Shown here piece after piece: positions 1 through 58,720 of a DNA stretch of 58,720 bases (its first letter is position 1; the number at the start of each line of letters is the position of its first letter). The position numbers were made by a program, and so were the translations under genes. The notes under the pieces were generated by a model, which had not been told where the DNA came from, did not search any database, and was given only the letters and a program-made list of their open reading frames with translations. The stretch is from an uncultured Eubacteriales bacterium (GTDB lineage Bacteria > Bacillota > Clostridia > Christensenellales > Aristaeellaceae), in the NCBI GenBank assembly GCA_902765735.1, contig CACXBB010000012.1, positions 1 to 58,720 on the forward strand, written 5' to 3'.

Positions 1-75
1 GGCAGCGCCGGGCTGGCAGCCGGAGGCTGCGCCCGGGCTGGTCGCGCCTGCCTTCGGCAGTGGCGCGACTGCTAT
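1..75. repeat. Multi-hairpin short repeat (copy 1, cut by window end)
   Basis: GC-rich palindromic sequence containing the words cgggctggtcgcgcctgc and ggcgcgactgctat. The same words recur in the 113-bp insert at 47438-47550, so this is a partial copy of that element. It abuts the 86-bp terminal repeat. No coding content is seen. Confidence 0.75.
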
Positions 76-76
76 T

Positions 77-162
77 GCCCCACTAAGCCTGCGGAAAATT
101 GCCTTGAAATGCAGCCAAATCCGCTCGAAACTGCATCTCCCGGCATTTAGAAACACACTCTA
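77..162. repeat. 86-bp dispersed repeat, left copy
   Basis: The reverse complement matches 58625-58710 with one mismatch that I can see (an a/g difference inside the ggc(a/g)attttcc word). It lies at the very edge of the window, in opposite orientation to the right copy. Function is unknown. It most likely marks where the assembly broke at a dispersed repeat. Confidence 0.85.
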
Positions 163-237
163 ATTATAACATACGTTCGATGCCGGAAAATAGAATTTAT
201 CGGGACAATCAGGAAAAACTAAGGCGAAAACGAGGGG

Positions 238-741
238 GTGTTCGCGCTGATCGTCAACATTGTCGCGGCGCTTCAGGCGCTGTTCTACCTGTGCGCGATA
301 CCGGTCCACCTGGCGGTGCGTGTGGACGGCCTGCGGGTGGGCGCGGGGCTTTCGGCGTTCGAGCGGCGCTATGCGCGGCGGCAGGCGGACAGGGAGCTGG
401 CTGCGCCCCCGGGACAGGGCGGGTCCTCCCCGGATATCAGGCGCGTTCTGCGGCTGCTTGTACGGCTTCACATCGAGCGTATGGAGCTCACCGGCCGGGT
501 GGCGCTGGGAGACGCCGCCGCCACCGCCATACTCTGCGGCGCGATCGTCGGCCTCTCGCGGGCGCTGCGGGGCCGGGTGCGGCGCATGCGGGTGGACGTG
601 CGGCCCGATTTCGCGTCGGAGCAGGCCGCGGTCGAAATGTCCGGTATGATTCAGGCGCGCTCGGGGCAGATTATCCTTGCGGCAATCATGATCCTGACAG
701 AGGAGGAATTTCCATGGATAAGCACCCGATTGAAAACCTGA
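238..741 (+). CDS. DUF2953-type protein (YtfI-like)
   Basis: A 167-residue protein starting with GTG. Residues 2-22 form a hydrophobic helix, probably a membrane anchor. The rest is Arg-rich and basic, with a second hydrophobic stretch (AAATAILCGAIVGL) followed by a VRRMRVDVRPDF segment, as in the YtfI/DUF2953 family. The 3' end overlaps the following gerW gene by 28 bp. In Bacillus and Clostridia a DUF2953 gene commonly precedes ytfJ (gerW), and that pairing is the main support for the call. Biochemical role is unknown; a sporulation-associated membrane function is inferred. The start is not certain because the purine-rich stretch lies right against the GTG. Confidence 0.6.
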   Translation: MFALIVNIVAALQALFYLCAIPVHLAVRVDGLRVGAGLSAFERRYARRQADRELAAPPGQGGSSPDIRRVLRLLVRLHIERMELTGRVALGDAAATAILCGAIVGLSRALRGRVRRMRVDVRPDFASEQAAVEMSGMIQARSGQIILAAIMILTEEEFPWISTRLKT

Positions 742-1145
742 TGACCACCACCATGGACAGCATTCGCGACATGGTGGACGTGAACACCGTGGTCGGCGAG
801 GCCATCGGCACCCCCGACGGCGCCACGCTGATCCCCATCTCCCGGGTGAGCTTCGGCTTCGTGGCGGGCGGCGGCGAGTACGGCGAGAGCCAGCTTCGGC
901 AGAAGCACGCGGACACCGCCGACGCCGACATCCCCTTCGCCGGCGGCGCGGGGGCGGGGGTCACCGTGCAGCCCATGGGCTTTCTGGTGTCCTCCGGCGA
1001 TCAGGTGCGGCTGGTGCCCGCCCAGTACTGCCAGAGCGTGGACCGGCTCATCGAGCTCATCCCACAGGCTATGGCCGAGCTGCGCCGCGCCACGAAAAAG
1101 GACGATAAGCCCGCCGGGATCTCCATACCGGTGGAGGGGGATTGA
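714..1145 (+). CDS. gerW: Spore protein GerW family (YtfJ)
   Basis: A 143-residue protein from the ATG behind an aggagg ribosome site. It opens with the family signature HPIENLMTTTMDSIRDMVDVNTVVG, carries the Gly-rich core VSFGFVAGGGEYG and FAGGAGAGVTVQPMGFLV, and closes with a helical segment containing LIELIPQAMAEL. GerW in Bacillus is a spore component needed for normal germination; the molecular mechanism is not known. Overlap with the upstream DUF2953 gene suggests translational coupling. It is the clearest sign in the window that the host lineage sporulates or descends from spore formers. Confidence 0.9.
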   Translation: MDKHPIENLMTTTMDSIRDMVDVNTVVGEAIGTPDGATLIPISRVSFGFVAGGGEYGESQLRQKHADTADADIPFAGGAGAGVTVQPMGFLVSSGDQVRLVPAQYCQSVDRLIELIPQAMAELRRATKKDDKPAGISIPVEGD

Positions 1146-1166
1146 CATGACGATGTGGGGGATGCT

Positions 1167-1256
1167 ATTATAGGCAATAGGCAATAGGGAATACGCAATA
1201 GGAGGTTACCCGGCTATTCCTATTGCCTATTGCCTATTCCCTATTGCCTAATAATC
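1167..1256. repeat. TATTGCC-type low-complexity inverted repeat
   Basis: Two arms built from the word caatagg/cctattg: ttataggcaataggcaatag near 1167, and its reverse complement near 1217-1254. The palindrome ends just before the ribosome site of the next gene. Similar short-word repeats (gggaatggg, ccctactccc) occur at 2444-2475, 5693-5727, 9189-9228, 19826-19860 and 47588-47608. A hairpin in RNA is likely; function is unknown. Confidence 0.75.
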
Positions 1257-1270
1257 CCCCGGAGGCAACC

Positions 1271-2443
1271 ATGACCCTCAAAGCTCTGCTCAAGAAGACC
1301 CGCTTCACCTACATACTGGCCAGCGCCATCCGGTCCGCGCCGTATCCGATCTACGCGGGCTGGATGCGCCTGTGCCACGCGGTGCGCGGCGTGGAGAAGA
1401 ACACGGTGTACTTTTCAAGCTTCAACGGCGCGCTGTGCGACGACAATCCCCGGGCCATTGCCGAGGCGCTGCATGAGATATGCCCGTCGGCGAAGCTGGT
1501 GTTCCGGGTCAACCGGGAGGGGCTCAAGCAGCCGGTGCCGGACTACATCACCCGGGTGTACCGCTTTTCCCCGAGGGGCGTGGCGGCCATGGCCACCGCG
1601 CGGGTGATCGTCAAGAACGCCAACGTGCTGCCCTGGATGCGCATCTTCCCCGATCAGAAGTACGTGCAGACCTGGCACGGTGACCGGGGCTTCAAGCGCA
1701 TCGGGCTGGACCTCTGGCCGGACCGGAAGGACTTTCGGCGGGAGAGCGGCTGGCTGAGCCTGTGCGTGTCCGGCTCCGACTTCGGAAGCCGCGTGTACCG
1801 CAGCGCTTTTAACTATAAAGGCGAGATCATGCAGCAGGGCTACCCCCGAAACGACCTGCTGGTGCATCCTCCGGAGGGGCTGGCGGCGTCCGTGAAGCAA
1901 CAACTGGACATCCCCCCCGACGTCCGGGTGCTGCTGTACGCGCCCACGTTCCGGGCGGCGTCCTCCGGCGCAAAGCTGAACGCGGCGCTGAGCCTGGAGA
2001 AGGTGAAGGCGACCCTGGAAAAGGCCACCGGCGAAAGCTGGCTGTGCCTGACCCGCAGCCACGAGCTCAACCTGGGCATACGCTCCGACGCCGCCCGGGA
2101 CGTCACCGACTGGCACGACGTCAGCGCGCTGCTGACCGCCTGCGACATGGTGATCACCGATTACTCCTCCATCGGCGGCGACTTCATGCTGCTGGGGCGG
2201 CCCGCCGTGTACTACCAGCCCGACGTCGGGGACTACCACCGGGAGCGCGCCTTCTACTTCGATGTGGACAAATCGCCCCTCATCGTCGCGCATGATGAGG
2301 GGGCGCTGATGGACATACTCTCCCGCCCCATCGACGGGGCGGAGAACTGCCGCAAATGCCTGGCGTTCTTCGGCGCCAGCGAGACCGGCCACGCCGCAAG
2401 GGCGGTGGCGGAGTGGATCGCGGGGCAGTTGGACGAGGATTAA
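1271..2443 (+). CDS. CDP-glycerol glycerophosphotransferase family (TagF/TagB-like)
   Basis: A 390-residue protein. I chose the ATG at 1271 because ggagg lies 6 bases upstream; a longer frame upstream is only repeat sequence. Family landmarks are the WHGDRGFKRIG motif near residue 135 and the C-terminal ITDYSSIGGDFMLLGRP motif followed by YYQPDVGDYHRERAFYFD, which form the active-site region in teichoic-acid polymerases. Such enzymes transfer glycerol-phosphate or ribitol-phosphate units from CDP-polyols onto wall teichoic acid or related surface glycopolymers at the inner membrane face. No other teichoic acid gene is nearby, so the acceptor is unknown. No membrane helix is obvious; association is probably peripheral. 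Confidence 0.88.
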   Translation: MTLKALLKKTRFTYILASAIRSAPYPIYAGWMRLCHAVRGVEKNTVYFSSFNGALCDDNPRAIAEALHEICPSAKLVFRVNREGLKQPVPDYITRVYRFSPRGVAAMATARVIVKNANVLPWMRIFPDQKYVQTWHGDRGFKRIGLDLWPDRKDFRRESGWLSLCVSGSDFGSRVYRSAFNYKGEIMQQGYPRNDLLVHPPEGLAASVKQQLDIPPDVRVLLYAPTFRAASSGAKLNAALSLEKVKATLEKATGESWLCLTRSHELNLGIRSDAARDVTDWHDVSALLTACDMVITDYSSIGGDFMLLGRPAVYYQPDVGDYHRERAFYFDVDKSPLIVAHDEGALMDILSRPIDGAENCRKCLAFFGASETGHAARAVAEWIAGQLDED

Positions 2444-2656
2444 TTGGGAATTGGGAATGGGGAATTGGGAATTACAGAATGCCGGGAGACCGGCGTAGGG
2501 GCGCCGATGCGCCCTTACGATGCCTTCCCCTTCAGGGGAAGGTGGCATTTGCGCAGCAAATGACGGAAGAGGTCGTAACTCCTCTATCCGCGGACGCCAT
2601 GAATGGCGTCCCTACGAAGTTTCCGCGCGGCAGCCGGTAACTCAATTCCCAATTAT
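2444..2656. repeat. Composite of short dispersed repeats
   Basis: The gap holds three repeat types in series. First are gggaattggga words at 2444-2475. Then comes one half of the large palindromic repeat (cttccccttcaggggaagg ... gaagaggtcgt) at about 2519-2578. Last is a ggacgccatgaatggcgtcc hairpin at about 2592-2613. It lies between the 3' ends of two converging genes, so the hairpins may also terminate transcription. Confidence 0.8.
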
Positions 2657-3367
2657 CTACAAGTACAGATCCTCCGCATGCTCCTTCAACCACTTCTTCC
2701 ACACCCGGTACTCCGGCATCTGCTGTTCGACGAGGGACCAGAATTTCGGGGAATGGTTGAACTCCCACAGGTGGCACAGCTCGTGGATGACCACGTAGTC
2801 CAGCACCGGCGGCGGGGCCATGATGAGCTTCCAGTTGAAGTTGAGGTTGCCCTTGCCGGAGCAGCTGCCCCAGCGGGTCTTCTGCTCGCGAATGGCGACG
2901 CGGCCCGGGGTCTTGCCGATCCTCGGGGCGTAGTGGTCGAGGCGCTCCCGTATGCGCACAAGGGCCCGCGCGGACAGCACGGCGCGTATGGCGGCGCGCA
3001 CGGCGGTGTCGTCCTCGGGCCGGGGCAGGCTCAGGCACAGCGCGCCGTTTTGGACCTCGCCCCGCACGCGCCCCGCCCGGGAGAGCCGTATGACGTGGGG
3101 GACGCCCTCGATCATGATCGTCGAGCCGTCGCTGACCGGGTGGTTGCGCCGGTCCTCGCTGAGCCTTTGGTCCACCGCGCGGCCCATCTGTATAAGCTGA
3201 TCGGCCCGCTCCCGCACCATTTGGTCGATGTCCCGAAGCCGCATGCCCCTGGGGGCGTAGACCCGTATCGCGCCCTCCGGCAGCGCCTGGAACAGCACGC
3301 TCGCGCGCACGGTCTGTATCAGAGTGTATTCAAGCCGCCGGTTCCCGGCGATGACGATGCGGTTCAT
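2657..3367 (-). CDS. YgjP-like metallopeptidase (DUF45, M48 type)
   Basis: A 236-residue protein. The ATG at 3367 fits a gcgagg ribosome site better than the in-frame GTG two codons earlier. The C-terminal third carries the zinc-protease signature HELCHLWEFNHSPKFW, in which HELCH is the HExxH zinc site and the later His is a probable third ligand. It is preceded by the family word TRWGSCSGKGNLNFNWKL. The N-terminal half contains the variable domain typical of YgjP/WLM-like predicted peptidases. Family members are cytosolic proteins of uncertain substrate. It follows mreB on the same strand with a 16-bp gap and is probably cotranscribed. Confidence 0.88.
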   Translation of the reverse strand: MNRIVIAGNRRLEYTLIQTVRASVLFQALPEGAIRVYAPRGMRLRDIDQMVRERADQLIQMGRAVDQRLSEDRRNHPVSDGSTIMIEGVPHVIRLSRAGRVRGEVQNGALCLSLPRPEDDTAVRAAIRAVLSARALVRIRERLDHYAPRIGKTPGRVAIREQKTRWGSCSGKGNLNFNWKLIMAPPPVLDYVVIHELCHLWEFNHSPKFWSLVEQQMPEYRVWKKWLKEHAEDLYL

Positions 3368-3383
3368 GGGCACCTCGCAGTTG

Positions 3384-4412
3384 TTATCTCCATACCGAAC
3401 GTGTCTGCCTTCCCTGCATCATCGCGGCCCAGGGCTTCGGGTCCTCGATGATCTTCGCCATGCCCCGCACGCCGCAGGTGGCGGGGGCGTCGGCCACGCG
3501 GCAGGGGATGCCCAGCGCCTGGCCGAGGCGGCGGTCCATCTCGGTCATGCCGGCCCCGGCGCCGGCGAGCACCGCGCCCACGTCGTTGAGGTCGGCGGAC
3601 AGGCCCTCGGGGGCGGCGTCCACCACCGCCAGGCACATCCTGGCGATCTCGGACACCACGTCCTCGCAGGCGTCCAGCACCGGCTGGGTCTCCACGTCGA
3701 AGGTCATGGGCAGCCGGTCCGTCATGCTGATGCCGATCATGTGCATGATGATGTCCTTGGGGGCCTTGTCGGGCATGGCGTTGCCCAGGGTGTGCTTGAT
3801 CTCCGCCGCGGCGGCCCAGCCGATGCGGTAGCCGGAGCGCATGCGGGTGATGCGCTGTATGCGCTCGTCGATGCGGTTCAGGCCGTAGGGCAGATAGCCG
3901 TAGGCCGCCACCCGGCCGTATGTAAACAGCGTGGCCGAGATCTTGCCCGCGCCGATGTCGATCAGCAGCCGGGCCTCGGGCGAGAGGATGTCCAGCCCCG
4001 CGCCCAGCGCCGAGGCCACGTCCGAGCGCACCAGCATGGCCTCCGCCGCGCCGGCCTCGATGGCGGCGTTCAGGAGGGCGTCCCGCTGCACCGGTCGGGC
4101 GAAGGGCTGGCAGGAGATGATGGTGCCGTAGTGGCGGCGCTTTTTGAGTATGTCGGAGCGCTGGAACAGCCAGTGGAACAGCCTTTCGGCATAGAAATTG
4201 TTCTCCAGCACGCCGTCGGAGAGCGGATAGTGCACCGATACGCCCTCGCAGGTGCGCCCGATCAGCCGCTGTGCGATCTCGCCCGCGCAGATGGGCGACA
4301 TCTTGCCCTCCCGAAACGCCATCGCCGCCGGACAGTCCAGCACCGGCCCGCGCTTCAGCTCCGCCACGCGCACGTTCTGCGTGCCCAGATCTATGCCAAT
4401 GTCCCATCGCAT
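3384..4412 (-). CDS. mreB: Rod-shape-determining protein MreB
   Basis: A 342-residue actin-like ATPase; the ATG at 4412 is preferred over a TTG two codons upstream. The phosphate-1 loop IDLGTQNVRVAEL is at residues 7-19. The phosphate-2 region is LLIDIGAGKISATLFTYG, and the nucleotide-binding C-terminal motif is VGAVLAGAGAGMTEMDRRL. Length matches the family. MreB forms membrane-bound filaments that direct peptidoglycan synthesis and rod shape. It is not beside mreC/mreD here, which suggests a second or Mbl-like copy. Its promoter region faces that of the micro-toxin gene. Confidence 0.92.
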   Translation of the reverse strand: MRWDIGIDLGTQNVRVAELKRGPVLDCPAAMAFREGKMSPICAGEIAQRLIGRTCEGVSVHYPLSDGVLENNFYAERLFHWLFQRSDILKKRRHYGTIISCQPFARPVQRDALLNAAIEAGAAEAMLVRSDVASALGAGLDILSPEARLLIDIGAGKISATLFTYGRVAAYGYLPYGLNRIDERIQRITRMRSGYRIGWAAAAEIKHTLGNAMPDKAPKDIIMHMIGISMTDRLPMTFDVETQPVLDACEDVVSEIARMCLAVVDAAPEGLSADLNDVGAVLAGAGAGMTEMDRRLGQALGIPCRVADAPATCGVRGMAKIIEDPKPWAAMMQGRQTRSVWR

Positions 4413-4443
4413 GGTCAATTACCCCCGTGCAATCATTCAATCT

Positions 4444-4452
4444 ATTATAGCA
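4444..4452 (-). promoter_or_regulatory. Extended -10 promoter of mreB
   Basis: On the minus strand TGC-TATAAT lies 31 bases upstream of the mreB start. The -35 region (GATTTA at 4472-4467) is weak, as is usual for extended -10 promoters. Confidence 0.6.
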
Positions 4453-4537
4453 TATATTCCTCTGAATAAATCGAAGATAATTTGACAATCCATACGCGGC
4501 ATTGAAAACAACGCGCCATGATACAGACGGGTGAGGA

Positions 4538-4566
4538 TTGATTTTAATACAACAATATGCTATAAT
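4538..4566 (+). promoter_or_regulatory. Promoter of the micro-toxin transcript
   Basis: TTGATT at 4538-4543, a 17-bp spacer, and TATAAT at 4561-4566 preceded by TG, giving a near-consensus extended -10 promoter. It reads into the 26-codon gene at 4639. Confidence 0.8.
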
Positions 4567-4638
4567 CAAGCCGCTGGAAATGGCAGGGCGAAAGCCCGGA
4601 AGCGCTCCCGCTGATCACAAAAGGCGGGAGGTGATGGC

Positions 4639-4719
4639 ATGACAAACGTTGAATTGTTGGCGATTTTGATTGCCGTTGCAAGTCTCGTGATCTCTGTGTA
4701 CAACAGAAATCGTAGATGA
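4639..4719 (+). CDS. 26-residue holin-like toxin candidate
   Basis: The translation is MTNVELLAILIAVASLV followed by ISVYNRNRR, a single membrane helix with a short basic tail. Size, the order of N-terminal polar residues, helix and basic end resemble the small holin-like or Fst/TxpA-type I toxins of Bacillota (Pfam Hol_Tox group). The ribosome site gggaggtgat is almost a perfect match to the anti-SD. A near-consensus promoter lies 73 bp upstream and a strong intrinsic terminator starts 5 bp after the stop, so the gene is an independent single-gene transcript of about 190 nt. In known systems an antisense RNA from the 3' side represses the toxin. I see no clear antisense promoter. It lies between mreB and tcdA. 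Confidence 0.65.
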   Translation: MTNVELLAILIAVASLVISVYNRNRR

Positions 4720-4724
4720 AAAGG

Positions 4725-4761
4725 GCCTCCGGGTAGTTAGCGGCTACTCGGAGGCTTTTTT
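4725..4761 (+). terminator. Intrinsic terminator of micro-toxin gene
   Basis: Stem gcctccgggtag / ctactcggaggc with loop ttagcg, followed by six T. It is a strong rho-independent terminator. Confidence 0.92.
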
Positions 4762-4762
4762 A

Positions 4763-4920
4763 CCGAGGTAAACACTTGGGCGGACCTCGAAAAACCTCAC
4801 TTTGCCGCATACCTTACTTCGGAAAACCCTGTAAAACAAGGGTTCTTTACGAGGTAATGTTTGCGAAAACAGGGTTTTTCGAAGTTGCCTTGGGCGAAAG
4901 TGCTTCCCTGTCGCAAGACC
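4763..4920. repeat. Imperfect palindromic region
   Basis: Contains paired arms cttcggaaaaccctgt (about 4813) and acagggtttttcgaag (about 4870), an internal aaccct-gtaaaaca-agggtt hairpin, and outer words cacttgggcg / cttgggcgaaagtg. This suggests a small non-coding repeat or MITE-like relic. No protein signal is seen in it. Confidence 0.5.
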
Positions 4921-4994
4921 ATTATACAGCACCGGCGGCGGCGTGTCAAGCGCTGCCGCCACTTCAATTCTGATGTGCAAAGAGGGGGATCAAT

Positions 4995-5726
4995 ATGAAC
5001 GAAGCGTTCGCGAGGACCGCCATGCTGCTGGGCGAGGAAGGCATGGCGCGCCTGGCGTGCGCCCGGGTGGCGGTGTTCGGCATCGGCGGCGTGGGCGGCC
5101 ACGCGGCGGAGGCGCTGGCCCGCAGCGGCGTGGGGGCGCTGGAGCTGGTGGACGCCGACGTGGTCAGCCTGTCCAACCTGAACCGGCAGATCGTCGCCCT
5201 GCGCAGCACCGTGGACATGCCCAAGGTGGACGTCGCCGCCGCGCGCATCCGGGACATCAACCCGGACTGCGAAGTCACCCCCCGCAGGGTGTTCTTCGGC
5301 CCGGACACCGCCGGTCAGTTCGACTTTTCGCGCTATGACTACGTGGTGGACGCCATCGACACCGTGACCGGCAAGGTGCAGTTGATCCTCCGGGCCAAGG
5401 CGGCGGGCGTGCCAATTATCTGCGCCATGGGCGCGGGCAACAAGCTGGACCCCACCCGCTTCGAGGTGGCGGACATCCACGACACCGAGGTCTGCCCGCT
5501 GGCCCGGGTGATGCGCCGGGAGTGCCGCAGGCGCGGTATACGGGGCGTCAAGGTGGTCTACTCCAGGGAGGAGCCCGTTCAGACCGCCGCGCCCGCGGAG
5601 GGAAAGCCCGTGCCCGGCTCCACCGCCTTCGTTCCCGCCGTGGCGGGGATGGTGCTGGCGGGGGAGGTGGTCAAGGATATTGCTTTCAGAAGAATGGGAA
5701 ATGGGGAATGGGAAATGGGAAATTGA
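4995..5726 (+). CDS. tcdA: tRNA threonylcarbamoyladenosine dehydratase (TcdA/CsdL)
   Basis: A 243-residue E1-like ThiF/MoeB-superfamily protein. It has the Rossmann nucleotide motif VAVFGIGGVGGHAAEAL at about residues 25-41, the D-x-D plus NLNRQ adenylation motif (VDADVVSLSNLNRQ), and the family words DAIDTVTGK and CAMGAGNKLDPT. TcdA makes cyclic t6A at position 37 of ANN-decoding tRNAs in an ATP-dependent reaction in the cytosol. The last residues (RRMGNGEWEMGN) are encoded by the gggaatgggaaatggg repeat that starts at about 5693, so the repeat has overrun the original stop codon. Confidence 0.93.
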   Translation: MNEAFARTAMLLGEEGMARLACARVAVFGIGGVGGHAAEALARSGVGALELVDADVVSLSNLNRQIVALRSTVDMPKVDVAAARIRDINPDCEVTPRRVFFGPDTAGQFDFSRYDYVVDAIDTVTGKVQLILRAKAAGVPIICAMGAGNKLDPTRFEVADIHDTEVCPLARVMRRECRRRGIRGVKVVYSREEPVQTAAPAEGKPVPGSTAFVPAVAGMVLAGEVVKDIAFRRMGNGEWEMGN

Positions 5727-5727
5727 G
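5693..5727. repeat. gggaaatggg short-word repeat inside the tcdA 3' end
   Basis: Four to five copies of a gggaaat/gggaatg word. They run through the last 11-12 codons of tcdA and supply its TGA stop. Confidence 0.8.
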
Positions 5728-5773
5728 TGAGCCCGGCGGCGGGAAGCTTGAACCATATTCACAGGCAGAAGCA

Positions 5774-5912
5774 GGGACGACCTCTTTCGTCAGCCCTTCG
5801 GGCTGCCACCTTCCCCTGAAGGGAAAGGCAAAGGGAAGCGCATCCAAAAGCCTTCCCCTTCAGGGGAAGGTGGATTAATGCCACCAGGCATTAAGACGGA
5901 AGAGGTCGTAAC
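5774..5912. repeat. Large palindromic repeat (acgacctcttt family), complete copy
   Basis: The left half reads acgacctctttcgtcag ... accttcccctgaagggaaagg. The right half is the inverted counterpart, aagccttccccttcaggggaagg ... acggaagaggtcgt. Each half holds a ccttcccctgaaggggaagg hairpin. The gap from 5727 to 5980 contains nothing else except the downstream terminator. Confidence 0.85.
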
Positions 5913-5932
5913 CCCATTCCCCATTCCCCATT

Positions 5933-5960
5933 AAAAAAAGACCCATTGCCCTTAGCAATG
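5933..5960 (-). terminator. Terminator of the DUF6465 gene
   Basis: On the minus strand the hairpin cattgc-taagg-gcaatg is followed by ggtc and seven T. Confidence 0.85.
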
Positions 5961-5980
5961 AGCCAATCGGGAAGGTCGGA

Positions 5981-6190
5981 TCAGAACAGATCGACCTTGC
6001 CCTCGATCTCCTTATTGACGACGTAGTACGCCTTGCCTTCCTGAGGCTTCACATAGATATCCAGAGTTTCGATATCGGTCAGCTTCTTGCCGGCGTCCTT
6101 CCACTCCTTCTTCACATTGGCCTCAACGGTGCTGAGCTCGACTTCCTGCTCGTTGAACTGCAGGAACATCTGCTGCTTCATCTTCGCCAT
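5981..6190 (-). CDS. DUF6465 family small protein
   Basis: A 69-residue protein behind an excellent taggagg ribosome site. The pattern (FLQFNEQEVELSTVEANVKKEWKDAG ... LDIYVKPQEGKAYYVVNKEIEGKV) matches the short beta-rich DUF6465 domain of Clostridia, in which a xxxYVKPEEgxxYYVin word is conserved. It has its own promoter and terminator, so it is an independent and probably well-expressed gene. Cytosolic; no catalytic residue pattern is seen. Function is unknown. Confidence 0.8.
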   Translation of the reverse strand: MAKMKQQMFLQFNEQEVELSTVEANVKKEWKDAGKKLTDIETLDIYVKPQEGKAYYVVNKEIEGKVDLF

Positions 6191-6240
6191 GATTATATCC
6201 TCCTATTCTGAGTTATTCCGCATGCCTGCGGTACGCTTAC

Positions 6241-6269
6241 AATATAACAAACGAAGGTGAATTTTTCAA
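6241..6269 (-). promoter_or_regulatory. Promoter of the DUF6465 gene
   Basis: On the minus strand: TTGAAA (6269-6264), 17 bp, TATATT (6246-6241). Confidence 0.75.
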
Positions 6270-6398
6270 CCTTTTTTTTGTGAAAACGTCTAACGCGCTT
6301 TGAGCAAAATTAATAATCTGCGCCAGACAGTATTATCCATTTGTTGATGGTTTTAAGAAAAGAGGAAGCACAGCCGGGAAAATATAGCAAAAACCGGC

Positions 6399-6427
6399 TT
6401 GCGCCGGGCGTCGGAAGGCCGTATAAT
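6399..6427 (+). promoter_or_regulatory. Promoter of tetR-cobB
   Basis: TTGCGC at 6399-6404, 17 bp, TATAAT at 6422-6427. The start codon of the regulator follows 22 bp after the -10. Confidence 0.75.
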
Positions 6428-6449
6428 GGATGGGACAGGAGGCACGCAA

Positions 6450-7016
6450 ATGGCATCGCTGACACGCAGGACGATCATGGACGCCTTCATCCGCCTGCTG
6501 GATGAGCGGCCCGTGAACAAGATCTCGGTCAAGGACATCGTGGAGGACTGCGGCATCAACCGCAACACGTTTTACTATCACTTTTCGGACATCCCGGAGC
6601 TGGTGGAGGAGATCGTGAAATCCGAGGCCGACGCCATCGTGGGCGCGGGGTCGGGCATATCTTCGCTGGAGGAGTGCGTGGAGGCCGCCATGCGCCACTG
6701 CAAGGAACACCGCCGCGCCATATGGCACATCTACAATTCCGCCAACCGGGACATCTACGAGCGCTACCTGATGGACATCTGCGACCATGTGGTCGTCAAC
6801 TTCATCGACAACGCCCTGGCCGGGCGCAAGATCCCCGAAGCGGACAGGGCCGCCATCATACAGGGCTACAAGTGCGAGGTGTTCGGCTTCGTGACCGACT
6901 GGCTCAACCGGGGCATGACCGACGACATCGAGGCGGCGTTCCTCCGGCTGTGCGTGCTGCGCAAGGGCTTCACCGAGGAGATGTTCAGCCGGTCCTTGGC
7001 TGACGGGGGTTTTTGA
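6450..7016 (+). CDS. TetR/AcrR-family regulator
   Basis: A 188-residue protein; ATG 6450 has an aggaggc ribosome site 7 bp upstream. The N-terminal helix-turn-helix (residues 5-50) contains the classic TetR words RRTIMDAFIRLLDERPVNKISVKDIVEDCGINRNTFYYHFSD. The C-terminal ligand domain has LMDICDHVVVNFIDNAL and ends in LRLCVLRKGFTEEMF, resembling the TetR_C group linked with DhaS-like regulators. The stop is one base before the cobB start, so the two genes are coupled. The ligand is unknown; the regulator probably controls its own operon, with the promoter overlapping a plausible operator just upstream. Confidence 0.88.
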   Translation: MASLTRRTIMDAFIRLLDERPVNKISVKDIVEDCGINRNTFYYHFSDIPELVEEIVKSEADAIVGAGSGISSLEECVEAAMRHCKEHRRAIWHIYNSANRDIYERYLMDICDHVVVNFIDNALAGRKIPEADRAAIIQGYKCEVFGFVTDWLNRGMTDDIEAAFLRLCVLRKGFTEEMFSRSLADGGF

Positions 7017-7017
7017 T

Positions 7018-7719
7018 ATGCTTCATGCCATCATCGAGCGCTCCCGCCGCATCGTGTTCTTCGGCGGCGCGGGGGTGTCCACCGCCAGCGGCATCCCGGA
7101 CTTTCGCTCCGACGACGGGCTGTACCGGCGGCGCTTCGGCGATCTGACGCCGGAGATGATATTGAGCCAGTCCTTCTTCTACCTGCACCCGGAGGCGTTC
7201 TTCGACTTCTACCGAAGCTACATGCTTCACCCGGAGGCCAGACCCAACGCCGCCCACCGCGCGCTGTACGAACTGGAAAGGCAGGACAAGCTCAGGGGCA
7301 TCGTCACCCAGAACATCGACGGTCTGCACAAGGCCGCGGGCAACCGGCGGGTGTACGAGATCCACGGCAGCGTCCATGAAAACTACTGCATGGACTGCAA
7401 CGCCTTCTACCCCATGGAGAAGATACTGCGTTCGCAGGGCATCCCCCGGTGCGAGCGCTGCGGCGGCGTGATCAAGCCCTGGGTGGTGCTCTACGGCGAG
7501 GCCCCGGACAAGTACACCTGCATGGGCGCGTGCCGGGAAATATCCAATTGTGACACGCTGATCGTCGCGGGGACCTCCCTGTCCGTGGAGCCCGCCGCCT
7601 CCTTCCTGGACTACTTCCACGGCAAGAACCTGGTGGTCATCAACCGGGAGCCCACCCCCGCCGACGACAGGGCCACGCTGGTGATACGGGGCGAAGTTGA
7701 GGAGGTCATGGCAGAATAA
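7018..7719 (+). CDS. cobB: NAD-dependent protein deacylase, Sir2 family
   Basis: A 233-residue sirtuin. NAD-binding motifs GAGVSTASGIPDFRS (residues 17-31) and TQNIDGLH are present, and the catalytic His is in YEIHGSVHENYC. The zinc ribbon cysteines lie in NYCMDC and RCERCGG, and the C-terminal NAD motif is VAGTSLSVEPAASF. It removes acyl groups from protein lysines using NAD in the cytosol. One base separates it from the upstream tetR-type gene, so expression is probably under that regulator. Confidence 0.94.
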   Translation: MLHAIIERSRRIVFFGGAGVSTASGIPDFRSDDGLYRRRFGDLTPEMILSQSFFYLHPEAFFDFYRSYMLHPEARPNAAHRALYELERQDKLRGIVTQNIDGLHKAAGNRRVYEIHGSVHENYCMDCNAFYPMEKILRSQGIPRCERCGGVIKPWVVLYGEAPDKYTCMGACREISNCDTLIVAGTSLSVEPAASFLDYFHGKNLVVINREPTPADDRATLVIRGEVEEVMAE

Positions 7720-7751
7720 AAGGTTCATCACGGAAACTTGTGGGATGCGAC

Positions 7752-7885
7752 TCCCTCCGTCTTGGCTTCGCCGAGCCACCTCCCTCGGGGAGGGAGGCTT
7801 CCATGCCGGTTTTACCGCCAAAAGGCCCCCGTCATGGCCCCCTCTCCGAGGGGGCTGTCAGCGAAGACTGGGGGAGTCCCTGCGT
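7752..7885. repeat. cctccctcggggaggg-type inverted repeat
   Basis: The left arm has cctccgtcttggcttcgccg ... ctccctcggggagggag. The right arm has ccccctctccgagggggctg ... cgaagactgggggag. It resembles a dispersed repeat family related in layout (stem-within-arm) to the larger acgacctcttt repeat. No gene is seen here. Confidence 0.65.
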
Positions 7886-7915
7886 AATCCCACAGCTTTC
7901 CGTGAAGAGCCGAAT

Positions 7916-7944
7916 AAAACGGGCGCTCGTTCGAGCGTCCGTTT
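7916..7944. terminator. Bidirectional terminator between cobB and DUF1015 gene
   Basis: aaaacgggcgctcg / cgagcgtccgtttt forms a 14-bp stem with one wobble, with A-run and T-run flanks. It serves converging transcription units. Confidence 0.85.
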
Positions 7945-7946
7945 TA

Positions 7947-9170
7947 CTATGGTATGATCCTGCGCGCCTCCAGGTAGTAGCGTTTCTCGTTCGCCCCGCC
8001 CATGGAGAAGGTCTTGCGGGGCAGCACGCCCCACCGGCGGATGTAGCCGAACAGCTCCGACTTGCCGAGGGCCCGGGGCATGAAACCCATGGCGTCCGGG
8101 CGGCTGACCAGCCTCCGGAGAGCGTCGCCGCCGTGGATGTAGTCGATTTTCGCGCCGGGATGATCGGCCAGGTAGTCGTCCAGGAAATTCTGCAGCAGCC
8201 GGAGGGGGTGCGGCGTGGACCGGAAACGCCACTCGCGGGTCATGTCGAAGGCGATCAGGTCGTCGCCCGGGCCCTCGTCCGCGCCGTTGGCCGCGAGGTA
8301 CGCCCGGTAGTCCGCGATCAGGGCCGCCGGGTCCACGCCGGTCAGCAGCCGGTGGATGGGCTCGAACACAAGCGCCGGACAGGCGAGGTTCACCAGCTCC
8401 ACCATGGCATAGCGGGCGGGATGGTTCTCCCGCTCGGCGGGGGAAAGCGTCCCCTTAAGGTCCAGCCAGCACTGCTTCGCGGCGGCCAGAGAGTGGTTGC
8501 CGTCGCCCACGGCGTACAGCAGGCCGTCCGCCTTCGCGCTCAGCGCATCGACGGCGGCGAAAACACGTTGAACGTCCGCGTCCTCCACCGCCCAGCCGCG
8601 CAGGTGTCCGCCGCCCTGTATCAGCTCAAAGTCGTACAGCGAGCGCAGGGCCTGCCGCCGGGCGAGCAGCGGCTCGATGACGGTCATGCCGGGGTCGTCG
8701 ATCAGCATCATCACGTGGGGCAGCTCCACCGCCGCGCCGGCGCGGATGCGCGCTCTCGGCGGCACGCGGCTGATCACCGTGCCCTCGGTGGGGCGGATCA
8801 GGGTCCTCGCGCCGGGGTTGAAGTCGTACCGGTCCAGGTCCAGACAGGCCATCAGGCCGGGCCGGACGCCGGAGGACGTGGTCCGCTCGGTGAGTATGAA
8901 GCCGTCGCGCACCGCCGTCTGCCAGACGCCGTTTCGCAGGTAGGCGTCCATGGTCGCGCGGATGGCCGGGATGCGGGTCGCGGATTCGTCAAGCCACGCC
9001 TCCGGAAGCGTCACCCGCAACGACGAGGGCGCGTCGCCCACGATCGCCTCCACTTCCCGCCAGTATTCCGGCTGGGCAGTGTACTGGTCGCAGGCGATCA
9101 CGGACCACTTCGCCAGGTCGATGCCCGGGCGGGGGAGGAGGAGCGTTGATGTACACAGTGCGTTGGTCAT
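7947..9170 (-). CDS. DUF1015 family protein of the serine operon
   Basis: A 407-residue soluble protein with ggagg before its ATG. DUF1015 hallmarks are ACDQYTAQPEYW near the N-terminus, DDPGMTVIEPLL, the YAVGDGNHSLAAAK motif in the middle (VGDGNHS is the most conserved word) and PARYAMVELVN. It lies downstream of serC and serA on the same strand, an association seen in many Clostridia. Biochemical function is not established to my knowledge. No serB-type phosphoserine phosphatase is in this cluster, so a role in the last step or in control of serine synthesis is a reasonable guess only. Confidence 0.85.
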   Translation of the reverse strand: MTNALCTSTLLLPRPGIDLAKWSVIACDQYTAQPEYWREVEAIVGDAPSSLRVTLPEAWLDESATRIPAIRATMDAYLRNGVWQTAVRDGFILTERTTSSGVRPGLMACLDLDRYDFNPGARTLIRPTEGTVISRVPPRARIRAGAAVELPHVMMLIDDPGMTVIEPLLARRQALRSLYDFELIQGGGHLRGWAVEDADVQRVFAAVDALSAKADGLLYAVGDGNHSLAAAKQCWLDLKGTLSPAERENHPARYAMVELVNLACPALVFEPIHRLLTGVDPAALIADYRAYLAANGADEGPGDDLIAFDMTREWRFRSTPHPLRLLQNFLDDYLADHPGAKIDYIHGGDALRRLVSRPDAMGFMPRALGKSELFGYIRRWGVLPRKTFSMGGANEKRYYLEARRIIP

Positions 9171-9188
9171 GTGGGCCTCCGTGTTGTT

Positions 9189-9426
9189 TGGAGAATGGGA
9201 AATGGGAAATGGGAAATGGGAAATGAGGGTTACGACCCAGGGCGGACGCCAATTATGGCGTCCCTACGGGAGGTGCTGACGCGCATCCAAAAGCCTTCCC
9301 CTTCAGGGGAAGGTGGCAGCCCGAAGGGCTGACGGAAGAGGTCGTGCCCCGGATGCCCCGTGGGGAATCACAACAGTGGCGGCGGCAGCGGCACTCTGTA
9401 ATTCCCCATTTCCCATTTCCAATTTA
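9189..9426. repeat. Composite repeat block between serA and DUF1015 gene
   Basis: In order: a gggaaat word array (9189-9228), a ggacgccaattatggcgtcc hairpin (9243-9262), half of the acgacctcttt palindromic repeat (about 9281-9345), and a tcccatttcc array near 9400-9426. The order resembles the block at 2444-2656. Confidence 0.8.
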
Positions 9427-9451
9427 AAGGGACGCCGTCGGCGTCCCTTTA
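9426..9451 (-). terminator. Terminator-like hairpin after serA
   Basis: Perfect stem aaagggacgcc / ggcgtcccttt with a gtc loop and A/T flanks, three bases beyond the serA stop. It may attenuate transcription into the DUF1015 gene. Confidence 0.75.
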
Positions 9452-9453
9452 TC

Positions 9454-10623
9454 TTACGGCATCAACAGTCTCACCCGGTACACCGGCGGGAGCGCTCTGA
9501 GCTTTTCCATCAGGGCGTCGCTGGGCTGGGTGGCCACGTCCAGCACGGTATAGGCGTAGACGCCGCGGGACTGGTTGACCATGTTTTCGATGTTCAGCCC
9601 CTCCTCGGACAGCACCTGTGTGATGCCGCCGATGACGTTGGGGATGTTCTTGTGCAGCACTGCCACGCGGGGCATGGTGGGCTTGCCCAGGGGGCAGTTG
9701 GGGTAGTTGCAGGCGTTGACGATGGAGCCGGTTTTGATGTAGTCGTTGACCTGCCGGGCCACCATGCGCACGCAGTTGTCCTCGCTCTCGGGGGTGGAGG
9801 CGCCCAGGTGGGGGGTCAGTATGACGTTGCGCTGCCCGATGAGCGCGGCCTCCGGGAAGTCGGTGACGTACACCCGCAGGGCGCCGGCATCCAGCGCGGC
9901 CTTGACGTCGGGGATGTTCACCAGCCCGCCGCGGGAGAAGTTCAAAAGCGCGGCGGAGCTCTTCATGCGGGAGAGCGCCGCGGCGTCGATCATGTCGCGG
10001 TTGGAGTCCATCAGCGGCACGTGCAGCGTGATGTAGTCGCTCTTCTCGATCACGTCCTCCAGCGACAGCGCGTGGCTGACCGCCCGGGACAGGTGCCAGG
10101 CGTGGTCTACGGAGATGTAGGGGTCGTAGCCCAGCACGTTCATACCCAGCGCCACGCCCGCGTTGGCCACCAGCACGCCGATGGCGCCCAGGCCCACCAC
10201 GCCCAGGGTCTTGCCCTCGAGCTCCGGGCCGATGAAGCGGTTCTTGCCCGCCTCCACCTGCTTTTCCACGGTGGTCTCGCCGTCCTCGAGGGTCTTGCAC
10301 CACTCGATGCCGTCGGAGATCTTCCGGGAGGCCAGCAAAAGGCCCGCCAGCACCAGCTCCTTGACGGCGTTGGCGTTCGCGCCGGGGGAGTTGAACACCA
10401 CCACGCCGTGCTCGGCCATCTTGTCCAGCGGGATGTTGTTCACGCCCGCGCCGGCCCGGGCCACGCACAGCAGGTTGTCGTTGATGGGCATGTCGTGCAG
10501 GTTCGCCGAGCGCACCAGTATGGCGTCCGGGTTCTCCGCATCGGCGGTGACGTTGTATTCCCCGTTGGAGAGTATGCCGTGATAGACGGGGGAGATGGCG
10601 TTGATCTTCTTGACGTTGTACAT
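9454..10623 (-). CDS. serA: D-3-phosphoglycerate dehydrogenase
   Basis: A 389-residue protein whose ATG overlaps the serC TGA by one base (TGATG). NAD-binding motif is GKTLGVVGLGAIGVLVANAG. The catalytic Arg lies in LLNFSRGGLVN and the catalytic His in TPHLGASTPESEDN. A C-terminal ACT domain (about residues 318-389, PRVAVLHKNIPNVIGGITQ) is the likely serine-feedback site. It is the short SerA form lacking the intervening ASB domain. It oxidises 3-phosphoglycerate to 3-phosphohydroxypyruvate, the first step of serine synthesis. Confidence 0.95.
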   Translation of the reverse strand: MYNVKKINAISPVYHGILSNGEYNVTADAENPDAILVRSANLHDMPINDNLLCVARAGAGVNNIPLDKMAEHGVVVFNSPGANANAVKELVLAGLLLASRKISDGIEWCKTLEDGETTVEKQVEAGKNRFIGPELEGKTLGVVGLGAIGVLVANAGVALGMNVLGYDPYISVDHAWHLSRAVSHALSLEDVIEKSDYITLHVPLMDSNRDMIDAAALSRMKSSAALLNFSRGGLVNIPDVKAALDAGALRVYVTDFPEAALIGQRNVILTPHLGASTPESEDNCVRMVARQVNDYIKTGSIVNACNYPNCPLGKPTMPRVAVLHKNIPNVIGGITQVLSEEGLNIENMVNQSRGVYAYTVLDVATQPSDALMEKLRALPPVYRVRLLMP

Positions 10624-11705
10624 CACTTGTTTTCAACCTCGAATTTCTTCATGAACTCGGCCAGCTTTTTCACACCCTCGATGGGCATGGCGTTGTAGAT
10701 GCTGGCGCGGATGCCGCCCACCAGCCGGTGGCCCTTCAGGCTCACCATGCCCTCGGCGGCGGCAGCCTTGACGAAGGCGGCGTCCATCTCGGGGCTGGGG
10801 GTGGTGAAGGTGACGTTCATGCGGCTTCTGTACTTCGGGAGCACCGCGGCGCGATAGAATTTGGAATCGTCCAGAACGTCGTAGAGCAGCTTTGCCTTTT
10901 CGATGTTGACCTTCTCGATGGCCTCCACGCCGCCCTGGTCCCTGAGCCACTTCATGCACAGGCCCGCCATGTAGATGGCGAAGGTGGGCGGGGTGTTGAG
11001 CATGGAGCCCTTGTCGGTCATGACGGTCCAGTCGAACACCTTCGGGCAGGTGGGCTTCGCGCGGCCCAGCAGGTCCTTTCGGACGATCACGATGGTCAGC
11101 CCGGCGGGGCCGATGTTCTTCTGCGCGCCGGCGTAGGCCACGCCGAAGCGGTTGATGTCATAGACCTCGCTTAGGATATTGGAGGACATGTCCGCCGCCA
11201 GCGGCACGTCGCCGGTCTGCGGCAGCTCGGCATAGCGGGTGCCGAAGATGGTGTTGTTGGTGGTGATGTAGAAGTAGTCCGCCTTCGGGTTGAACTTTGC
11301 GCTGTCCAGCTCCGGGATGCGGATGTAGTTTTCCTCGCGGGAGGAGGCCACGCAGCGGACGTCGCCGTACTTCTTCGCCTCGACGAGCGCGCCGTGGGCG
11401 AAGTTGCCGGAATCCACGTAGTCGGCGCTGCCGCCCTCTGAGAGCAGGTTCAGCGGAACCGCCGCGAACTGGCCCGTCGCGCCGCCCTGCAAAAACAGCA
11501 CGGAGTAGCTGTCCGGGATGTGCATGAGCGCGCGAAGCGTGGCTTCGGTCTCGTCAAAGATGTCCTGATAGGCCTTTGAGCGGTGGCTCATCTCCATCAC
11601 CGACATGCCGGAGCCGTTGTAGCTGAGCATTTCCTCCGCCGCCCGGCGAAGCGCCGCCTCCGGCAGCATCGAGGGACCCGGCGCAAAATTGTACACGCGA
11701 TTCAT
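10623..11705 (-). CDS. serC: Phosphoserine aminotransferase
   Basis: A 360-residue class V PLP aminotransferase with the hallmark start NFAPGPSMLPEAAL. Further motifs are EMSHRSKAYQDI, FLQGGATGQFAAVPLNLL and ADMSSNILSE, and the PLP lysine lies in YAGAQKNIGPAGLT. It converts phosphohydroxypyruvate and glutamate to phosphoserine. It is the first gene of the serC-serA-DUF1015 operon on the minus strand, with a gagggggagat ribosome site. A TATAAT lies about 60 bp upstream but its TTGACA is only 12 bp from it, so the promoter is not clear. Confidence 0.96.
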   Translation of the reverse strand: MNRVYNFAPGPSMLPEAALRRAAEEMLSYNGSGMSVMEMSHRSKAYQDIFDETEATLRALMHIPDSYSVLFLQGGATGQFAAVPLNLLSEGGSADYVDSGNFAHGALVEAKKYGDVRCVASSREENYIRIPELDSAKFNPKADYFYITTNNTIFGTRYAELPQTGDVPLAADMSSNILSEVYDINRFGVAYAGAQKNIGPAGLTIVIVRKDLLGRAKPTCPKVFDWTVMTDKGSMLNTPPTFAIYMAGLCMKWLRDQGGVEAIEKVNIEKAKLLYDVLDDSKFYRAAVLPKYRSRMNVTFTTPSPEMDAAFVKAAAAEGMVSLKGHRLVGGIRASIYNAMPIEGVKKLAEFMKKFEVENK

Positions 11706-11890
11706 ACTGATCTCCCCCTCGGGATATTATTTGAACACGGCATACTTCGCCGCGCATGGACTTCATTATAGTACACCGCTGATGTCAAATGCGTGTGACG
11801 CTTGAGTTAAATGTGTCTTTTGACGGAATACAGGCGTTTTCCGTGGGCGGAAAGATCGAACTGTGTTACTGGTCAGGAGTCAGAAATTGG

Positions 11891-12057
11891 AGTTTGTATG
11901 AGAGTGGAGAGTGAAGAGTGGAGAGTGGAGATATAGTTAGCCGCGCACATAGCATTGCGGGAATAACAACCAATGTTCCCGCGAATAGAGGTGCTTCGTG
12001 ACAGGAAATCACGTCGCTTCGTTCTCAGGCATTCTTTACTTCCCGTTTCTCGGGGAT
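11891..12057. repeat. 167-bp dispersed repeat, copy A
   Basis: Starts with a gagtggagagtgg word array. The conserved body contains the hairpins cgggaataacaaccaatgttcccg and cgtgacaggaaatcacg and ends in cttcccgtttctcgggg. It is nearly identical to the copy at 38729-38945. It occupies most of the 468-bp gap between serC and murJ, and no gene is seen in that gap. Confidence 0.88.
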
Positions 12058-12173
12058 GCTGAACGGTTACCGAACGCGGGATAAAATTAAGACATATGTC
12101 TGCGGGACGCTGTTGTTTTTAACCCGGGTGTGGTATAGTATCCAATGGAGTTTTTTATGACGGAGGGACTGCC

Positions 12174-13715
12174 TTGGCACGCGGTCAACGGGTATTCAGG
12201 ACCACCATGCTGGTGACGGTGGTCATCATACTGAGCAAGGTTTCGGGCTTTATCCGGGACATGATACTGGCGAACTACTTCGGCACGGGCATGGCCAACG
12301 ACGCCTACGTGTCGGCGTACAGCCTGTTCTATCTGCCGGTTTTGCTGTTCAATTCCTGCATATCGGCCACGCTGATCCCGCTGTACGTGCAGGAGCGGGA
12401 GCAGCAGAGCCTGCGGCACTCGAACCACTTCGCCTCCAACACCATCAACCTCTTCGCCCTGGCGGCTACCGTGATCTCGGCGCTGTTCTTCCTGCTGGCG
12501 CGGCCGCTGGTGCGGCTGATCTACGTGGGCTTCGACCCGGGCAAGACCGCCATGACGGTGGACCTGGTGCGCATCATGCTTCTGTCGCTGGTGTTCAACA
12601 TCACCTCCATCAGCCTGGCGAGCCTGCTGAACGCCTCGGACAAGTACGTCGCCGCGCAGCTGACGGGCTTTCCGCTGAACCTGTGCGTGATCGTGGCGGC
12701 GGTGGTCTTCTCCGCGCGCTACGGCATACTGGCGGTGGGCTGGGGCGTGTTCGCGGCGAACATACTGCAATTCCTGATACTGATACCGTTTTTGAACGGC
12801 TGGTTCACGTGGACGCCGGTCCTGGACTTTTCGGACAGGCGCTTCCACCGGCTTTTGACGCTGGCGGGCCCGGCGATGCTGTCCATGGGCGTGAGCGAGC
12901 TGAACCACATGATCGATCACGCGCTGGCCTCGGGGCTGAACCCCGGCGACATCTCCGCCATGAGCTACGCCTACCGGCTGATCACCTTCCTGCTGGGAGT
13001 GTTGATGGTGCCGCTGACGACGATCATGTTCTCGAAGCTCAGCCGCCTGGCCGCCGGGCACGATGACAAGGGCATGCTGGAGGTGCTCAGGCGCTGCATA
13101 CTGGTGATCGCGCTGGTGGCGCTGCCCATCGTGGCGGTGGCGGTGGTGATGTCCATGGACGTGATCAAGTTCGCCTACATGCGCGGGCGGTTCGACATGC
13201 ACTCGGTGGAGGTCACCGCGGCCATACTGGTGTGCTACGTGGTGGGCGTGCCGGCCTTCGGGCTGCGCGACTTTTTAAGCCGCATGTTCCACGCCCTCCA
13301 GGACACGAAGACCCCCTTCCGGGTCTCCTGCCTGGTGGTGGCGCTGAACATCGTTTTAAACCTGATACTGCGGCGGATCATCGGGGCCCGGGGCCTGGCG
13401 CTGGCCACCTCCATCGCCGGGACGACGGGCATGTGCACCATGCTGATACTGCTGAAAAAGCGCTTCGGACGGCTGGGCCTCGGGGCCGCGCTGCCCGATC
13501 TTTTAAGGATCGTCGCGTCGGCGCTGATATGTATGGGCGTGTGCGCGCTGATGAACCGCGCCCTGCCGCCCGCCTTCGGCACCGGCCGGGTGTTCCTGCG
13601 GCTGGCGCTGTGCGCCGCGGCGTCGCTCACAGCCTATGCGCTTTCCTGCTTCGCCCTGCGCGTGCGCACGCTGCGCGTGTTCGCCGGGGAGGTTTTGCGC
13701 AGGCGGGGCCGGTAA
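12174..13715 (+). CDS. murJ: Lipid II flippase MurJ
   Basis: A 513-residue polytopic membrane protein (about 14 helices) of the MVF/MurJ family. It starts at TTG with cggaggg 7 bp upstream. Family words are KVSGFIRDMILANYFGTG at residues 21-38, NDAYVSAYSLFYLPVLLFNSCISATLIPLY, and GVPAFGLRDFLSRMFHALQDTKTP in the second half. MurJ moves lipid II across the inner membrane for peptidoglycan synthesis. It stands alone between repeat blocks. A TTGTTT/TATAGT pair lies 34-61 bp upstream with a short 15-bp spacer. Confidence 0.94.
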   Translation: MARGQRVFRTTMLVTVVIILSKVSGFIRDMILANYFGTGMANDAYVSAYSLFYLPVLLFNSCISATLIPLYVQEREQQSLRHSNHFASNTINLFALAATVISALFFLLARPLVRLIYVGFDPGKTAMTVDLVRIMLLSLVFNITSISLASLLNASDKYVAAQLTGFPLNLCVIVAAVVFSARYGILAVGWGVFAANILQFLILIPFLNGWFTWTPVLDFSDRRFHRLLTLAGPAMLSMGVSELNHMIDHALASGLNPGDISAMSYAYRLITFLLGVLMVPLTTIMFSKLSRLAAGHDDKGMLEVLRRCILVIALVALPIVAVAVVMSMDVIKFAYMRGRFDMHSVEVTAAILVCYVVGVPAFGLRDFLSRMFHALQDTKTPFRVSCLVVALNIVLNLILRRIIGARGLALATSIAGTTGMCTMLILLKKRFGRLGLGAALPDLLRIVASALICMGVCALMNRALPPAFGTGRVFLRLALCAAASLTAYALSCFALRVRTLRVFAGEVLRRRGR

Positions 13716-13985
13716 GGGGTGACGGTGGGGGGACGCTGTCCCCCCACACCCCCCTGCCAAAGGGACTGAGCCCCTTTGGAAACCCCAATCGCCGCAAACA
13801 GGTTTGCGGCAGGGAAACGGGGGGACGCTGTCCCCCCACGCCCCCCTGCTCAGGGGATTGAATCCCCTGAGAACCCCCAGTCGCGCCGCTGGCGCGGCGC
13901 GGGGGAAATATTAAATGGGATTCTCAAGGGTCAATGACCCTTGAGCAGGGGTCCAGGGGGCGGCGCCCCCTGGCGTAACCCCCGG
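13716..13985. repeat. Array of eight consecutive hairpins
   Basis: In order: gggggacgctgtccccc, aaagggactgagcccctttg, ccgcaaacaggtttgcgg, gggggacgctgtccccc again, ctcaggggattgaatcccctgag, gcgccgctggcgcggcgc, ctcaagggtcaatgacccttgag and ccagggggcggcgccccctgg. It fills the gap between murJ and ruvB and ends right at the ruvB ribosome site. No coding content is seen. Confidence 0.85.
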
Positions 13986-13996
13986 GAAGGAGCCAC

Positions 13997-15040
13997 ATGC
14001 AGGACGAGGAACGGGTCATCACCACGGGCTTCCGGGAGGAGGAGGACGCGGCGGAATTATCGCTGCGGCCGCATTCGCTGTCGGAATACTTTGGCCAGGA
14101 GAAAATCAAGCAGAGCCTGACGGTCTACATGCAGGCGGCGATCGCCCGGCGCGAGCCGCTGGACCACATACTGCTCTACGGCCCGCCGGGACTGGGCAAG
14201 ACCACGCTGGCGGGGATCATCGCCTCGGAGATGGGGCACAACATCCGCGTGACCAGCGGCCCGGCCATCGAGCGCGCGGGGGATCTGGCGTCGATACTGA
14301 CGAACCTGAACGCGGGCGACGTGCTGTTCATCGACGAGATCCACCGCCTCTCCCACCAGGTGGAGGAGGTGCTCTACCCCGCCATGGAGGACTACGCGCT
14401 GGACATCATGATCGGCAAGGGGCCGTCGGCCCGGTCGATCCGGCTGGACCTGCCGAAGTTCACGCTGATCGGGGCCACCACCCGGGCGGGCATGCTGACC
14501 AGCCCCCTGCGGGACCGGTTCGGCATCACCTTCCGGCTGGAGCTGTACACGCCGGAGCAGCTCTCGGTGATCGTGCGCCGGTCGGCCAACATCCTGAAGA
14601 TCAACTGCGACCGCGACGGCGCGCTGGAGATCGCCAGCCGGTCGCGCGGCACGCCCCGCATCGCCAACCGGCTGATCCGCCGGGTGCGCGACTTCGCCCA
14701 GGTCAAGGGCGACGGCGCCATCACCGTGGACATCGCCCGGGAGGCGCTCGATATGCTGGAGGTGGACGAACTGGGGCTGGATCACGTGGACCGCACCATG
14801 CTCATGACCATGATCAGGAAGTTCGGCGGCGGGCCCGTGGGGCTGGACACCCTGGCGGCCTCCACCGGCGAAGACGCCAGCACCATCGAGGATGTGTACG
14901 AGCCCTACCTCCTACAGCTGGGCTTTTTGATGCGCACCCCCCGGGGCCGCGTCTGCACCCAGGCCGCCTACGACCACATGGGCGTGAAGATGGCCCGTCC
15001 TCAGGGTGAGGGCAATGAACAGATGAAGATGGAGTTCTGA
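13997..15040 (+). CDS. ruvB: Holliday junction branch-migration ATPase RuvB
   Basis: A 347-residue AAA+ ATPase. Walker A is [12 protein letters not shown] and Walker B is [10 protein letters not shown]. Sensor 1 is [21 protein letters not shown], and the Arg-finger region and winged helix contain [19 protein letters not shown] and [24 protein letters not shown]. The ATG has aaggag 7 bp upstream. RuvB drives branch migration with RuvA and RuvC in the cytosol. queA normally follows ruvB closely in Clostridia; here a toxin-antitoxin remnant lies between them. No ruvA or ruvC in the window. Confidence 0.97.
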
Positions 15041-15053
15041 GGGCGCGGATGTA

Positions 15054-15082
15054 TTGACACATCGGGCCGCAGCTGATATATT
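15054..15082 (+). promoter_or_regulatory. Promoter of antitoxin gene
   Basis: TTGACA at 15054-15059, 17-bp spacer, TATATT at 15077-15082, 24 bp before the antitoxin ATG. This nearly consensus promoter could now also serve queA. Confidence 0.85.
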
Positions 15083-15106
15083 GGTGTCGTGAAGGAGGCG
15101 TGCCGA

Positions 15107-15277
15107 ATGGATAAAGAGAATGTCATTTCACTGGATAAGCAGGATGTTGACAAGGCGCTGCTTCATGCGCTTGAGCGCGGCATCAACGATATGGAAAACG
15201 GCCAGGAGCTTCCCCTGAAGGAAGCCATGGACAGGGTTCGCGGGATTCGCGCGGACCGCAAGACAATGATGCTATAA
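15107..15277 (+). CDS. Antitoxin of a ParD/RelB-like type
   Basis: A 56-residue acidic protein (MDKENVISLDKQDVDKALL start); ATG 15107 follows gaaggagg. The central ALERGINDMENGQELPLKEAMDRV segment has the helical layout of the toxin-binding end of ParD/RelB/Phd-like antitoxins (x-GixDmenGrexPleEa). The N-terminal DNA-binding part is very short. Directly downstream is the C-terminal half of a ParE-type toxin, which supports the call. With the toxin broken, this antitoxin is probably a solitary relic or serves against another toxin. Confidence 0.6.
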   Translation: MDKENVISLDKQDVDKALLHALERGINDMENGQELPLKEAMDRVRGIRADRKTMML

Positions 15278-15407
15278 GGACATCTTTTCGCCGTCGCTGA
15301 TCTTCTTTGTCGTCATTGATGATACGATTCATGTGTTGCGCGTTCTGCGGGAGGAACGGAACTGGCGCAGGCTGCTGGAGAACAAACAGCGGTACGGCTA
15401 TCTGTAA
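15270..15407 (+). pseudogene. Broken ParE/RelE-type toxin (C-terminal part only)
   Basis: Reading from 15270, the frame gives [13 protein letters not shown], then [20 protein letters not shown], then [12 protein letters not shown] and a stop. The [21 protein letters not shown] segment is the typical last beta-strand and tail of ParE-family toxins (xDDTvyvLRVLhxxRnW). The frame is closed by TGA at 15267-15269 and has no start codon, so about the first half of the toxin is missing. It overlaps the 3' end of the antitoxin gene, as expected for a coupled TA pair. Confidence 0.75.
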
Positions 15408-15420
15408 AAGGGAAAAACCT

Positions 15421-16440
15421 ATGAAATTGTCCGACTTTATGTACGATTTGCCGGAGGAGCGCATCGCGCAGACCCCGGTGGAGCCCCGGGACCACAGCCG
15501 TTTGCTGGTGGTGCACCGGGACACGGGAGAGATCGAGCACCGGCATTTCTACGACGTGATCGACTACTTAAACCCCGGCGACTGCCTGGTGATCAACGAG
15601 ACGAAGGTCATCCCGGCGCGGCTGTACGGGGAACGCCCGACAGGTGGAGCGTGCGAGGTGCTACTGCTCAAACAGGTGGGCCCGAAGCGCTGGGAGACGC
15701 TGGTGCGCCCGGGGAAGAAGCTGAAGCCCGGCGCGGAGGTGATCTTCGGCGGCGGCCGGCTGAGAGGCCGGGTGCTGGAGAGCACCGACGCGGGCGGGCG
15801 CATCGTGGAATTCGAGTGCGAGGGCACCTTTGAGGCGGCGCTGGACGCGCTGGGCGAAATGCCCCTGCCGCCCTACATTCACGAGAAGTTGCAGGACCGC
15901 GACCGCTACCAGACCGTCTACGCGAAGCAGGACGGCAGCGCCGCCGCGCCCACCGCGGGGCTGCACTTCACGCCGGAGCTCATGGCGCGCATCCGGGAAA
16001 AGGGCATCGACATCGTGCCGGTGCTGCTGCATGTGGGCCTGGGCACCTTCCGCCCGGTGAAGGCGGAGAACATCGAGGACCACGAGATGCACACCGAGTA
16101 CTTCGAGGTCACCGAAGACGCCGCCGAGCGCATCAACGCCGCCCGGGCGCGCGGGGGCCGGGTGGTCGCCGTGGGCACCACCAGCGTGCGCACCCTGGAG
16201 TCCGCCGCGGCGGGTGGCAGGGTTCGGGCCATGCGGGGCGACACCAACATATTCATCAGGCCCGGCTACCGCTTTCAGATGGTGGACGCCCTCATCACCA
16301 ACTTCCACCTGCCCGGCTCGACGCTGGTGATGCTGGTCTCCGCGTTCTACGACCGTGAGCGCATACTCGACGCCTACCGTCTGGCCGTGCGGGAGAACTA
16401 CCGGTTCTTCTCGTTCGGCGACGCGATGCTGATTGAGTGA
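15421..16440 (+). CDS. queA: S-adenosylmethionine:tRNA ribosyltransferase-isomerase QueA
   Basis: A 339-residue protein from ATG 15421. Family signature words are [25 protein letters not shown] at residues 5-29, [68 protein letters not shown] and [21 protein letters not shown]. It transfers the ribosyl part of SAM to preQ1 at tRNA position 34, making epoxyqueuosine. No tgt follows. The toxin remnant ends 13 bp upstream and ggga precedes the start at 12 bp, which is a weak ribosome site. Confidence 0.97.
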
Positions 16441-16445
16441 TTTTG

Positions 16446-16563
16446 TAGGGACGCCATAATTGGCGTCCGCCGATGATGCGCCCCCTCAGTCAGCTACGCT
16501 GACAGCTCCCCCTGCGCAGGGGAGCCTGAGCCCGTCGTAGGGACGCCATAATTGGCGTCCGCC
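16446..16563. repeat. Two gtagggacgccataattggcgtcc hairpins with a third palindrome between
   Basis: Copies near 16446-16470 and 16535-16560. Between them is a ccccctcagtcagctacgctgacagctccccct palindrome. The same ggacgcca...tggcgtcc hairpin occurs at 2592 and 9243. Confidence 0.85.
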
Positions 16564-16564
16564 C

Positions 16565-16611
16565 ACATATGGCGACGGAGAAGCCTGAACGGCTTCTCCG
16601 TCGTCATATGT
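16565..16611. terminator. Long hairpin between queA and GH127-like gene
   Basis: Arms acatatggcgacggagaagcc and its near-perfect complement, about 20 bp each with one mismatch, around a short tgaac loop. It lies between converging genes. There is no long T-run, so terminator function is probable but not certain. Confidence 0.7.
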
Positions 16612-16618
16612 ATGTACG

Positions 16619-18520
16619 TTACCTGCGGGCGGGCTCTGCCCTCCCGAGGGGAAACTGGGCGATGCGCAGGGCGGTGGCGCCGTAGGGGATCAGCTCGATC
16701 ACCTGGGCGCGGGCGGGGTCGATGCGGGGCACCATGGGCACGTTGGCGCAACTGCCGCCGTCCATGGGCCAGTCGATGGGCACGGCCTTGACCAGCACGT
16801 TCACCGGCGCCTCACCCTTGCCGAAGGCGGCGGGAACGTCGTCATACACGGCCTTCATGGGCTCCTCCCGGATCAGCGCCCAGTTCCAGTCGTCCCCGGT
16901 GGACGCCCGGCGGCTGCCGTCGGGCAGGGTCTCCCAGTCCTCGTTGGGCTGCCAGGCCATCAGCAGCGGTCCCAGCTCCACCGCGCCGGACTGGTGGTAC
17001 CACTTGGTCACCCGGGGCACGGTGGGCAGCTCCAGCCGCACCACGTCGCCGGTGCGCCAGCGCCGCCGCACGCAGGAGGTTTCGCCGGAACGCACCTGCA
17101 TGATCTCGCCGTCGGGCAGGAAGATCATGGGCTGCCGCGCCCAGAAGGGCACCCGCAGGTACAGCGGGAACTCGCAGGGCTGCCTGACGGAGACCTCGAT
17201 CTCCACCGACTGCGCGAAGGGATAGCCGCCGGACACCTTCACCCGCACGGGCACGCTGCCCACGACGGCCCGCACCGCGCAGGGCGCGTAGCTGACGGCC
17301 TGCAGGCCGCCGTCGGAGGTCATGTACCACTGGGCGGCCGCGAAGCCCGGCCAGCCCTGCTGGAGATCCGTGGGGTAGCCCAGGGGGGCCTCCTCATCGG
17401 TGAACAGGTTGGCACGGTCCTCCAGGTTGTAAAAGTGGCGCGCTTCCTCGGAGACCTTCACCTGGTTGACCTGCTGGCACTGCTGGTTCAGCGTCATGTC
17501 GGCGGTGAAGGCGGCGGGCAGGGCGTTGTAGGCGATCTTCTCCAGGATGTCGGCGTATTCCGGGGCGAAGTCCCCCAGCCCCAGCAGCGTCTCGAGGGAG
17601 CGCATCAGCTCCGCCACCGCGCCGGTGTCCACGCCCTGGGTGGGGTTGGAGCCGTTTAAGTGGGCGTCGCAGGAGAACATGCCGTTGGCCAGGCCGTGGT
17701 ACTTCATCAGCTTTTCCCAGCCGAAGCGGAAGCCGCCCTGCTCCTTGAAGCCGGACTTGATCAGGTTGATCACGCCGGGGGTCTTCAGACCCATGGCGAT
17801 GTTGACGCCCTGAGACAGGTGATACTGGGTGTGGAAATAGGGCCGCTTGTCGCCCTCCAGCGCCTCGTTGCGCTCCTCCTCCAGCGCCTCGCGCAGCCGG
17901 GACCACTTGAGGGACTTGTTCATGGGCATGGTGTTGGAGAAGGTGTGGAAGTAGGTGGGCCAGTCCAGGGTCTGCTCCCGCAGCCGCCTGCACAGCTCCA
18001 GCAGGTGCTTCTGCCCCGTGAGGTTGTACAGCCACAGCGCCAGCTCCATGTTGTCGCCGCCCCGGGCCACGGACCACTCCCTGAGCGGATGATTTGCCAG
18101 GTTCAGATACTGGTATTTGAAGAATTTATCCATCAGCACCAGCGCGCGGCGGTCGTTTTCGGCGGCGAAGTAGTGCCGAAGCGCCCGGAGCGCCGCCACC
18201 AGGGGCCAGGTGTCGGCGTTGTCCCCGGGGCCGAACCAGCCGTCCTCGCGCTGGCTGGCGATGAGCGCCTCGATGTGCCAGCGCGCCCGGTCCCTGAGGA
18301 CGCCGTCGTCCAGCGTCCAGGCCAGCAGCACCAGCCCGTCCAGGCGGCACAGCGTGGCGACGTCCATCGTCTGGGGCCAGAGCGCGTCCAGCCGGGCCTT
18401 CGCGGCCTCCGCCTGGGTGGTCAGCTGGTCCAGCAGCCAGCCCTCCGGCCGGATCGCGCCCAGCGGCAGCGGGGACAGCGCGTTGGGCGTCAGCGGCGCG
18501 CGGTTGAAGATGGGTTTCAT
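16619..18520 (-). CDS. GH127-like (DUF1680) protein lacking the catalytic cysteines
   Basis: A 633-residue (alpha/alpha)6-barrel protein of the beta-L-arabinofuranosidase superfamily. Fold words are GAIRPEGWLLDQL (21-33), REDGWFGPGDN (91-101), ILEKIAYNALPAAFTADM (325-342) and WYMTSDGGLQAVSYAP (398-413). Family members I recall have a TELCAV word and a GCCTANMHQGW word that supply the zinc ligands and the Cys nucleophile. Here those positions read VDTGAV (297-302) and GYPTDLQQGW (381-390), so the Glu and all three Cys are gone. No signal peptide, so it is cytosolic. It lies 11 bp after the rRNA methyltransferase gene and is probably cotranscribed. Catalysis by the standard mechanism is unlikely. 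Confidence 0.8.
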   Translation of the reverse strand: MKPIFNRAPLTPNALSPLPLGAIRPEGWLLDQLTTQAEAAKARLDALWPQTMDVATLCRLDGLVLLAWTLDDGVLRDRARWHIEALIASQREDGWFGPGDNADTWPLVAALRALRHYFAAENDRRALVLMDKFFKYQYLNLANHPLREWSVARGGDNMELALWLYNLTGQKHLLELCRRLREQTLDWPTYFHTFSNTMPMNKSLKWSRLREALEEERNEALEGDKRPYFHTQYHLSQGVNIAMGLKTPGVINLIKSGFKEQGGFRFGWEKLMKYHGLANGMFSCDAHLNGSNPTQGVDTGAVAELMRSLETLLGLGDFAPEYADILEKIAYNALPAAFTADMTLNQQCQQVNQVKVSEEARHFYNLEDRANLFTDEEAPLGYPTDLQQGWPGFAAAQWYMTSDGGLQAVSYAPCAVRAVVGSVPVRVKVSGGYPFAQSVEIEVSVRQPCEFPLYLRVPFWARQPMIFLPDGEIMQVRSGETSCVRRRWRTGDVVRLELPTVPRVTKWYHQSGAVELGPLLMAWQPNEDWETLPDGSRRASTGDDWNWALIREEPMKAVYDDVPAAFGKGEAPVNVLVKAVPIDWPMDGGSCANVPMVPRIDPARAQVIELIPYGATALRIAQFPLGRAEPARR

Positions 18521-18531
18521 AGATACACCTC

Positions 18532-19647
18532 TTACTCGAATATCCTGTATTCACACTCAATGCGTCCGTTGTAGTAGCGGCGGCGGCGCGTGGCGCGGCG
18601 TCCGTACTCGCGCTCGAAGCCCATGTCCGCGGAGAAGGCGCACAGCTTCCAGCCGGGATGCCGCTTTTGCAGCGCCCCGAGCTGCTTCGCCACCGCGTGG
18701 GCGGCGCGGAGGTTGTCCAGCCGCTCGCCGTAGGGGGGATTGGCGATGAACACACCTTGTTCGCCGGACAGGTTCACGTCCCGCATGTCCCGGACCTCCA
18801 GCTCAATGCGCCCGGCAAGCCCCGCCTGCTTCAGATGGCGGCGGGCCAGCTCGATGGCCTCGGGGTCGATGTCGCTGCCGGCGATGTGGATGGGCCTTTT
18901 TGCCCCCTCCTCGTACTTCAGCCGGGCTTCCCTTCGGATGTCGTTCAAGGCCTCTATGGGCACGCAGGGCCAGGCCTCCATGGCGAACCTGCGGGTCAGA
19001 CCGGGGGCGCGGTTCATGGCGATGAAGGCGGCCTCGATGAGGATCGTGCCAGTGCCGCAGCAGGGATCGTACAGCCGCTGCCACGGGTGCCAGGGGCTTT
19101 GAAGCACCAGCGCCGCCGCCAGGGTCTCCCGCAGCGGGGCCTCGCCGTTCCAGGTGCGGTAGCCGCGCTTGGACAGCGGCTCCCCGGAGGTGTCCACGGC
19201 CACGGTGACCAGGTCGTTGCGTATGGAGATGTCGATCTGGAAGGTCACACCGGTCTCGCTGAACCAGTCCACGTGATAGGCGGACTTCATGCGCTCCACC
19301 ATGGCGCGCTTGCCGATCTTCTGAACGTCCGACGGGCTCATCAATTGCGACTTGACGCACTTGGCGCGGATGGGGAAGGCGGCGTCCTCCGGCATCAGCT
19401 TTTCCCACTCGACGGCCTTGACGCCCTGGAACAGCTCCTCATACGTGCGGGCCTCGAACTGCGCCATCACCAGCATCACGCGGTCGCAGGTGCGCAGCCA
19501 CAGGTTGGCCCGGAAGGCGTCGGCGAAGTCGCCCTCGAACATCGCCCCGCCCACGTCCATCACCCGGACGTTCTGCATGCCCATGTGCTTCAGGTCCCGC
19601 CCGGTCATGCCCTCCATGCCGAAGGCGGCGCTTGCGATCCACTTCAT
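18532..19647 (-). CDS. THUMP-domain rRNA (guanine-N2) methyltransferase, RlmL/YpsC family
   Basis: A 371-residue protein; I take ATG 19647 although a longer frame exists upstream through AT-rich promoter DNA. The THUMP/FLD part covers residues 1-155 (VWDVGG-like start, FPIRAKCVKSQLMSPSDVQKIGKRAMVERM). The SAM methyltransferase domain follows with YDPCCGTGTILIEAAFIAMN (motif I) and the catalytic FIANPPYGERLD (NPPY). It methylates guanine N2 in 23S rRNA in close relatives; the exact position is not certain here. It has its own promoter and is followed by the GH127-like gene. Confidence 0.93.
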   Translation of the reverse strand: MKWIASAAFGMEGMTGRDLKHMGMQNVRVMDVGGAMFEGDFADAFRANLWLRTCDRVMLVMAQFEARTYEELFQGVKAVEWEKLMPEDAAFPIRAKCVKSQLMSPSDVQKIGKRAMVERMKSAYHVDWFSETGVTFQIDISIRNDLVTVAVDTSGEPLSKRGYRTWNGEAPLRETLAAALVLQSPWHPWQRLYDPCCGTGTILIEAAFIAMNRAPGLTRRFAMEAWPCVPIEALNDIRREARLKYEEGAKRPIHIAGSDIDPEAIELARRHLKQAGLAGRIELEVRDMRDVNLSGEQGVFIANPPYGERLDNLRAAHAVAKQLGALQKRHPGWKLCAFSADMGFEREYGRRATRRRRYYNGRIECEYRIFE

Positions 19648-19702
19648 CTGTCGAAACAAACCTTTCCGCGCTTTGTCAATTCCAAAAATTTCCCCAAAAA
19701 TA

Positions 19703-19731
19703 ATTATAATTAAAAAAAGCCCATTATTCAA
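19703..19731 (-). promoter_or_regulatory. Promoter of the rRNA methyltransferase gene
   Basis: Minus strand TTGAAT (19731-19726), 17 bp, TATAAT (19708-19703). Confidence 0.75.
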
Positions 19732-19783
19732 GGGATTTGGAGGCGGTTGACGGCAACAATTCAAAACTTAATGTAATTGCGCC

Positions 19784-19860
19784 ATCCGGCGGGCGATCAG
19801 GGGATCGCCCCTACGCCTCACATAACCCCTACTCCCTACTGCCTGCTCCCTACTCCCTCA
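19784..19860. repeat. gggcgatcaggggatcgccc hairpin plus ccctact word array
   Basis: The first part is a perfect gggcgatc-agg-ggatcgccc type hairpin. The second part is the actccctact word array also seen near 47588. No gene in the region 19732-19930. Confidence 0.7.
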
Positions 19861-19868
19861 CCACCCCC

Positions 19869-19897
19869 TTGCCTTATCCCGAAACGCCTGCTATAAT
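19869..19897 (+). promoter_or_regulatory. Promoter of the inositol-phosphatase/acyltransferase operon
   Basis: TTGCCT at 19869-19874, 17 bp, TATAAT at 19892-19897, 33 bp before the start codon. Confidence 0.8.
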
Positions 19898-19930
19898 AAT
19901 AGGTAATTTCGAGGGAAGGGAAACGCTGAC

Positions 19931-20737
19931 ATGGAGAACATTTACGCCCGGGCCGCGGGGGAGATCGCGCGGGAAGCGGGGCAGTTTCTGAAGCACTTTT
20001 CGGACGGCCACAGGCTGGCGGTGGAGAACAAGGGCTGCGACTTCGACTTCGTGACCAACGCCGACCGGGAGTCCCAGCGGCTGATCGCGTCCCGCCTGAA
20101 GGTGCGCTTTCCGGAGCACCGCTTCGTGGGCGAGGAGGACGGCCTGTCCGATGCCGAGGTGGCCGGGATCCTCAACAGCGGCGACTTCTGCTGGGTGTGC
20201 GACCCGCTGGACGGCACGGTCAATTACATCCACCATCTGGGGCTGTACGCCACCTCCATCGGGCTGGTGAAGGACGGCGTCGCCGTCGCCGGGGCCATTT
20301 ACCTGCCGGAGAGGGATGAGCTGTTCGTCGCCGCCCGGGGCGAGGGCGCTTATCTGAACGGCAAGCCCATCCGCACCACCGGCTGCGCGGACCTGCGCCA
20401 CGCCTTCGTGTCCGCGGACGTGGCGGCCGCCGACCTGTCCCGGCGGGAGGGCAACCTGGAGCGCATCAAGCGCGTGGGGCTGGCCGTGGGCGGCCTGCGC
20501 ATTGAGGGCTCCGCCTGCGTGTGCATCGCCCAGACCGCCTGCGGGCGGCAGGACGCCTACTGGAACCTGGGCCTGCACGCCTGGGACGTGGCGGCGGGCA
20601 TCGTGATCCTGGAGGAGGCCGGCGGCGCGGTGGCGAACGTGTTCGCGGAGCCCTTCAGCTTTGACATGAAGGGCGGCTTCCTGTGCGCGGCCTCCGGGCG
20701 GCTCGTGGAGGCCTTCGGCGAGGTCGTGAAGCGGTGA
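19931..20737 (+). CDS. Inositol monophosphatase family protein (SuhB-like)
   Basis: A 268-residue Mg-dependent phosphatase. Metal and catalytic motifs are FVGEEDGL (residues 61-68; canonical GEE), CDPLDGTVNYIHH (the DPLDGT box) and the second metal motif GLHAWDVAAGIVILEEAGG. Length is typical. The substrate may be inositol-1-phosphate or a related sugar phosphate or nucleotide; the sequence does not tell. Its stop overlaps the GTG start of the acyltransferase by four bases (GTGA), so the two are coupled and may act on one surface-lipid or polysaccharide pathway (inference). Confidence 0.92.
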   Translation: MENIYARAAGEIAREAGQFLKHFSDGHRLAVENKGCDFDFVTNADRESQRLIASRLKVRFPEHRFVGEEDGLSDAEVAGILNSGDFCWVCDPLDGTVNYIHHLGLYATSIGLVKDGVAVAGAIYLPERDELFVAARGEGAYLNGKPIRTTGCADLRHAFVSADVAAADLSRREGNLERIKRVGLAVGGLRIEGSACVCIAQTACGRQDAYWNLGLHAWDVAAGIVILEEAGGAVANVFAEPFSFDMKGGFLCAASGRLVEAFGEVVKR

Positions 20738-21930
20738 AGGGGTTCAAGGATCGCTGGCTCGCCCCGCCGGAGCCGGACTACGCCGCGGCGGGGGACCTGC
20801 TGCGGGTCGTCTGCATACTGATGGTGGGATGGTATCACATCTGGCAGCAGTCCTGGCTGGGCCCCGCGCTGAAGCTCGGCGGGCGCTGGCTGGACTTCAC
20901 CCCCGGCGTGCGCGCGGGCTACATGTTCGTGGACATGATGCTGGCGCTGTCGGGATTTCTGTGCTACCTGCCCTACGCCAACGGAAAGGCGCGCCCCGCC
21001 GGGGAATTCTACCTGCGGCGGGCGCTGAGGATACTGCCCAGCTACTGGCTGTGCCTGACGGTGATGCTGGTCTTTGCGCTGAGGGACCCCGGCTTCACCG
21101 ACGCGCCCCGGCTGTGGCTGGACCTGCTGGCCCACCTGGGGTTCGTGCAGAACCTGTGGGGCTTCTCCTACACCGCCACCCGCATGAACGTGGTGCTCTG
21201 GACGCTGGCGGTGGAGGTGCAGTTCTACCTGCTGCTGCCCGTGCTGGCCCCGGTGTTCAAAAAGCGCCCCCTGCTCACCTACGCCGCGCTGACCGGGGCG
21301 GGGCTGAGCTTCATGTTCCTGTGGACGGCGCCCATGCAGGACACCACGCTGTACGTGAACCGCCTGCCCAACATGCTCGTGGTGTACGCCAACGGCATGC
21401 TGGCGGCCCATGTGTACGCCCGGCTGTGCAGGGTGGAGAAGCGGCGCGGCTGGATCGCGGCGGCGGGGCTCGCGCTCTCGGTGGTCGCCGTGTGGACCGC
21501 GTGGCTCATACTGACGCGCCAGGCCCGGGTGTCGGGCTACGACGCCCTGCGGCTGGGGCAGCTCAGGTGGCGCTGGCTGTTCTCGCTGTGCGCGTCGGCG
21601 TTTTTGCTGGGGGGCAGCGTGACCTTTGCGCCCATACGCGCCGTGATCTCCAACCGCGCCATACGGTTTCTGTCGGGCGTGTCCTTCAACTTCTATATCT
21701 GGCACCAGTGGCTGGCGGTGATGCTCAAGAGGTGGCGCATCCCCGCCTATCAGGCCACCGAGAACCCCAACATGGCCGGGGAGATGCCCTGGCAGCTCCA
21801 CTATACCCTTCTGTGCTTTGCCGCGGCGCTGGTGCTGGCGGCGCTGGTCACATATCTGGTCGAGAAGCCCGGCGCGAAGCTGGGCAGAAGGCTGTATCAA
21901 AGGATCAGGGACCGGAAAGCCTCCATTTAA
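20734..21930 (+). CDS. Acyltransferase 3 family membrane protein
   Basis: A 398-residue polytopic membrane protein from GTG 20734. N-terminal family words are LLRVVCILMVGWYHIWQQS, in which the His of WYHIW is the usual catalytic His, and GYMFVDMMLALSGFLCYLPYANG. The arginine cluster EFYLRRALRILPSYWL is also canonical. About ten helices follow, ending in FNFYIWHQWLAVML and a basic tail. Enzymes of this family O-acylate sugars on the cell surface, for example peptidoglycan or exopolysaccharide. The acceptor here is unknown. Confidence 0.92.
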   Translation: MKGFKDRWLAPPEPDYAAAGDLLRVVCILMVGWYHIWQQSWLGPALKLGGRWLDFTPGVRAGYMFVDMMLALSGFLCYLPYANGKARPAGEFYLRRALRILPSYWLCLTVMLVFALRDPGFTDAPRLWLDLLAHLGFVQNLWGFSYTATRMNVVLWTLAVEVQFYLLLPVLAPVFKKRPLLTYAALTGAGLSFMFLWTAPMQDTTLYVNRLPNMLVVYANGMLAAHVYARLCRVEKRRGWIAAAGLALSVVAVWTAWLILTRQARVSGYDALRLGQLRWRWLFSLCASAFLLGGSVTFAPIRAVISNRAIRFLSGVSFNFYIWHQWLAVMLKRWRIPAYQATENPNMAGEMPWQLHYTLLCFAAALVLAALVTYLVEKPGAKLGRRLYQRIRDRKASI

Positions 21931-22003
21931 CCTTGACGCACGGGGATTTTTTGCCGATTTGGAGCATGTTCGCCGGGGCGTAACCATTAAAGTAACGATA
22001 TGC

Positions 22004-22012
22004 TGCTATAAT
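22004..22012 (+). promoter_or_regulatory. Extended -10 promoter in a gene-free stretch
   Basis: TGC-TATAAT with no good -35. It would transcribe 22020 onward, a GC-rich stretch ending in gcgtttttcttgttttt near 22122-22140. No reading frame with support is present, so it may make a small RNA of about 120 nt. This is low-certainty. Confidence 0.35.
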
Positions 22013-22174
22013 AAAGAAGAATATTAATAGGTACGATCGGTGCAATGGGCACAGGCTGCCGCGTCCGTCGCCCGGACCGGTCGATGCTCCGCATGCCTCC
22101 CCGCGGCGTGCCGTCTGTCGCTGCGTTTTTCTTGTTTTTGTCAAGATTGCGGACCTTTCGTAAACCCGCCGCGA

Positions 22175-22203
22175 TTGACAGCATTTTTGCCGGGGTGTAT
22201 AAT
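22175..22203 (+). promoter_or_regulatory. Consensus promoter of the sortase-pilin operon
   Basis: Perfect TTGACA (22175-22180), 17-bp spacer, perfect TATAAT (22198-22203). The strongest possible housekeeping promoter, followed by a leader of about 140 nt. Confidence 0.93.
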
Positions 22204-22282
22204 GGTAACGGTTAAAAATGCGGAAAAATGCTTTATGCCTGCGCGGATAAGGCTTCGTTTTGTATACAGGCGGGGCGTTACC
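22204..22282 (+). promoter_or_regulatory. Structured leader RNA before srtC1
   Basis: Closing stem ggtaacg (22204-22210) with cgttacc (22276-22282). Inside, gcctg pairs with caggc and a gcggataaggc hairpin is possible. It does not match the c-di-GMP-I, fluoride or THF riboswitch cores that I know. It may be a riboswitch, a protein site or only a stabilising 5' hairpin. Confidence 0.4.
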
Positions 22283-22350
22283 GTCCGGAGGAGGCGCTTC
22301 GTGGGATACCGGGGCGGGCGCAGTGCCCGATCCGGCGGAAAGGCGCAAAA

Positions 22351-23187
22351 ATGAAAAAACACCTTTCGACAATACTGCTGGTATTCATACTGCTGCTGGG
22401 CATAGCGATACTGCTGTATCCGACGTTGAGCGACTACTACAATTCCTTCCATCAATCCCGCGCCATCGCCAGCTACATCGAGCAGATGGAAGCGGTGGAC
22501 CCGATGGACTACGAAAAGGAATGGGATCGGGCAAGGGCCTACAACGAGGCGCTGACGAAAAAGCCCAATCGCTTTCTGCTCAGCGAGGAGGACTACGCAT
22601 ACTACGAGAGCCTGCTGAACCTGACGGGGTCCGGCATCATGGGCTACATCGAGGTGCCGAAGATCGACTGCACGCTGCCGATCTACCACGGCACGGACGA
22701 GGCGGTTTTGCAGATCGCCATCGGCCACATCGAGGGCACCAGCCTGCCCATCGGCGAGCCCGGCACCCACGCCGTGCTCTCGGGCCACAGGGGCCTGCCC
22801 AGCGCCAAGCTGTTCACCGATCTGGACAAGATGGAGATCGGCGACCTGTTCGTCATTCGCGTGCTGGACGAGATCATGACCTACGAGATCGATCAGATAC
22901 TGATCGTGCTGCCCGAGGAACTGGACGCCCTGGCCATCGACCCCGAGCAGGATTACTGCACGCTGGTTACCTGCACCCCCTACGGCGTGAACACCCACCG
23001 CCTGCTGGTGCGCGGCCACCGCACGGAAAACGCCGAGCTGGAGAAGATCATCAAGGTCGTGGCCGACGCCACGCAGATCGATCCCCGGCTGATGGCGCCG
23101 ATCTTCGCAGCGCCCATGCTGCTGGTGCTGTTCATCATCATGATGATCTCCACCGGGCGCAGAAATCGCAGGATCAAGCGCGGATGA
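22351..23187 (+). CDS. Class C (pilin-polymerising) sortase 1
   Basis: A 278-residue protein; ATG 22351 lies behind gcggaaagg. N-terminal helix residues 5-25, extracellular catalytic domain, and C-terminal helix about 250-268 with a basic tail (two-helix topology typical of class C). The catalytic triad is His146 (LSGHRGLP), Cys208 (LVTCTPYG) and Arg217 (VNTHRLLV). The region around residues 48-52 (AVDPM) is where class C sortases carry their active-site lid. It joins pilin subunits by transpeptidation at the sorting signal. First gene of the surface operon, 30 bp before the SipA-like gene. Confidence 0.93.
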   Translation: MKKHLSTILLVFILLLGIAILLYPTLSDYYNSFHQSRAIASYIEQMEAVDPMDYEKEWDRARAYNEALTKKPNRFLLSEEDYAYYESLLNLTGSGIMGYIEVPKIDCTLPIYHGTDEAVLQIAIGHIEGTSLPIGEPGTHAVLSGHRGLPSAKLFTDLDKMEIGDLFVIRVLDEIMTYEIDQILIVLPEELDALAIDPEQDYCTLVTCTPYGVNTHRLLVRGHRTENAELEKIIKVVADATQIDPRLMAPIFAAPMLLVLFIIMMISTGRRNRRIKRG

Positions 23188-23217
23188 CGGGCCGGAAGAA
23201 CGGATTCGGAGGCGTCA

Positions 23218-23901
23218 ATGGCAGGAAAGGGAACGCGCCTGAGCGCGCGCCGCGCCTGGATCAGGCGGAGGCAGAGCGACTGGGCGCCTTCGGCTGAAAA
23301 CGCGGAGAGGGAGATACGGCGCACGCGCAAGGCGCGCTACCGCCGCCACCGGCAGAACGTGTTCATGTTCATCGTGGCGCTTTCGCTGGCGCTGGGCTAT
23401 CTGGTTTACAGCCAGGGCTTTATGCTGGTCAAAATCGAGGGCACGGGCATGAGCCCCACGCTGCAAAGCGGCGCCATGGTGCTCTGCTTCAGGCAGACGA
23501 CGCTGGACAAGCTGGCGGGCATCATCCCCGAGGACATGCGCCGCGTCGGCCGCAACGACCTGGTGCTCATCAACTACAACGTGCCGCCGGACGGCGAAAC
23601 CTACAGGCGGATGCGCTCCGCGATGCTGGTCAAGCGCGTCATCGGCCTGGGCGGCGATCAGATCGACACCGGCGGGGATGAGATCATTGTCAATCGGGAG
23701 GAAACCGCCGGAAGGCTGATATACAGCGATCTGGTGTATCCCGTGGTGGTGCCCACCGGGCGCATGTACGCCCTGGGCGACAACCGGTCGCTCTCGGTGG
23801 ACAGCCGCCAGCGCAGCTTCGGCATGGTGGCGGAGGCGGACGTGATCGCGCGTCCGGTGCTGGTGGTCTGGCCGGTGTACGCCATGGGCCTGGTGGAATG
23901 A
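23218..23901 (+). CDS. SipA-like signal peptidase homologue with Ser-to-Gly active site
   Basis: A 227-residue type I signal peptidase fold: a 45-residue basic cytosolic part, one helix (about 48-66), and S26 boxes. Box B reads GTGMSPTL where active enzymes have GxSMxPTL, so the catalytic Ser is Gly77. The general-base Lys is kept (Lys139 in KRVIGLGGD), as is the last box ALGDNRSLSVDSR. Streptococcus pyogenes SipA, needed for pilus assembly, is also a signal-peptidase relative without its catalytic residues. Placement between two class C sortases supports a pilus-assembly chaperone role. Ser79, two residues on, could in principle be a displaced nucleophile. Confidence 0.82.
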   Translation: MAGKGTRLSARRAWIRRRQSDWAPSAENAEREIRRTRKARYRRHRQNVFMFIVALSLALGYLVYSQGFMLVKIEGTGMSPTLQSGAMVLCFRQTTLDKLAGIIPEDMRRVGRNDLVLINYNVPPDGETYRRMRSAMLVKRVIGLGGDQIDTGGDEIIVNREETAGRLIYSDLVYPVVVPTGRMYALGDNRSLSVDSRQRSFGMVAEADVIARPVLVVWPVYAMGLVE

Positions 23902-23905
23902 TGCT

Positions 23906-24754
23906 ATGACAAAGGCGATAAGTATACTGATCGCGGTGATATTGATCTCCGCAATCGCGATGCTGCTCTACCCCACGGTCAGCGACCAGTACAGTCAGTT
24001 CCTCAACAACCGCAGGATACTCTCCTACACCCGCCAGGTGGATGCCGTCGATCCCACGGCCGGCACGGAGATGATGGCCGCGGCGCGTGCGTACAATGAA
24101 GAGATCAGGAACACGGACATCAAGGATGCCTTCGATGCGGCCGCCACGGACTCCTCGGCGGAGTATCAGTCCCTGCTCAATCCCAACGGGGACGGCATCA
24201 TGGGGATCATCGAAATACCCAAAATCGGCGTCCGGCTGCCGGTCTATCACGGCACCGGGGACGTCGGGCTTTCGCAGGGCGCGGGGCACATGGAGGGCAC
24301 CAGCCTGCCGGTGGGCGGCGAGAACACCCACTGCGGCATCGCCGGCCACAGGGGCCTGCCCAGCGCGAAGCTGTTTTCCGATCTGGACCAGATACAGCGC
24401 GGCGACGTGATCTATCTGAACGTGCTGGGCGAGTTGCTGGTCTATCAGGTGGATCAGATCTCGGTAGTGCTGCCCCATGAGATGGAGTACATGTCCATCA
24501 TCGAGGGCGGGGATTACCTGACGCTGGTCACCTGCACGCCCTACGGCGTGAACAGCCACCGGCTCCTGGTGCGCGGGGTGCGCTCCAATCTGGAGGACCT
24601 GGTGGACGTGCTGGCCCTGGGGGACAGCGCTGAAAGGACACCGGACTGGCAGGGCGCGCTGGTGTGCGCCGCGCCGGTTTTCGCGGTCGGGCTGCTGCTG
24701 ATGCTGCTGATCCGGCCCAAACGCAAATATGGCCTGAAGAATCCGAAACGATGA
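23906..24754 (+). CDS. Class C sortase 2
   Basis: A 282-residue paralogue of srtC1, starting four bases after the SipA-like stop. N-terminal helix residues 4-23 and C-terminal helix near 252-270. Catalytic His in IAGHRGLP, Cys in TLVTCTPYG and Arg in NSHRLLVRG. The catalytic core is strongly similar to srtC1 (MEGTSLP, GLPSAKLFSDLDQ), indicating local duplication. Two class C sortases with a single pilin suggest division of labour between shaft polymerisation and attachment of another subunit. Confidence 0.93.
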   Translation: MTKAISILIAVILISAIAMLLYPTVSDQYSQFLNNRRILSYTRQVDAVDPTAGTEMMAAARAYNEEIRNTDIKDAFDAAATDSSAEYQSLLNPNGDGIMGIIEIPKIGVRLPVYHGTGDVGLSQGAGHMEGTSLPVGGENTHCGIAGHRGLPSAKLFSDLDQIQRGDVIYLNVLGELLVYQVDQISVVLPHEMEYMSIIEGGDYLTLVTCTPYGVNSHRLLVRGVRSNLEDLVDVLALGDSAERTPDWQGALVCAAPVFAVGLLLMLLIRPKRKYGLKNPKR

Positions 24755-24773
24755 CATAATGGGGGATGCTGGT

Positions 24774-27221
24774 ATGACAAAGAGGATTCGGAAACTGCTG
24801 GGATATCTGTTGATCGCATGCCTGCTGCTGTCCGGCGTTTCCGCGCTGGCGGAGACGGGCACGATTGCCTTCACAGTGCCCAAGGACGAGGAGAAGGGCT
24901 TCAAGAATCTCAAGGATATTGAATTTGAGATATACCGCGTCGCAGAGCCCACAGGCGAACACACCTCGTGGGGACCCACGGAGGAGTTTACGATCCTGAA
25001 GGATGACTTTGCCGTGGACAAAAAGGACGCATGGACGACCGAAGAGGTCAACGCCATGATCGGCAAGATCGAGGCGGTGCTCAACGGCAAGACCCCCGTC
25101 ACGCCCTATGTCGAGAACAAGAAGACGGATGAGTCGGGCACCATTGTCTATAAGGACCTTGAAGCCGGCATCTATTACATCAGGAAGAACGCGAACTCTC
25201 GGCCGAAGAAGCTGTCCGTCGCGGGTTCTCTGATCGCCGTGCCCTCTCTGGGCGAGCCGGAGCCCTACAATCTGACCGTGACCGCCAAGCGCGATTACCA
25301 GACGCCCGGGAAGACCGCGATCACGGTCACCAAGGTCTGGGACGATGACGACGACTTCGACGAGCTCCAGCCGCAGTCCATCAAGGTGACGCTGTACAGG
25401 CAGAAGAACGGCGCGAACGAAGAAAAGGTGGAAACCGTCACCATCAATAAGCCGAAGGAGGGGGGCGCGTGGACCTACAAATGGACCGCCCTCGACGCTG
25501 AGGATGAGGATGGGAATACCTATACATACAGGGTCGATGAGGATGCGGTCGACGGTTATACCAAGACCGTAAACGACTATACGATCACCAACAAGCATAC
25601 CCCTGAATACGGCGCTATCCAGGTGAAGAAGACCGTGTACAAGGACGGCCAGCCGGTGCTCTCCGCGCCCGTGGACGGCATTTACAAGTTCTCCATTACC
25701 GGCCCCTCCGAGCATCCCAAGAGCAAGAACTATCTCAACGGCATGACCTTCCAAATCTCCGTTAACGGCACTGATCCGAACGCTACCAACAGCTGGTCCT
25801 ACGATAAGCTGATGCCCGGCACCTACAAGATCAAGGAGATTACCGACGGTCTGCCCAAGGGCATGAAGGCGAAGGAGGGCGTCGAGCGCGAGGTCAAGAT
25901 CACGGCGGGCACGACGCGGGAGAATCCGGTGCAGGTCAGCTTCGTCAACGACCAGACTACCGGCAGCCTGAAGATCGTAAAGAGCGTGACTTATGGCGGA
26001 CAATCCACCACCGGCAAAGAGGTGGACGGCACCTACCATTTCACCGTGGTGGGTCCGAGCTATCCCAACGGAACGGATGTCACGATCAAGATCACCAATG
26101 GCAAGAGCAATTCCGTCCAACTGAACGATCTGATATTCGGACAGTACAAGGTTGTCGAGGACAAGAGCAAGATACCTGAAAAAAATCCCAAAGTGTCCTA
26201 TGCGTCGGGCGACGACGGCAAGGAGAAGGAGCTGACGGTTTCAAATAACGCCAACAATCCGCTGACCTTTGAGTTTGTCAACAACCGTCCCACCCCGCCG
26301 CCGACGACCGCGCCCACGCCGACGCCCGTGCCCACGCCGACGCCCGTACCCACGCCGACGCCTGAAGTGACCCCGACCCCGACGCCGACCCCGACGCCCC
26401 CGCCGGAGGTCAACGTCAGTGGCGCGAAGATCTGGCACGACGATAACAACACCCACGACACCCGCCCGGATTCCATCGTCGTCGCGCTGATGCGAAACGA
26501 CACGGAGATCCAGAGGATCACCGTCAGTGGCAGCAAGAGCGCCGGCCGCTGGAATTATAGCTTCGGCAATCTGCCCAAGCTGGATGCCAACGGCGCATCG
26601 TACGATTACACCGTGAAGGAGATCGATACCCCGGAGGGCTACAAAGATCCCAAGACCGTCGGCAAAACCAGCATCATCAACGAGCTGATTCCCAGTACGC
26701 CCAAGGAGTACACCAGCCTGAGCGGCCGCAAGGATTGGAAGGACGATGACGACACGGAAAAGAAGCGCCCGAATTACATCGTCGTCAACCTGATGCGCAA
26801 CGGCAGAAAGGTCGAGAGCCGCACCGTCACCGCGGCCAACGGCTGGCAGTTCACCTTCCAGAACATCCCGGTGGACGACGGCTACAACAACAAATACACC
26901 TACACCCTGACAGAGGACGCCGTGACCGGCTATTCTGGCCGCGTGGAGGACCTCATCGTGACCAACAGCCTGCGCCCCGCAAAGAAGGAGCTGACGGAGC
27001 TGGGCGTGTACGGCACGCCGCTGGCCGGCTTCAACGAGGAGGAGCTGGAGGACATGATGGAGCTGAGCGATTACGGCACGCCGCTGTGGGGCCGTCCGCT
27101 CAAGACCGGCGACGAGCTGCCGCTGTATCCCATCGTGTTCGGCGGGATCGGCGCGGCTGCGCTGATCGCCCTGATCGTGCTGGTGGTCGTCAACAAGAAG
27201 CGCAAGAACAATACGGTATAA
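24774..27221 (+). CDS. Cna_B-type pilin/surface adhesin with an atypical sorting signal
   Basis: An 815-residue secreted protein, start ATG 24774 after gggggat. Signal peptide is residues 1-27 (cut after SALA). An N-terminal domain is followed by Cna_B/SpaA-like repeats with words AITVTKVWDDDDD, GAIQVKKTVYK, GSLKIVKSVTY, VNVSGAKIWHDD and SLSGRKDWKDDDD. YTVKEIDTPEGY is an E-box of the type that forms intramolecular isopeptide bonds. A Thr-Pro linker lies near residues 505-540. The C-terminus has PLKTG, a hydrophobic helix and KKRKNN, so the sorting motif is PLKTG instead of LPxTG. It is the only pilin candidate in the cluster. I do not see a clear YPK pilin motif. Confidence 0.85.
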   Translation: MTKRIRKLLGYLLIACLLLSGVSALAETGTIAFTVPKDEEKGFKNLKDIEFEIYRVAEPTGEHTSWGPTEEFTILKDDFAVDKKDAWTTEEVNAMIGKIEAVLNGKTPVTPYVENKKTDESGTIVYKDLEAGIYYIRKNANSRPKKLSVAGSLIAVPSLGEPEPYNLTVTAKRDYQTPGKTAITVTKVWDDDDDFDELQPQSIKVTLYRQKNGANEEKVETVTINKPKEGGAWTYKWTALDAEDEDGNTYTYRVDEDAVDGYTKTVNDYTITNKHTPEYGAIQVKKTVYKDGQPVLSAPVDGIYKFSITGPSEHPKSKNYLNGMTFQISVNGTDPNATNSWSYDKLMPGTYKIKEITDGLPKGMKAKEGVEREVKITAGTTRENPVQVSFVNDQTTGSLKIVKSVTYGGQSTTGKEVDGTYHFTVVGPSYPNGTDVTIKITNGKSNSVQLNDLIFGQYKVVEDKSKIPEKNPKVSYASGDDGKEKELTVSNNANNPLTFEFVNNRPTPPPTTAPTPTPVPTPTPVPTPTPEVTPTPTPTPTPPPEVNVSGAKIWHDDNNTHDTRPDSIVVALMRNDTEIQRITVSGSKSAGRWNYSFGNLPKLDANGASYDYTVKEIDTPEGYKDPKTVGKTSIINELIPSTPKEYTSLSGRKDWKDDDDTEKKRPNYIVVNLMRNGRKVESRTVTAANGWQFTFQNIPVDDGYNNKYTYTLTEDAVTGYSGRVEDLIVTNSLRPAKKELTELGVYGTPLAGFNEEELEDMMELSDYGTPLWGRPLKTGDELPLYPIVFGGIGAAALIALIVLVVVNKKRKNNTV

Positions 27222-27234
27222 ACCAACATCCCTG

Positions 27235-27262
27235 TGATGCCGCGTCCTGTGGCGCGGCATCA
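27235..27262 (+). terminator. Hairpin between pilin and srtB
   Basis: Perfect 10-bp stem tgatgccgcg / cgcggcatca with an 8-nt loop and a short tttg tail. It probably weakens read-through, so that pilin is made in excess of srtB, or it stabilises the pilin mRNA 3' end. Confidence 0.65.
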
Positions 27263-27293
27263 TTTGTGAAAACCGCTTTCAAGGATATCAAGT

Positions 27294-28601
27294 ATGAAGA
27301 TTCTCAAGGTGCTGCTGATTCTGATCGCTGTGGCGTGCATCGGCGTGGCGCTGTCCTACCCCATCCGCTACAAGCTGGAGCTGGACAGCAACAACAACGA
27401 GCTGGAGGAGCTGTCCAATATGCGCCGAAAGGTCATGGAGGAGCAGCACATCGGCATGGACGCCGAAGCGCAGACGCCTGAGGCGGCGCCCCCCGAACAG
27501 GCGCAGGCCCCGGAGACGACCGGAGAACCGGCCCCGGAGACCCCCGCACAGACGGAGGCTGCCCAGCCGGAAGCCCCCGCGGCGACGGAGGCGGCGCAGC
27601 CGCAGCCGGAAACGGTGACCCAGCCGCCGGAGATGCCCGCCCAAACGGAGGAAGCCGCACAGCCGGAGGCGCCCGCGGCGACGGAGACGGCGCAGCCGCA
27701 GCCCGACACGGTGACCCAGCCGCCGGAGATGCCCGCGCAGAAGGAAGCCGCACAGCCGGAGGCCGCACAGACGGAGGCGGCGGCACAGCCGCCCGAGAGG
27801 GACGCGGTCACCGCGCCGCCGGTCACGCCGACGCCGGGCATCATGGACCTATTGCTGGACGACGCCTTCATATCGACGCCGACGCCGCGCGCCACCAGCA
27901 CGCCGACGCCGACGCCCGGGCCCAGCCCCTCGCCCACGCCGGACCGCAGCATCCGCAACGGCCCGTCCACCTACAAGGACAAGCAGAAGATCAGGCTGGA
28001 CGAGAACAGCATACTGCCGGAGCTGAAGGACATCTACGCGCTGAACAACGACCTGGTGGGCTGGCTCTACATCGACGACACCAACATCGACTATCCGGTG
28101 GTGCAGTCCGACGATCGCACGTTCTATCTCAGCCACGATTTCTACGGCAGGAGCAACGCCAACGGCCAGATCATACTGGAGGACAAGTGCGACCCCTACA
28201 CCCCCAGCTACAATCTGGTGCTGAGCGGCCACCACATGAACAGCGGCGCGATGTTCGGACGCCTGGGTAAATACAAGGACAAGGCCTACTGGGAGACCCA
28301 CAAGATCGTGGAGTTCGACACGCTGATGGCGCGCAAGCGCTACGTCATATTCGGCGCGTTCTACTCCGCCGACTACAACGAAAACGAAGAGGGCTTCCGT
28401 TACAGCGCGGACATACAGTACAAGATGGACGCCGATATGTGGCTTGATGAGATCAAGGCCAACCAAATCTATGACACCGGCGTGAAGGTCGAGTTCGGGG
28501 ACGAATTCATCACACTGACCACCTGCGACCACTCAAGGCGGCACAACGGGCGCTTTGTGGTGGTGGCGCGGCGCATTCGGGAAGGAGAGAAGATCCTATG
28601 A
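27294..28601 (+). CDS. srtB: Class B sortase with a long Pro/Glu/Gln/Ala-rich stalk
   Basis: A 435-residue protein: helix residues 4-22, a short coiled region with a LEELSNMRRKVMEEQ word, then about 160 residues of low-complexity stalk with two long repeats built from AAQPEAPAATE, AAQPQP and TVTQPPEMPAQ, and a TPTP segment. The SrtB catalytic domain occupies the last 230 residues: LVGWLYIDDTNIDYPVVQ, the catalytic His in LSGHHMNSG, and Cys/Arg in TLTTCDHSRRHNGRFVVVARR. SrtB normally anchors one or few proteins to the wall. The stalk would let the domain reach into the wall. Expressed with the pilin operon. Confidence 0.93.
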   Translation: MKILKVLLILIAVACIGVALSYPIRYKLELDSNNNELEELSNMRRKVMEEQHIGMDAEAQTPEAAPPEQAQAPETTGEPAPETPAQTEAAQPEAPAATEAAQPQPETVTQPPEMPAQTEEAAQPEAPAATETAQPQPDTVTQPPEMPAQKEAAQPEAAQTEAAAQPPERDAVTAPPVTPTPGIMDLLLDDAFISTPTPRATSTPTPTPGPSPSPTPDRSIRNGPSTYKDKQKIRLDENSILPELKDIYALNNDLVGWLYIDDTNIDYPVVQSDDRTFYLSHDFYGRSNANGQIILEDKCDPYTPSYNLVLSGHHMNSGAMFGRLGKYKDKAYWETHKIVEFDTLMARKRYVIFGAFYSADYNENEEGFRYSADIQYKMDADMWLDEIKANQIYDTGVKVEFGDEFITLTTCDHSRRHNGRFVVVARRIREGEKIL

Positions 28602-29731
28602 AGAGACTGATTGCTCTGGTTTTGGCAGGTCTGATGGCGCTTGGCGGCGCATGTCTCGCGGCGGAGTGGCCCCAGGGCCGCAGCGCGGCGCAGCCCTATT
28701 CCCAGCTGCCCGAGGTGAATCTGTCGGAGACGATAGGCTACATCATGCTGTTCCCGCGCGCCAAGCTGCCGGCCTCCCGCTTCTGCAACGTGCTGGCCAT
28801 GTTCCTGCCCCGCGAGGATCTGGAGCTGGGCGAGGGCATGGTGCACCTGTATGAAAAGGTGGAGGGCGAAGAGGAGCCCGTGGAGGTCTGCAGCGTGGAC
28901 TTCACGGACAAGGACAGCGTGCAGATTCGCACCATGAACGAGAGCGAGCTTCGGGATCTCATGTGGGGCGGCGGCTGCGTGGTGGAGATGAAGCTGTCCA
29001 AGAGCCTCGAATTCGGCGGCGAAAACAGCCACAATTACTATGTGCTGATGGATCCCGGCTGCTTCACCGCCCAGGGCGGCAAGCTCGACAGCCTGCAGAT
29101 CTCCGGCGACGAGGCCTGGGTGCCCGTGATCGGCGGCGACTACGGCGTCTCCGGCCTGTACTACATCGACGCCGAGCCGGTCGATCCGGAGGCGGAGGAT
29201 CAGGAGGACGACGAGGACCTGGAGAACCTGCCCGGAATCACGGACGTCGTCGTGGAGCCCGAGGCGGAAGCGGGCGAGGAAGGCGACAAGGAAGCCGGGG
29301 ACGACAAGGAAGCCGGGGACGACAAGGATACCGGGGACAAAAAGGACGAGAAGGACGCCAAGGACGAGAAGGACGCCAAGGACGAGAAGGACGACAAGGA
29401 CGAGAAGGACGACAAGGACGCCGCCGCCAAGGATGCCGGCGAGACCGGCGAGGACGGCGAGGAAGTAACGGAGGAGGAGGGCCCCATCGATCCCTCCCAG
29501 TACGTGATCAAGCCCGACGTCGGCGACAAGGTGTTCTTCGACCTCGTGATCGGCGGCGACGCCGTGCTGGCCGTGCTGTACAGCGACAACGGCTCCGTCG
29601 AGTTCGACGCGATCGAGTACACGCAGTCCGGCCCCGTGCGGGGCACCGTGACCGGCGAGGACGTCCAGTGGGGCGTGGCGTTCTATGACGCTAACGACTA
29701 CATCTTCGACACCCTTGATTTCTCCTATTGA
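28598..29731 (+). CDS. Secreted acidic protein with KDEKDAK repeats, unknown function
   Basis: A 377-residue protein whose ATG overlaps the srtB stop (ATGA), so it is translationally coupled to srtB. Signal peptide residues 1-21 (ends CLA-A). A globular N-terminal domain to about residue 200 has no recognised family. Then comes a highly charged linker with repeats of KEAGDD, KDEKDAK and KDEKDDK, then a short C-terminal domain (VGDKVFFDLVIGGDAVLAVLYSD ... YDANDYIFDTLDFSY). No sorting signal or membrane anchor. Its position suggests a pilus accessory or an SrtB-linked exported protein. Confidence 0.75.
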   Translation: MKRLIALVLAGLMALGGACLAAEWPQGRSAAQPYSQLPEVNLSETIGYIMLFPRAKLPASRFCNVLAMFLPREDLELGEGMVHLYEKVEGEEEPVEVCSVDFTDKDSVQIRTMNESELRDLMWGGGCVVEMKLSKSLEFGGENSHNYYVLMDPGCFTAQGGKLDSLQISGDEAWVPVIGGDYGVSGLYYIDAEPVDPEAEDQEDDEDLENLPGITDVVVEPEAEAGEEGDKEAGDDKEAGDDKDTGDKKDEKDAKDEKDAKDEKDDKDEKDDKDAAAKDAGETGEDGEEVTEEEGPIDPSQYVIKPDVGDKVFFDLVIGGDAVLAVLYSDNGSVEFDAIEYTQSGPVRGTVTGEDVQWGVAFYDANDYIFDTLDFSY

Positions 29732-29750
29732 TACCGGAAATCGCATGACA

Positions 29751-29787
29751 CGCCGTGTCCGAAGGATCGGGCACGGTGGTTTTTTTT
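29751..29787 (+). terminator. Terminator of the sortase-pilin operon
   Basis: Stem cgccgtgtccga / tcgggcacggtg (two wobbles) followed by eight T. Confidence 0.88.
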
Positions 29788-29840
29788 GTGACGGAAGTGT
29801 GATGCAGCCGGTAAAAGAATGGGGCACTTATGTACAAATA

Positions 29841-29869
29841 TGGACAGGTATTTCAAACTGTGTTATAAT
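29841..29869 (+). promoter_or_regulatory. Promoter of the CHAP-protein gene
   Basis: TGGACA at 29841-29846, 17 bp, TATAAT at 29864-29869. Confidence 0.85.
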
Positions 29870-29936
29870 ATGATAGAATTGTGGTATAGATATCTGCGCG
29901 GGCGTTTCGCCCCTGCGGGAAAGGTGGTTTCACGAT

Positions 29937-32777
29937 ATGAGCATTAAGAGAGCGCTGGCTGTGCTGCTTGCCGCGGCGATGCTGACGGTAAACGGCGTGT
30001 GCATCCCCGCGTGGGCGGAGGAACAGCCCCAGGAGGTCATCGAACCCCAGATCGTGGAGGCGGCCCCGGAGGTCCCTGTCCTCGAGCCGGCGCCGCAGTC
30101 CGAGCCGCAACCCGAACCGCAGCCGGAGCCCCAGCCTGCGCCGCAGCCGGAGCCTCAGCCGGAGCCTCAGCCGGAACCGAAGCCCGAGCCTCAGCCGGAA
30201 CCGAAGCCCGAGCCCCAGCCCGAACCGAAGCAGGAGGCCCCGAAGGAAGCGCCCAAGCAGGAGGCGCCCAAGCAGGAGGCGCCCAAGCAGGAGTCCAAAC
30301 AGGAGGCCACCAAGGAGGAGTCCAAGCAGGAGTCCAAACAGGAGGCCACCAAGGAGGAGTCCAAGCAGGAGGCCACCAAGGAGGAATCCAAGCAGGAGGA
30401 GTCCAAGCAGGAGGAATCCAAGGACGAGTCCAAGCAGGAAGCCACCAAAGAGGAAACCGGGGACGAATCCGGGGAGGAAACCGGCGAGAAGGCCCCGCAG
30501 GAAGCACCCGCGTCGGATGAGAAACCCGCGGACGACACCGCCGCGGAGGACGCCCCCGCATCGGAAGGCACCGGGGAAGCCCCCGGGGAGGGCGAATCCA
30601 AGGATCAGTCCCAGGAGAGGGTACATAGCGAGGACGGCGGCGAGGCCGGGACCGAGGCGCCCGCGGACAATCCCACGGAAAACCCCGACGGGACCCCCGC
30701 GGACACCCCTGCCGACACCCCCGCGGACGTCCCCGCCGACGCCCCCACCGACGCGCCCCAGGAGACCGAAGCGCCCACCCCGACGCCCGTGCCGGTGGTG
30801 ACGCCCGAGCCCCTGCCGCCGGAGATCGCCGCGCTGAGCGCGACGAAGTCCACCGTGATGATGGGCGAGTCCGCCGGCTTCAGCTTCACCGTCCACAACG
30901 CCGCCAGGCTCAGGTACACCCTGATGGGTCCCAGCGGCGTGGCGGATTCCGGTTCGCTGTCCTCCGGCGCCGACCACTACGCCTTCAACGCCTCCCTGGA
31001 GGGGCGCTACACCTTTGAGCTGACCGCTACCGGCGATTCCGGCGAGGAGGTCAGCGCGTCCGCCTCGGTCACCTCGATCAACGCCCCGACGCTGAGCCTG
31101 TCCGTGAAGGCCAACACCCCCTGCTGCCACGGCGGCGACTCGGTGGGCTTCACGCTGTCCGTCACCGAGGGGCTGGAGCTGAGCAAGGCCTGCATCGTGG
31201 CCACCCTGGGCGGCAAGAAGTTCTTTGAGACCGATCAGTTCACCCCCAGCCTGACCCTCGACGTGCCCGCCAAGGGCAGGGTCAGCGAGGTGTGCGTGTC
31301 CGCGGCGGTGGTGGACGTGTTCGGCCGCACCGCCGAGAAGAGCGCCACCATCCCCTGCGCCGTGCACGATCCCGAGAGCCAGTCCGAGTGGGAGGCGACC
31401 ATGAAGGGCGTCAAGAAGACCGGCGTCTGGCCGGAGGACCTGATCGCCATCGCCAAATCCCAGATCGGCTACAAGGAGAGCAGCAAGGACTTCGGCGTCA
31501 AGTACGACGGCGGCATCTCCGGCTACACCCGCTATGGCGACTGGGCCGGCATGCCCTACGAGGAATGGTGCGCCATGTTCGCCTGCTTCTGCCTGCACTA
31601 CGCCGGCATCGGGGAGAAGGACTTCCCCTACGCCTCGAACTGCCAGCGCTGGATCAACCAGCTCAAGAAGGTGGGCCTGTACGCGCCGCGCAACAGCTAC
31701 ACCCCCAAGGTGGGCGATCTGGCCTTCTTCGACTGGGAGGGCGACAACGATTCCGACCACGTGGGCATCATATTCGCCCTGGACTATGACGACGAGGGCG
31801 AGGTCAAGGGCGTCAGGACCATCGAGGGCAACAGCAAGGGCGCCGCGGTGTACGACGGCAAGTATTACGGCATCAACGACGGCACCATGATCGGCTTCGG
31901 CCTGGTAAACAAGGCCTATGACCATCAGCTCGAAAAGCTGCCCCGCGACCTGAGCGCCGAGTACGATGGCTACACCGTTGCGGCGCATGTGGAGCCGGAG
32001 GCGAAGATCCCGGTCCACGCCGAGCTGGACGTTCGGGAGATAAAGCCCGGCGACGAAGGCTACGACCGCATGCTCAGCGACTTGCAAAACGCGCTGACCG
32101 GCAGCGCGCTGGCCTACGCGCGCTTTATGAAGATCGGCTTCGTGGACGAGGACGGCACCCGCGTCGAGGCCCAGGCCCCCGTGGCGCTGACCGTCACCTT
32201 CAATGAAAAGCTGACCGGCGGCAAGGACCTGATGACCGGCGTGGCCGGCATGTCCGACTCCGTCGCCCTGAACGGCGCCGCGACCTTCGAAAACAACAAG
32301 CATTCCTGCGCGTTCAGCTTCACCCAGGACGTCACAGAGCCTGTGTGCCTGTACGCCGCGGGCACGCTGGAGTACCGTGAGGGCACGCTCAAGGCCAAGC
32401 AGGGCAAGCAGAGCGCCAGCGTCAGCTACACCGCCGAGGCCATGGTGCCCGACGGCGCGGAGCTGGAGTTCTACGAGATTGAGCCCGATACCGACGCCTA
32501 TGCCGCCTGCCTCGCCATGCTGGGCGAGATCCCCGGCGAAGCGGGCGCGGACGTGCGGTTCTACGCCGTCAACGTGAGCCTGAACGGCGTGCCGGTCCGA
32601 CCCGCCGTGCCCGTCGCCGTGACGCTGGACGGCAACCATAAGGGCTCCGCCGCCGAGCTGGTGCGCGTCAAGGACGGCGCGGAGCTCGTCTGCCAGGCCA
32701 CCCCGCATAAGGGCAGGCTGGTGATCGACTTCAATGCCGACCGCTTCGGCACCTTCGCCGTGGTCTATTCCGACTGA
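29937..32777 (+). CDS. Large secreted CHAP-domain cell-wall hydrolase candidate
   Basis: A 946-residue protein with signal peptide 1-26 (ends AWA). Residues 40-290 are low-complexity: PEPQ repeats, then many KQEATKEES-type repeats, then an ADTPADTP segment. Two Ig-like domains follow (about 300-480). The CHAP/NlpC-type domain (about 495-660) has Cys545 in EEWCAMFACFCLHYAG and His608 in SDHVGIIFALD as the likely catalytic pair. A C-terminal region of about 280 residues, with a repeated beta layout, ends in GTFAVVYSD. Probable function is cleavage of peptidoglycan peptides or amide bonds. It has no sorting signal. The following XRE gene may regulate it. Confidence 0.82.
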   Translation: MSIKRALAVLLAAAMLTVNGVCIPAWAEEQPQEVIEPQIVEAAPEVPVLEPAPQSEPQPEPQPEPQPAPQPEPQPEPQPEPKPEPQPEPKPEPQPEPKQEAPKEAPKQEAPKQEAPKQESKQEATKEESKQESKQEATKEESKQEATKEESKQEESKQEESKDESKQEATKEETGDESGEETGEKAPQEAPASDEKPADDTAAEDAPASEGTGEAPGEGESKDQSQERVHSEDGGEAGTEAPADNPTENPDGTPADTPADTPADVPADAPTDAPQETEAPTPTPVPVVTPEPLPPEIAALSATKSTVMMGESAGFSFTVHNAARLRYTLMGPSGVADSGSLSSGADHYAFNASLEGRYTFELTATGDSGEEVSASASVTSINAPTLSLSVKANTPCCHGGDSVGFTLSVTEGLELSKACIVATLGGKKFFETDQFTPSLTLDVPAKGRVSEVCVSAAVVDVFGRTAEKSATIPCAVHDPESQSEWEATMKGVKKTGVWPEDLIAIAKSQIGYKESSKDFGVKYDGGISGYTRYGDWAGMPYEEWCAMFACFCLHYAGIGEKDFPYASNCQRWINQLKKVGLYAPRNSYTPKVGDLAFFDWEGDNDSDHVGIIFALDYDDEGEVKGVRTIEGNSKGAAVYDGKYYGINDGTMIGFGLVNKAYDHQLEKLPRDLSAEYDGYTVAAHVEPEAKIPVHAELDVREIKPGDEGYDRMLSDLQNALTGSALAYARFMKIGFVDEDGTRVEAQAPVALTVTFNEKLTGGKDLMTGVAGMSDSVALNGAATFENNKHSCAFSFTQDVTEPVCLYAAGTLEYREGTLKAKQGKQSASVSYTAEAMVPDGAELEFYEIEPDTDAYAACLAMLGEIPGEAGADVRFYAVNVSLNGVPVRPAVPVAVTLDGNHKGSAAELVRVKDGAELVCQATPHKGRLVIDFNADRFGTFAVVYSD

Positions 32778-32804
32778 TAATCGCATGACGGAAGGTTGAG
32801 TTCC

Positions 32805-33581
32805 ATGGGTCATTTCGCTGAAAAGCTGATCGAGTGCCGCCGCAATAAGGACATGACCCAGGACGTGCTGGCCGCGGCGATGAACGTGTCCCGGACTACC
32901 GTGTCCTCCTGGGAGCGCGGGCGCACCGAGCCCGATATCGCCTCGCTTCGCCGGTTGTCGCAGCTGCTGGATTACGATTTTTTGCAGGACCAGACGCTGG
33001 ACAGCCCCGAATCCGCGCCGGATATCCCCCGGGAAGCGGATGCGCCGACGCCGGATGACGCGCCCGCCGTCCCTTCTCCGGATGGGACGACGGTCCGCGC
33101 CAAAAAGCGATGGCGCATCGTCGGCGCGGCGCTGCTGGTATGCGCGGCGCTAATCTGCGCGGCGTTTCTCCTCCTGAGGCCCGGGAGGAGCGCTTTCGAT
33201 GCCGAACAGTACCGCAAGGAGACGGCCAACGACCCGGACAGAGCATTCTTGAGCATCGACAGCCGCACGTGGAATGAAAATTCCGGCGGGTCGACCTATT
33301 CGCGCTACAGCTTCACGCTGACCGAGCGCAACGGCAAACCCTTCAATGTGGAGCGCATCGAGGCCAGCGTGGAGGGCATCCGGAACAACAGCGTAAAGAT
33401 GCTCACCCTCACGGCCGAGGACCTGAGGAGCTCTGGTCTGGAGCCGGATATCCCCGCCTACGGCACGCTGTCGATGGACGGCGGCTATCCCAAGGGCGAG
33501 TTTGGCCGCGTCGGCATCGCCGTCTATGGCAAGGACGCCGACGTGACCCCCAACGCATATTACACGCTCATAGAGTTCTGA
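32805..33581 (+). CDS. Membrane-anchored XRE-family regulator
   Basis: A 258-residue protein; ATG 32805 behind ggaaggttgag. An XRE helix-turn-helix spans residues 4-60 (LIECRRNKDMTQDVLAAAMNVSRTTVSSWERGRTEPD). A Pro/Asp-rich linker follows, then one membrane helix near 105-125 preceded by KKRWR, and an extracellular domain of about 130 residues of unknown family (YSFTLTERNGKPFNVERIE). The layout suggests a one-component sensor: DNA-binding inside, ligand-sensing outside. It lies 27 bp after the CHAP gene and before the LRR gene, so it probably senses the wall or surface state and controls surface genes (inference). Confidence 0.82.
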   Translation: MGHFAEKLIECRRNKDMTQDVLAAAMNVSRTTVSSWERGRTEPDIASLRRLSQLLDYDFLQDQTLDSPESAPDIPREADAPTPDDAPAVPSPDGTTVRAKKRWRIVGAALLVCAALICAAFLLLRPGRSAFDAEQYRKETANDPDRAFLSIDSRTWNENSGGSTYSRYSFTLTERNGKPFNVERIEASVEGIRNNSVKMLTLTAEDLRSSGLEPDIPAYGTLSMDGGYPKGEFGRVGIAVYGKDADVTPNAYYTLIEF

Positions 33582-33685
33582 CCCTTTGTTACCCCATCAT
33601 CATACCGCGCTGCGCGGGGACGTCGATTCGGCGTCCCCGCGTCGTTTTTGGCCCGTTTTGAGGCAAAATCCATCAAAAAAAGGCC

Positions 33686-33725
33686 GATGTGACAAAATGT
33701 CGCGCGGATGTGACAAAATGTCGCG
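33686..33725 (+). promoter_or_regulatory. Tandem operator-like sites upstream of the LRR gene
   Basis: The 19-bp sequence gatgtgacaaaatgtcgcg occurs twice (33686-33704 and 33707-33725), exactly 21 bp apart. Each has a central gACAaaaTGTc dyad. A 21-bp spacing puts both on one DNA face. They sit just upstream of and overlap the -35 element. The binding protein is unknown; the nearby XRE protein is one candidate. Confidence 0.65.
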
Positions 33726-33754
33726 TGACTTTTTCGCCCTTCCAATGTTAAAAT
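33725..33754 (+). promoter_or_regulatory. Promoter of the LRR-protein gene
   Basis: GTGACT at 33725-33730, 18 bp, TAAAAT at 33749-33754, 35 bp before the ATG. The -35 abuts the second tandem operator-like site. Confidence 0.6.
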
Positions 33755-33789
33755 AAGGCTTAGACCATAACAAAAGGGAGGAAGAACAC

Positions 33790-35469
33790 ATGAAGCACCT
33801 GTTTGGAAAGTGGCTCGCGGCGCTGCTCATCGCGGCGCTGCTGCTGACCCCCGTGGCGATGATGGAGGAGGCCCCCGCGGGGGAACCCGTCGTCACCAAT
33901 GCGGTGAACGCCGACGAGACCCCCGCGGAGCCCGCCCAACCCGACGAGACCCCCGCGGAGCCCGAGGCCGAATCCGACGACACCGTGGAAGACGTAGAAG
34001 AACTGATCATCGCCGAAGCCTTTGAGGCCAGTGTTGAAGAAGCGTCCGACATGGAATTGGACGGGGAAGATGCCGATTTCACCGAAACGCTTGGAGAGGA
34101 AGTCAGCGTTGCGGAAAGCGACGCGCTCTATGCCGCCGGCGATATTGTACTGGACAACCAAAACTTCCCCGATCAGGTTTTACTGAATGCGCTCAAGGCG
34201 TTTGATGATGGGGATGATGTACTGTCCCTTGCGGAAAACCAGAATGTGACGACTCTCAATCTGGGCGGATCGACCTTCAGCGACCCGACGGGCTTGGATA
34301 AACTGGTTAATTTAAAAGAGCTCCATGTCAACGATTGTACGAGCTTAGTGAACCTGGATGTTACCGGATGCACAAATTTAGAGGTGCTGGGCTGTAGCGG
34401 TAACAAGAATTTGACCACGCTTAACGTCAGTACATGCACCAATTTGAAGAAATTGTGGATTCATTGGACCGGTTTGAATGCTCTGCCAGATCTGAGCAAG
34501 AACACGAAATTGGAAGATCTGCAGTGTGCTGAGCTGGGCCTGACTGCGCTGAATGTCAGCGCTTTTCCAAGTCTTAAGCGGCTGGGTTGCGGCGGTAATG
34601 GTCTGACCGAGTTGGATGTCAGCCCCTGCGCGAATCTGGAGCAATTGAATTGCTGGGGCAATGCCTTTTCTGAGCTTAATCTGTCGAAAAACAGGAAACT
34701 GGCAGAATTGTGGTGTGAAGGCAATCCCAATCTGAAAACGCTGGACATTTCAAATTGTGATGTTCTTAACACGGCTGTTGATCCTAATGCTCCGAAGGAT
34801 ATTGACAGCGATGGAGATGGTAAAACAGATTGGGTTGGTTACGGTCCTTATGTTGATGAATGGGGTGACGACTCGTGGCGCCTGACGTGCGATAAGGGCG
34901 TGACGATCATCACAAAGAAGGCCGAGGCCCCCGCGCCCGCTCCGGCGCCCGCTCCGGCGCCCGCCCCGGCTCCCGCCACTCCCGCGACGCCTGTCATCAC
35001 CGCCACGGCGAAGAACACCAAGACCGGCATCACCGCGGCCCCCGGCACGACCGCGCAGCTCGACCTCGGCGGCGCGGCGGGCAAGTCCTTCAAGTCCAGC
35101 AACAAGAAGGTCGCCACCGTGGACCAGAACGGCAACATCACCTTCAGGAAGGCCGGCAAGGTCAAGATCACCTTCAAGGTGGGCAAGAAGAAGAGGACGG
35201 TCACGATCAAGGTCACCGATCCGACGATCCCCACCAGCGTGACCGTCACCCCGGCGACCACCGACGTGAAGAAGGGCGATCAGGTCACCCTGACCCCCGT
35301 CATTCCCGAGGGAACCAACACCACCTTCAAGTGGAAGACCAGCAACAAGAAGGTCGCCACGGTCAAGAACGGCGTGGTCACCTTCAAGAAGAAGGGCAAG
35401 GTCACCATCACCTGCACCGCCAAGCGCGGCGGCAAGAAGACCAAGGTCAAGTTCAGCGTTGGCAAGTAA
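33790..35469 (+). CDS. Secreted leucine-rich-repeat protein with two BIG2-like domains
   Basis: A 559-residue protein with ggagg upstream. N-terminal hydrophobic signal (residues 5-22) and an acidic Pro-rich spacer. A bacterial LRR array covers about residues 120-340 with the repeating pattern NLxxLxCxxNxLxxLDVSxCxNL. A DSDGDG segment resembling dockerin or calcium-binding loops lies near 338. An Ala-Pro linker (377-398) is followed by two Ig-like BIG2-type domains, each with the word SNKKVATV. The LRR section uses noticeably more A/T-ending codons than the rest. Probably surface or extracellular binding; no anchor motif is seen. Confidence 0.85.
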   Translation: MKHLFGKWLAALLIAALLLTPVAMMEEAPAGEPVVTNAVNADETPAEPAQPDETPAEPEAESDDTVEDVEELIIAEAFEASVEEASDMELDGEDADFTETLGEEVSVAESDALYAAGDIVLDNQNFPDQVLLNALKAFDDGDDVLSLAENQNVTTLNLGGSTFSDPTGLDKLVNLKELHVNDCTSLVNLDVTGCTNLEVLGCSGNKNLTTLNVSTCTNLKKLWIHWTGLNALPDLSKNTKLEDLQCAELGLTALNVSAFPSLKRLGCGGNGLTELDVSPCANLEQLNCWGNAFSELNLSKNRKLAELWCEGNPNLKTLDISNCDVLNTAVDPNAPKDIDSDGDGKTDWVGYGPYVDEWGDDSWRLTCDKGVTIITKKAEAPAPAPAPAPAPAPAPATPATPVITATAKNTKTGITAAPGTTAQLDLGGAAGKSFKSSNKKVATVDQNGNITFRKAGKVKITFKVGKKKRTVTIKVTDPTIPTSVTVTPATTDVKKGDQVTLTPVIPEGTNTTFKWKTSNKKVATVKNGVVTFKKKGKVTITCTAKRGGKKTKVKFSVGK

Positions 35470-35485
35470 TACCGATGCACAACCC

Positions 35486-35524
35486 AATCCCCCGGACGCC
35501 GGATGCGCGTTCGGGGGATTTTTC
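35486..35524 (+). terminator. Terminator of the LRR gene
   Basis: Stem aatcccccgga / ttcgggggatt closing a GC-rich loop and followed by a T-run (ttttt). Confidence 0.88.
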
Positions 35525-35526
35525 GC

Positions 35527-35555
35527 TGGACAGGGGGGCGGGCAGTCATTATAAT
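35527..35555 (+). promoter_or_regulatory. Promoter of the zincin-aldo/keto reductase operon
   Basis: TGGACA at 35527-35532, 17 bp, TATAAT at 35550-35555. It starts three bases after the preceding terminator T-run. Confidence 0.82.
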
Positions 35556-35585
35556 AGAGGCAGAGGGAGACGGGAGGCGACGGCT

Positions 35586-36344
35586 GTGGACCGATCAAAA
35601 GGGAAGGGCGCGACGACGACGCGCCCGCGTGAGCTGCCGCTGCCGGAGAACTGCCGCGTGCGGCTGGTGGACCTGCCGGTGCAGGCGGGCGGGCTGATAT
35701 CCGTGGACGAGGAGGGGTTCGTCAACATCTACCTGAACGCCCGGCTGTCCCGGGACGCCCAGCGGGAGGCGCTGCAGCACGAGCTGCGGCACCACTACCG
35801 GGGGGACCTGTATTCTGACAGAGACATCCGCACGGTGGAGCGGGAGGCTGACGCGTCCGGGCTTACGTATATCGACGGCGCGCCGCTGGAGGGCCCGCCG
35901 ACGCTCTTCGACCCCGCCGCGCTCCGGCGCGTGGGCCGGGGGCTGTACCTGCCCACGGGGGAAAACCTCGCCCGGGCGGCGGCGCACGTGGCCAGGCTCC
36001 GCGAACTGCTGCTGGAGGCCTGCAGGATCTACGACGTGATGCAGACCCCGCCGCTTCTGCCCCTGGACAGGCTGACGGCGCCGGTCGGGGCGCTGGGGGC
36101 GGGGGACATCGCCTTCGTCGGCTGGCAGCGGCTGGACGCGCGCCGGGTGCCCGTTGTGCACCTGAGCCGGGAGGACCTCTACGGGGCCGTCTATTTCGGC
36201 GACGACGGCGCGCCCGACAACGCCATGATGGTCATGCTCCCCGGGGAGGCCCGCCTGACGGTGGATATCCGTCGGCGGCGCGGACGGCTTGAGGTGTGCG
36301 GGATCACGAGGGAAGTCGGCGGAAGAACCGAAAAAGTGTATTAG
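35586..36344 (+). CDS. Small zincin, ImmA/IrrE-like
   Basis: A 252-residue protein from GTG 35586 behind gggaggcg. The zinc motif is HELRHH (HExxH) in REALQHELRHHYRGD, and the probable third ligand is the Glu of VEREADASG about 20 residues on, a layout of ImmA/IrrE-type metallopeptidases. The N-terminal RELPLPENCRVRLVDLPVQAGGLI region fits the substrate-facing strand of that family. The remaining C-terminal half is unrecognised. Cytosolic. ImmA-type enzymes cleave repressors; no XRE repressor is adjacent, but one lies 2 kb upstream. Cotranscribed with the aldo/keto reductase (11-bp gap). Confidence 0.65.
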   Translation: MDRSKGKGATTTRPRELPLPENCRVRLVDLPVQAGGLISVDEEGFVNIYLNARLSRDAQREALQHELRHHYRGDLYSDRDIRTVEREADASGLTYIDGAPLEGPPTLFDPAALRRVGRGLYLPTGENLARAAAHVARLRELLLEACRIYDVMQTPPLLPLDRLTAPVGALGAGDIAFVGWQRLDARRVPVVHLSREDLYGAVYFGDDGAPDNAMMVMLPGEARLTVDIRRRRGRLEVCGITREVGGRTEKVY

Positions 36345-36355
36345 AGGTGACACCG

Positions 36356-37537
36356 ATGCAATACAGAACCAACCCCAAAAACGGTCAGCAGCTCTCGGCG
36401 CTGGGCTTCGGCTGCATGCGCTTCACCCGCAAGGGCGGCGGCATCGACCAGGAGAAGGCCAACCGGGAGCTCAACCGGGCGCTGGAGCTGGGCGTGAACT
36501 ACTTCGACACGGCCTACATCTACCCCGGCAGCGAGGAAGCGCTGGGCAATTTCATGCAGGCGTACCACTGCCGCGACCGGCTGAACATCGCCACGAAGCT
36601 GCCCCAGTACCGGGTGAAGAAGCGGGAGGATTTCGACACCTTCTTCGACGAGGAGCTGCGCAGGCTCAAAACCGACCACGTGGATTACTACCTGATGCAC
36701 ATGATGAACGACGCCAGGAGCTTCGAGCGCCTGTGCGAGCTGGGGTTGAAGGAATGGATCGCCGCGAAGAAAGCCTCAGGTGCGATCCGCAACGTGGGGT
36801 TTTCGTTCCACGGCGGCACGCTGCAGTTCAAGGCGCTCATCGACGCCTGGGACTGGGACTTCTGCCAGATCCAGTTCAACTACGTGGACGAGCACAGCCA
36901 GGCGGGCATCGACGGGCTAAACTACGCCCACGAAAAGGGCCTGCCGGTGATCATCATGGAGCCGCTGCGCGGCGGCAAGCTGGCGGGGCTCCTGCCGAAG
37001 GACGCGCTTCATGAGGTCGAAAGGACGCAGCCCCGGCGCTCCCCGGCGGAGTGGGGGCTTCGCTGGGTGTGGAACCATCCCCAGGTGACGGTGGTGCTCT
37101 CCGGCATGAACGACATCTCCCAGGTGGAGGAGAACTGCCGCGTGGCGTCCGAGAGCCTGCCCGGGCATCTGACCCCGGAGGAATTGACCCTCTACGACCG
37201 CGTGCGCGGGGCCATCGCCAAGGGCGTGCGGGTGGGCTGCACCGGCTGCGGCTACTGTCAGCCCTGCCCGAAGGGCGTGGACATCCCCATGTGCTTCTCG
37301 GCCTACAACACGAGCTTCTCCGACAGCCTGTTTAGCGGCATGCGGGAGTACATGATGTGCACCACCCTGAGAAAGGTGCGCTCCAACGCCGGGCTGTGCG
37401 TGAAGTGCGGTCGGTGCGAGCAGCACTGTCCCCAGCACATCCCCATCCGCGACATGCTGGACAAGGTCAAGCGCCGCATGGAAAACCCCGTCTACAAGGT
37501 GGCCGCCGCCTTCGCCCCCAGGTTTATGAAGTATTGA
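36356..37537 (+). CDS. Aldo/keto reductase with C-terminal [4Fe-4S] domain
   Basis: A 393-residue protein from ATG 36356 (agaggtga upstream). The TIM-barrel AKR part carries ALGFGCMRF, the catalytic Tyr region NYFDTAYIYPGSE, DYYLMHMM, and SGAIRNVGFSFHG. After about residue 290 the Fe-S extension has CTGCGYCQPCP and CVKCGRCEQHCP, giving up to two [4Fe-4S] clusters. Such fusions are common in anaerobes and are thought to couple NAD(P)H-type or ferredoxin-type reduction of an unknown carbonyl substrate. Cytosolic. Confidence 0.93.
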   Translation: MQYRTNPKNGQQLSALGFGCMRFTRKGGGIDQEKANRELNRALELGVNYFDTAYIYPGSEEALGNFMQAYHCRDRLNIATKLPQYRVKKREDFDTFFDEELRRLKTDHVDYYLMHMMNDARSFERLCELGLKEWIAAKKASGAIRNVGFSFHGGTLQFKALIDAWDWDFCQIQFNYVDEHSQAGIDGLNYAHEKGLPVIIMEPLRGGKLAGLLPKDALHEVERTQPRRSPAEWGLRWVWNHPQVTVVLSGMNDISQVEENCRVASESLPGHLTPEELTLYDRVRGAIAKGVRVGCTGCGYCQPCPKGVDIPMCFSAYNTSFSDSLFSGMREYMMCTTLRKVRSNAGLCVKCGRCEQHCPQHIPIRDMLDKVKRRMENPVYKVAAAFAPRFMKY

Positions 37538-37560
37538 CGGCATGAAATTTCCACGCCCAC

Positions 37561-37589
37561 TTGATTTTATACATTCCAACTGATATAAT
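37561..37589 (+). promoter_or_regulatory. Promoter of fba
   Basis: TTGATT at 37561-37566, 17 bp, TATAAT at 37584-37589; agaaggag follows as ribosome site. Confidence 0.85.
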
Positions 37590-37620
37590 GAAATCAACTT
37601 ATAGAGAAGGAGTGTTTTAT

Positions 37621-38604
37621 ATGGCTCTTGTTACTTCTACCGAGATGTTCAAGAAGGCTTACGACGGCGGCTACGCCATCGGCGCTTTCAACGTCAACAA
37701 CATGGAGATCATCCAGGGCATCACTGAGGCCGCCATCGAAAAGCGCGCGCCGCTGATCCTGCAGGTGTCCAAGGGCGCCCGCGCCTATGCCAAGCATGTC
37801 TATCTGATGCATCTGATCAAGGCCGCCATCGAGGATGCCGAGCAGACCGCCGGCTTCGATCTGCCCATCGTCGTCCATCTGGACCACGGCGACAGCTTCG
37901 AGCTGTGCAAGAGCTGCATTGACGGCGGCTTCACCTCCGTCATGATCGACAAGAGCGGCCTGCCCTTTGAGGAAAACATCAAGATCACCAAGCAGGTCGT
38001 CGATTATGCCCACGATCACGGCGTTGTCGTCGAGGCCGAGCTGGGCACCCTGGCCGGCGTTGAGGACGAGGTCAAAGTGTCCGCCGAGGATTCCTCCTAC
38101 ACCCGTCCCGAGGACGTGGAGGAGTTCGTGAAGTCCACCGGCTGCGACTCCCTGGCCATCGCCATCGGCACCTCCCACGGCGCTTACAAGTTCAAGGCCG
38201 AGCAGTGCACCCGCAATGAGAAGGGCATCCTGGTGCCCCCGCCGCTGCGCTTCGACATCCTGGAGGAGGTCTCCAAGCGTCTGCCCGGCTTCCCGATCGT
38301 GCTGCACGGCTCTTCCTCCGTGCCGCAGGAGTTCGTGAAGATCATCAACGCCTGTGGCGGCAAGATGCCCGACGCCGTCGGCATCCCCGAGGAGCAGCTC
38401 CGGCAGGCGGCCCGCGGCGCGGTCTGCAAGATCAACATCGACTCCGACCTGCGCCTGGCCATGACGGCCTGCATCCGCCAGCACTTCACCGAGCATCCGG
38501 ATCACTTCGATCCCCGCCAGTACCTCAAGCCCGCCCGCATCGCCATCAAGGAAATGGTCGAGCACAAGCTGGTGGACGTGCTGGGCTGCGACGGCAAGGC
38601 CTAA
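37621..38604 (+). CDS. fba: Class II fructose-1,6-bisphosphate aldolase
   Basis: A 327-residue protein from ATG 37621, 13 bp after a gaaggag ribosome site. Motifs: GAFNVNNMEIIQGI near the start, the zinc and catalytic region VVHLDHGDSFELCKSCIDGGFTSVMID, AELGTLAGVEDEV, IAIGTSHGAYKF and VLHGSSSVP. It splits fructose-1,6-bisphosphate into DHAP and glyceraldehyde-3-phosphate. Codons are strongly biased to highly expressed types (for example ggc, aag, atc), it has a near-consensus promoter, and it is single-gene. Central glycolysis in the cytosol. Confidence 0.97.
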   Translation: MALVTSTEMFKKAYDGGYAIGAFNVNNMEIIQGITEAAIEKRAPLILQVSKGARAYAKHVYLMHLIKAAIEDAEQTAGFDLPIVVHLDHGDSFELCKSCIDGGFTSVMIDKSGLPFEENIKITKQVVDYAHDHGVVVEAELGTLAGVEDEVKVSAEDSSYTRPEDVEEFVKSTGCDSLAIAIGTSHGAYKFKAEQCTRNEKGILVPPPLRFDILEEVSKRLPGFPIVLHGSSSVPQEFVKIINACGGKMPDAVGIPEEQLRQAARGAVCKINIDSDLRLAMTACIRQHFTEHPDHFDPRQYLKPARIAIKEMVEHKLVDVLGCDGKA

Positions 38605-38648
38605 ACCAACCAAAGCTGCGTCCAATCGCTGACGCGCGCCAACTGTTC

Positions 38649-38685
38649 GGACGTGTTGCGCCATCAATTCGTGCGCAGCACGTCC
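38649..38685 (+). terminator. Hairpin after fba
   Basis: Stem ggacgtgttgcgc / gcgcagcacgtcc around an AT-rich loop, one wobble, followed by gattctatat. Probable terminator although there is no long T-run. Confidence 0.6.
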
Positions 38686-38728
38686 GATTCTATATCACAG
38701 AGGTAACTGTTCAGTCCTGATGGGAAAT

Positions 38729-38945
38729 TGGAGTTTGTATGAGAGTGGAGAGTGGAGAGTGGAGAGTGGAGATATAGTTAGCCGCGCACATAGCATTGCG
38801 GGAATAACAATCAATGTTCCCGCGAATAGAGGTGCTTCGTGACAGGAAATCACGTCGCTTCGTTCTCAGGCATTCTTTATCTCCACTCTGCACTCTCCAC
38901 TCTCCACTCTCGGGCGTAGCCCGACAACTTCCCGTTTCTCGGGAC
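38729..38945. repeat. Dispersed repeat, copy B (long form)
   Basis: Same body as at 11891-12057, with the gagagtggagagtgg arrays on the left and an additional complementary cactctccactctcc array on the right (38880-38910). The hairpins cgggaataac...gttcccg and cgtgacaggaaatcacg are conserved, as is the end cttcccgtttctcggg. Fills the gap before the CotH gene. Confidence 0.88.
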
Positions 38946-38974
38946 GACTGAATCATTAATCACAAAGGATCATC

Positions 38975-41908
38975 ATGAGCAAGACGAAGAACGGCAGTAC
39001 AAACTGGAAGCCCATGACCCCGCGCATATCGCCGGGGGAGTGGCTGAAGGCGCTGGGCATCGCGGCGGCCATGGGGCTGCTGGCGTGCGCGGCGGTATTT
39101 GCGCTGCCCGACGAGCTCAACGACGGCTACGTGCTGCCGGTGGTGGTCAGCCGACTGATGACCTCCAATCCCGCCGCCTGTTACAGCGTGGACGGCGAGT
39201 ACTACGACTGGCTGGAGCTTCAGAACATCGGCGAGAAGCCCGTCAACCTGCGGGGCTGGAAGCTGACCGACGACAGCGACCTGCGGGACGCCTACGCGCT
39301 CAGGGCGGGCGTTCTGAACCCGGGGGAGAGCCGCCGGGTGTACTGCGCCGAGGCGCCGGAGGGCTACGCCGGGGACGAGGAGTTCACCGGCTTCGGCCTG
39401 TCCAACGACGGCGAGATGCTGATACTGGCCGACCCGCACCAGCACCTCTCGGTGCTGGAGGTGCCCGCCCTGGGCAAGAAGGACGTGTTCCTGCGGGACC
39501 CCGAGACGGGCCGCTATTCCGGCGTGCCGTTCTACACGGCGCTGGGCATGGAAACCGACTACGCCGCCGGCCTGACGCCCGCGTTCGACCCGCAGGGCCT
39601 GATGATCAACGAGGTCATGCCCGTCAACCGCGCCACGCTGGGCGATGAGGACGGGGACTTCTCCGACTGGATCGAGCTGTACAACGCTTCCCCCGAGCCC
39701 GTCGATCTGGCGGGCTGGGTGCTGTCCGACGACGACATCAACCGCAAGAAGTGGCCGTTCCCCTCCCGCACCATACAGCCCGGGGAGTACCTGGTGGTGT
39801 TCGCCTCCGGCAAGGACCGGAAGAACCCCTCGGGCAGGCTGCACACCAACTTCAAGCTGTCCTCTAAGGGCGAGGCCGTGCGGCTGTACAACCCCCAGGG
39901 GGACGCGGTGTCCTACGTGGAGTACGTAAGCGCCGTGGCGGACCAGTCGCTGTCCCGGGAGGCGGACGGCGGCGTCACCGCGCTGCTGGACCCGTCGCCC
40001 GGCTATCCCAACACCCCCGAGGGTGCCCGGAGCGCCACGACCGTCATGCTGACCAACAGCCGGGGGCTCTACATCAACGAGATCTGCGCCTCCGGCGAGG
40101 GTCCCGACTGGGTGGAGATCCACAACGCCGGGAAGTCGGCGGTGGACCTGTCCGGCATGGGCCTCTCCGACAACCCCGCCAAGCCCCGCAAGTGGCAGTT
40201 CCCCGAGGGCGCGCGGCTGAGGGCTAACGGCTACGCGGTGATCGCGCTGACCGGGGCGGAGGCTTCCGACGTGGTCTGGGAGGGCGAAAAGGCGGACAAG
40301 CCTCAGATCAAGGCGGACTACGAGGCCCCCTTCGCGCTCTCGGACGGCGAGATGGTGTGCCTGTCCACGTCCAAGGGCAAGCTGGTGGACCGGGTGAAGC
40401 TGTTCGATCAGCACAGGGACGTCAGCTACGGCCGGGCGGAGGGACATGCCGGCTACCGGTATTTCGCCGAGCTCACCCCCGGCAAGGCCAACGCCCCGAA
40501 GTCCTACGCCGGGGTGACCAGGGACATCGCCTTCTCCGTGCCCCCCGGGGTGGTGCGGGAAAAGCAGATCAGCCTGGCGCTCAGCTCCGACCCCGGCGCG
40601 AAGATCTACTACACCACCGACGGTTCCGAGCCCACCGCCGACTCCGCGCTGTACGCCGGCCCGCTTGAGCTCAGCTCCCACACCTTCATTAAAGCCGTGG
40701 CGGCGGCGGAGGACCACATCCCCACGCCGGTCACGACCGTGACCTACATATTCGGCCCCCACACCCTGCGGCTGGTGTCCATCATCGGCAAGGCGGGCCA
40801 GTTGAACGGCGATCGGGGCGTGCTCAACACCGGCACCAAGACCGAGTTCACCGTCTACGCGGAGATCTACGAGCCGGACGGCACCAAGCTGGTGGGCCAG
40901 AACTGCGAGTTTGAGCTGATCGGCCACCACAGCCGGGTCAACTACGCCCAGAAGTCCTTCAAGCTGAACGCCAAGCGGGCCACGGGGGACACCCGCTTCC
41001 GGGCGAAGCTGTTCTCCAACCGGGAGTACGACCGCTACAAGAACATCGTGTTGCGCGCCGGGGGCCAGGACGTGGAGCAGACCAAGATGCGCGACTCCAT
41101 ACTGACCGCCCTGGCGGCGGACACCACGGTGATGTACCAGGAGACGGAGCCCTGCGTGGTCTACATCAACGGCCAGTACTGGGGCCTGTACAACATGCGG
41201 GAGCGCATCGACAAATTCTCCATCGCCCAGTTCGAGGGCTGGAGCGATCCCGACGGCGTGCTCATCGGCGAGGGCACGGGGGAGAGCACCCCGGAGTACA
41301 CGAAGGTGATGCGGTGGGTGGAATCCCACAGCCTGTCCCGGGATGAGAACGTCGAAAAGCTGCGCGGCATGATGGACATCGAGAACTACCTCGATTACGT
41401 CATATTGCAGATGTACACCAACAACCAGGACATGAACAACGTGCGCTTCTACTGCTCGCCCAGGGAGGACCCCCGCTGGAAGTGGGCGTTCTTCGACCTG
41501 GACCTGAGCTTCCAGCTCGACCGCAACAACGTGGGCGACTGGTTCAGGGACACCGTGGGCACCATCACCACCCAGACCACCACGCCCTTCAGGCAGCTGA
41601 TGTCCAACCGGGACGTGCGGGATTACTTCCTCACCCGCTTCGGCCAGCTGCTGGCCACCACGCTGTCCAGTGAGAACGTGGAGGCGAAGATCATGGCGCG
41701 GGCGGAGCTGATCAAGTCCGAGATGACCCTCAACTGCAAGCGCTGGAACTGGAGAAAGGACGTCTGGAAGCGCTACGTCGAGGAGATCATCGGCTACGCC
41801 CGCAAGCGCCCCGCCTGGCTGATCCAGGACCTCTGCAAGACCTTCAAGCTCTCCAAAGCGGAGCGGGAGATGTACTTCGGCGACGCCATCGAAAAGCTGT
41901 CGGCGTGA
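38975..41908 (+). CDS. CotH-kinase surface protein with lamin-tail domains
   Basis: A 977-residue protein behind aaagga. Signal or anchor helix is residues 26-46. Three lamin-tail (LTD) modules follow, with words YYDWLELQNIGEKPVNLRGWKL (about 80), DWIELYNASPEPVDLAGW (about 230) and DWVEIHNAGKSAVDLSGMGL (about 380). A chitobiase-like domain is at 525-590 (KIYYTTDGSEPTADSALYAG). The CotH kinase domain covers about 590-977 with ELIGHHSRVNYAQKSFKL, INGQYWGLYNMRERID and the metal motif FFDLDLSF. CotH proteins are atypical extracellular protein kinases. Probably cell-surface or spore-surface. A single-gene unit. Confidence 0.9.
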   Translation: MSKTKNGSTNWKPMTPRISPGEWLKALGIAAAMGLLACAAVFALPDELNDGYVLPVVVSRLMTSNPAACYSVDGEYYDWLELQNIGEKPVNLRGWKLTDDSDLRDAYALRAGVLNPGESRRVYCAEAPEGYAGDEEFTGFGLSNDGEMLILADPHQHLSVLEVPALGKKDVFLRDPETGRYSGVPFYTALGMETDYAAGLTPAFDPQGLMINEVMPVNRATLGDEDGDFSDWIELYNASPEPVDLAGWVLSDDDINRKKWPFPSRTIQPGEYLVVFASGKDRKNPSGRLHTNFKLSSKGEAVRLYNPQGDAVSYVEYVSAVADQSLSREADGGVTALLDPSPGYPNTPEGARSATTVMLTNSRGLYINEICASGEGPDWVEIHNAGKSAVDLSGMGLSDNPAKPRKWQFPEGARLRANGYAVIALTGAEASDVVWEGEKADKPQIKADYEAPFALSDGEMVCLSTSKGKLVDRVKLFDQHRDVSYGRAEGHAGYRYFAELTPGKANAPKSYAGVTRDIAFSVPPGVVREKQISLALSSDPGAKIYYTTDGSEPTADSALYAGPLELSSHTFIKAVAAAEDHIPTPVTTVTYIFGPHTLRLVSIIGKAGQLNGDRGVLNTGTKTEFTVYAEIYEPDGTKLVGQNCEFELIGHHSRVNYAQKSFKLNAKRATGDTRFRAKLFSNREYDRYKNIVLRAGGQDVEQTKMRDSILTALAADTTVMYQETEPCVVYINGQYWGLYNMRERIDKFSIAQFEGWSDPDGVLIGEGTGESTPEYTKVMRWVESHSLSRDENVEKLRGMMDIENYLDYVILQMYTNNQDMNNVRFYCSPREDPRWKWAFFDLDLSFQLDRNNVGDWFRDTVGTITTQTTTPFRQLMSNRDVRDYFLTRFGQLLATTLSSENVEAKIMARAELIKSEMTLNCKRWNWRKDVWKRYVEEIIGYARKRPAWLIQDLCKTFKLSKAEREMYFGDAIEKLSA

Positions 41909-41910
41909 CG

Positions 41911-41940
41911 TTGCCATACATCGCGCGGATATGTTATAAT
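41911..41940 (+). promoter_or_regulatory. Promoter of the pfkB-PAP2-patB operon
   Basis: TTGCCA at 41911-41916, 18 bp, TATAAT at 41935-41940. Confidence 0.8.
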
Positions 41941-41978
41941 ACAGGCGACAATTTACGACAATGAACGGGGGGATATTC

Positions 41979-42992
41979 ATGCGCAGGGGCATTTGCGTCG
42001 CAGGCAATATGATCGTTGACATCACCTATCCCGTGGAGGGATGGCCCAGGCAGGGCGAGCTGGTGCACATCCACGACGGCATCGCCCGCTCCACCGGCGG
42101 CGCGGTGTGCAACGTGGTGGTGGACCTGGCGAAGCTGGACAGCGCGCTTCCGCTGTTCGCCATGGGGCGCATCGGCGACGACGCCGAGGGCGACCTGATC
42201 CTGCGGGAGCTGGGCGCGTATCCCAACATCAACCTGGACTGCGTGATCCGGGAGGGCATATCGGCCTTCTGCAACGTGATGGCCGACGTGAAGAACAAGC
42301 AGCGCACCTTCTTCACCTACATGGGCGCCAACGCCCGGTTCGCGGAGGCGGACATCGACTGGGACAAGGTGACGGCGCGGCTGTTCCACATCGGCTACAT
42401 ACTGCTGCTGGACGCGCTGGACCAGCCGGACGAGGTATACGGCAGCAAGATGGCGAAGCTGCTGCACGCGGCGCAGGCCCACGGCCTGAAGACCAGCATC
42501 GACGTGGTCAGCGAGGCGTCGGACCGCTTCAGGCGGCTGGTGCCCCCGGCGCTCAAGTACACCGACTACTGCGTCATCAACGAGTACGAAGCCGAGCAGA
42601 CCACCGGCGTGCGGCTCCGGGACGACGCCGGGGCGCTGATTTTCGAGAACCTGCCGGAGGCGCTTCACACCATGAAGCGCATGGGTGTGTCCACCTGGGC
42701 GGTGATCCACTGTCCTGAGGGCGGCTTCGGCCTGGATGAGAACGACCGCTTCGTCAGTCTCGGCAGCCTGATCCTGCCCGAGGGCTACATCAAGGGCTCC
42801 GTGGGCGCCGGCGACGCCTTCTGCGCCGGGGTGCTCTACGGCGCGGAGAAGGGCTGGACCCTCGACAAGGCCGTCGATCTGGGCATCGCCTCCGCGGCGG
42901 CGTCCCTGAGCGACCCCAGCGCCACCGCGGGCATGTGCTCCGCGGAGGAGGCGATGGCGATGTTTGAAAGGTATGACAGGAGGCAGGCATGA
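41979..42992 (+). CDS. PfkB-family carbohydrate kinase
   Basis: A 337-residue protein; ATG 41979 has gggggga 7 bp upstream and is preferred over the ATG at 41961. Motifs: GNMIVDITYP near the start, STGGAVCNVVVDLAKLD, FAMGRIGDDAEGD (PfkB box 1), and the C-terminal box GSVGAGDAFCAGVLYG with the catalytic Asp in GAGD. The substrate (ribose, fructose, nucleoside or other) cannot be read from the sequence. Last codons overlap the PAP2 gene by four bases. Confidence 0.9.
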   Translation: MRRGICVAGNMIVDITYPVEGWPRQGELVHIHDGIARSTGGAVCNVVVDLAKLDSALPLFAMGRIGDDAEGDLILRELGAYPNINLDCVIREGISAFCNVMADVKNKQRTFFTYMGANARFAEADIDWDKVTARLFHIGYILLLDALDQPDEVYGSKMAKLLHAAQAHGLKTSIDVVSEASDRFRRLVPPALKYTDYCVINEYEAEQTTGVRLRDDAGALIFENLPEALHTMKRMGVSTWAVIHCPEGGFGLDENDRFVSLGSLILPEGYIKGSVGAGDAFCAGVLYGAEKGWTLDKAVDLGIASAAASLSDPSATAGMCSAEEAMAMFERYDRRQA

Positions 42993-43591
42993 CCCCGATA
43001 TTCAACTTTGACGCATCCATACTGCTCTGGCTGCAGAACAACGTGCGCCACCCGATACTGGACCCCGTCATGATCTTCATCACCCATCTGGGCGACAAGG
43101 GCCTGTTCTGGATCGTGCTGACCCTTATGATGCTGTGCTTCCGCAAGACCCGTCGCGCGGGCGTGACCAGCGCCATATCGATGACGATCGGCCTGATCGT
43201 GGTCAACGTGATCCTCAAAAACTGGCTGGCCCGCATCCGCCCCTACGAGCTGATCGAGGAGCTGGAACTGATCATCGAAAAGCAGCACGATTTCTCCTTC
43301 CCCTCGGGCCACGCCACCAACGCCCTGGCCTGCGCGTGGGTGATCTTTAGGCTGCTGGACAGGCGGGCCGGCGTCCCGGCGCTGATACTGGCGCTGCTGA
43401 TATGTTTTACCCGGCTTCACGTGGGCGTGCACTACCCCACGGACGTGCTGGCGGGCATCATCGTGGGCATCATCGCGGCGGAGCTGGCCATCGCCATCGT
43501 GCGGGCGCTGGCGAAGCGGTTCCCCGCGTTCCGCAGGTTCATACGGTCCAAAAAACCGAAGAAGAAAAAGAAGAAGGTTCAAAGGGCATGA
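42989..43591 (+). CDS. PAP2-family membrane phosphatase
   Basis: A 200-residue membrane protein, about five helices, ending in a poly-Lys tail. The three-part active site is complete: KNWLARIRP (KxxxxxxRP), SFPSGHATN (PSGH) and TRLHVGVHYPTD (RxxxxxHxxxD). The family dephosphorylates undecaprenyl-PP, phosphatidic acid or related lipids at the membrane. It is between a sugar kinase and a lyase; the common theme is not clear. Confidence 0.93.
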   Translation: MTPIFNFDASILLWLQNNVRHPILDPVMIFITHLGDKGLFWIVLTLMMLCFRKTRRAGVTSAISMTIGLIVVNVILKNWLARIRPYELIEELELIIEKQHDFSFPSGHATNALACAWVIFRLLDRRAGVPALILALLICFTRLHVGVHYPTDVLAGIIVGIIAAELAIAIVRALAKRFPAFRRFIRSKKPKKKKKKVQRA

Positions 43592-44766
43592 CTTACGATT
43601 TTGACAGGGTGATCGACCGCCGCGGCACGGACTGCGAGAAGTTTGACTTCGCGGTGGAGCACGGCCTCCCGGCGGACGTGCTGCCGCTGTGGGTGGCGGA
43701 CATGGACTTCCAGGCCCCGCCGGAGGTGCTGGAGGCAATCCGCGCCTGCGTCGATCACGGCATATTCGGCTACACCGGCCAAAAGCAGGACTACTTCGAC
43801 GCGGTGACGGGCTGGTTTGAGGCCCGCTTCGACTGGCCCACCCGGCGCGAGTGGATCGTGCCCACCCCCGGCGTGGTGTTCGCGCTGGCCACCGCCGTGC
43901 GGGGACTCACCGAGCCCGGCGAGGGCGTGCTGATCCAGCCGCCGGTCTACCCGCCCTTCTTCCGGGTGGTGAAGGCCAACGGCCGGAAGCTGGTGGAGTG
44001 TCCGCTGGTGCTCAAAGGCGGGCGCTATGAGGTCGATTTCGACGCCTTCGAAAAGGCCATCGTGGACGGCGGGGTCAGGATGTTCATACTGTGCAGCCCG
44101 CACAACCCCACCGGCCGGGTGTGGACGGCGGAGGAACTTCGGCGCATGGGCGAGATCTGCCTGCGCCACGATGTGATCGTGGTTTCGGACGAGATCCACT
44201 GCGATTTCAGCTGGCCGGAGCACCCGCACACGCCCTTCGTCCGGGCGATCCCGGAGATGGCGGAACGCTGTGTGGTGTGCACCGCCCCCAGCAAGACCTT
44301 CAACCTGGCGGGCCTGCAGGCGTCCAACGCCTTCATCCCCGGCGAGGCCCTGCGCCGGCGCTTTGCCGACGCGCTGGGGCGCACCGGCTGGGGCGGCCTG
44401 AACGGCGTGGGGCAGGCGGCGTGCAAGGCGGCCTACCGCTTCGGCGCGCCCTGGCTGGACGCGCTGAAGGACTACCTGCGGGGCAATGTGGACTTCATGC
44501 GCGGATACCTGCGGGACAACCTGCCGATGCTCCGGCTGATCGAGCCCGAGGGCACCTACCTGGCCTGGGTGGACTTCTCCGCGCTGAACCTGACCCCCTC
44601 CGCCCTGCACGACCTGGTGGCCGATCAGGCCCGGCTGTGGCTGGATGACGGGCACATCTTCGGCGCCGAGGGCGCACAGTTCCAGCGCTTCGTGCTGGCC
44701 TGCCCGCGCGCCACGCTGAGGGAGGCGCTGGACCGGCTGAGGGACGCGATCATGGCGGGGATGTGA
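43588..44766 (+). CDS. PatB/MalY-type aminotransferase (putative C-S lyase)
   Basis: A 392-residue fold-type I PLP enzyme; ATG overlaps the PAP2 stop (ATGA). Hallmarks: start DFDRVIDRRGTDCEKFD, LPLWVADMDFQAPPEV, CSPHNPTGRVWT, DEIHCDFSW and the PLP-lysine word APSKTFNLAGLQ. PatB/MalY enzymes cleave cystathionine or other beta-C-S bonds giving a thiol, pyruvate and ammonia. No methionine genes in the neighbourhood, so in vivo substrate is open. Confidence 0.93.
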   Translation: MTYDFDRVIDRRGTDCEKFDFAVEHGLPADVLPLWVADMDFQAPPEVLEAIRACVDHGIFGYTGQKQDYFDAVTGWFEARFDWPTRREWIVPTPGVVFALATAVRGLTEPGEGVLIQPPVYPPFFRVVKANGRKLVECPLVLKGGRYEVDFDAFEKAIVDGGVRMFILCSPHNPTGRVWTAEELRRMGEICLRHDVIVVSDEIHCDFSWPEHPHTPFVRAIPEMAERCVVCTAPSKTFNLAGLQASNAFIPGEALRRRFADALGRTGWGGLNGVGQAACKAAYRFGAPWLDALKDYLRGNVDFMRGYLRDNLPMLRLIEPEGTYLAWVDFSALNLTPSALHDLVADQARLWLDDGHIFGAEGAQFQRFVLACPRATLREALDRLRDAIMAGM

Positions 44767-44961
44767 TGTTGCCATTCACCTGTGATGGCGGAAATCGGGG
44801 GACGACCTCTTTCGTCACGCTTCGCGTGCCACCTTCCCCTGAAGGGGAAGGCTTTTGGATGCGTTTCGCTATGCCTTCCCCTTCAGGGGAAGGTGGCTGG
44901 CCGAAGGCCAGACGAAAGAGGTCGTCCCCCCGTTTTTTCATAGCATGGGTGAATGGTAACA
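44766..44961. repeat. Nearly symmetric palindromic repeat, complete copy
   Basis: Outer arms gttgccattcacc and gggtgaatggtaac. Inside, gggggacgacctctttcgtc pairs with gacgaaagaggtcgtccccc, and each half contains ccttcccctgaaggggaagg. Total about 190 bp. This is the best-preserved copy and defines the element boundaries. Confidence 0.9.
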
Positions 44962-45001
44962 CGGGGTGAGGCATGGCTGTGTTATATCTTGATTGATTCT
45001 A

Positions 45002-45030
45002 TTGACGAATCGGCATTTTTGCGTTATAAT
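45002..45030 (+). promoter_or_regulatory. tRNA promoter
   Basis: TTGACG at 45002-45007, 17 bp, TATAAT at 45025-45030, 34 bp before the first tRNA. Confidence 0.88.
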
Positions 45031-45064
45031 CAGACTGTTGTCGAGGCACAATGTGGTAGGTTGT

Positions 45065-45137
45065 GGGCCTTTAGCTCAGCGGTTAGAGCAGTCGGCTCAT
45101 AACCGATCGGTCCGGGGTTCAAATCCCTGAAGGCCCA
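45065..45137 (+). tRNA. tRNA with CAU anticodon (Ile2 or Met)
   Basis: Full cloverleaf: acceptor gggcctt / aaggccc, D-arm gctc...gagc, anticodon loop ctcataa, T-arm cgggg ttcaaat ccctg, discriminator A; CCA not encoded. The short D loop and layout look more like the lysidine-modified tRNA-Ile2 than like initiator or typical elongator Met. A search with a tRNA model is needed to decide. Confidence 0.93.
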
Positions 45138-45146
45138 CTCATTGAT

Positions 45147-45223
45147 GGCGCGGTAGTTCAGTTGGTTAGAATGCCAGCCTGTCACGCTGGAGGTCGAGGG
45201 TTCGAGCCCCTTCCGCGTCGCCA
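45147..45223 (+). tRNA. tRNA-Asp (GUC)
   Basis: Acceptor ggcgcgg / ccgcgtc, anticodon loop ctgtcac (GTC), T-arm gaggg ttcgagc cccct; discriminator G followed by encoded CCA (45221-45223). Nine bases after the CAU tRNA, same transcript. Confidence 0.96.
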
Positions 45224-45228
45224 TCCCG

Positions 45229-45265
45229 GAAGGTCAGTTTTGAGAGAAACTGGCCTTCTTTTTTT
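45229..45265 (+). terminator. Terminator of tRNA operon
   Basis: Stem gaaggtcagttt / aaactggccttc, loop tgagag, followed by seven T. Confidence 0.93.
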
Positions 45266-45280
45266 CGCAATGATTGATCA

Positions 45281-45309
45281 TTGACATTGCCACGTAACAT
45301 GATTATAAT
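45281..45309 (+). promoter_or_regulatory. Consensus promoter of the redox island
   Basis: Perfect TTGACA (45281-45286), 17 bp, perfect TATAAT (45304-45309), then gaaggaggg as ribosome site. Confidence 0.93.
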
Positions 45310-45345
45310 AATAGAGGATAAATTTTGAAGGAGGGTATGATACTC

Positions 45346-47283
45346 ATGGCAAACCGTGAAATCTCCAGACGCAGCTTCCTGAAGGGCACCGCCGCGGCCG
45401 GTCTCGGCCTGGCCGCCAGTCATCTCTTTGGCGCGGGTGTCCTCGCGGAATCCGGTTTCACCTTCAAGCCCGGCAAGTACCAGGCGACGGCCTACGGCAA
45501 CCTGAGCTATGTGACCGTGGAGTGCGAATTCAGCGAGACCGCCCTGACCGGCGTGGAGATCATCTCTCAGAACGAAACCCCGATACTGTTCTCCCAGGTG
45601 CAGGATCAGCTCATTCCTGCGATCATCGAAAACCAGGCGGGCGGCCTGGACGCCGTCACCGGCGCGACCAACTCCTCCCGCGCCGTGAAGGAAGCCATCG
45701 CGGACTGCGTGGCCCAAGCGGGCGGCGATAAAGAAGCGTGGCTGGCAAAGACCATCACCGTCGAGGCCGGCGCGGACGAGACCTACGACGTGGACGTGGC
45801 CGTCATCGGCTGCGGCGCGGCGGGCTTCATGGCCTCCATCACCGCGGGCCAGCAGGGCAAGAAGGTCCTGACCCTGGAGAAGGCCGGCTCCGTGGCGGGC
45901 GTCAACGGCATCAAGGTCTCCGGACCCTTCGCCGTGGATACCTCCGTGCTGCACGCGCGCGAGGGCGGCACCACCCTCGAGGTCGAGGAGGTGTTCCAGC
46001 ACGTCATGAACTACACCCACTGGACGCCCAACCCCGCCCTGATGCACCGCTGCCTGGAGGAGAGCAAGAACTCCGTGGAGCAGCTCGTGGGCATCGGCTA
46101 CGACATGATGGAGGCCAACTTCCGCTTCGAGACCCCGTTCTTTGAGGAGAAGGGCGGCTTCCACCTGATCAAGAACCCGCTGGACGAGCGCGTCACGCTG
46201 TGGGAGAAGGCCCTGGCCGACGCCGGCGTCGAGGTGCTGTACAACACCACCGCTACCGGGCTGATCATGGACGGCGACAAGGCCGTGGGCGTCACCGCCC
46301 GCAAGGCCGACGGCACCAAGGTGACCGTGAACGCCAAGGCCGTCATCATCGCCTCCGGCGGCTACCTGGGCAACCGCGACCTGCAGGAGAAGTTCCTGAA
46401 GACCCGCAAGCTCAACGCCGCGGCTGGCGGCAACAGCCTGTGCACCGGCGACGGCATACTGATGGCCAACGACGCCGGCGCGGTGCTCAACAAGACCTTC
46501 GGCTACTGCCCCTGCGAGTACGGCGGAACCAACTCCAAGGCCTCCCGTCCCGCCAAGCAGGACAAGTACGATCAGAACCTGGCCTTCAAGTTTGGCCTCT
46601 ACGGCAACCTGCTGGTGGACGCCGAGGGCAAGCGCTTCATCAACGAGGGCCTGCTGTGCGACTACCCGATGAGCTACGGCTCCGAGCAGATCATACTCAA
46701 CGCGCCGTGGTACGGCATCGTGGACCAGGCCTACGTGGACGCCATGAGCACCCAGGGCCTGTATGAGTACACCATCGCCAAGGGCGCCAAGCCCGAGAAG
46801 GGCAGCTGGTTCATCGGCAACTACTTCAAGGACCGCATCCTCACCAACCTGCCCGAGGACATCGAGGAGGGCATCCGCGAGGGCTGGCTCGTGAAGGCCG
46901 ACACCATCGAGGAGCTGGCCGAGGCCTTCGGCCTGACCGACCTGCCCGAGACCGTGGCGAAGTACAACGAGTACTGCGACAAGGGCGTGGACGAGCAGTT
47001 CGGCACCGCCCCCTGGTATCTGAGCAAGGTGGAGCAGGGCCCCTTCTACGCCGTGCAATGCGAGCCCTCCGCCTGGTCTACCTTCGGCGGCATTCGCACC
47101 GACGACAGGCTGCGCGCCCTCAAGCCCGACAACACCCCCATGCAGGGCCTGTACGTGGTCGGCACCGACAACGGCTCCCTGTATTACAGCCCCTACTACG
47201 ATGTGCCCGGCTATTGCTACGGCCTGTGCATTGACTCCGGCTACATCGCCGCCAAGGAGGCCGTATCCTATATCGACGAATAA
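45346..47283 (+). CDS. Tat-exported FMN/FAD flavoprotein reductase (fumarate/urocanate reductase-like)
   Basis: A 645-residue protein; ATG 45346 is preferred, ATG 45337 is also possible. Residues 7-14 (SRRSFLKG) form a Tat-type signal with cleavage near LA-ES. The FMN-binding domain (38-125) has DAVTGATNSS; Thr108 would carry covalent FMN, added by an ApbE-type flavinyltransferase. The FAD domain begins DVAVIGCGAAGFMAS (about 148) and ends GLYVVGTDNGS ... YCYGLCIDSGYIAAKEA. Similar exported reductases in gut anaerobes use fumarate, urocanate or other enoates as electron acceptors; the substrate here is unknown. No haem motif. Own promoter and terminator. Confidence 0.9.
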   Translation: MANREISRRSFLKGTAAAGLGLAASHLFGAGVLAESGFTFKPGKYQATAYGNLSYVTVECEFSETALTGVEIISQNETPILFSQVQDQLIPAIIENQAGGLDAVTGATNSSRAVKEAIADCVAQAGGDKEAWLAKTITVEAGADETYDVDVAVIGCGAAGFMASITAGQQGKKVLTLEKAGSVAGVNGIKVSGPFAVDTSVLHAREGGTTLEVEEVFQHVMNYTHWTPNPALMHRCLEESKNSVEQLVGIGYDMMEANFRFETPFFEEKGGFHLIKNPLDERVTLWEKALADAGVEVLYNTTATGLIMDGDKAVGVTARKADGTKVTVNAKAVIIASGGYLGNRDLQEKFLKTRKLNAAAGGNSLCTGDGILMANDAGAVLNKTFGYCPCEYGGTNSKASRPAKQDKYDQNLAFKFGLYGNLLVDAEGKRFINEGLLCDYPMSYGSEQIILNAPWYGIVDQAYVDAMSTQGLYEYTIAKGAKPEKGSWFIGNYFKDRILTNLPEDIEEGIREGWLVKADTIEELAEAFGLTDLPETVAKYNEYCDKGVDEQFGTAPWYLSKVEQGPFYAVQCEPSAWSTFGGIRTDDRLRALKPDNTPMQGLYVVGTDNGSLYYSPYYDVPGYCYGLCIDSGYIAAKEAVSYIDE

Positions 47284-47300
47284 CCCATGTGATGCCCTTG

Positions 47301-47332
47301 ACCCGCCTGCCGACAGAGGCAGGCGGGTTTCC
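47301..47332 (+). terminator. Terminator of the flavin reductase gene
   Basis: Perfect 11-bp stem acccgcctgcc / ggcaggcgggt, loop gacaga, then ttccttttg. Confidence 0.88.
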
Positions 47333-47349
47333 TTTTGTCTTGTGGGGTA

Positions 47350-47588
47350 CGGGACGACCTCTTCCGTCTGGCCTTCGGCCAGCCACCTTCCCCTGAAGGG
47401 GAAGGCATAGGGTAACGCCTCCAAAAGCCTTCCCCTTTACGCACCGGCGCTACTCCGCTTTGCGGAAGCGCCGGCAGCGCCGCGCCGATCCTTTGGATCG
47501 TTGCGCGGGCTGGTCGCGCCTGCGCGTAAGCGCAGCGGCGCGACTGCTATCAGGGGAAGGTGGCGCGCAGCGCCGGAAGAGGTCGTAA
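47350..47588. repeat. Palindromic repeat (acgacctcttt family) split by another repeat
   Basis: The outer element begins gacgacctcttccgtctgg, with its left hairpin intact. In the right half the loop of ccttccccttcaggggaagg is interrupted between cctt and cagg by the 113-bp sequence at 47438-47550. The right end is gccggaagaggtcgt. The two halves join perfectly if the insert is removed. Confidence 0.85.
47438..47550. mobile_element. 113-bp multi-hairpin insert (short non-autonomous element candidate)
   Basis: Inserted in the hairpin loop of another repeat. Contains ccggcgct...agcgccgg, gcgccgatcctttggatcg and gcgcctgcgcgtaagcgcagcggcgc hairpins. Its right part matches positions 1-75 of the window. 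No coding capacity. Hairpin-loop targeting would fit an IS200/IS605 or RAYT-type transposase acting in trans; that is inference. Confidence 0.7.
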
Positions 47589-47669
47589 CCCCTACTCCCT
47601 ACTCCCTGATTATCATATCCCCCCCGGGGGGTTAACACAGATTTAGCACGCCTGCCCCGCCGGATGGTA

Positions 47670-47698
47670 TTGTATGATTGATAAATCTATGTTATCAT
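47670..47698 (+). promoter_or_regulatory. Promoter of the 4Fe-4S protein gene
   Basis: TTGTAT at 47670-47675, 17 bp, TATCAT at 47693-47698. Confidence 0.6.
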
Positions 47699-47711
47699 AT
47701 AGTTGAGTTTT

Positions 47712-47739
47712 GATGATCATCGCACATGCGGCATGTGCG
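47712..47739 (+). promoter_or_regulatory. Two adjacent dyads in the leader of the 4Fe-4S protein gene
   Basis: gatgatcatc (47712-47721) is a perfect 10-bp palindrome. cgcacatgc-g-gcatgtgcg (47721-47739) is a perfect 9-1-9 inverted repeat. Both lie just after the probable start of transcription, a position suited to a repressor operator. Confidence 0.55.
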
Positions 47740-47782
47740 TGAAAGGCAGTCAATCCCATATTATGAAAGGAGCTGGAAGCAT

Positions 47783-49210
47783 ATGAGTGAGAACAATGAG
47801 AAAAAGTGGACGCTTGGCAGAAGAGACTTCCTGAAGGGCGTGGGCGCCCTGGGCATCGGCATGGGCATGATGCCGGTTTTGAGCCTGTTCGGCCTGGAGG
47901 GCAGGGCGGAGGAAGCCCAGCAGGAGGCGGAGAAGGCCGCCGACGCGGTGATCCAATCCAAGTTTGACCTGAACATGACGGCCAACGAAGAGGTCAAGAA
48001 CAGCGACAAGCTGATGGCGGAGCTCTTGAATGAGTCCGAGGTCACCAGCGACGTCACCCTGCCCGACGGCACCGTGATCCCGGCGATCTACGTGCGCATG
48101 CGCAACCGCATCAACCGCCTGGGCAAGGGCATCGGCTCCATCCCGAACGCGAACAGCTGGCAGATGATCATGTATCTGTGGAGCGAAGAGGACGCCGAGA
48201 ACTACATGAAGATGCCGCTGCACAAGCTGTTCACCGTGGCCAACTACGCCGAGGCCACCGGCTACGACGAGGAGAAGTGCTCCGAGATCCTGGAGGACCA
48301 GGCCCATCGCAACCTGATCTGGCGCGTGCGCCGCGGCGGGCTGACCTTCTTCTCCGTGATGCCCTACATCAACGGCTTCTGGGAGTTCGGCGAGCTGCAG
48401 CGCGCCTACGCGGGCGACATGGCCGCGGTGGCCGAGTTCGACAGCCAGGGCATCTCCGGCGTCGATCCGGGCGGAGAGACCGGCTTCGACACCACCTTCC
48501 CGCTGTTCCGCACCTATCCCATCAGCGCCGACGTCTGCGAGGACGGCAAGCTGCTGCCCTGGCAGGACTGGCGCGCGCTCATCAAGCGCAACAAGACCAT
48601 CACCGTCTCCCCGTGCCAGTGCCGCACCATGTGGGAGGCCCTGGGCGTGCCGTATCCGGAGGGACAGCCCATGCGTACCTGCCTGTCCCTGGGCGAGATG
48701 GCCGAGTACTTCATCGAGAACGGCATCGGCGATCAGATCACGCCGGATGAGGCCATCGAGATCGTCGAGGACATCATCAGCAAGGGCATGGTCGTGGAGT
48801 CCATCTGCGCCAAGAACGCCGACATCATCTGCTGCTGTCACTGCGAGAGCTGCGGCAACCTCATGGGCTGGCGCGGCTGCAACGGCGAGGGCGCGGCGGC
48901 ACAGTTCTTCAGCGCCTACACCCTCCAGTACGACAAGGACAAGTGCGTCAAGTGCGGCCTGTGCGCCAACATCTGTCCGATGCACTCCATCACCATGGAC
49001 GGCGAGGGCGGCACCTGCGTCATGGACAAGGCCTGCGTGCGCTGCGGCCAGTGCGTGAAGGTCTGTCCCGTGGGCGCGCGCATCCTCACGCCCACCCCGG
49101 ACTACCCCGAGCTGCCCGAGGACTACCTCGACTGCAACATCTACTTCGCCAAGGACCGCCTGCGCCGCGGCCAGATCGTGGACTTCACCGATTCCACCCT
49201 CGAGGCGTAA
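47783..49210 (+). CDS. Tat-exported iron-sulfur protein with two ferredoxin-type clusters
   Basis: A 475-residue protein. N-terminal Tat-type signal LGRRDFLKGVG (residues 10-20) with a hydrophobic core ending near GRA-EE. The middle domain is unrecognised and contains cysteine-rich words SPCQCRTMWEALG, MRTCLSLGEMAEYFI and ICCCHCESCGN. The C-terminal dicluster ferredoxin has CVKCGLCANICP and CVRCGQCVKVCP. Proteins with this SPCxCR ... CCCHC ... 2x[4Fe-4S] layout occur in anaerobes, but no reaction is established to my knowledge. Probably an extracytoplasmic electron-transfer partner of the flavin or flavodiiron proteins next to it (inference). hypA follows after 6 bp. Confidence 0.85.
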   Translation: MSENNEKKWTLGRRDFLKGVGALGIGMGMMPVLSLFGLEGRAEEAQQEAEKAADAVIQSKFDLNMTANEEVKNSDKLMAELLNESEVTSDVTLPDGTVIPAIYVRMRNRINRLGKGIGSIPNANSWQMIMYLWSEEDAENYMKMPLHKLFTVANYAEATGYDEEKCSEILEDQAHRNLIWRVRRGGLTFFSVMPYINGFWEFGELQRAYAGDMAAVAEFDSQGISGVDPGGETGFDTTFPLFRTYPISADVCEDGKLLPWQDWRALIKRNKTITVSPCQCRTMWEALGVPYPEGQPMRTCLSLGEMAEYFIENGIGDQITPDEAIEIVEDIISKGMVVESICAKNADIICCCHCESCGNLMGWRGCNGEGAAAQFFSAYTLQYDKDKCVKCGLCANICPMHSITMDGEGGTCVMDKACVRCGQCVKVCPVGARILTPTPDYPELPEDYLDCNIYFAKDRLRRGQIVDFTDSTLEA

Positions 49211-49216
49211 CGGCAC

Positions 49217-49579
49217 ATGCACGAAATGTCGTTGGTCCGCAGCGTTGTGAGGATCGTGACCGAGGAAGCCGAGGCTGCGGGCGCCGCAAAGGTGACGAAG
49301 GTGCACATCGTGCTGGGCGAGGGGCGGGACATCGTGGTGGACTACTTCGAGAGCCTGTTCCGCTTCCTCGCCCGGGGCACGGTGGCCGAGGACGCCGAGA
49401 TCGTGCTGCATCCGACGCCCTACATGGCGCGGTGTAACGCCTGCGGTGGCGAATTCCATCTGATTCCCATCGACAAGCGCACCTGGACCTGTCCGAACTG
49501 CGGCGCGTACAGGGACTACAAGCTGGTCAGCGGCATGGAATTCTACATCAGTAAGATCGAGGCCGCCCACAGCGCATGA
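49217..49579 (+). CDS. hypA: Hydrogenase nickel-insertion protein HypA
   Basis: A 120-residue protein starting MHEMSLVRSVV; the Met-His-Glu start is the nickel site. The zinc site is CNACGGEF and CPNCGAY (two CxxC pairs). Length is typical. HypA with HypB delivers nickel to [NiFe] hydrogenases (or other nickel enzymes). It is six bases after the exported Fe-S gene, and no hydrogenase subunit gene is in the window. Confidence 0.95.
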   Translation: MHEMSLVRSVVRIVTEEAEAAGAAKVTKVHIVLGEGRDIVVDYFESLFRFLARGTVAEDAEIVLHPTPYMARCNACGGEFHLIPIDKRTWTCPNCGAYRDYKLVSGMEFYISKIEAAHSA

Positions 49580-49598
49580 CTTTTCTTGCACAAACGAC

Positions 49599-49627
49599 TT
49601 GCGGGGACCGGGTGATTTCTATATAAT
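49599..49627 (+). promoter_or_regulatory. Promoter of hypB operon, flanked by an inverted repeat
   Basis: TTGCGG at 49599-49604, 17 bp, TATAAT at 49622-49627. An inverted repeat gggaccgg (49604-49611) / ccggtccc (49636-49643), extendable imperfectly to 13 bp, encloses the -10 and the start point, so a repressor or a hairpin could control it. Confidence 0.72.
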
Positions 49628-49688
49628 AGAATTATCCGGTCCCTTTGCCGGTTTCCGGGGAACATGACAGGAAGGTTAGGATGAGCCG

Positions 49689-50384
49689 ATGGACGATTCG
49701 CGCATCATTGAGATAAAACGGGACATTTTTGACCGAAACGACCGGACGGCGGACCGCTTCCGCCGCGAGCGGCAGGAGGAGGGCGCCTTCCTGCTGGACA
49801 TCATGGGCTCCCCGGGCGCCGGGAAGACCACGTTCCTGCTGGCGCTGATGGCGGCGCTCAAAAAGCGCACCGACGCCAGCATGGGGGTCATCGAGGCGGA
49901 CCTGGAGTCCGACGTGGACGCATTGAAGATCAAGGCGGCGGGCATACCCTCCGTCGAGCTGAACACCAAGGGCGTCTGCCACGTCGAAATGGGCATGATG
50001 AAGAAGGCGTTCGCTGCCTTCGGGGGCCGCAGGTTCGACTACCTGTTCCTGGAGAACATCGGCAACCTCGTGTGCCCCGCAGACTTCGACACCGGCTGCC
50101 ACAGGCGCATCATGCTGCTGTCCGTGCCGGAGGGCTGGGACAAGGTGTGCAAGTACCCGCCGATGTTCGCCGTCGTGGACGCCCTGATCGTGACAAAGTG
50201 CGATTATCTTCCTCTCAATGAGGATTTCGATATGGACGCGCTGAAGGAACACGCGCGCATACTGAACCCGAAGCTCGATATATTCGTCACCTCCGCCCGG
50301 ACGGGCGAGGGCATGGACGTGGTGGCCGAATGGCTGATCGAATGCAGGAATCAAATGCTGTCGCAGACAGGAAGGGAGAATTGA
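49689..50384 (+). CDS. hypB: Hydrogenase nickel-incorporation GTPase HypB
   Basis: A 231-residue SIMIBI GTPase. P-loop MGSPGAGKTTFL at residues 39-50, the metal and switch region ELNTKGVCHVEMGMM, FLENIGNLVCPADFDTG (conserved ENIGNLVCP) and the G4-type TKCDYLPL. The N-terminal His-rich nickel-storage stretch of some HypB proteins is missing. Works with HypA for nickel delivery in the cytosol. Has its own promoter 62 bp upstream, so it can be expressed apart from hypA. The small-protein gene starts two bases after its stop. Confidence 0.95.
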   Translation: MDDSRIIEIKRDIFDRNDRTADRFRRERQEEGAFLLDIMGSPGAGKTTFLLALMAALKKRTDASMGVIEADLESDVDALKIKAAGIPSVELNTKGVCHVEMGMMKKAFAAFGGRRFDYLFLENIGNLVCPADFDTGCHRRIMLLSVPEGWDKVCKYPPMFAVVDALIVTKCDYLPLNEDFDMDALKEHARILNPKLDIFVTSARTGEGMDVVAEWLIECRNQMLSQTGREN

Positions 50385-50386
50385 TT

Positions 50387-50647
50387 ATGTGTACAAACGG
50401 CGTGAATACCCAGCAGTTCACCCAGATGCTGGACATGGTGGACGACCACGTGGCCCTGGAATACCGGTGGACCCATCGCCTGGCCCACATCGCGGAGGAC
50501 GCCGGGTATGAGGAGACCTCCAAAAAGCTGCACGAGGCCCAGGCGCTGCTCGCCGACGTCCGTTCGCTGCTGGACGAGGCCAAGGACAGCTTCGAGAGCG
50601 AGGCCATGCGGACGGCTTCTGACAGCTCGACGGTGAAGCTGGTGTGA
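50387..50647 (+). CDS. Small helical protein of unknown function
   Basis: An 86-residue protein with gaagggag upstream, not recognised. Mostly alpha-helical with coiled-coil character (LLADVRSLLDEAKDSFESEAMR). One Cys at position 2, two His (VDDHVALEYRWTHRLAHIAED). No signal peptide. Tightly between hypB and the flavodiiron gene, thus probably part of the same process. It might be an electron-transfer adaptor or a chaperone of the exported redox protein; no evidence chooses between these. Confidence 0.7.
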   Translation: MCTNGVNTQQFTQMLDMVDDHVALEYRWTHRLAHIAEDAGYEETSKKLHEAQALLADVRSLLDEAKDSFESEAMRTASDSSTVKLV

Positions 50648-50671
50648 GTGTGAAGAATAGGAGGTATACCC

Positions 50672-52189
50672 ATGAACAACGAACTGACGAGGCGCAATTT
50701 TCTGAAGGCGGCGGCGGTGAGCACGGCGGGCGTCGCGGCGGCGGGCATCCTGGGCAACGGCGTATTCTCCGCGCGCGCGGAGGAGAGCGCCGCGGCGGCC
50801 TTTGAGGGCAAGAAGAAGTTTGCCGGCATCGGCAGCCCGCGCATGGTGACCGACGACATCGCCTATCTCGGCGTCAGCGACCGCCGGATACAGCTTTTTG
50901 AGAACGTCTACCCGATCCCCCGGGGCGTGGCGTACAATTCCTACCTGCTGCTGGACGACAAGACCGCGCTGATCGACACGGTGGACCGCTCCGTCACCGG
51001 CCAGTTCTTCGAGAACCTCGTTGCCGCGCTGGACGGGCGCACGCTGGACTACCTGATCGTCAACCACATGGAGCCGGATCACAGCTCCGCCATCTCCGAG
51101 GTGCTGGTGCGCTGGCCGGAGGCGAAGGTGGTCTGCACCGCCGCCGCGGCCGTCATACTGAACCAGTTCTTCGCCTGCGACATCTCCGACCGGTCCATAC
51201 TGGTGGGCGAGGGCGACACCCTCAATACCGGCAGGCACACGCTGACCTTCGTGCTGGCCCCGATGGTCCACTGGCCGGAGGTCATGATGACCTACGACGA
51301 CGTGTCTGGCGCGCTGTTCTCCGCCGACGCCTTCGGCAGCTTCGGCGCGCTGAACGGCAACCTGTTCGCGGACGAGGTGGACTTCGAGAACGAGTGGCTG
51401 CCCGACGCCCGGCGCTACTACTGCAACATCGTGGGCAAGTACGGCAGCCAGGTGCAGGACGTGCTGGCAAAGGCCGGCACGGTGGACATCCGCATGCTCT
51501 GTCCCACCCACGGCCCGGTCTGGCGCGACAACCTGGGCTGGATCATCGACAAGTACGTCCACTGGAGCAGCTACACCCCCGAGGACGACGCCGTGATGGT
51601 GGTCTACGGCTCCATCTACGGCGGCACGGAGAGCGCCGCCAACGCCGTGGCCGGGCTGATCTCCCGCGCGGGGGTCCAGAACGTGGCGGTGTACGACGTG
51701 TCCAAGGCCCACGTCAGCGAGCTGATCGCCGAGGCCTTCCGCGTCAGCCACATCGTGCTGGCCTCCATCACCTACAACATGGGCATCTTCACGCCGATGA
51801 AGAACTTCCTGCTGGACCTGGAGGCCCACAACCTGCAAAACCGCAGGTTCGCCATCCTCGAAAACGGCAGCTGGTCCCCCGTCGCGGGCGACCTGATGGT
51901 GGAGATCATCGACCGCCTGACGGGCTGCGGCTGCGTGGGCGAGAAGGTGACGATACTGTCCTCCCCCGACGACGGCGACGCGGAGGCCCTGACCGCCCTG
52001 GCGGAGGCCGTGGCGCAGTCGGTGCTGAACGCCGGGGACGCCGAAGCTCCCGAGGAAGCCGCCGCCCCCGCCGCCCGCTGGGTGTGCAAGGTCTGCGGCT
52101 ACGTGTATGAGGGCGACGAGCTGCCCGAGGACTTCAAGTGCCCCGTCTGCGGCGTGGACGCCAGCATGTTCGAAAAGCAGGAGGGGTGA
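50672..52189 (+). CDS. Flavodiiron protein-rubredoxin fusion with a Tat signal
   Basis: A 505-residue protein with perfect aggagg. Residues 6-14 (TRRNFLKAA) and the following Ala/Gly core form a Tat-type signal, cut near ARA-EE (about 36). The beta-lactamase diiron domain has all ligands: His132, Glu134, Asp136, His137 (NHMEPDHS), His200, Asp219, His280. The flavodoxin domain starts [12 protein letters not shown]. The C-terminal rubredoxin has [10 protein letters not shown] and CPVCG. Flavodiiron proteins reduce O2 to water or NO to N2O. They are normally cytosolic, so export is unusual. Rubredoxin fusion gives an internal electron relay. Confidence 0.93.
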
Positions 52190-52197
52190 CGTAAAGG

Positions 52198-52476
52198 GGA
52201 CGACCTCTTCCGTCAGCCCTACGGGCTGCCACCTTCCCCTGAAGGGGAAGGCACGACCTCTTCCGCCTCCTGCGGGGGCACCTTCCCCTGAAGGGGAAGG
52301 CACGACCTCTTCCGCCCCCTGCGGGGGCACCTTCCCCTGAAGGGGAAGGTACGACCTCTTCCGCCCCCTGCGGGGGCACCTTCCCCTGAAGGGGAAGGCA
52401 AAGGGAAGCGTATCCAAAAGCCTTCCCCTTCAGGGGAAGGTGGACCGCCGCAGGCGGGACGGAAGAGGTCGTCCCG
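52198..52476. repeat. Palindromic repeat with a fourfold tandem left half
   Basis: Left-half units acgacctcttccg...ccttcccctgaaggggaagg start at 52200, 52253, 52302 and 52351, a period of 49-50 bp after the first. A single inverted right half (aagccttccccttcaggggaagg ... ggaagaggtcgt) closes the block. Fills the gap between the flavodiiron gene and the signalling operon. No gene is seen. Confidence 0.9.
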
Positions 52477-52496
52477 TATCCCCCAGGAAAGCAATA

Positions 52497-52529
52497 CAAA
52501 ACCACCGTCCCGCGCGGACGGTGGTTTTG
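52497..52529. terminator. Terminator at the end of the signalling operon
   Basis: Perfect 14-bp stem caaaaccaccgtcc / ggacggtggttttg with a cgcgc loop; serves the minus-strand operon and perhaps plus-strand read-through. Confidence 0.85.
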
Positions 52530-52538
52530 CGTTGCCAT

Positions 52539-52898
52539 CTACCCCATCTTCGTATGGGAGAGCACATCCAGCGTGTCGAGGATCTCCCCGAACCAGTCCA
52601 CCTCCCCGATCCGGCCCATGACCAGCGCCCGTCCCGCCACGAACAGCGCGACCAGCAGCACGATGAGGGCGATGATGTAGATCATGACCGCGGTGAAGCC
52701 CAGTATGCTGCCGACGATGTCCCCGGGCCTGCCGGGGATGATCTTCCGGACCGGCCGGTGGATGAACTGAAACAGCGCCGGGATCGTGCAGCCAAAGGCG
52801 TCGAGGGCACGGTTGTGCAGGGGGAGGGGGCGTCCGCACTCCGGGCAGACCTTCGTGCCGGAGGGGATGTTTTTTTCGCAGTGCGGGCATTGGTTCAT
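52539..52898 (-). CDS. Zinc-ribbon membrane protein
   Basis: A 119-residue protein. N-terminal zinc ribbon CPHCEKNIPSGTKVCPECG (residues 4-22) and one long or two short membrane helices about residues 62-92 (GSILGFTAVMIYIIALIVLLVALFVAG). Final 25 residues are polar. Such zinc_ribbon_2 membrane proteins have no defined function. Last gene of the minus-strand c-di-GMP operon, 32 bp after the cyclase stop; it might be a regulator of the membrane cyclase. Confidence 0.8.
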   Translation of the reverse strand: MNQCPHCEKNIPSGTKVCPECGRPLPLHNRALDAFGCTIPALFQFIHRPVRKIIPGRPGDIVGSILGFTAVMIYIIALIVLLVALFVAGRALVMGRIGEVDWFGEILDTLDVLSHTKMG

Positions 52899-52930
52899 GA
52901 TCGTTCACCCTCCCGGGAGTCCTTGTCCCG

Positions 52931-54109
52931 TCAGTATGCGGCCCGGGTGGTATGTCCCTGCCGCTTGCCGTGGGCCTTGTCCAGGTACAGCTTTTCATCG
53001 GCCCGCTGCATGCAGCTCTGGAGGTTGTCCTCCCCGTCCCGGAGCGCGTCGAAGCCGATGCCGATCGACACGATGTAGGGCGTTCCCTGCGCCCGGCACG
53101 CCTCCTCGATCCGGGCGCGGATCGCGGCGACCAGCGGCTCGACCTCGTCCGCGCTGTTGGGGTGGAGGATGAGTATGAACTCGTCGCCGCCGTACCGGCC
53201 CAGGAACGCGGGCGCGCTTTGGCTGTTGACCGTCTTGCGCAGCGCTTCCGCCACCAGCACCAGCGCCCGGTCGCCCTCCGCGTGGCCGTAGGTGTCGTTG
53301 ATCTTCTTGAAGTCGTTGATGTCCAGCATGATCACATAGCTCAGCCGGCCGTCCCGGTGGTTGCCGCTCTCCTGGGTGAGGTAGTGCAGCAGCTGCCGGC
53401 GGTTGTTGAGCCGCGTCAGGGGGTCGATCGAAATCTGCCCCTCCATCGACTGGATGTAGAAGATCAGCATCAGTATCGTGCAGCAGAAGCAGAATATGGG
53501 CGTCTTGGGCAGCGCGAGCAGCTGGAACACGCCGCCGAAGATCACCAGCAGCGGGAAGAGCCCCACGAACAGGTGCCTTCTCTTTTCAAACGGATTCTTC
53601 TCCGTGTGCGCCCTGCGCGAGGTGTAGACGATGACCGCCGTGATGTAGATGGACGGCACGATCACCAGGAATATGTTGTAGGCGGGCTGGAGCTCGAGGG
53701 TGTCGCTCAGCAGCAGGCGCGGGTTTATCAGATACATGGCGATCATAACCACCGTGGAGACGATGAAGGGAAAGATCACCGAGAATTTGTTGATCGCCCT
53801 CTCCCTGTGGGGGGCCTGCTCCACCACCATGACGTACTGAAGCCACAGGTAGGTGATGGCGGCCATGATGATGCAGTTTGAAAAGTTGGTCGCCACCACG
53901 GTGAAGCGGTTCCGGGGGATGATTCCCGCGATGATGGCCGCCCACAGCGCGTCGGAGATGAAGTAGAGCATGAAGGCGATCAGCGCGTGATCAAATTTGA
54001 TCTGCTTTTCCTGCCGGTCCGCGTTGAAAAGGTCCCGCAGCAGCATGATGCCGAATATGATCACGCACACCAGGTTGGCTTCCGTATAGTAGATAAAATA
54101 TCCGGACAT
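52931..54109 (-). CDS. Membrane diguanylate cyclase
   Basis: A 392-residue protein. The N-terminal 220 residues contain about six helices of a 7TM/MASE-like sensor. The C-terminal GGDEF domain starts IDPLTRLNNRRQLLHYL and has the intact active site RYGGDEFILIL. No RxxD inhibitory site just before GGDEF, so product inhibition is probably absent. Makes c-di-GMP from two GTP in response to an unknown membrane-side signal. Follows the phosphodiesterase gene by 69 bp. Confidence 0.92.
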   Translation of the reverse strand: MSGYFIYYTEANLVCVIIFGIMLLRDLFNADRQEKQIKFDHALIAFMLYFISDALWAAIIAGIIPRNRFTVVATNFSNCIIMAAITYLWLQYVMVVEQAPHRERAINKFSVIFPFIVSTVVMIAMYLINPRLLLSDTLELQPAYNIFLVIVPSIYITAVIVYTSRRAHTEKNPFEKRRHLFVGLFPLLVIFGGVFQLLALPKTPIFCFCCTILMLIFYIQSMEGQISIDPLTRLNNRRQLLHYLTQESGNHRDGRLSYVIMLDINDFKKINDTYGHAEGDRALVLVAEALRKTVNSQSAPAFLGRYGGDEFILILHPNSADEVEPLVAAIRARIEEACRAQGTPYIVSIGIGFDALRDGEDNLQSCMQRADEKLYLDKAHGKRQGHTTRAAY

Positions 54110-54178
54110 CCGTCCGCATCCCCTTTGCGATAAGTTTCATAATATATATGGCAAGGCATCCCCATCCGCGTCGGGGCG

Positions 54179-55951
54179 CTACATCTCCAGCCATTGCCGG
54201 ATCTGCCGCTCCCGCTCCTCCGGGGTCTCGCAGGCCCCGGAGCAGTGGCCCCTGCTGCGCCGGTACAGTATGGATTCCAGCGGTTCCGGCCGGTGGAAGA
54301 GATACCCCTGGGCCAGCTCACAGCCCACATCGAGCAGAAACTGCTTCTGCTCGTCGGTCTCCATGCCCTCCACCAGGGTGTGGATGCCCAGCTCCCGGGA
54401 CACGTCGATCATGGCCTTGATGATCCTGCGGTTGGCGCCGTTGTGGTCGTTCAGGTTTCGGATGAGCTCCATGTCGAACTTGATCAGGTTGAAGTCGTAG
54501 CGGCTGAACATGTTCAGGGAGGAGTAGCCGCTGCCGAAGTCGTCCAGCCACAGCTTGTAGCCGTCCCGGCGTATCCTGCGCAGCTGCTCGTGGAAGCGCT
54601 CCGTGCCGGTGGCCATGTCCTGCTCGGTGATCTCGACGATGAAGTAGTCCTTGCCGATGTATTTGGCGATGTCGTACTGGGCGTACAGGCGGTTGAGCTC
54701 CGTGGGGATATCCACATAGTCGAAGTCCTGCCCGGAGAAGTTGATCGACACGGGCAGCAGCAAAAGCCCCGCCGCCACCCGGACGGGGATGTCCCGGCAC
54801 ACCTGCTCCAGCATGTACAGGTCCAGCTTGTAGAGCAGGTGGTACTTCTCCAGCACGGGGATGAACTCGCCGGGGGAGATGATGCCCCTCACGGGGTCCA
54901 CCCAGCGTGCCAGGGCCTCCTGCACGGTGGTCTTGCCGGTCTCCAGCCGCATGATGCCCTGGTAGTAGATCTTGATCCAGCCCTGCCTGAGCGCCTTGTC
55001 GAAGTTCTCCACGATGTAGCGCTGGTTCCAGTAGAGGTTGTCGTCCTCGTGGGAATAGAAGTGGTCCGTCTCGTTCAGGTCGGTGCCGATCTGCTTGAGG
55101 GCGTTTTTCGCGTGGTCGTAGGCCGCAGTGGTGGTCATGTCCGCCTCGTAGACGCAGATGCCGACCTGTATGCCGGTGGTGTTGCCCAGGGCCTCCTTCC
55201 GGATCTGCGCGTTGACGGACCTGAGCCGCTCCGTGACGGCCTCCCGGCTGTCGAGGGCGTCAATGACGATGAAGTGCACGTCGGTGCCCCGCATGATCAG
55301 GGATTCCGGGAAGGCCTGCCGGAGCTTGCCGACGATGAGCCGTAGCAGCGCGTCCCCCTGGTCGAAGCCGTACTGGTTGTTGTAGTAGCGCATGGAGTTC
55401 ACGTCGGTGTACAGCAATACGGGCGTCCTGCCCTCCGCGCGCAGGGCGCGCGCCCGGTCCTCCGCGAATTCCCGAAAGTAGTTCAGGTTCGGCACGCCGG
55501 TCAGCGGGTCGGTGTAGAAGTGATCCTTCTGAAAGCGGCGGTAGTCCGCCGAGAGCCGCTCGGACTCGTCCTGGAACTGCGTGAGGTCCAGATAGACCAT
55601 GGACACCAGCTCCGTGCCGTCCGACATGCGCTCCCGGTGGCCGACGGAATGCACGAAGCGGTAGTCGTCGTCGTCGCCGAAGCGGGTCCGGTAGATGATG
55701 TCGTAGCCGCCCTTCTTTTCGATAAAGCCGGAGACCGCCTTCGAGACCCTGCCGACGTCGTCGGGATGGATGAAGTTCCAGGCGCTGCCCTTCTGCCGGC
55801 TCAGCAGGCGGCGGCGGTCGAGGCACAGCAGGTCGCAGAGGCCGTCCGAAACCAGGAGGGGGATGAGCGCCCCGCCGTCCTCCTGAAAAAAGGCCACGGG
55901 GAGCCTCAAAGACTCGTATGCGCTTCTGATATCATCCGGGAATCGATACAT
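54179..55951 (-). CDS. PAS-degenerate GGDEF-EAL c-di-GMP phosphodiesterase
   Basis: A 590-residue protein. I chose ATG 55951 because aggagg lies 9 bp upstream; an ATG at 56002 overlapping the previous stop (ATGA) is the alternative. PAS-like domain residues 1-145 (WNFIHPDDVGRVSKAVSGFIEKKGGYDIIYR). The GGDEF domain begins TDPLTGVPNLNYF but its active site reads RGTDVHF in place of RGGDEF, so it cannot make c-di-GMP. The EAL domain is complete: EALARWVDP, SINFSGQDF, EITEQDM, LDDFGSGYSSL, KFDMELI and VEGMETDEQ. It should hydrolyse c-di-GMP, with PAS and perhaps GTP on the dead GGDEF as control inputs. Confidence 0.92.
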   Translation of the reverse strand: MYRFPDDIRSAYESLRLPVAFFQEDGGALIPLLVSDGLCDLLCLDRRRLLSRQKGSAWNFIHPDDVGRVSKAVSGFIEKKGGYDIIYRTRFGDDDDYRFVHSVGHRERMSDGTELVSMVYLDLTQFQDESERLSADYRRFQKDHFYTDPLTGVPNLNYFREFAEDRARALRAEGRTPVLLYTDVNSMRYYNNQYGFDQGDALLRLIVGKLRQAFPESLIMRGTDVHFIVIDALDSREAVTERLRSVNAQIRKEALGNTTGIQVGICVYEADMTTTAAYDHAKNALKQIGTDLNETDHFYSHEDDNLYWNQRYIVENFDKALRQGWIKIYYQGIMRLETGKTTVQEALARWVDPVRGIISPGEFIPVLEKYHLLYKLDLYMLEQVCRDIPVRVAAGLLLLPVSINFSGQDFDYVDIPTELNRLYAQYDIAKYIGKDYFIVEITEQDMATGTERFHEQLRRIRRDGYKLWLDDFGSGYSSLNMFSRYDFNLIKFDMELIRNLNDHNGANRRIIKAMIDVSRELGIHTLVEGMETDEQKQFLLDVGCELAQGYLFHRPEPLESILYRRSRGHCSGACETPEERERQIRQWLEM

Positions 55952-55998
55952 GGCGGCAGCCTCCTGTGTATTTTCGTGAGGATCGACGGCCGGTACGG

Positions 55999-57765
55999 TC
56001 ATCTTCTCTTCTTCCCCGTCTCGCGGTAGTAGCGGTCCTTGTCCTCGTACATGCGTTTGTCGGCGATGGCCTGCATCCCGGCGAAGCCGGAATCGTAGCA
56101 GTCGCTGTAAGCGTACCCGACGGAGGCGCTGACCCCGCGCTCGGCCATCGTCCCTCTGAGATGGCGGATGCCCTCGAGGCACTCCGCCTCGGTATAGTCC
56201 TGCAATATGACGATGAACTCGTCCCCGCCGGTCCGAAAGACCCGCTTTGCCCCGAACACCGAGGACATGCAGGCGGCCACATCGACGATCAGCCGGTCGC
56301 CGGCCTCGTGGCCCAGGGTGTCGTTGGTCTCCTTCAGGCCGTTGATGTCCACGGCGATCACGGCCAGGGGCTTGTTCCGGTACTGGTTGGCCAGCACGTT
56401 CTGCAGCCCGCTGCGGTTCATGACGCCGGTGAGAGGGTCGTTCATGGACAGCCGCTCCAGCCGGATGGCCTCGTCCTTGTCGTAGTGGATGCAGCTCTGC
56501 CTGGTGTTGAAGCCGTTGTAGATGGCCACCATCATCTCGTGGCAGTTGTCGTAGCCGCAGGCCGAGCAGTTGATCTCCCGGGACTCGGGCGTGCGCTTGT
56601 GCATCTCGTTGAATATGCGGTCCGCCTCTTCCTCCGTGGGGATGCGCAGGTCGCAATCGCCGCTGCGGTTGACGAAGCGGCGCAGGTAGTGGGAGAGGGA
56701 CAGACTGCCGAACTGCCGGTTCAGCAGCGCCAGCCGTTTTTCCGGGGTGTGCCGGGGGTTCCAGGGGGAATCCGGGTCGTCGCGCTTGCTCTCGGTGCGG
56801 ATCCTCTGGATGGCGCAGAGCATGCGGTCCTCCTCGTACAGCCCGGCCTCGCCGGCGGTGCCCTCGATGCAGCCCTCCTGGCAGTTCAGCGCGTCGATCA
56901 TCAGAAAGGGGGTCCTGGACTGGGCTAACTTCCCGGCGTTTTTGTTCAGCCAGCCGTAGAGATAGGTCTTGCCCGAGACCACCCGGATCAGCGTGTCGTC
57001 CCCCAAAAACCAGCGGACGTTCTCCGCCAGCCCTCCCGGCGCGGGGTAGAAGGACCCCAGGCCGTACTCGATCTCGTCGGTGGCGTCGGGCCCGTACACG
57101 CCGTGACGGCGCACGTACTCCATCAGCTTGAGGAAGGTGACGTTGTAGTGCACGGGGCTGTCGCCATAGGCGTCCGTCTCCAGCTTCTTGCCGATGCAGG
57201 GGCCGATGAAGGCGAGCCGGTCCGCAATCCCCAGCTCCTCGCGGCAGTAGATCGCGGCGCAGACCATGGGGCTCTGAACCGGAATCAGCCGCGGTATGAG
57301 CTCCGGCAGGCAGTGCTCCACGTAGGACACGGCCACCGGGCAGGGTGTGGAGATGCCGCCGTAGAACTGCTTCTCCCGGATGTATTTCAGATAGGCCCAG
57401 GTGCAGATGTCCGCGCCGAAGGCCACGGAGACGATGCGCCGCACGCCCAGCGCCTTCAGCCCGCCCAGTATGGCGCCGTATTCCTCCGGATAGGCGGCGC
57501 GAAAGGCCGGGGCGAGCAGCAGGGTGATGGGCTCGCCCCGCTTGAGGTCGGCGAAGAAGGCGTCCGTGTCGTCGCGGTAGTCGCGGGCGCCGTGGTCGCA
57601 CAGCGCAAAGCACGCGCCGCAGGAGATGCAGCGGTCCGCGTTGATCTGCACCACGGAGGAGGCGCCGTCGGTCTGGACGTAGCTCGCCCCGGGGGAGGTG
57701 CAGACCCTGACGCACTTGTTGCAGCTGATGCAGTTTTCGTTGGTGAAGATCAGGCCGTCCTTCAT
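55999..57765 (-). CDS. [FeFe]-hydrogenase-like iron-sulfur sensor fused to a GGDEF cyclase
   Basis: A 588-residue protein with ggaggcgg upstream. Two ferredoxin motifs: C12/15/18/22 and C46/49/52/56. The hydrogenase large-subunit-like domain (about 78-360) keeps the four H-cluster Cys: C142 (STPCPV), C190 (GPCIGKKLE), C295 and C299 (NCQEGC). The proton-transfer Cys of TSCCPxW is Pro141 and the Trp is Ala145. A third Fe-S domain has C400, C403, C408 and C425 (CSACGYDNC). The C-terminal GGDEF domain (440-580) has intact GGDEF at 513-517. It probably senses H2 or redox state and makes c-di-GMP. It is second in an operon and overlaps or abuts the phosphodiesterase gene. Confidence 0.88.
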   Translation of the reverse strand: MKDGLIFTNENCISCNKCVRVCTSPGASYVQTDGASSVVQINADRCISCGACFALCDHGARDYRDDTDAFFADLKRGEPITLLLAPAFRAAYPEEYGAILGGLKALGVRRIVSVAFGADICTWAYLKYIREKQFYGGISTPCPVAVSYVEHCLPELIPRLIPVQSPMVCAAIYCREELGIADRLAFIGPCIGKKLETDAYGDSPVHYNVTFLKLMEYVRRHGVYGPDATDEIEYGLGSFYPAPGGLAENVRWFLGDDTLIRVVSGKTYLYGWLNKNAGKLAQSRTPFLMIDALNCQEGCIEGTAGEAGLYEEDRMLCAIQRIRTESKRDDPDSPWNPRHTPEKRLALLNRQFGSLSLSHYLRRFVNRSGDCDLRIPTEEEADRIFNEMHKRTPESREINCSACGYDNCHEMMVAIYNGFNTRQSCIHYDKDEAIRLERLSMNDPLTGVMNRSGLQNVLANQYRNKPLAVIAVDINGLKETNDTLGHEAGDRLIVDVAACMSSVFGAKRVFRTGGDEFIVILQDYTEAECLEGIRHLRGTMAERGVSASVGYAYSDCYDSGFAGMQAIADKRMYEDKDRYYRETGKKRR

Positions 57766-57813
57766 GCGTCCGCCTCCGTATCGTCGCTTGTCATTCGAAT
57801 ATCCCGCCGGGGC

Positions 57814-58488
57814 TCACAGCCCCATCTTTGCCATGATGCCGTCGGCGTCCACGCCGGGGTGCGTCACGTAGAGCCGGGCGATCTGCTCCACCAGCCCCAC
57901 GTCCCAGTCCCGGCGCGCGGCGATCTCCACGGCGGGCCGGCCCTTCTGGGTCTCCTTGATGACGGTCTCGATCTGGGCCTTGAGGTTGACCGTGTGGTTT
58001 TTGATGCGGTTCTTGTCCTCGATGTCGACGCGCATCACCTTGATTTTGCCGTCCTTCACATCGACGAGGGCCATCGTGATGGGCTGGTTGAACCGCCGCG
58101 GGCCGCAGGAGCCGGGGTTGAGGAGCACGGTGCGGCCCTGCCGCGCCTCATCGTAGCGGTGGCTGTGGCCGTAGATCACCAGATCGTAGGGGGACAGGTC
58201 GTCGGGCAGATCCCGCTTTTTGTGCGTCATGAATATGCGGATGCCGCCGAGAGTGAAGTCCAGAGACAGGGGGATGCCGTCGGCCCAGTCCCTGTCGTTG
58301 TTGCCCCGCACGACGTACACCGGGGCGACGCCGCCGAGGGTGATCAGTATGCCCTGGTTGTTCACGTCGCCGCCGTGGAGTATGGCGTCGGAGCCGGCGA
58401 GGCGGTTCAAGACCTCCTGGCGAAGGAGGCCGTGGGTGTCCGACAGGACGCCGAGGCGCATTGCACCCGGGTTGCTGTTGCCCGCCAT
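57814..58488 (-). CDS. YfcE/MJ0936-type metallophosphoesterase with C-terminal extension
   Basis: A 224-residue protein; ATG 58488 follows gggaggtgg. Calcineurin-like motifs: LGVLSDTHG (DxH), LHGGDVNN (GD), VVRGNNDRD (GNxD), TH in IFMTHKK, and YGHSHRYDE (GHxH). The core ends near residue 160; about 60 further residues (NHTVNLKAQIETVIKETQ ... DADGIMAKMGL) are not usual for the family. Such phosphodiesterases cleave small phosphodiesters of unknown identity. As first gene of the operon it could act on a nucleotide linked with c-di-GMP turnover, e.g. pGpG, but this is only inference. Confidence 0.9.
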   Translation of the reverse strand: MAGNSNPGAMRLGVLSDTHGLLRQEVLNRLAGSDAILHGGDVNNQGILITLGGVAPVYVVRGNNDRDWADGIPLSLDFTLGGIRIFMTHKKRDLPDDLSPYDLVIYGHSHRYDEARQGRTVLLNPGSCGPRRFNQPITMALVDVKDGKIKVMRVDIEDKNRIKNHTVNLKAQIETVIKETQKGRPAVEIAARRDWDVGLVEQIARLYVTHPGVDADGIMAKMGL

Positions 58489-58522
58489 CGGTCCACCTCC
58501 CAATCATTTTATCCCATTTAAC

Positions 58523-58551
58523 ATTATACCAAAAAAACAGGGTCGGTTCAA
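58523..58551 (-). promoter_or_regulatory. Promoter of the c-di-GMP operon
   Basis: Minus strand TTGAAC (58551-58546), 17 bp, TATAAT (58528-58523), 35 bp before the metallophosphoesterase start. Confidence 0.82.
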
Positions 58552-58566
58552 CTGTATTTTGAGCGG

Positions 58567-58595
58567 TAGACATTCAATGTTAATTCTGGTATACT
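58567..58595 (+). promoter_or_regulatory. Divergent promoter reading out of the window
   Basis: TAGACA at 58567-58572, 17 bp, TATACT at 58590-58595. The only thing downstream is the terminal repeat; any gene is outside the window. Confidence 0.55.
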
Positions 58596-58624
58596 GGTAG
58601 CACACAGAGATGTGATGAGAATAC

Positions 58625-58710
58625 TAGAGTGTGTTTCTAAATGCCGGGAGATGCAGTTTCGAGCGGATTTGGCTGCATTTCAAGGCGATTTTCCGCAGGC
58701 TTAGTGGGGC
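58625..58710. repeat. 86-bp dispersed repeat, right copy
   Basis: Inverted counterpart of 77-162 with one mismatch seen. The sequence after 58710 (taagtcaagg) differs from the left side, so the repeat unit ends about there. Confidence 0.85.
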
Positions 58711-58720
58711 TAAGTCAAGG

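What the first reader, a model, noticed from the sequence alone, without database searches (positions are those of the whole stretch)
55999..57765. H-cluster-type [FeFe]-hydrogenase-like sensor fused directly to a diguanylate cyclase
The sequence shows two ferredoxin motifs, a hydrogenase-like domain with all four H-cluster cysteines (C142, C190, C295, C299) and the K193/E196 pair. It also has a CxxCGxxxxC Fe-S domain and an intact GGDEF. The proton-shuttling Cys of the TSCCPxW motif is Pro141. Known HydS-type sensory hydrogenases also lack that Cys and feed PAS or other signalling domains; here the output would be c-di-GMP itself. That would link H2 or redox state of the cell to the motile/sessile switch in one polypeptide.
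Basis: partly seen in the sequence, partly recalled or inferred. Interest (0 to 1): 0.92.

Follow-up and report, generated by a model that had tools for sequence, protein, structure and literature searches.

The report
Hydrogen-sensor domain fused to diguanylate cyclase
An anaerobic bacterium carries one protein that joins a putative hydrogen-gas sensor, built like an iron-iron hydrogenase, to an enzyme that makes the signal molecule c-di-GMP, so the old idea that such hydrogenases sense hydrogen can be tested in a single purified protein.

Summary
Window 57765-55999 (minus) encodes 588 aa: two ferredoxin motifs, an [FeFe]-hydrogenase domain with all four H-cluster cysteines and K193/E196, a Cx2Cx4Cx16C FeS domain, a short linker and an intact GGDEF. 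It is not isolated. In the 80 best relatives kept from a genome-wide scan the same sensor is fused to chemotaxis transducers (53), hybrid kinases (13), GGDEF-EAL (9) or GGDEF alone (5). The tree needs at least 7 output changes; the closest sensor (75%) drives a kinase. Two same-genus genomes fuse it to a degenerate GGDEF plus EAL. H-cluster ligands are kept in 87 of 87 rows. HydE/HydF/HydG are in the genome; maturase genes lie beside a sensor gene in 3 of 86 loci. Best reading: a group C (HydDB C2-like) sensory hydrogenase without PAS whose output is c-di-GMP. H2 as the signal is inferred, not shown. The motile/sessile claim is not supported: no flagellin or PilZ was found; one MshEN-type pilus ATPase is the only candidate effector seen. 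HydDB lists DGC linkage for [NiFe] 2c, not for [FeFe]. New variant of a known kind, well placed to test H2 sensing.

The parts
55999..57765 (-). HydS-DGC fusion gene, 588 aa
57583..57741 (-). N-terminal 2x[4Fe-4S] ferredoxin domain (aa 9-61; C12 C15 C18 C22, C46 C49 C52 C56)
   Evidence: Pfam Fer4_7; conservation in 86-87 of 87 rows
56857..57528 (-). [FeFe]-hydrogenase H-domain (aa 80-303) with ligands C142, C190, C295, C299, K193, E196; P141 in place of the proton-shuttle Cys
   Evidence: PF02906, conservation, fold match to solved [FeFe]-hydrogenases
56482..56574 (-). C-terminal FeS domain Cx2Cx4Cx16C (C400, C403, C408, C425)
   Evidence: PF04060 just under cut-off; four Cys in 87 of 87
56440..56490 (-). 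short helical linker from C425 to the GGDEF domain (D443 lies 18 residues after C425)
56035..56442 (-). GGDEF diguanylate cyclase domain, RTGGDEF 511-517, no RxxD I-site
   Evidence: PF00990
54179..56001 (-). PAS-GGDEF-EAL gene; an ATG overlaps the stop of the fusion gene (ATGA), alternative ATG near 55950
   Evidence: neighbour kept in L016
52931..54109 (-). 392-aa protein with C-terminal GGDEF (membrane N-terminus judged by eye), next gene of the same run
57814..58503 (-). metallophosphoesterase (Metallophos_2; YfcE-like by recall), first gene of the run
52539..52898 (-). small zinc-ribbon protein, last gene of the run
58523..58551 (-). promoter-like site TTGAAC-17-TATAAT upstream of the run
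   Evidence: 3 sites in the region, shuffles give 1.4
52496..52530 (-). 15-pair terminator-like hairpin after the run
   Evidence: 8 sites in the region, shuffles give 3.5

Best explanation
The protein is a cytoplasmic gas sensor with an enzymatic output. The N-terminal module (2x[4Fe-4S], H-domain, Cx2Cx4Cx16C domain) is a group C, HydDB C2-like sensory [FeFe]-hydrogenase that carries a HydEFG-matured H-cluster. It lacks the group A proton-shuttle Cys, so it would bind or slowly turn over H2 rather than work as a fast catalyst. The change of H-cluster state would alter the packing of the C-terminal FeS domain, and this would be passed along a short fixed-length helix into the GGDEF domain, changing how two GGDEF domains meet and so the rate of c-di-GMP synthesis. 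Shown here: domain order, ligand conservation, maturases in the genome, maturase genes beside some relatives, exchange of outputs, constant linker, intact GGDEF without an I-site. Inferred: holo H-cluster, H2 as ligand, conformational relay, sign of the response. A likely target is type IV pili through the MshEN-type ATPase, not flagella (inferred).
For: Pfam and motif anatomy. H-cluster Cys in 87 of 87 sensors, E196 87 of 87, K193 86 of 87, proton-shuttle Cys in 0 of 87 (P 83, S 4), four C-terminal Cys in 87 of 87. AlphaFold2 mean pLDDT 90.7; the 50 Foldseek rows shown (of 160 with E <= 0.001) are [FeFe]-hydrogenases, best E 4.4e-17, TM 0.43-0.51 by query length. HydF, HydE, HydG adjacent on contig C15 of the same genome, plus two other [FeFe]-hydrogenases of catalytic types. 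HydE-HydG-HydF beside sensor-MCP genes in L059 and L082, HydG and HydF in L115: 3 of 86 loci examined. Outputs in 80 loci: MCP 53, HK 13, GGDEF-EAL 9, GGDEF 5; at least 7 changes over 87 rows. D-x-[LM]TG lies 18 residues after the last Cys in 6 of 6 GGDEF-only forms; the other five sensors are 54-73% identical to the window's. Clade of 24 rows with the sensor-MCP proteins 100/100, apart from R. albus HydS and other PAS types. Papers: groups C and D lack C299 and carry Cx2Cx4Cx16C (PMC8163306, passages); H2 induces a secondary-structure change in TamHydS (PMC13104023, passages).
Against: No experiment on this protein or on any direct-fusion member was found; a sensory role for group C is called putative in print (PMC8924675, passages). 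In TamHydS the C-terminal cluster is not reduced by H2, so a simple redox wire into the output is unlikely. The H-cluster itself cannot be seen from sequence. H-domain identity to solved enzymes is only 15-22% in the rows shown. The maturase-neighbour signal is 3 of 86 loci, and none of the three is a GGDEF form. The pocket is not plainly group C: most of the family has Ser/Leu at the M353/M497 positions, as printed for the group D enzyme TamHydS. The ferredoxin-Cys conservation is partly by construction, because one of the two search patterns was drawn from it. The lowest model confidence, 56-74, lies at residues 431-460, just where the signal would pass. No coordinates of the model were available to measure the cavity.
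Confidence: 0.62

Rival explanations
1. It senses the reduction state of ferredoxin/NADH rather than H2: the N-terminal clusters take electrons from reduced ferredoxin and the H-domain only stores or reports them.
For: Two intact ferredoxin motifs. The genome has its own NADH-type and group B hydrogenases, so H2 and reduced ferredoxin should rise together (inferred). In TamHydS photoreduction as well as H2 changes the structure (PMC13104023, passages).
Against: Invariant H-cluster ligands, E196 in 87 of 87 and K193 in 86 of 87, and HydE/G/F genes beside some members, would be costly if only [4Fe-4S] redox were read.
Confidence: 0.22
2. The H-domain is not matured; it carries only a [4Fe-4S] cluster, as in Nar1-type relatives (recalled), and the protein reports FeS status or oxygen damage.
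For: The H-cluster cannot be inferred with certainty from sequence; the proton-shuttle Cys is lost and the residues at the M353 and M497 positions are changed.
Against: K193 and E196 kept; maturases present in the genome and adjacent in three relatives; TamHydS with similar changes takes up the diiron site (PMC8163306, passages).
Confidence: 0.1
3. The GGDEF domain is not a working cyclase but a regulatory GTP-binding or protein-contact domain acting on the overlapping PAS-GGDEF-EAL protein.
For: Stop/start overlap with the EAL gene and a similar neighbour in L016. Same-genus relatives have a degenerate GGDEF (SGDAF) and an EAL on the same chain.
Against: GGDEF signature intact in 6 of 6 GGDEF-only forms.
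Confidence: 0.06

Closest known systems
HydDB [FeFe] group C2 (chemotactic, putative)
   Same: Same sensor clade: direct fusion of sensor to output; nearest rows outside the GGDEF set are sensor-MCP and sensor-kinase proteins.
   Different: HydDB describes C2 through methyl-accepting chemotaxis proteins (PMC5037454, table section read); here the output is GGDEF.
T. maritima TmHydS (group C) and T. mathranii TamHydS (group D)
   Same: 2x[4Fe-4S], H-domain, Cx2Cx4Cx16C domain, no C299 equivalent (PMC8163306, passages).
   Different: TmHydS has PAS; TamHydS has none and no output domain is described for it in the passages read. At the M353/M497 positions the paper gives G/S (Tm) and S/L (Tam); here G/L in the window and S/L in most of the family.
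Ruminococcus albus sensory hydrogenase (C3 type, PAS with phosphatase gene)
   Same: Sensory hydrogenase with the same C-terminal FeS motif. That this locus is the published one is inferred from its adhE and SpoIIE neighbours (PMC6776011, passages).
   Different: PAS (by the paper) and a separate SpoIIE phosphatase gene; separate clade; its L1 keeps SCC.
[NiFe] group 2c, diguanylate cyclase-linked (putative)
   Same: Same proposed logic: H2 to c-di-GMP (PMC5037454, table section read).
   Different: Other metal centre; described in HydDB as linked; the HydDB table has no [FeFe] DGC class.

Membership tests
[FeFe]-hydrogenase, group C (putative sensory) | H-domain PF02906 with four H-cluster cysteines | tested here: met
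[FeFe]-hydrogenase, group C (putative sensory) | N-terminal 2x[4Fe-4S] and C-terminal Cx2Cx4Cx16C, no C299 | tested here: met
   (these features are shared with group D)
[FeFe]-hydrogenase, group C (putative sensory) | PAS domain after the C-terminal cluster (as described for TmHydS) | tested here: not met
   no PAS among the matches up to E 10; 18-residue linker
HydDB C2 (chemotactic) | place in the sensor-MCP clade | tested here: met
   24-row clade 100/100, apart from the R. albus and other PAS types; no HydDB-labelled C2 reference sequence was available
HydDB C2 (chemotactic) | linkage to a methyl-accepting chemotaxis domain | tested here: not met
   output is GGDEF
HydDB C2 (chemotactic) | HydDB classifier call | not testable with these tools
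   web tool not available
[FeFe]-hydrogenase, group D (M2e) | M353 replaced by Ser/Thr | tested here: not met
   Gly188 here; but Ser in 80 of 87 rows of the family
[FeFe]-hydrogenase, group D (M2e) | phylogenetic place with TamHydS | not tested
   no group D reference sequence was fetched
Diguanylate cyclase (GGDEF) | PF00990 over cut-off with intact GG(D/E)EF | tested here: met
Diguanylate cyclase (GGDEF) | c-di-GMP synthesis | not testable with these tools
   needs assay
Holo [FeFe]-hydrogenase | 2Fe subcluster inserted by HydEFG | not testable with these tools
   HydE, HydF, HydG present in the genome; the cluster itself is not visible in sequence

The most novel reading that the evidence does not exclude
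A portable H2-sensing cassette: one H-cluster sensor, mostly without PAS, is plugged through a short helix into chemotaxis transducers, hybrid kinases, diguanylate cyclases or c-di-GMP phosphodiesterases, so that gut and rumen anaerobes convert H2 level directly into direction of movement, phosphorelay or c-di-GMP. Within one genus the same sensor would raise c-di-GMP in one species (GGDEF) and lower it in others (EAL).
Probability: 0.5. Interest if true: 0.82.

Novelty: new variant of a known kind. Interest (0 to 1): 0.68.

Why it matters
Whether group C/D [FeFe]-hydrogenases sense H2, and how the signal leaves the H-cluster, is still open in print (PMC13104023, PMC8924675, passages read). 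A sensor whose output is an enzyme on the same chain makes this a simple assay: matured protein plus GTP, under H2 or N2. The natural set of the same sensor on four kinds of output allows domain-swap tests. It would also link H2 partial pressure in gut and rumen to c-di-GMP in bacteria; a rumen study reports FeFe C2 genes rising in abundance when methanogenesis is inhibited (PMC12918512, passages).

Tried and rejected
Motile/sessile switch: rejected for this genome (no flagellin, no PilZ). The c-di-GMP-I riboswitch search is uninformative because no control rang; Rfam on the window gave only two tRNAs. Group C3 or PAS-type membership: rejected by the tree. L161 was fetched as a possible output-less (group D) protein; it is a C3-type frame whose sequence is broken by unread bases. 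General conservation of the downstream PAS-GGDEF-EAL gene: a hit beginning in its PAS part was found in 1 of 86 loci; several loci end too soon to tell, L015 among them. Plasmid records gave two in which one place covers 80% of the query. A second structure job and a search of viral structures were not run. The first labelling script read aligned rows for three proteins and gave a wrong length for the window protein, corrected. L085, L086, L090, L107 and L122 were first unclassified and were assigned after reading their tails.

Full report
What is there. The minus-strand ORF 57765-55999 encodes 588 aa. Pfam finds a 4Fe-4S dicluster ferredoxin (11-60), Fe_hyd_lg_C (81-302, E 4.6e-22), a sub-threshold FeS match (398-426, 22.6 bits against 23) and GGDEF (442-577, E 7.8e-21). 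Motif positions are P141-C142-P, G188-P-C190-IGK193-KLE196, L293-N-C295-QEGC299, C400/C403/C408/C425 and RTGGDEF 511-517. The four residues that would form the RxxD inhibitory site are FGAK in the window protein and not RxxD in any of the six GGDEF-only forms (the rule for the site is recalled). G+C at the third codon position is 87-98% in every 100-codon block. AlphaFold2, on an alignment of 68 rows (the window protein and 67 of the 80 loci), gives mean pLDDT 90.7 and pTM 0.75; the lowest blocks, 56 to 74, are at residues 431-460, the helix into the GGDEF domain and the start of that domain, so the relative placement of the domains is the uncertain part. Foldseek ranks [FeFe]-hydrogenases first: all 50 rows shown, of 160 with E <= 0.001, are of that kind (CbA5H, T. 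kivui, T. maritima, D. desulfuricans, CpI, A. woodii; E 4e-17 to 5e-14, TM by query length 0.43-0.51, identity 15-22%). phmmer gives the same families, with GGDEF proteins for the C-terminus.

Can the cell build the cofactor? The window's genome (2.92 Mb, 96.7% complete) has HydF, HydE and HydG together on one contig, a group A6-type NADH hydrogenase and a group B1 hydrogenase, all over their NCBIfam cut-offs. Fe_hyd_lg_C matches number three in all, the window protein included.

Relatives. Counts are therefore of the best 80 only, a biased sample; by the organism named in the record title 61 of 80 are Lachnospiraceae and 75 of 80 Bacillota, many from rumen and gut; MAG labels may be wrong. 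Outputs: MCP 53, hybrid histidine kinase 13, GGDEF-EAL 9, GGDEF alone 5. Pfam agrees: of 34 tails GGDEF 14, HisKA 13, EAL 9, MCPsignal 6, and of the other 46 tails MCPsignal 46; one MCP tail, L107, is cut by its contig end and was judged by eye. GGDEF-alone forms: L051 (Blautia MAG, sheep), L054 (Atopobiaceae MAG), L105 (Coriobacteriaceae MAG), L112 (actinobacterium MAG), L114 (Lachnospiraceae MAG, contig ends after the GGDEF domain). Three of the five lie in Actinomycetota bins, so transfer between phyla, or mis-binning, is likely.

Exchange of outputs. On a quick maximum-likelihood tree of 87 sensors (80 loci, the window, L015, L016, L034, L038, L039, L049; outputs of the six by Pfam) the four output labels need at least 7 changes; shuffled labels need 29 on average. 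Starred branches alone force fewer: 4 for MCP, 3 for HK, 2 each for GGDEF-EAL and GGDEF. Long branches (L034, L038, L114, L120) make single placements unsure. The window sensor pairs with L050, a hybrid kinase at 75% identity (SH-aLRT 96), next to L051 GGDEF (98), inside a seven-row clade with all other GGDEF-only forms (100). A careful tree of 36 chosen rows repeats this (97/92, 100/99) and puts the direct-fusion family in one clade (24 rows, 100/100), apart from R. albus HydS and other PAS types; one row of the 24, L146, has a PAS-like stretch before its kinase by eye. Same genus: of 27 other genomes searched, some incomplete, only G004 and G005 have the sensor (best E below 1e-160; the other 25 are no better than 1.5e-27, the level of GGDEF or ordinary hydrogenase matches). 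Both fuse it to a GGDEF changed to SGDAF and to an EAL domain (Pfam) whose usual catalytic motifs look intact by eye. In the order 12 of 297 genomes, own included, match the sensor at E 1e-30 or better; own, G221 and G294 are of the direct-fusion type, and the six others whose tails I read are PAS types by eye. In the class 88 of 391, own included, match at 1e-40, a level that also takes in PAS types.

Conservation. In the 87 sensors C142, C190, C295, C299 and the four C-terminal Cys are present in 87; E196 in 87; K193 in 86; one ferredoxin Cys in 86 and the others in 87. Position 141 is Pro in 83 and Ser in 4, never Cys. The M353 position is Ser in 80 and Gly in 7; the M497 position Leu in 87. 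CpI numbering was mapped by motif and by an alignment with the genome's own group A and B enzymes, with the meaning of the positions taken from PMC8163306 (passages). Ser/Leu is what that paper gives for the group D enzyme TamHydS, Gly/Ser for the group C enzyme TmHydS; the pocket of this family therefore does not by itself say group C. Part of the ferredoxin conservation follows from the search pattern.

Linker. From the last Cys to the D-x-[LM]TG start of the cyclase the distance is 18 in 6 of 6 GGDEF-only forms. In the 12 GGDEF-EAL forms it is 16 in six, 22 in four, 38 in one, and not matched by the pattern in one. In kinases the distance to the phospho-acceptor motif is 32 in 11 of 13. A fixed short helix fits a rigid relay.

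Neighbourhood. Five minus-strand genes, a metallophosphoesterase, the fusion, PAS-GGDEF-EAL, a GGDEF protein and a zinc-ribbon protein, lie between a promoter-like site at 58551-58523 and a 15-pair terminator-like hairpin at 52530-52496 (consensus matches only); the fusion's stop overlaps an ATG of the next gene. The PAS-GGDEF-EAL neighbour is seen in L016 only, 1 of 86 loci examined; many loci are short. Maturase genes adjoin sensor-MCP genes on the same strand in L059 (HydE, HydG, HydF), L082 (HydE, HydG, HydF) and L115 (HydG, and HydF cut by the contig end; its HydE match is only a weak cross-match inside the HydG gene): 3 of 86 loci examined, none of them a GGDEF form.

Readout. The genome has 48 GGDEF matches over the cut-off, some partial, no flagellin, no PilZ and one MshEN domain on a PilB-like ATPase (PilB by recall). 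That MshEN domains bind c-di-GMP is recalled. So pili or adhesion are more likely targets than swimming.

Literature. HydDB lists C1 kinase, C2 chemotaxis, C3 phosphatase and, for [NiFe] only, 2c diguanylate cyclase-linked (PMC5037454, table section read). Ten library searches were run; none listed a paper that by its title or the passages read describes an [FeFe]-hydrogenase fused to a GGDEF domain. Only open-licence PMC papers were searched; of the papers listed I read passages in PMC12727194, PMC10787695 and PMC5037454 only. [quoted passage not shown] I therefore favour a conformational relay.

Verdict. A real, in-frame, repeatedly observed sensor-cyclase fusion; a new output variant of the sensory [FeFe]-hydrogenases.

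Noticed in passing
L059 5965-11706, L082 366-6345, L115 5944-11224: HydE/HydG/HydF maturase genes lie directly beside sensor-MCP genes on the same strand (L115: HydG and a cut HydF).
   Followed up: partly
L150: A more distant HydS-type sensor is followed on the same chain by what looks by eye like an AAA+ (sigma-54 activator type) domain, 757 aa frame.
   Followed up: no
L057 8051-8953 and L058 7427-8329: A second hydrogenase-domain match follows the sensor-MCP gene.
   Followed up: no
L065, L102 and others: Some sensor-MCP proteins carry a receiver domain after the MCP part (Response_reg in 4 of 46 tails; L065 and L102 read).
   Followed up: no
L001 (own genome C36): The genome's group A6 hydrogenase reads TSCSPGW where TSCCPGW is usual (the usual form is recalled).
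   Followed up: no
window 52200-52400: Four 49-base tandem copies (92% matches) between the flavodiiron-rubredoxin gene and the terminator of the c-di-GMP gene run.
   Followed up: no
window 47726-52189 (+): Run of Fer4 protein, HypA, HypB-like GTPase and a flavodiiron-rubredoxin-like protein with a TAT-like signal: [NiFe]-type maturation genes some 4-8 kb from the [FeFe] sensor.
   Followed up: no
own genome G000: 48 GGDEF matches over cut-off in 2.9 Mb without flagellin or PilZ matches: effectors of c-di-GMP are unclear.
   Followed up: partly
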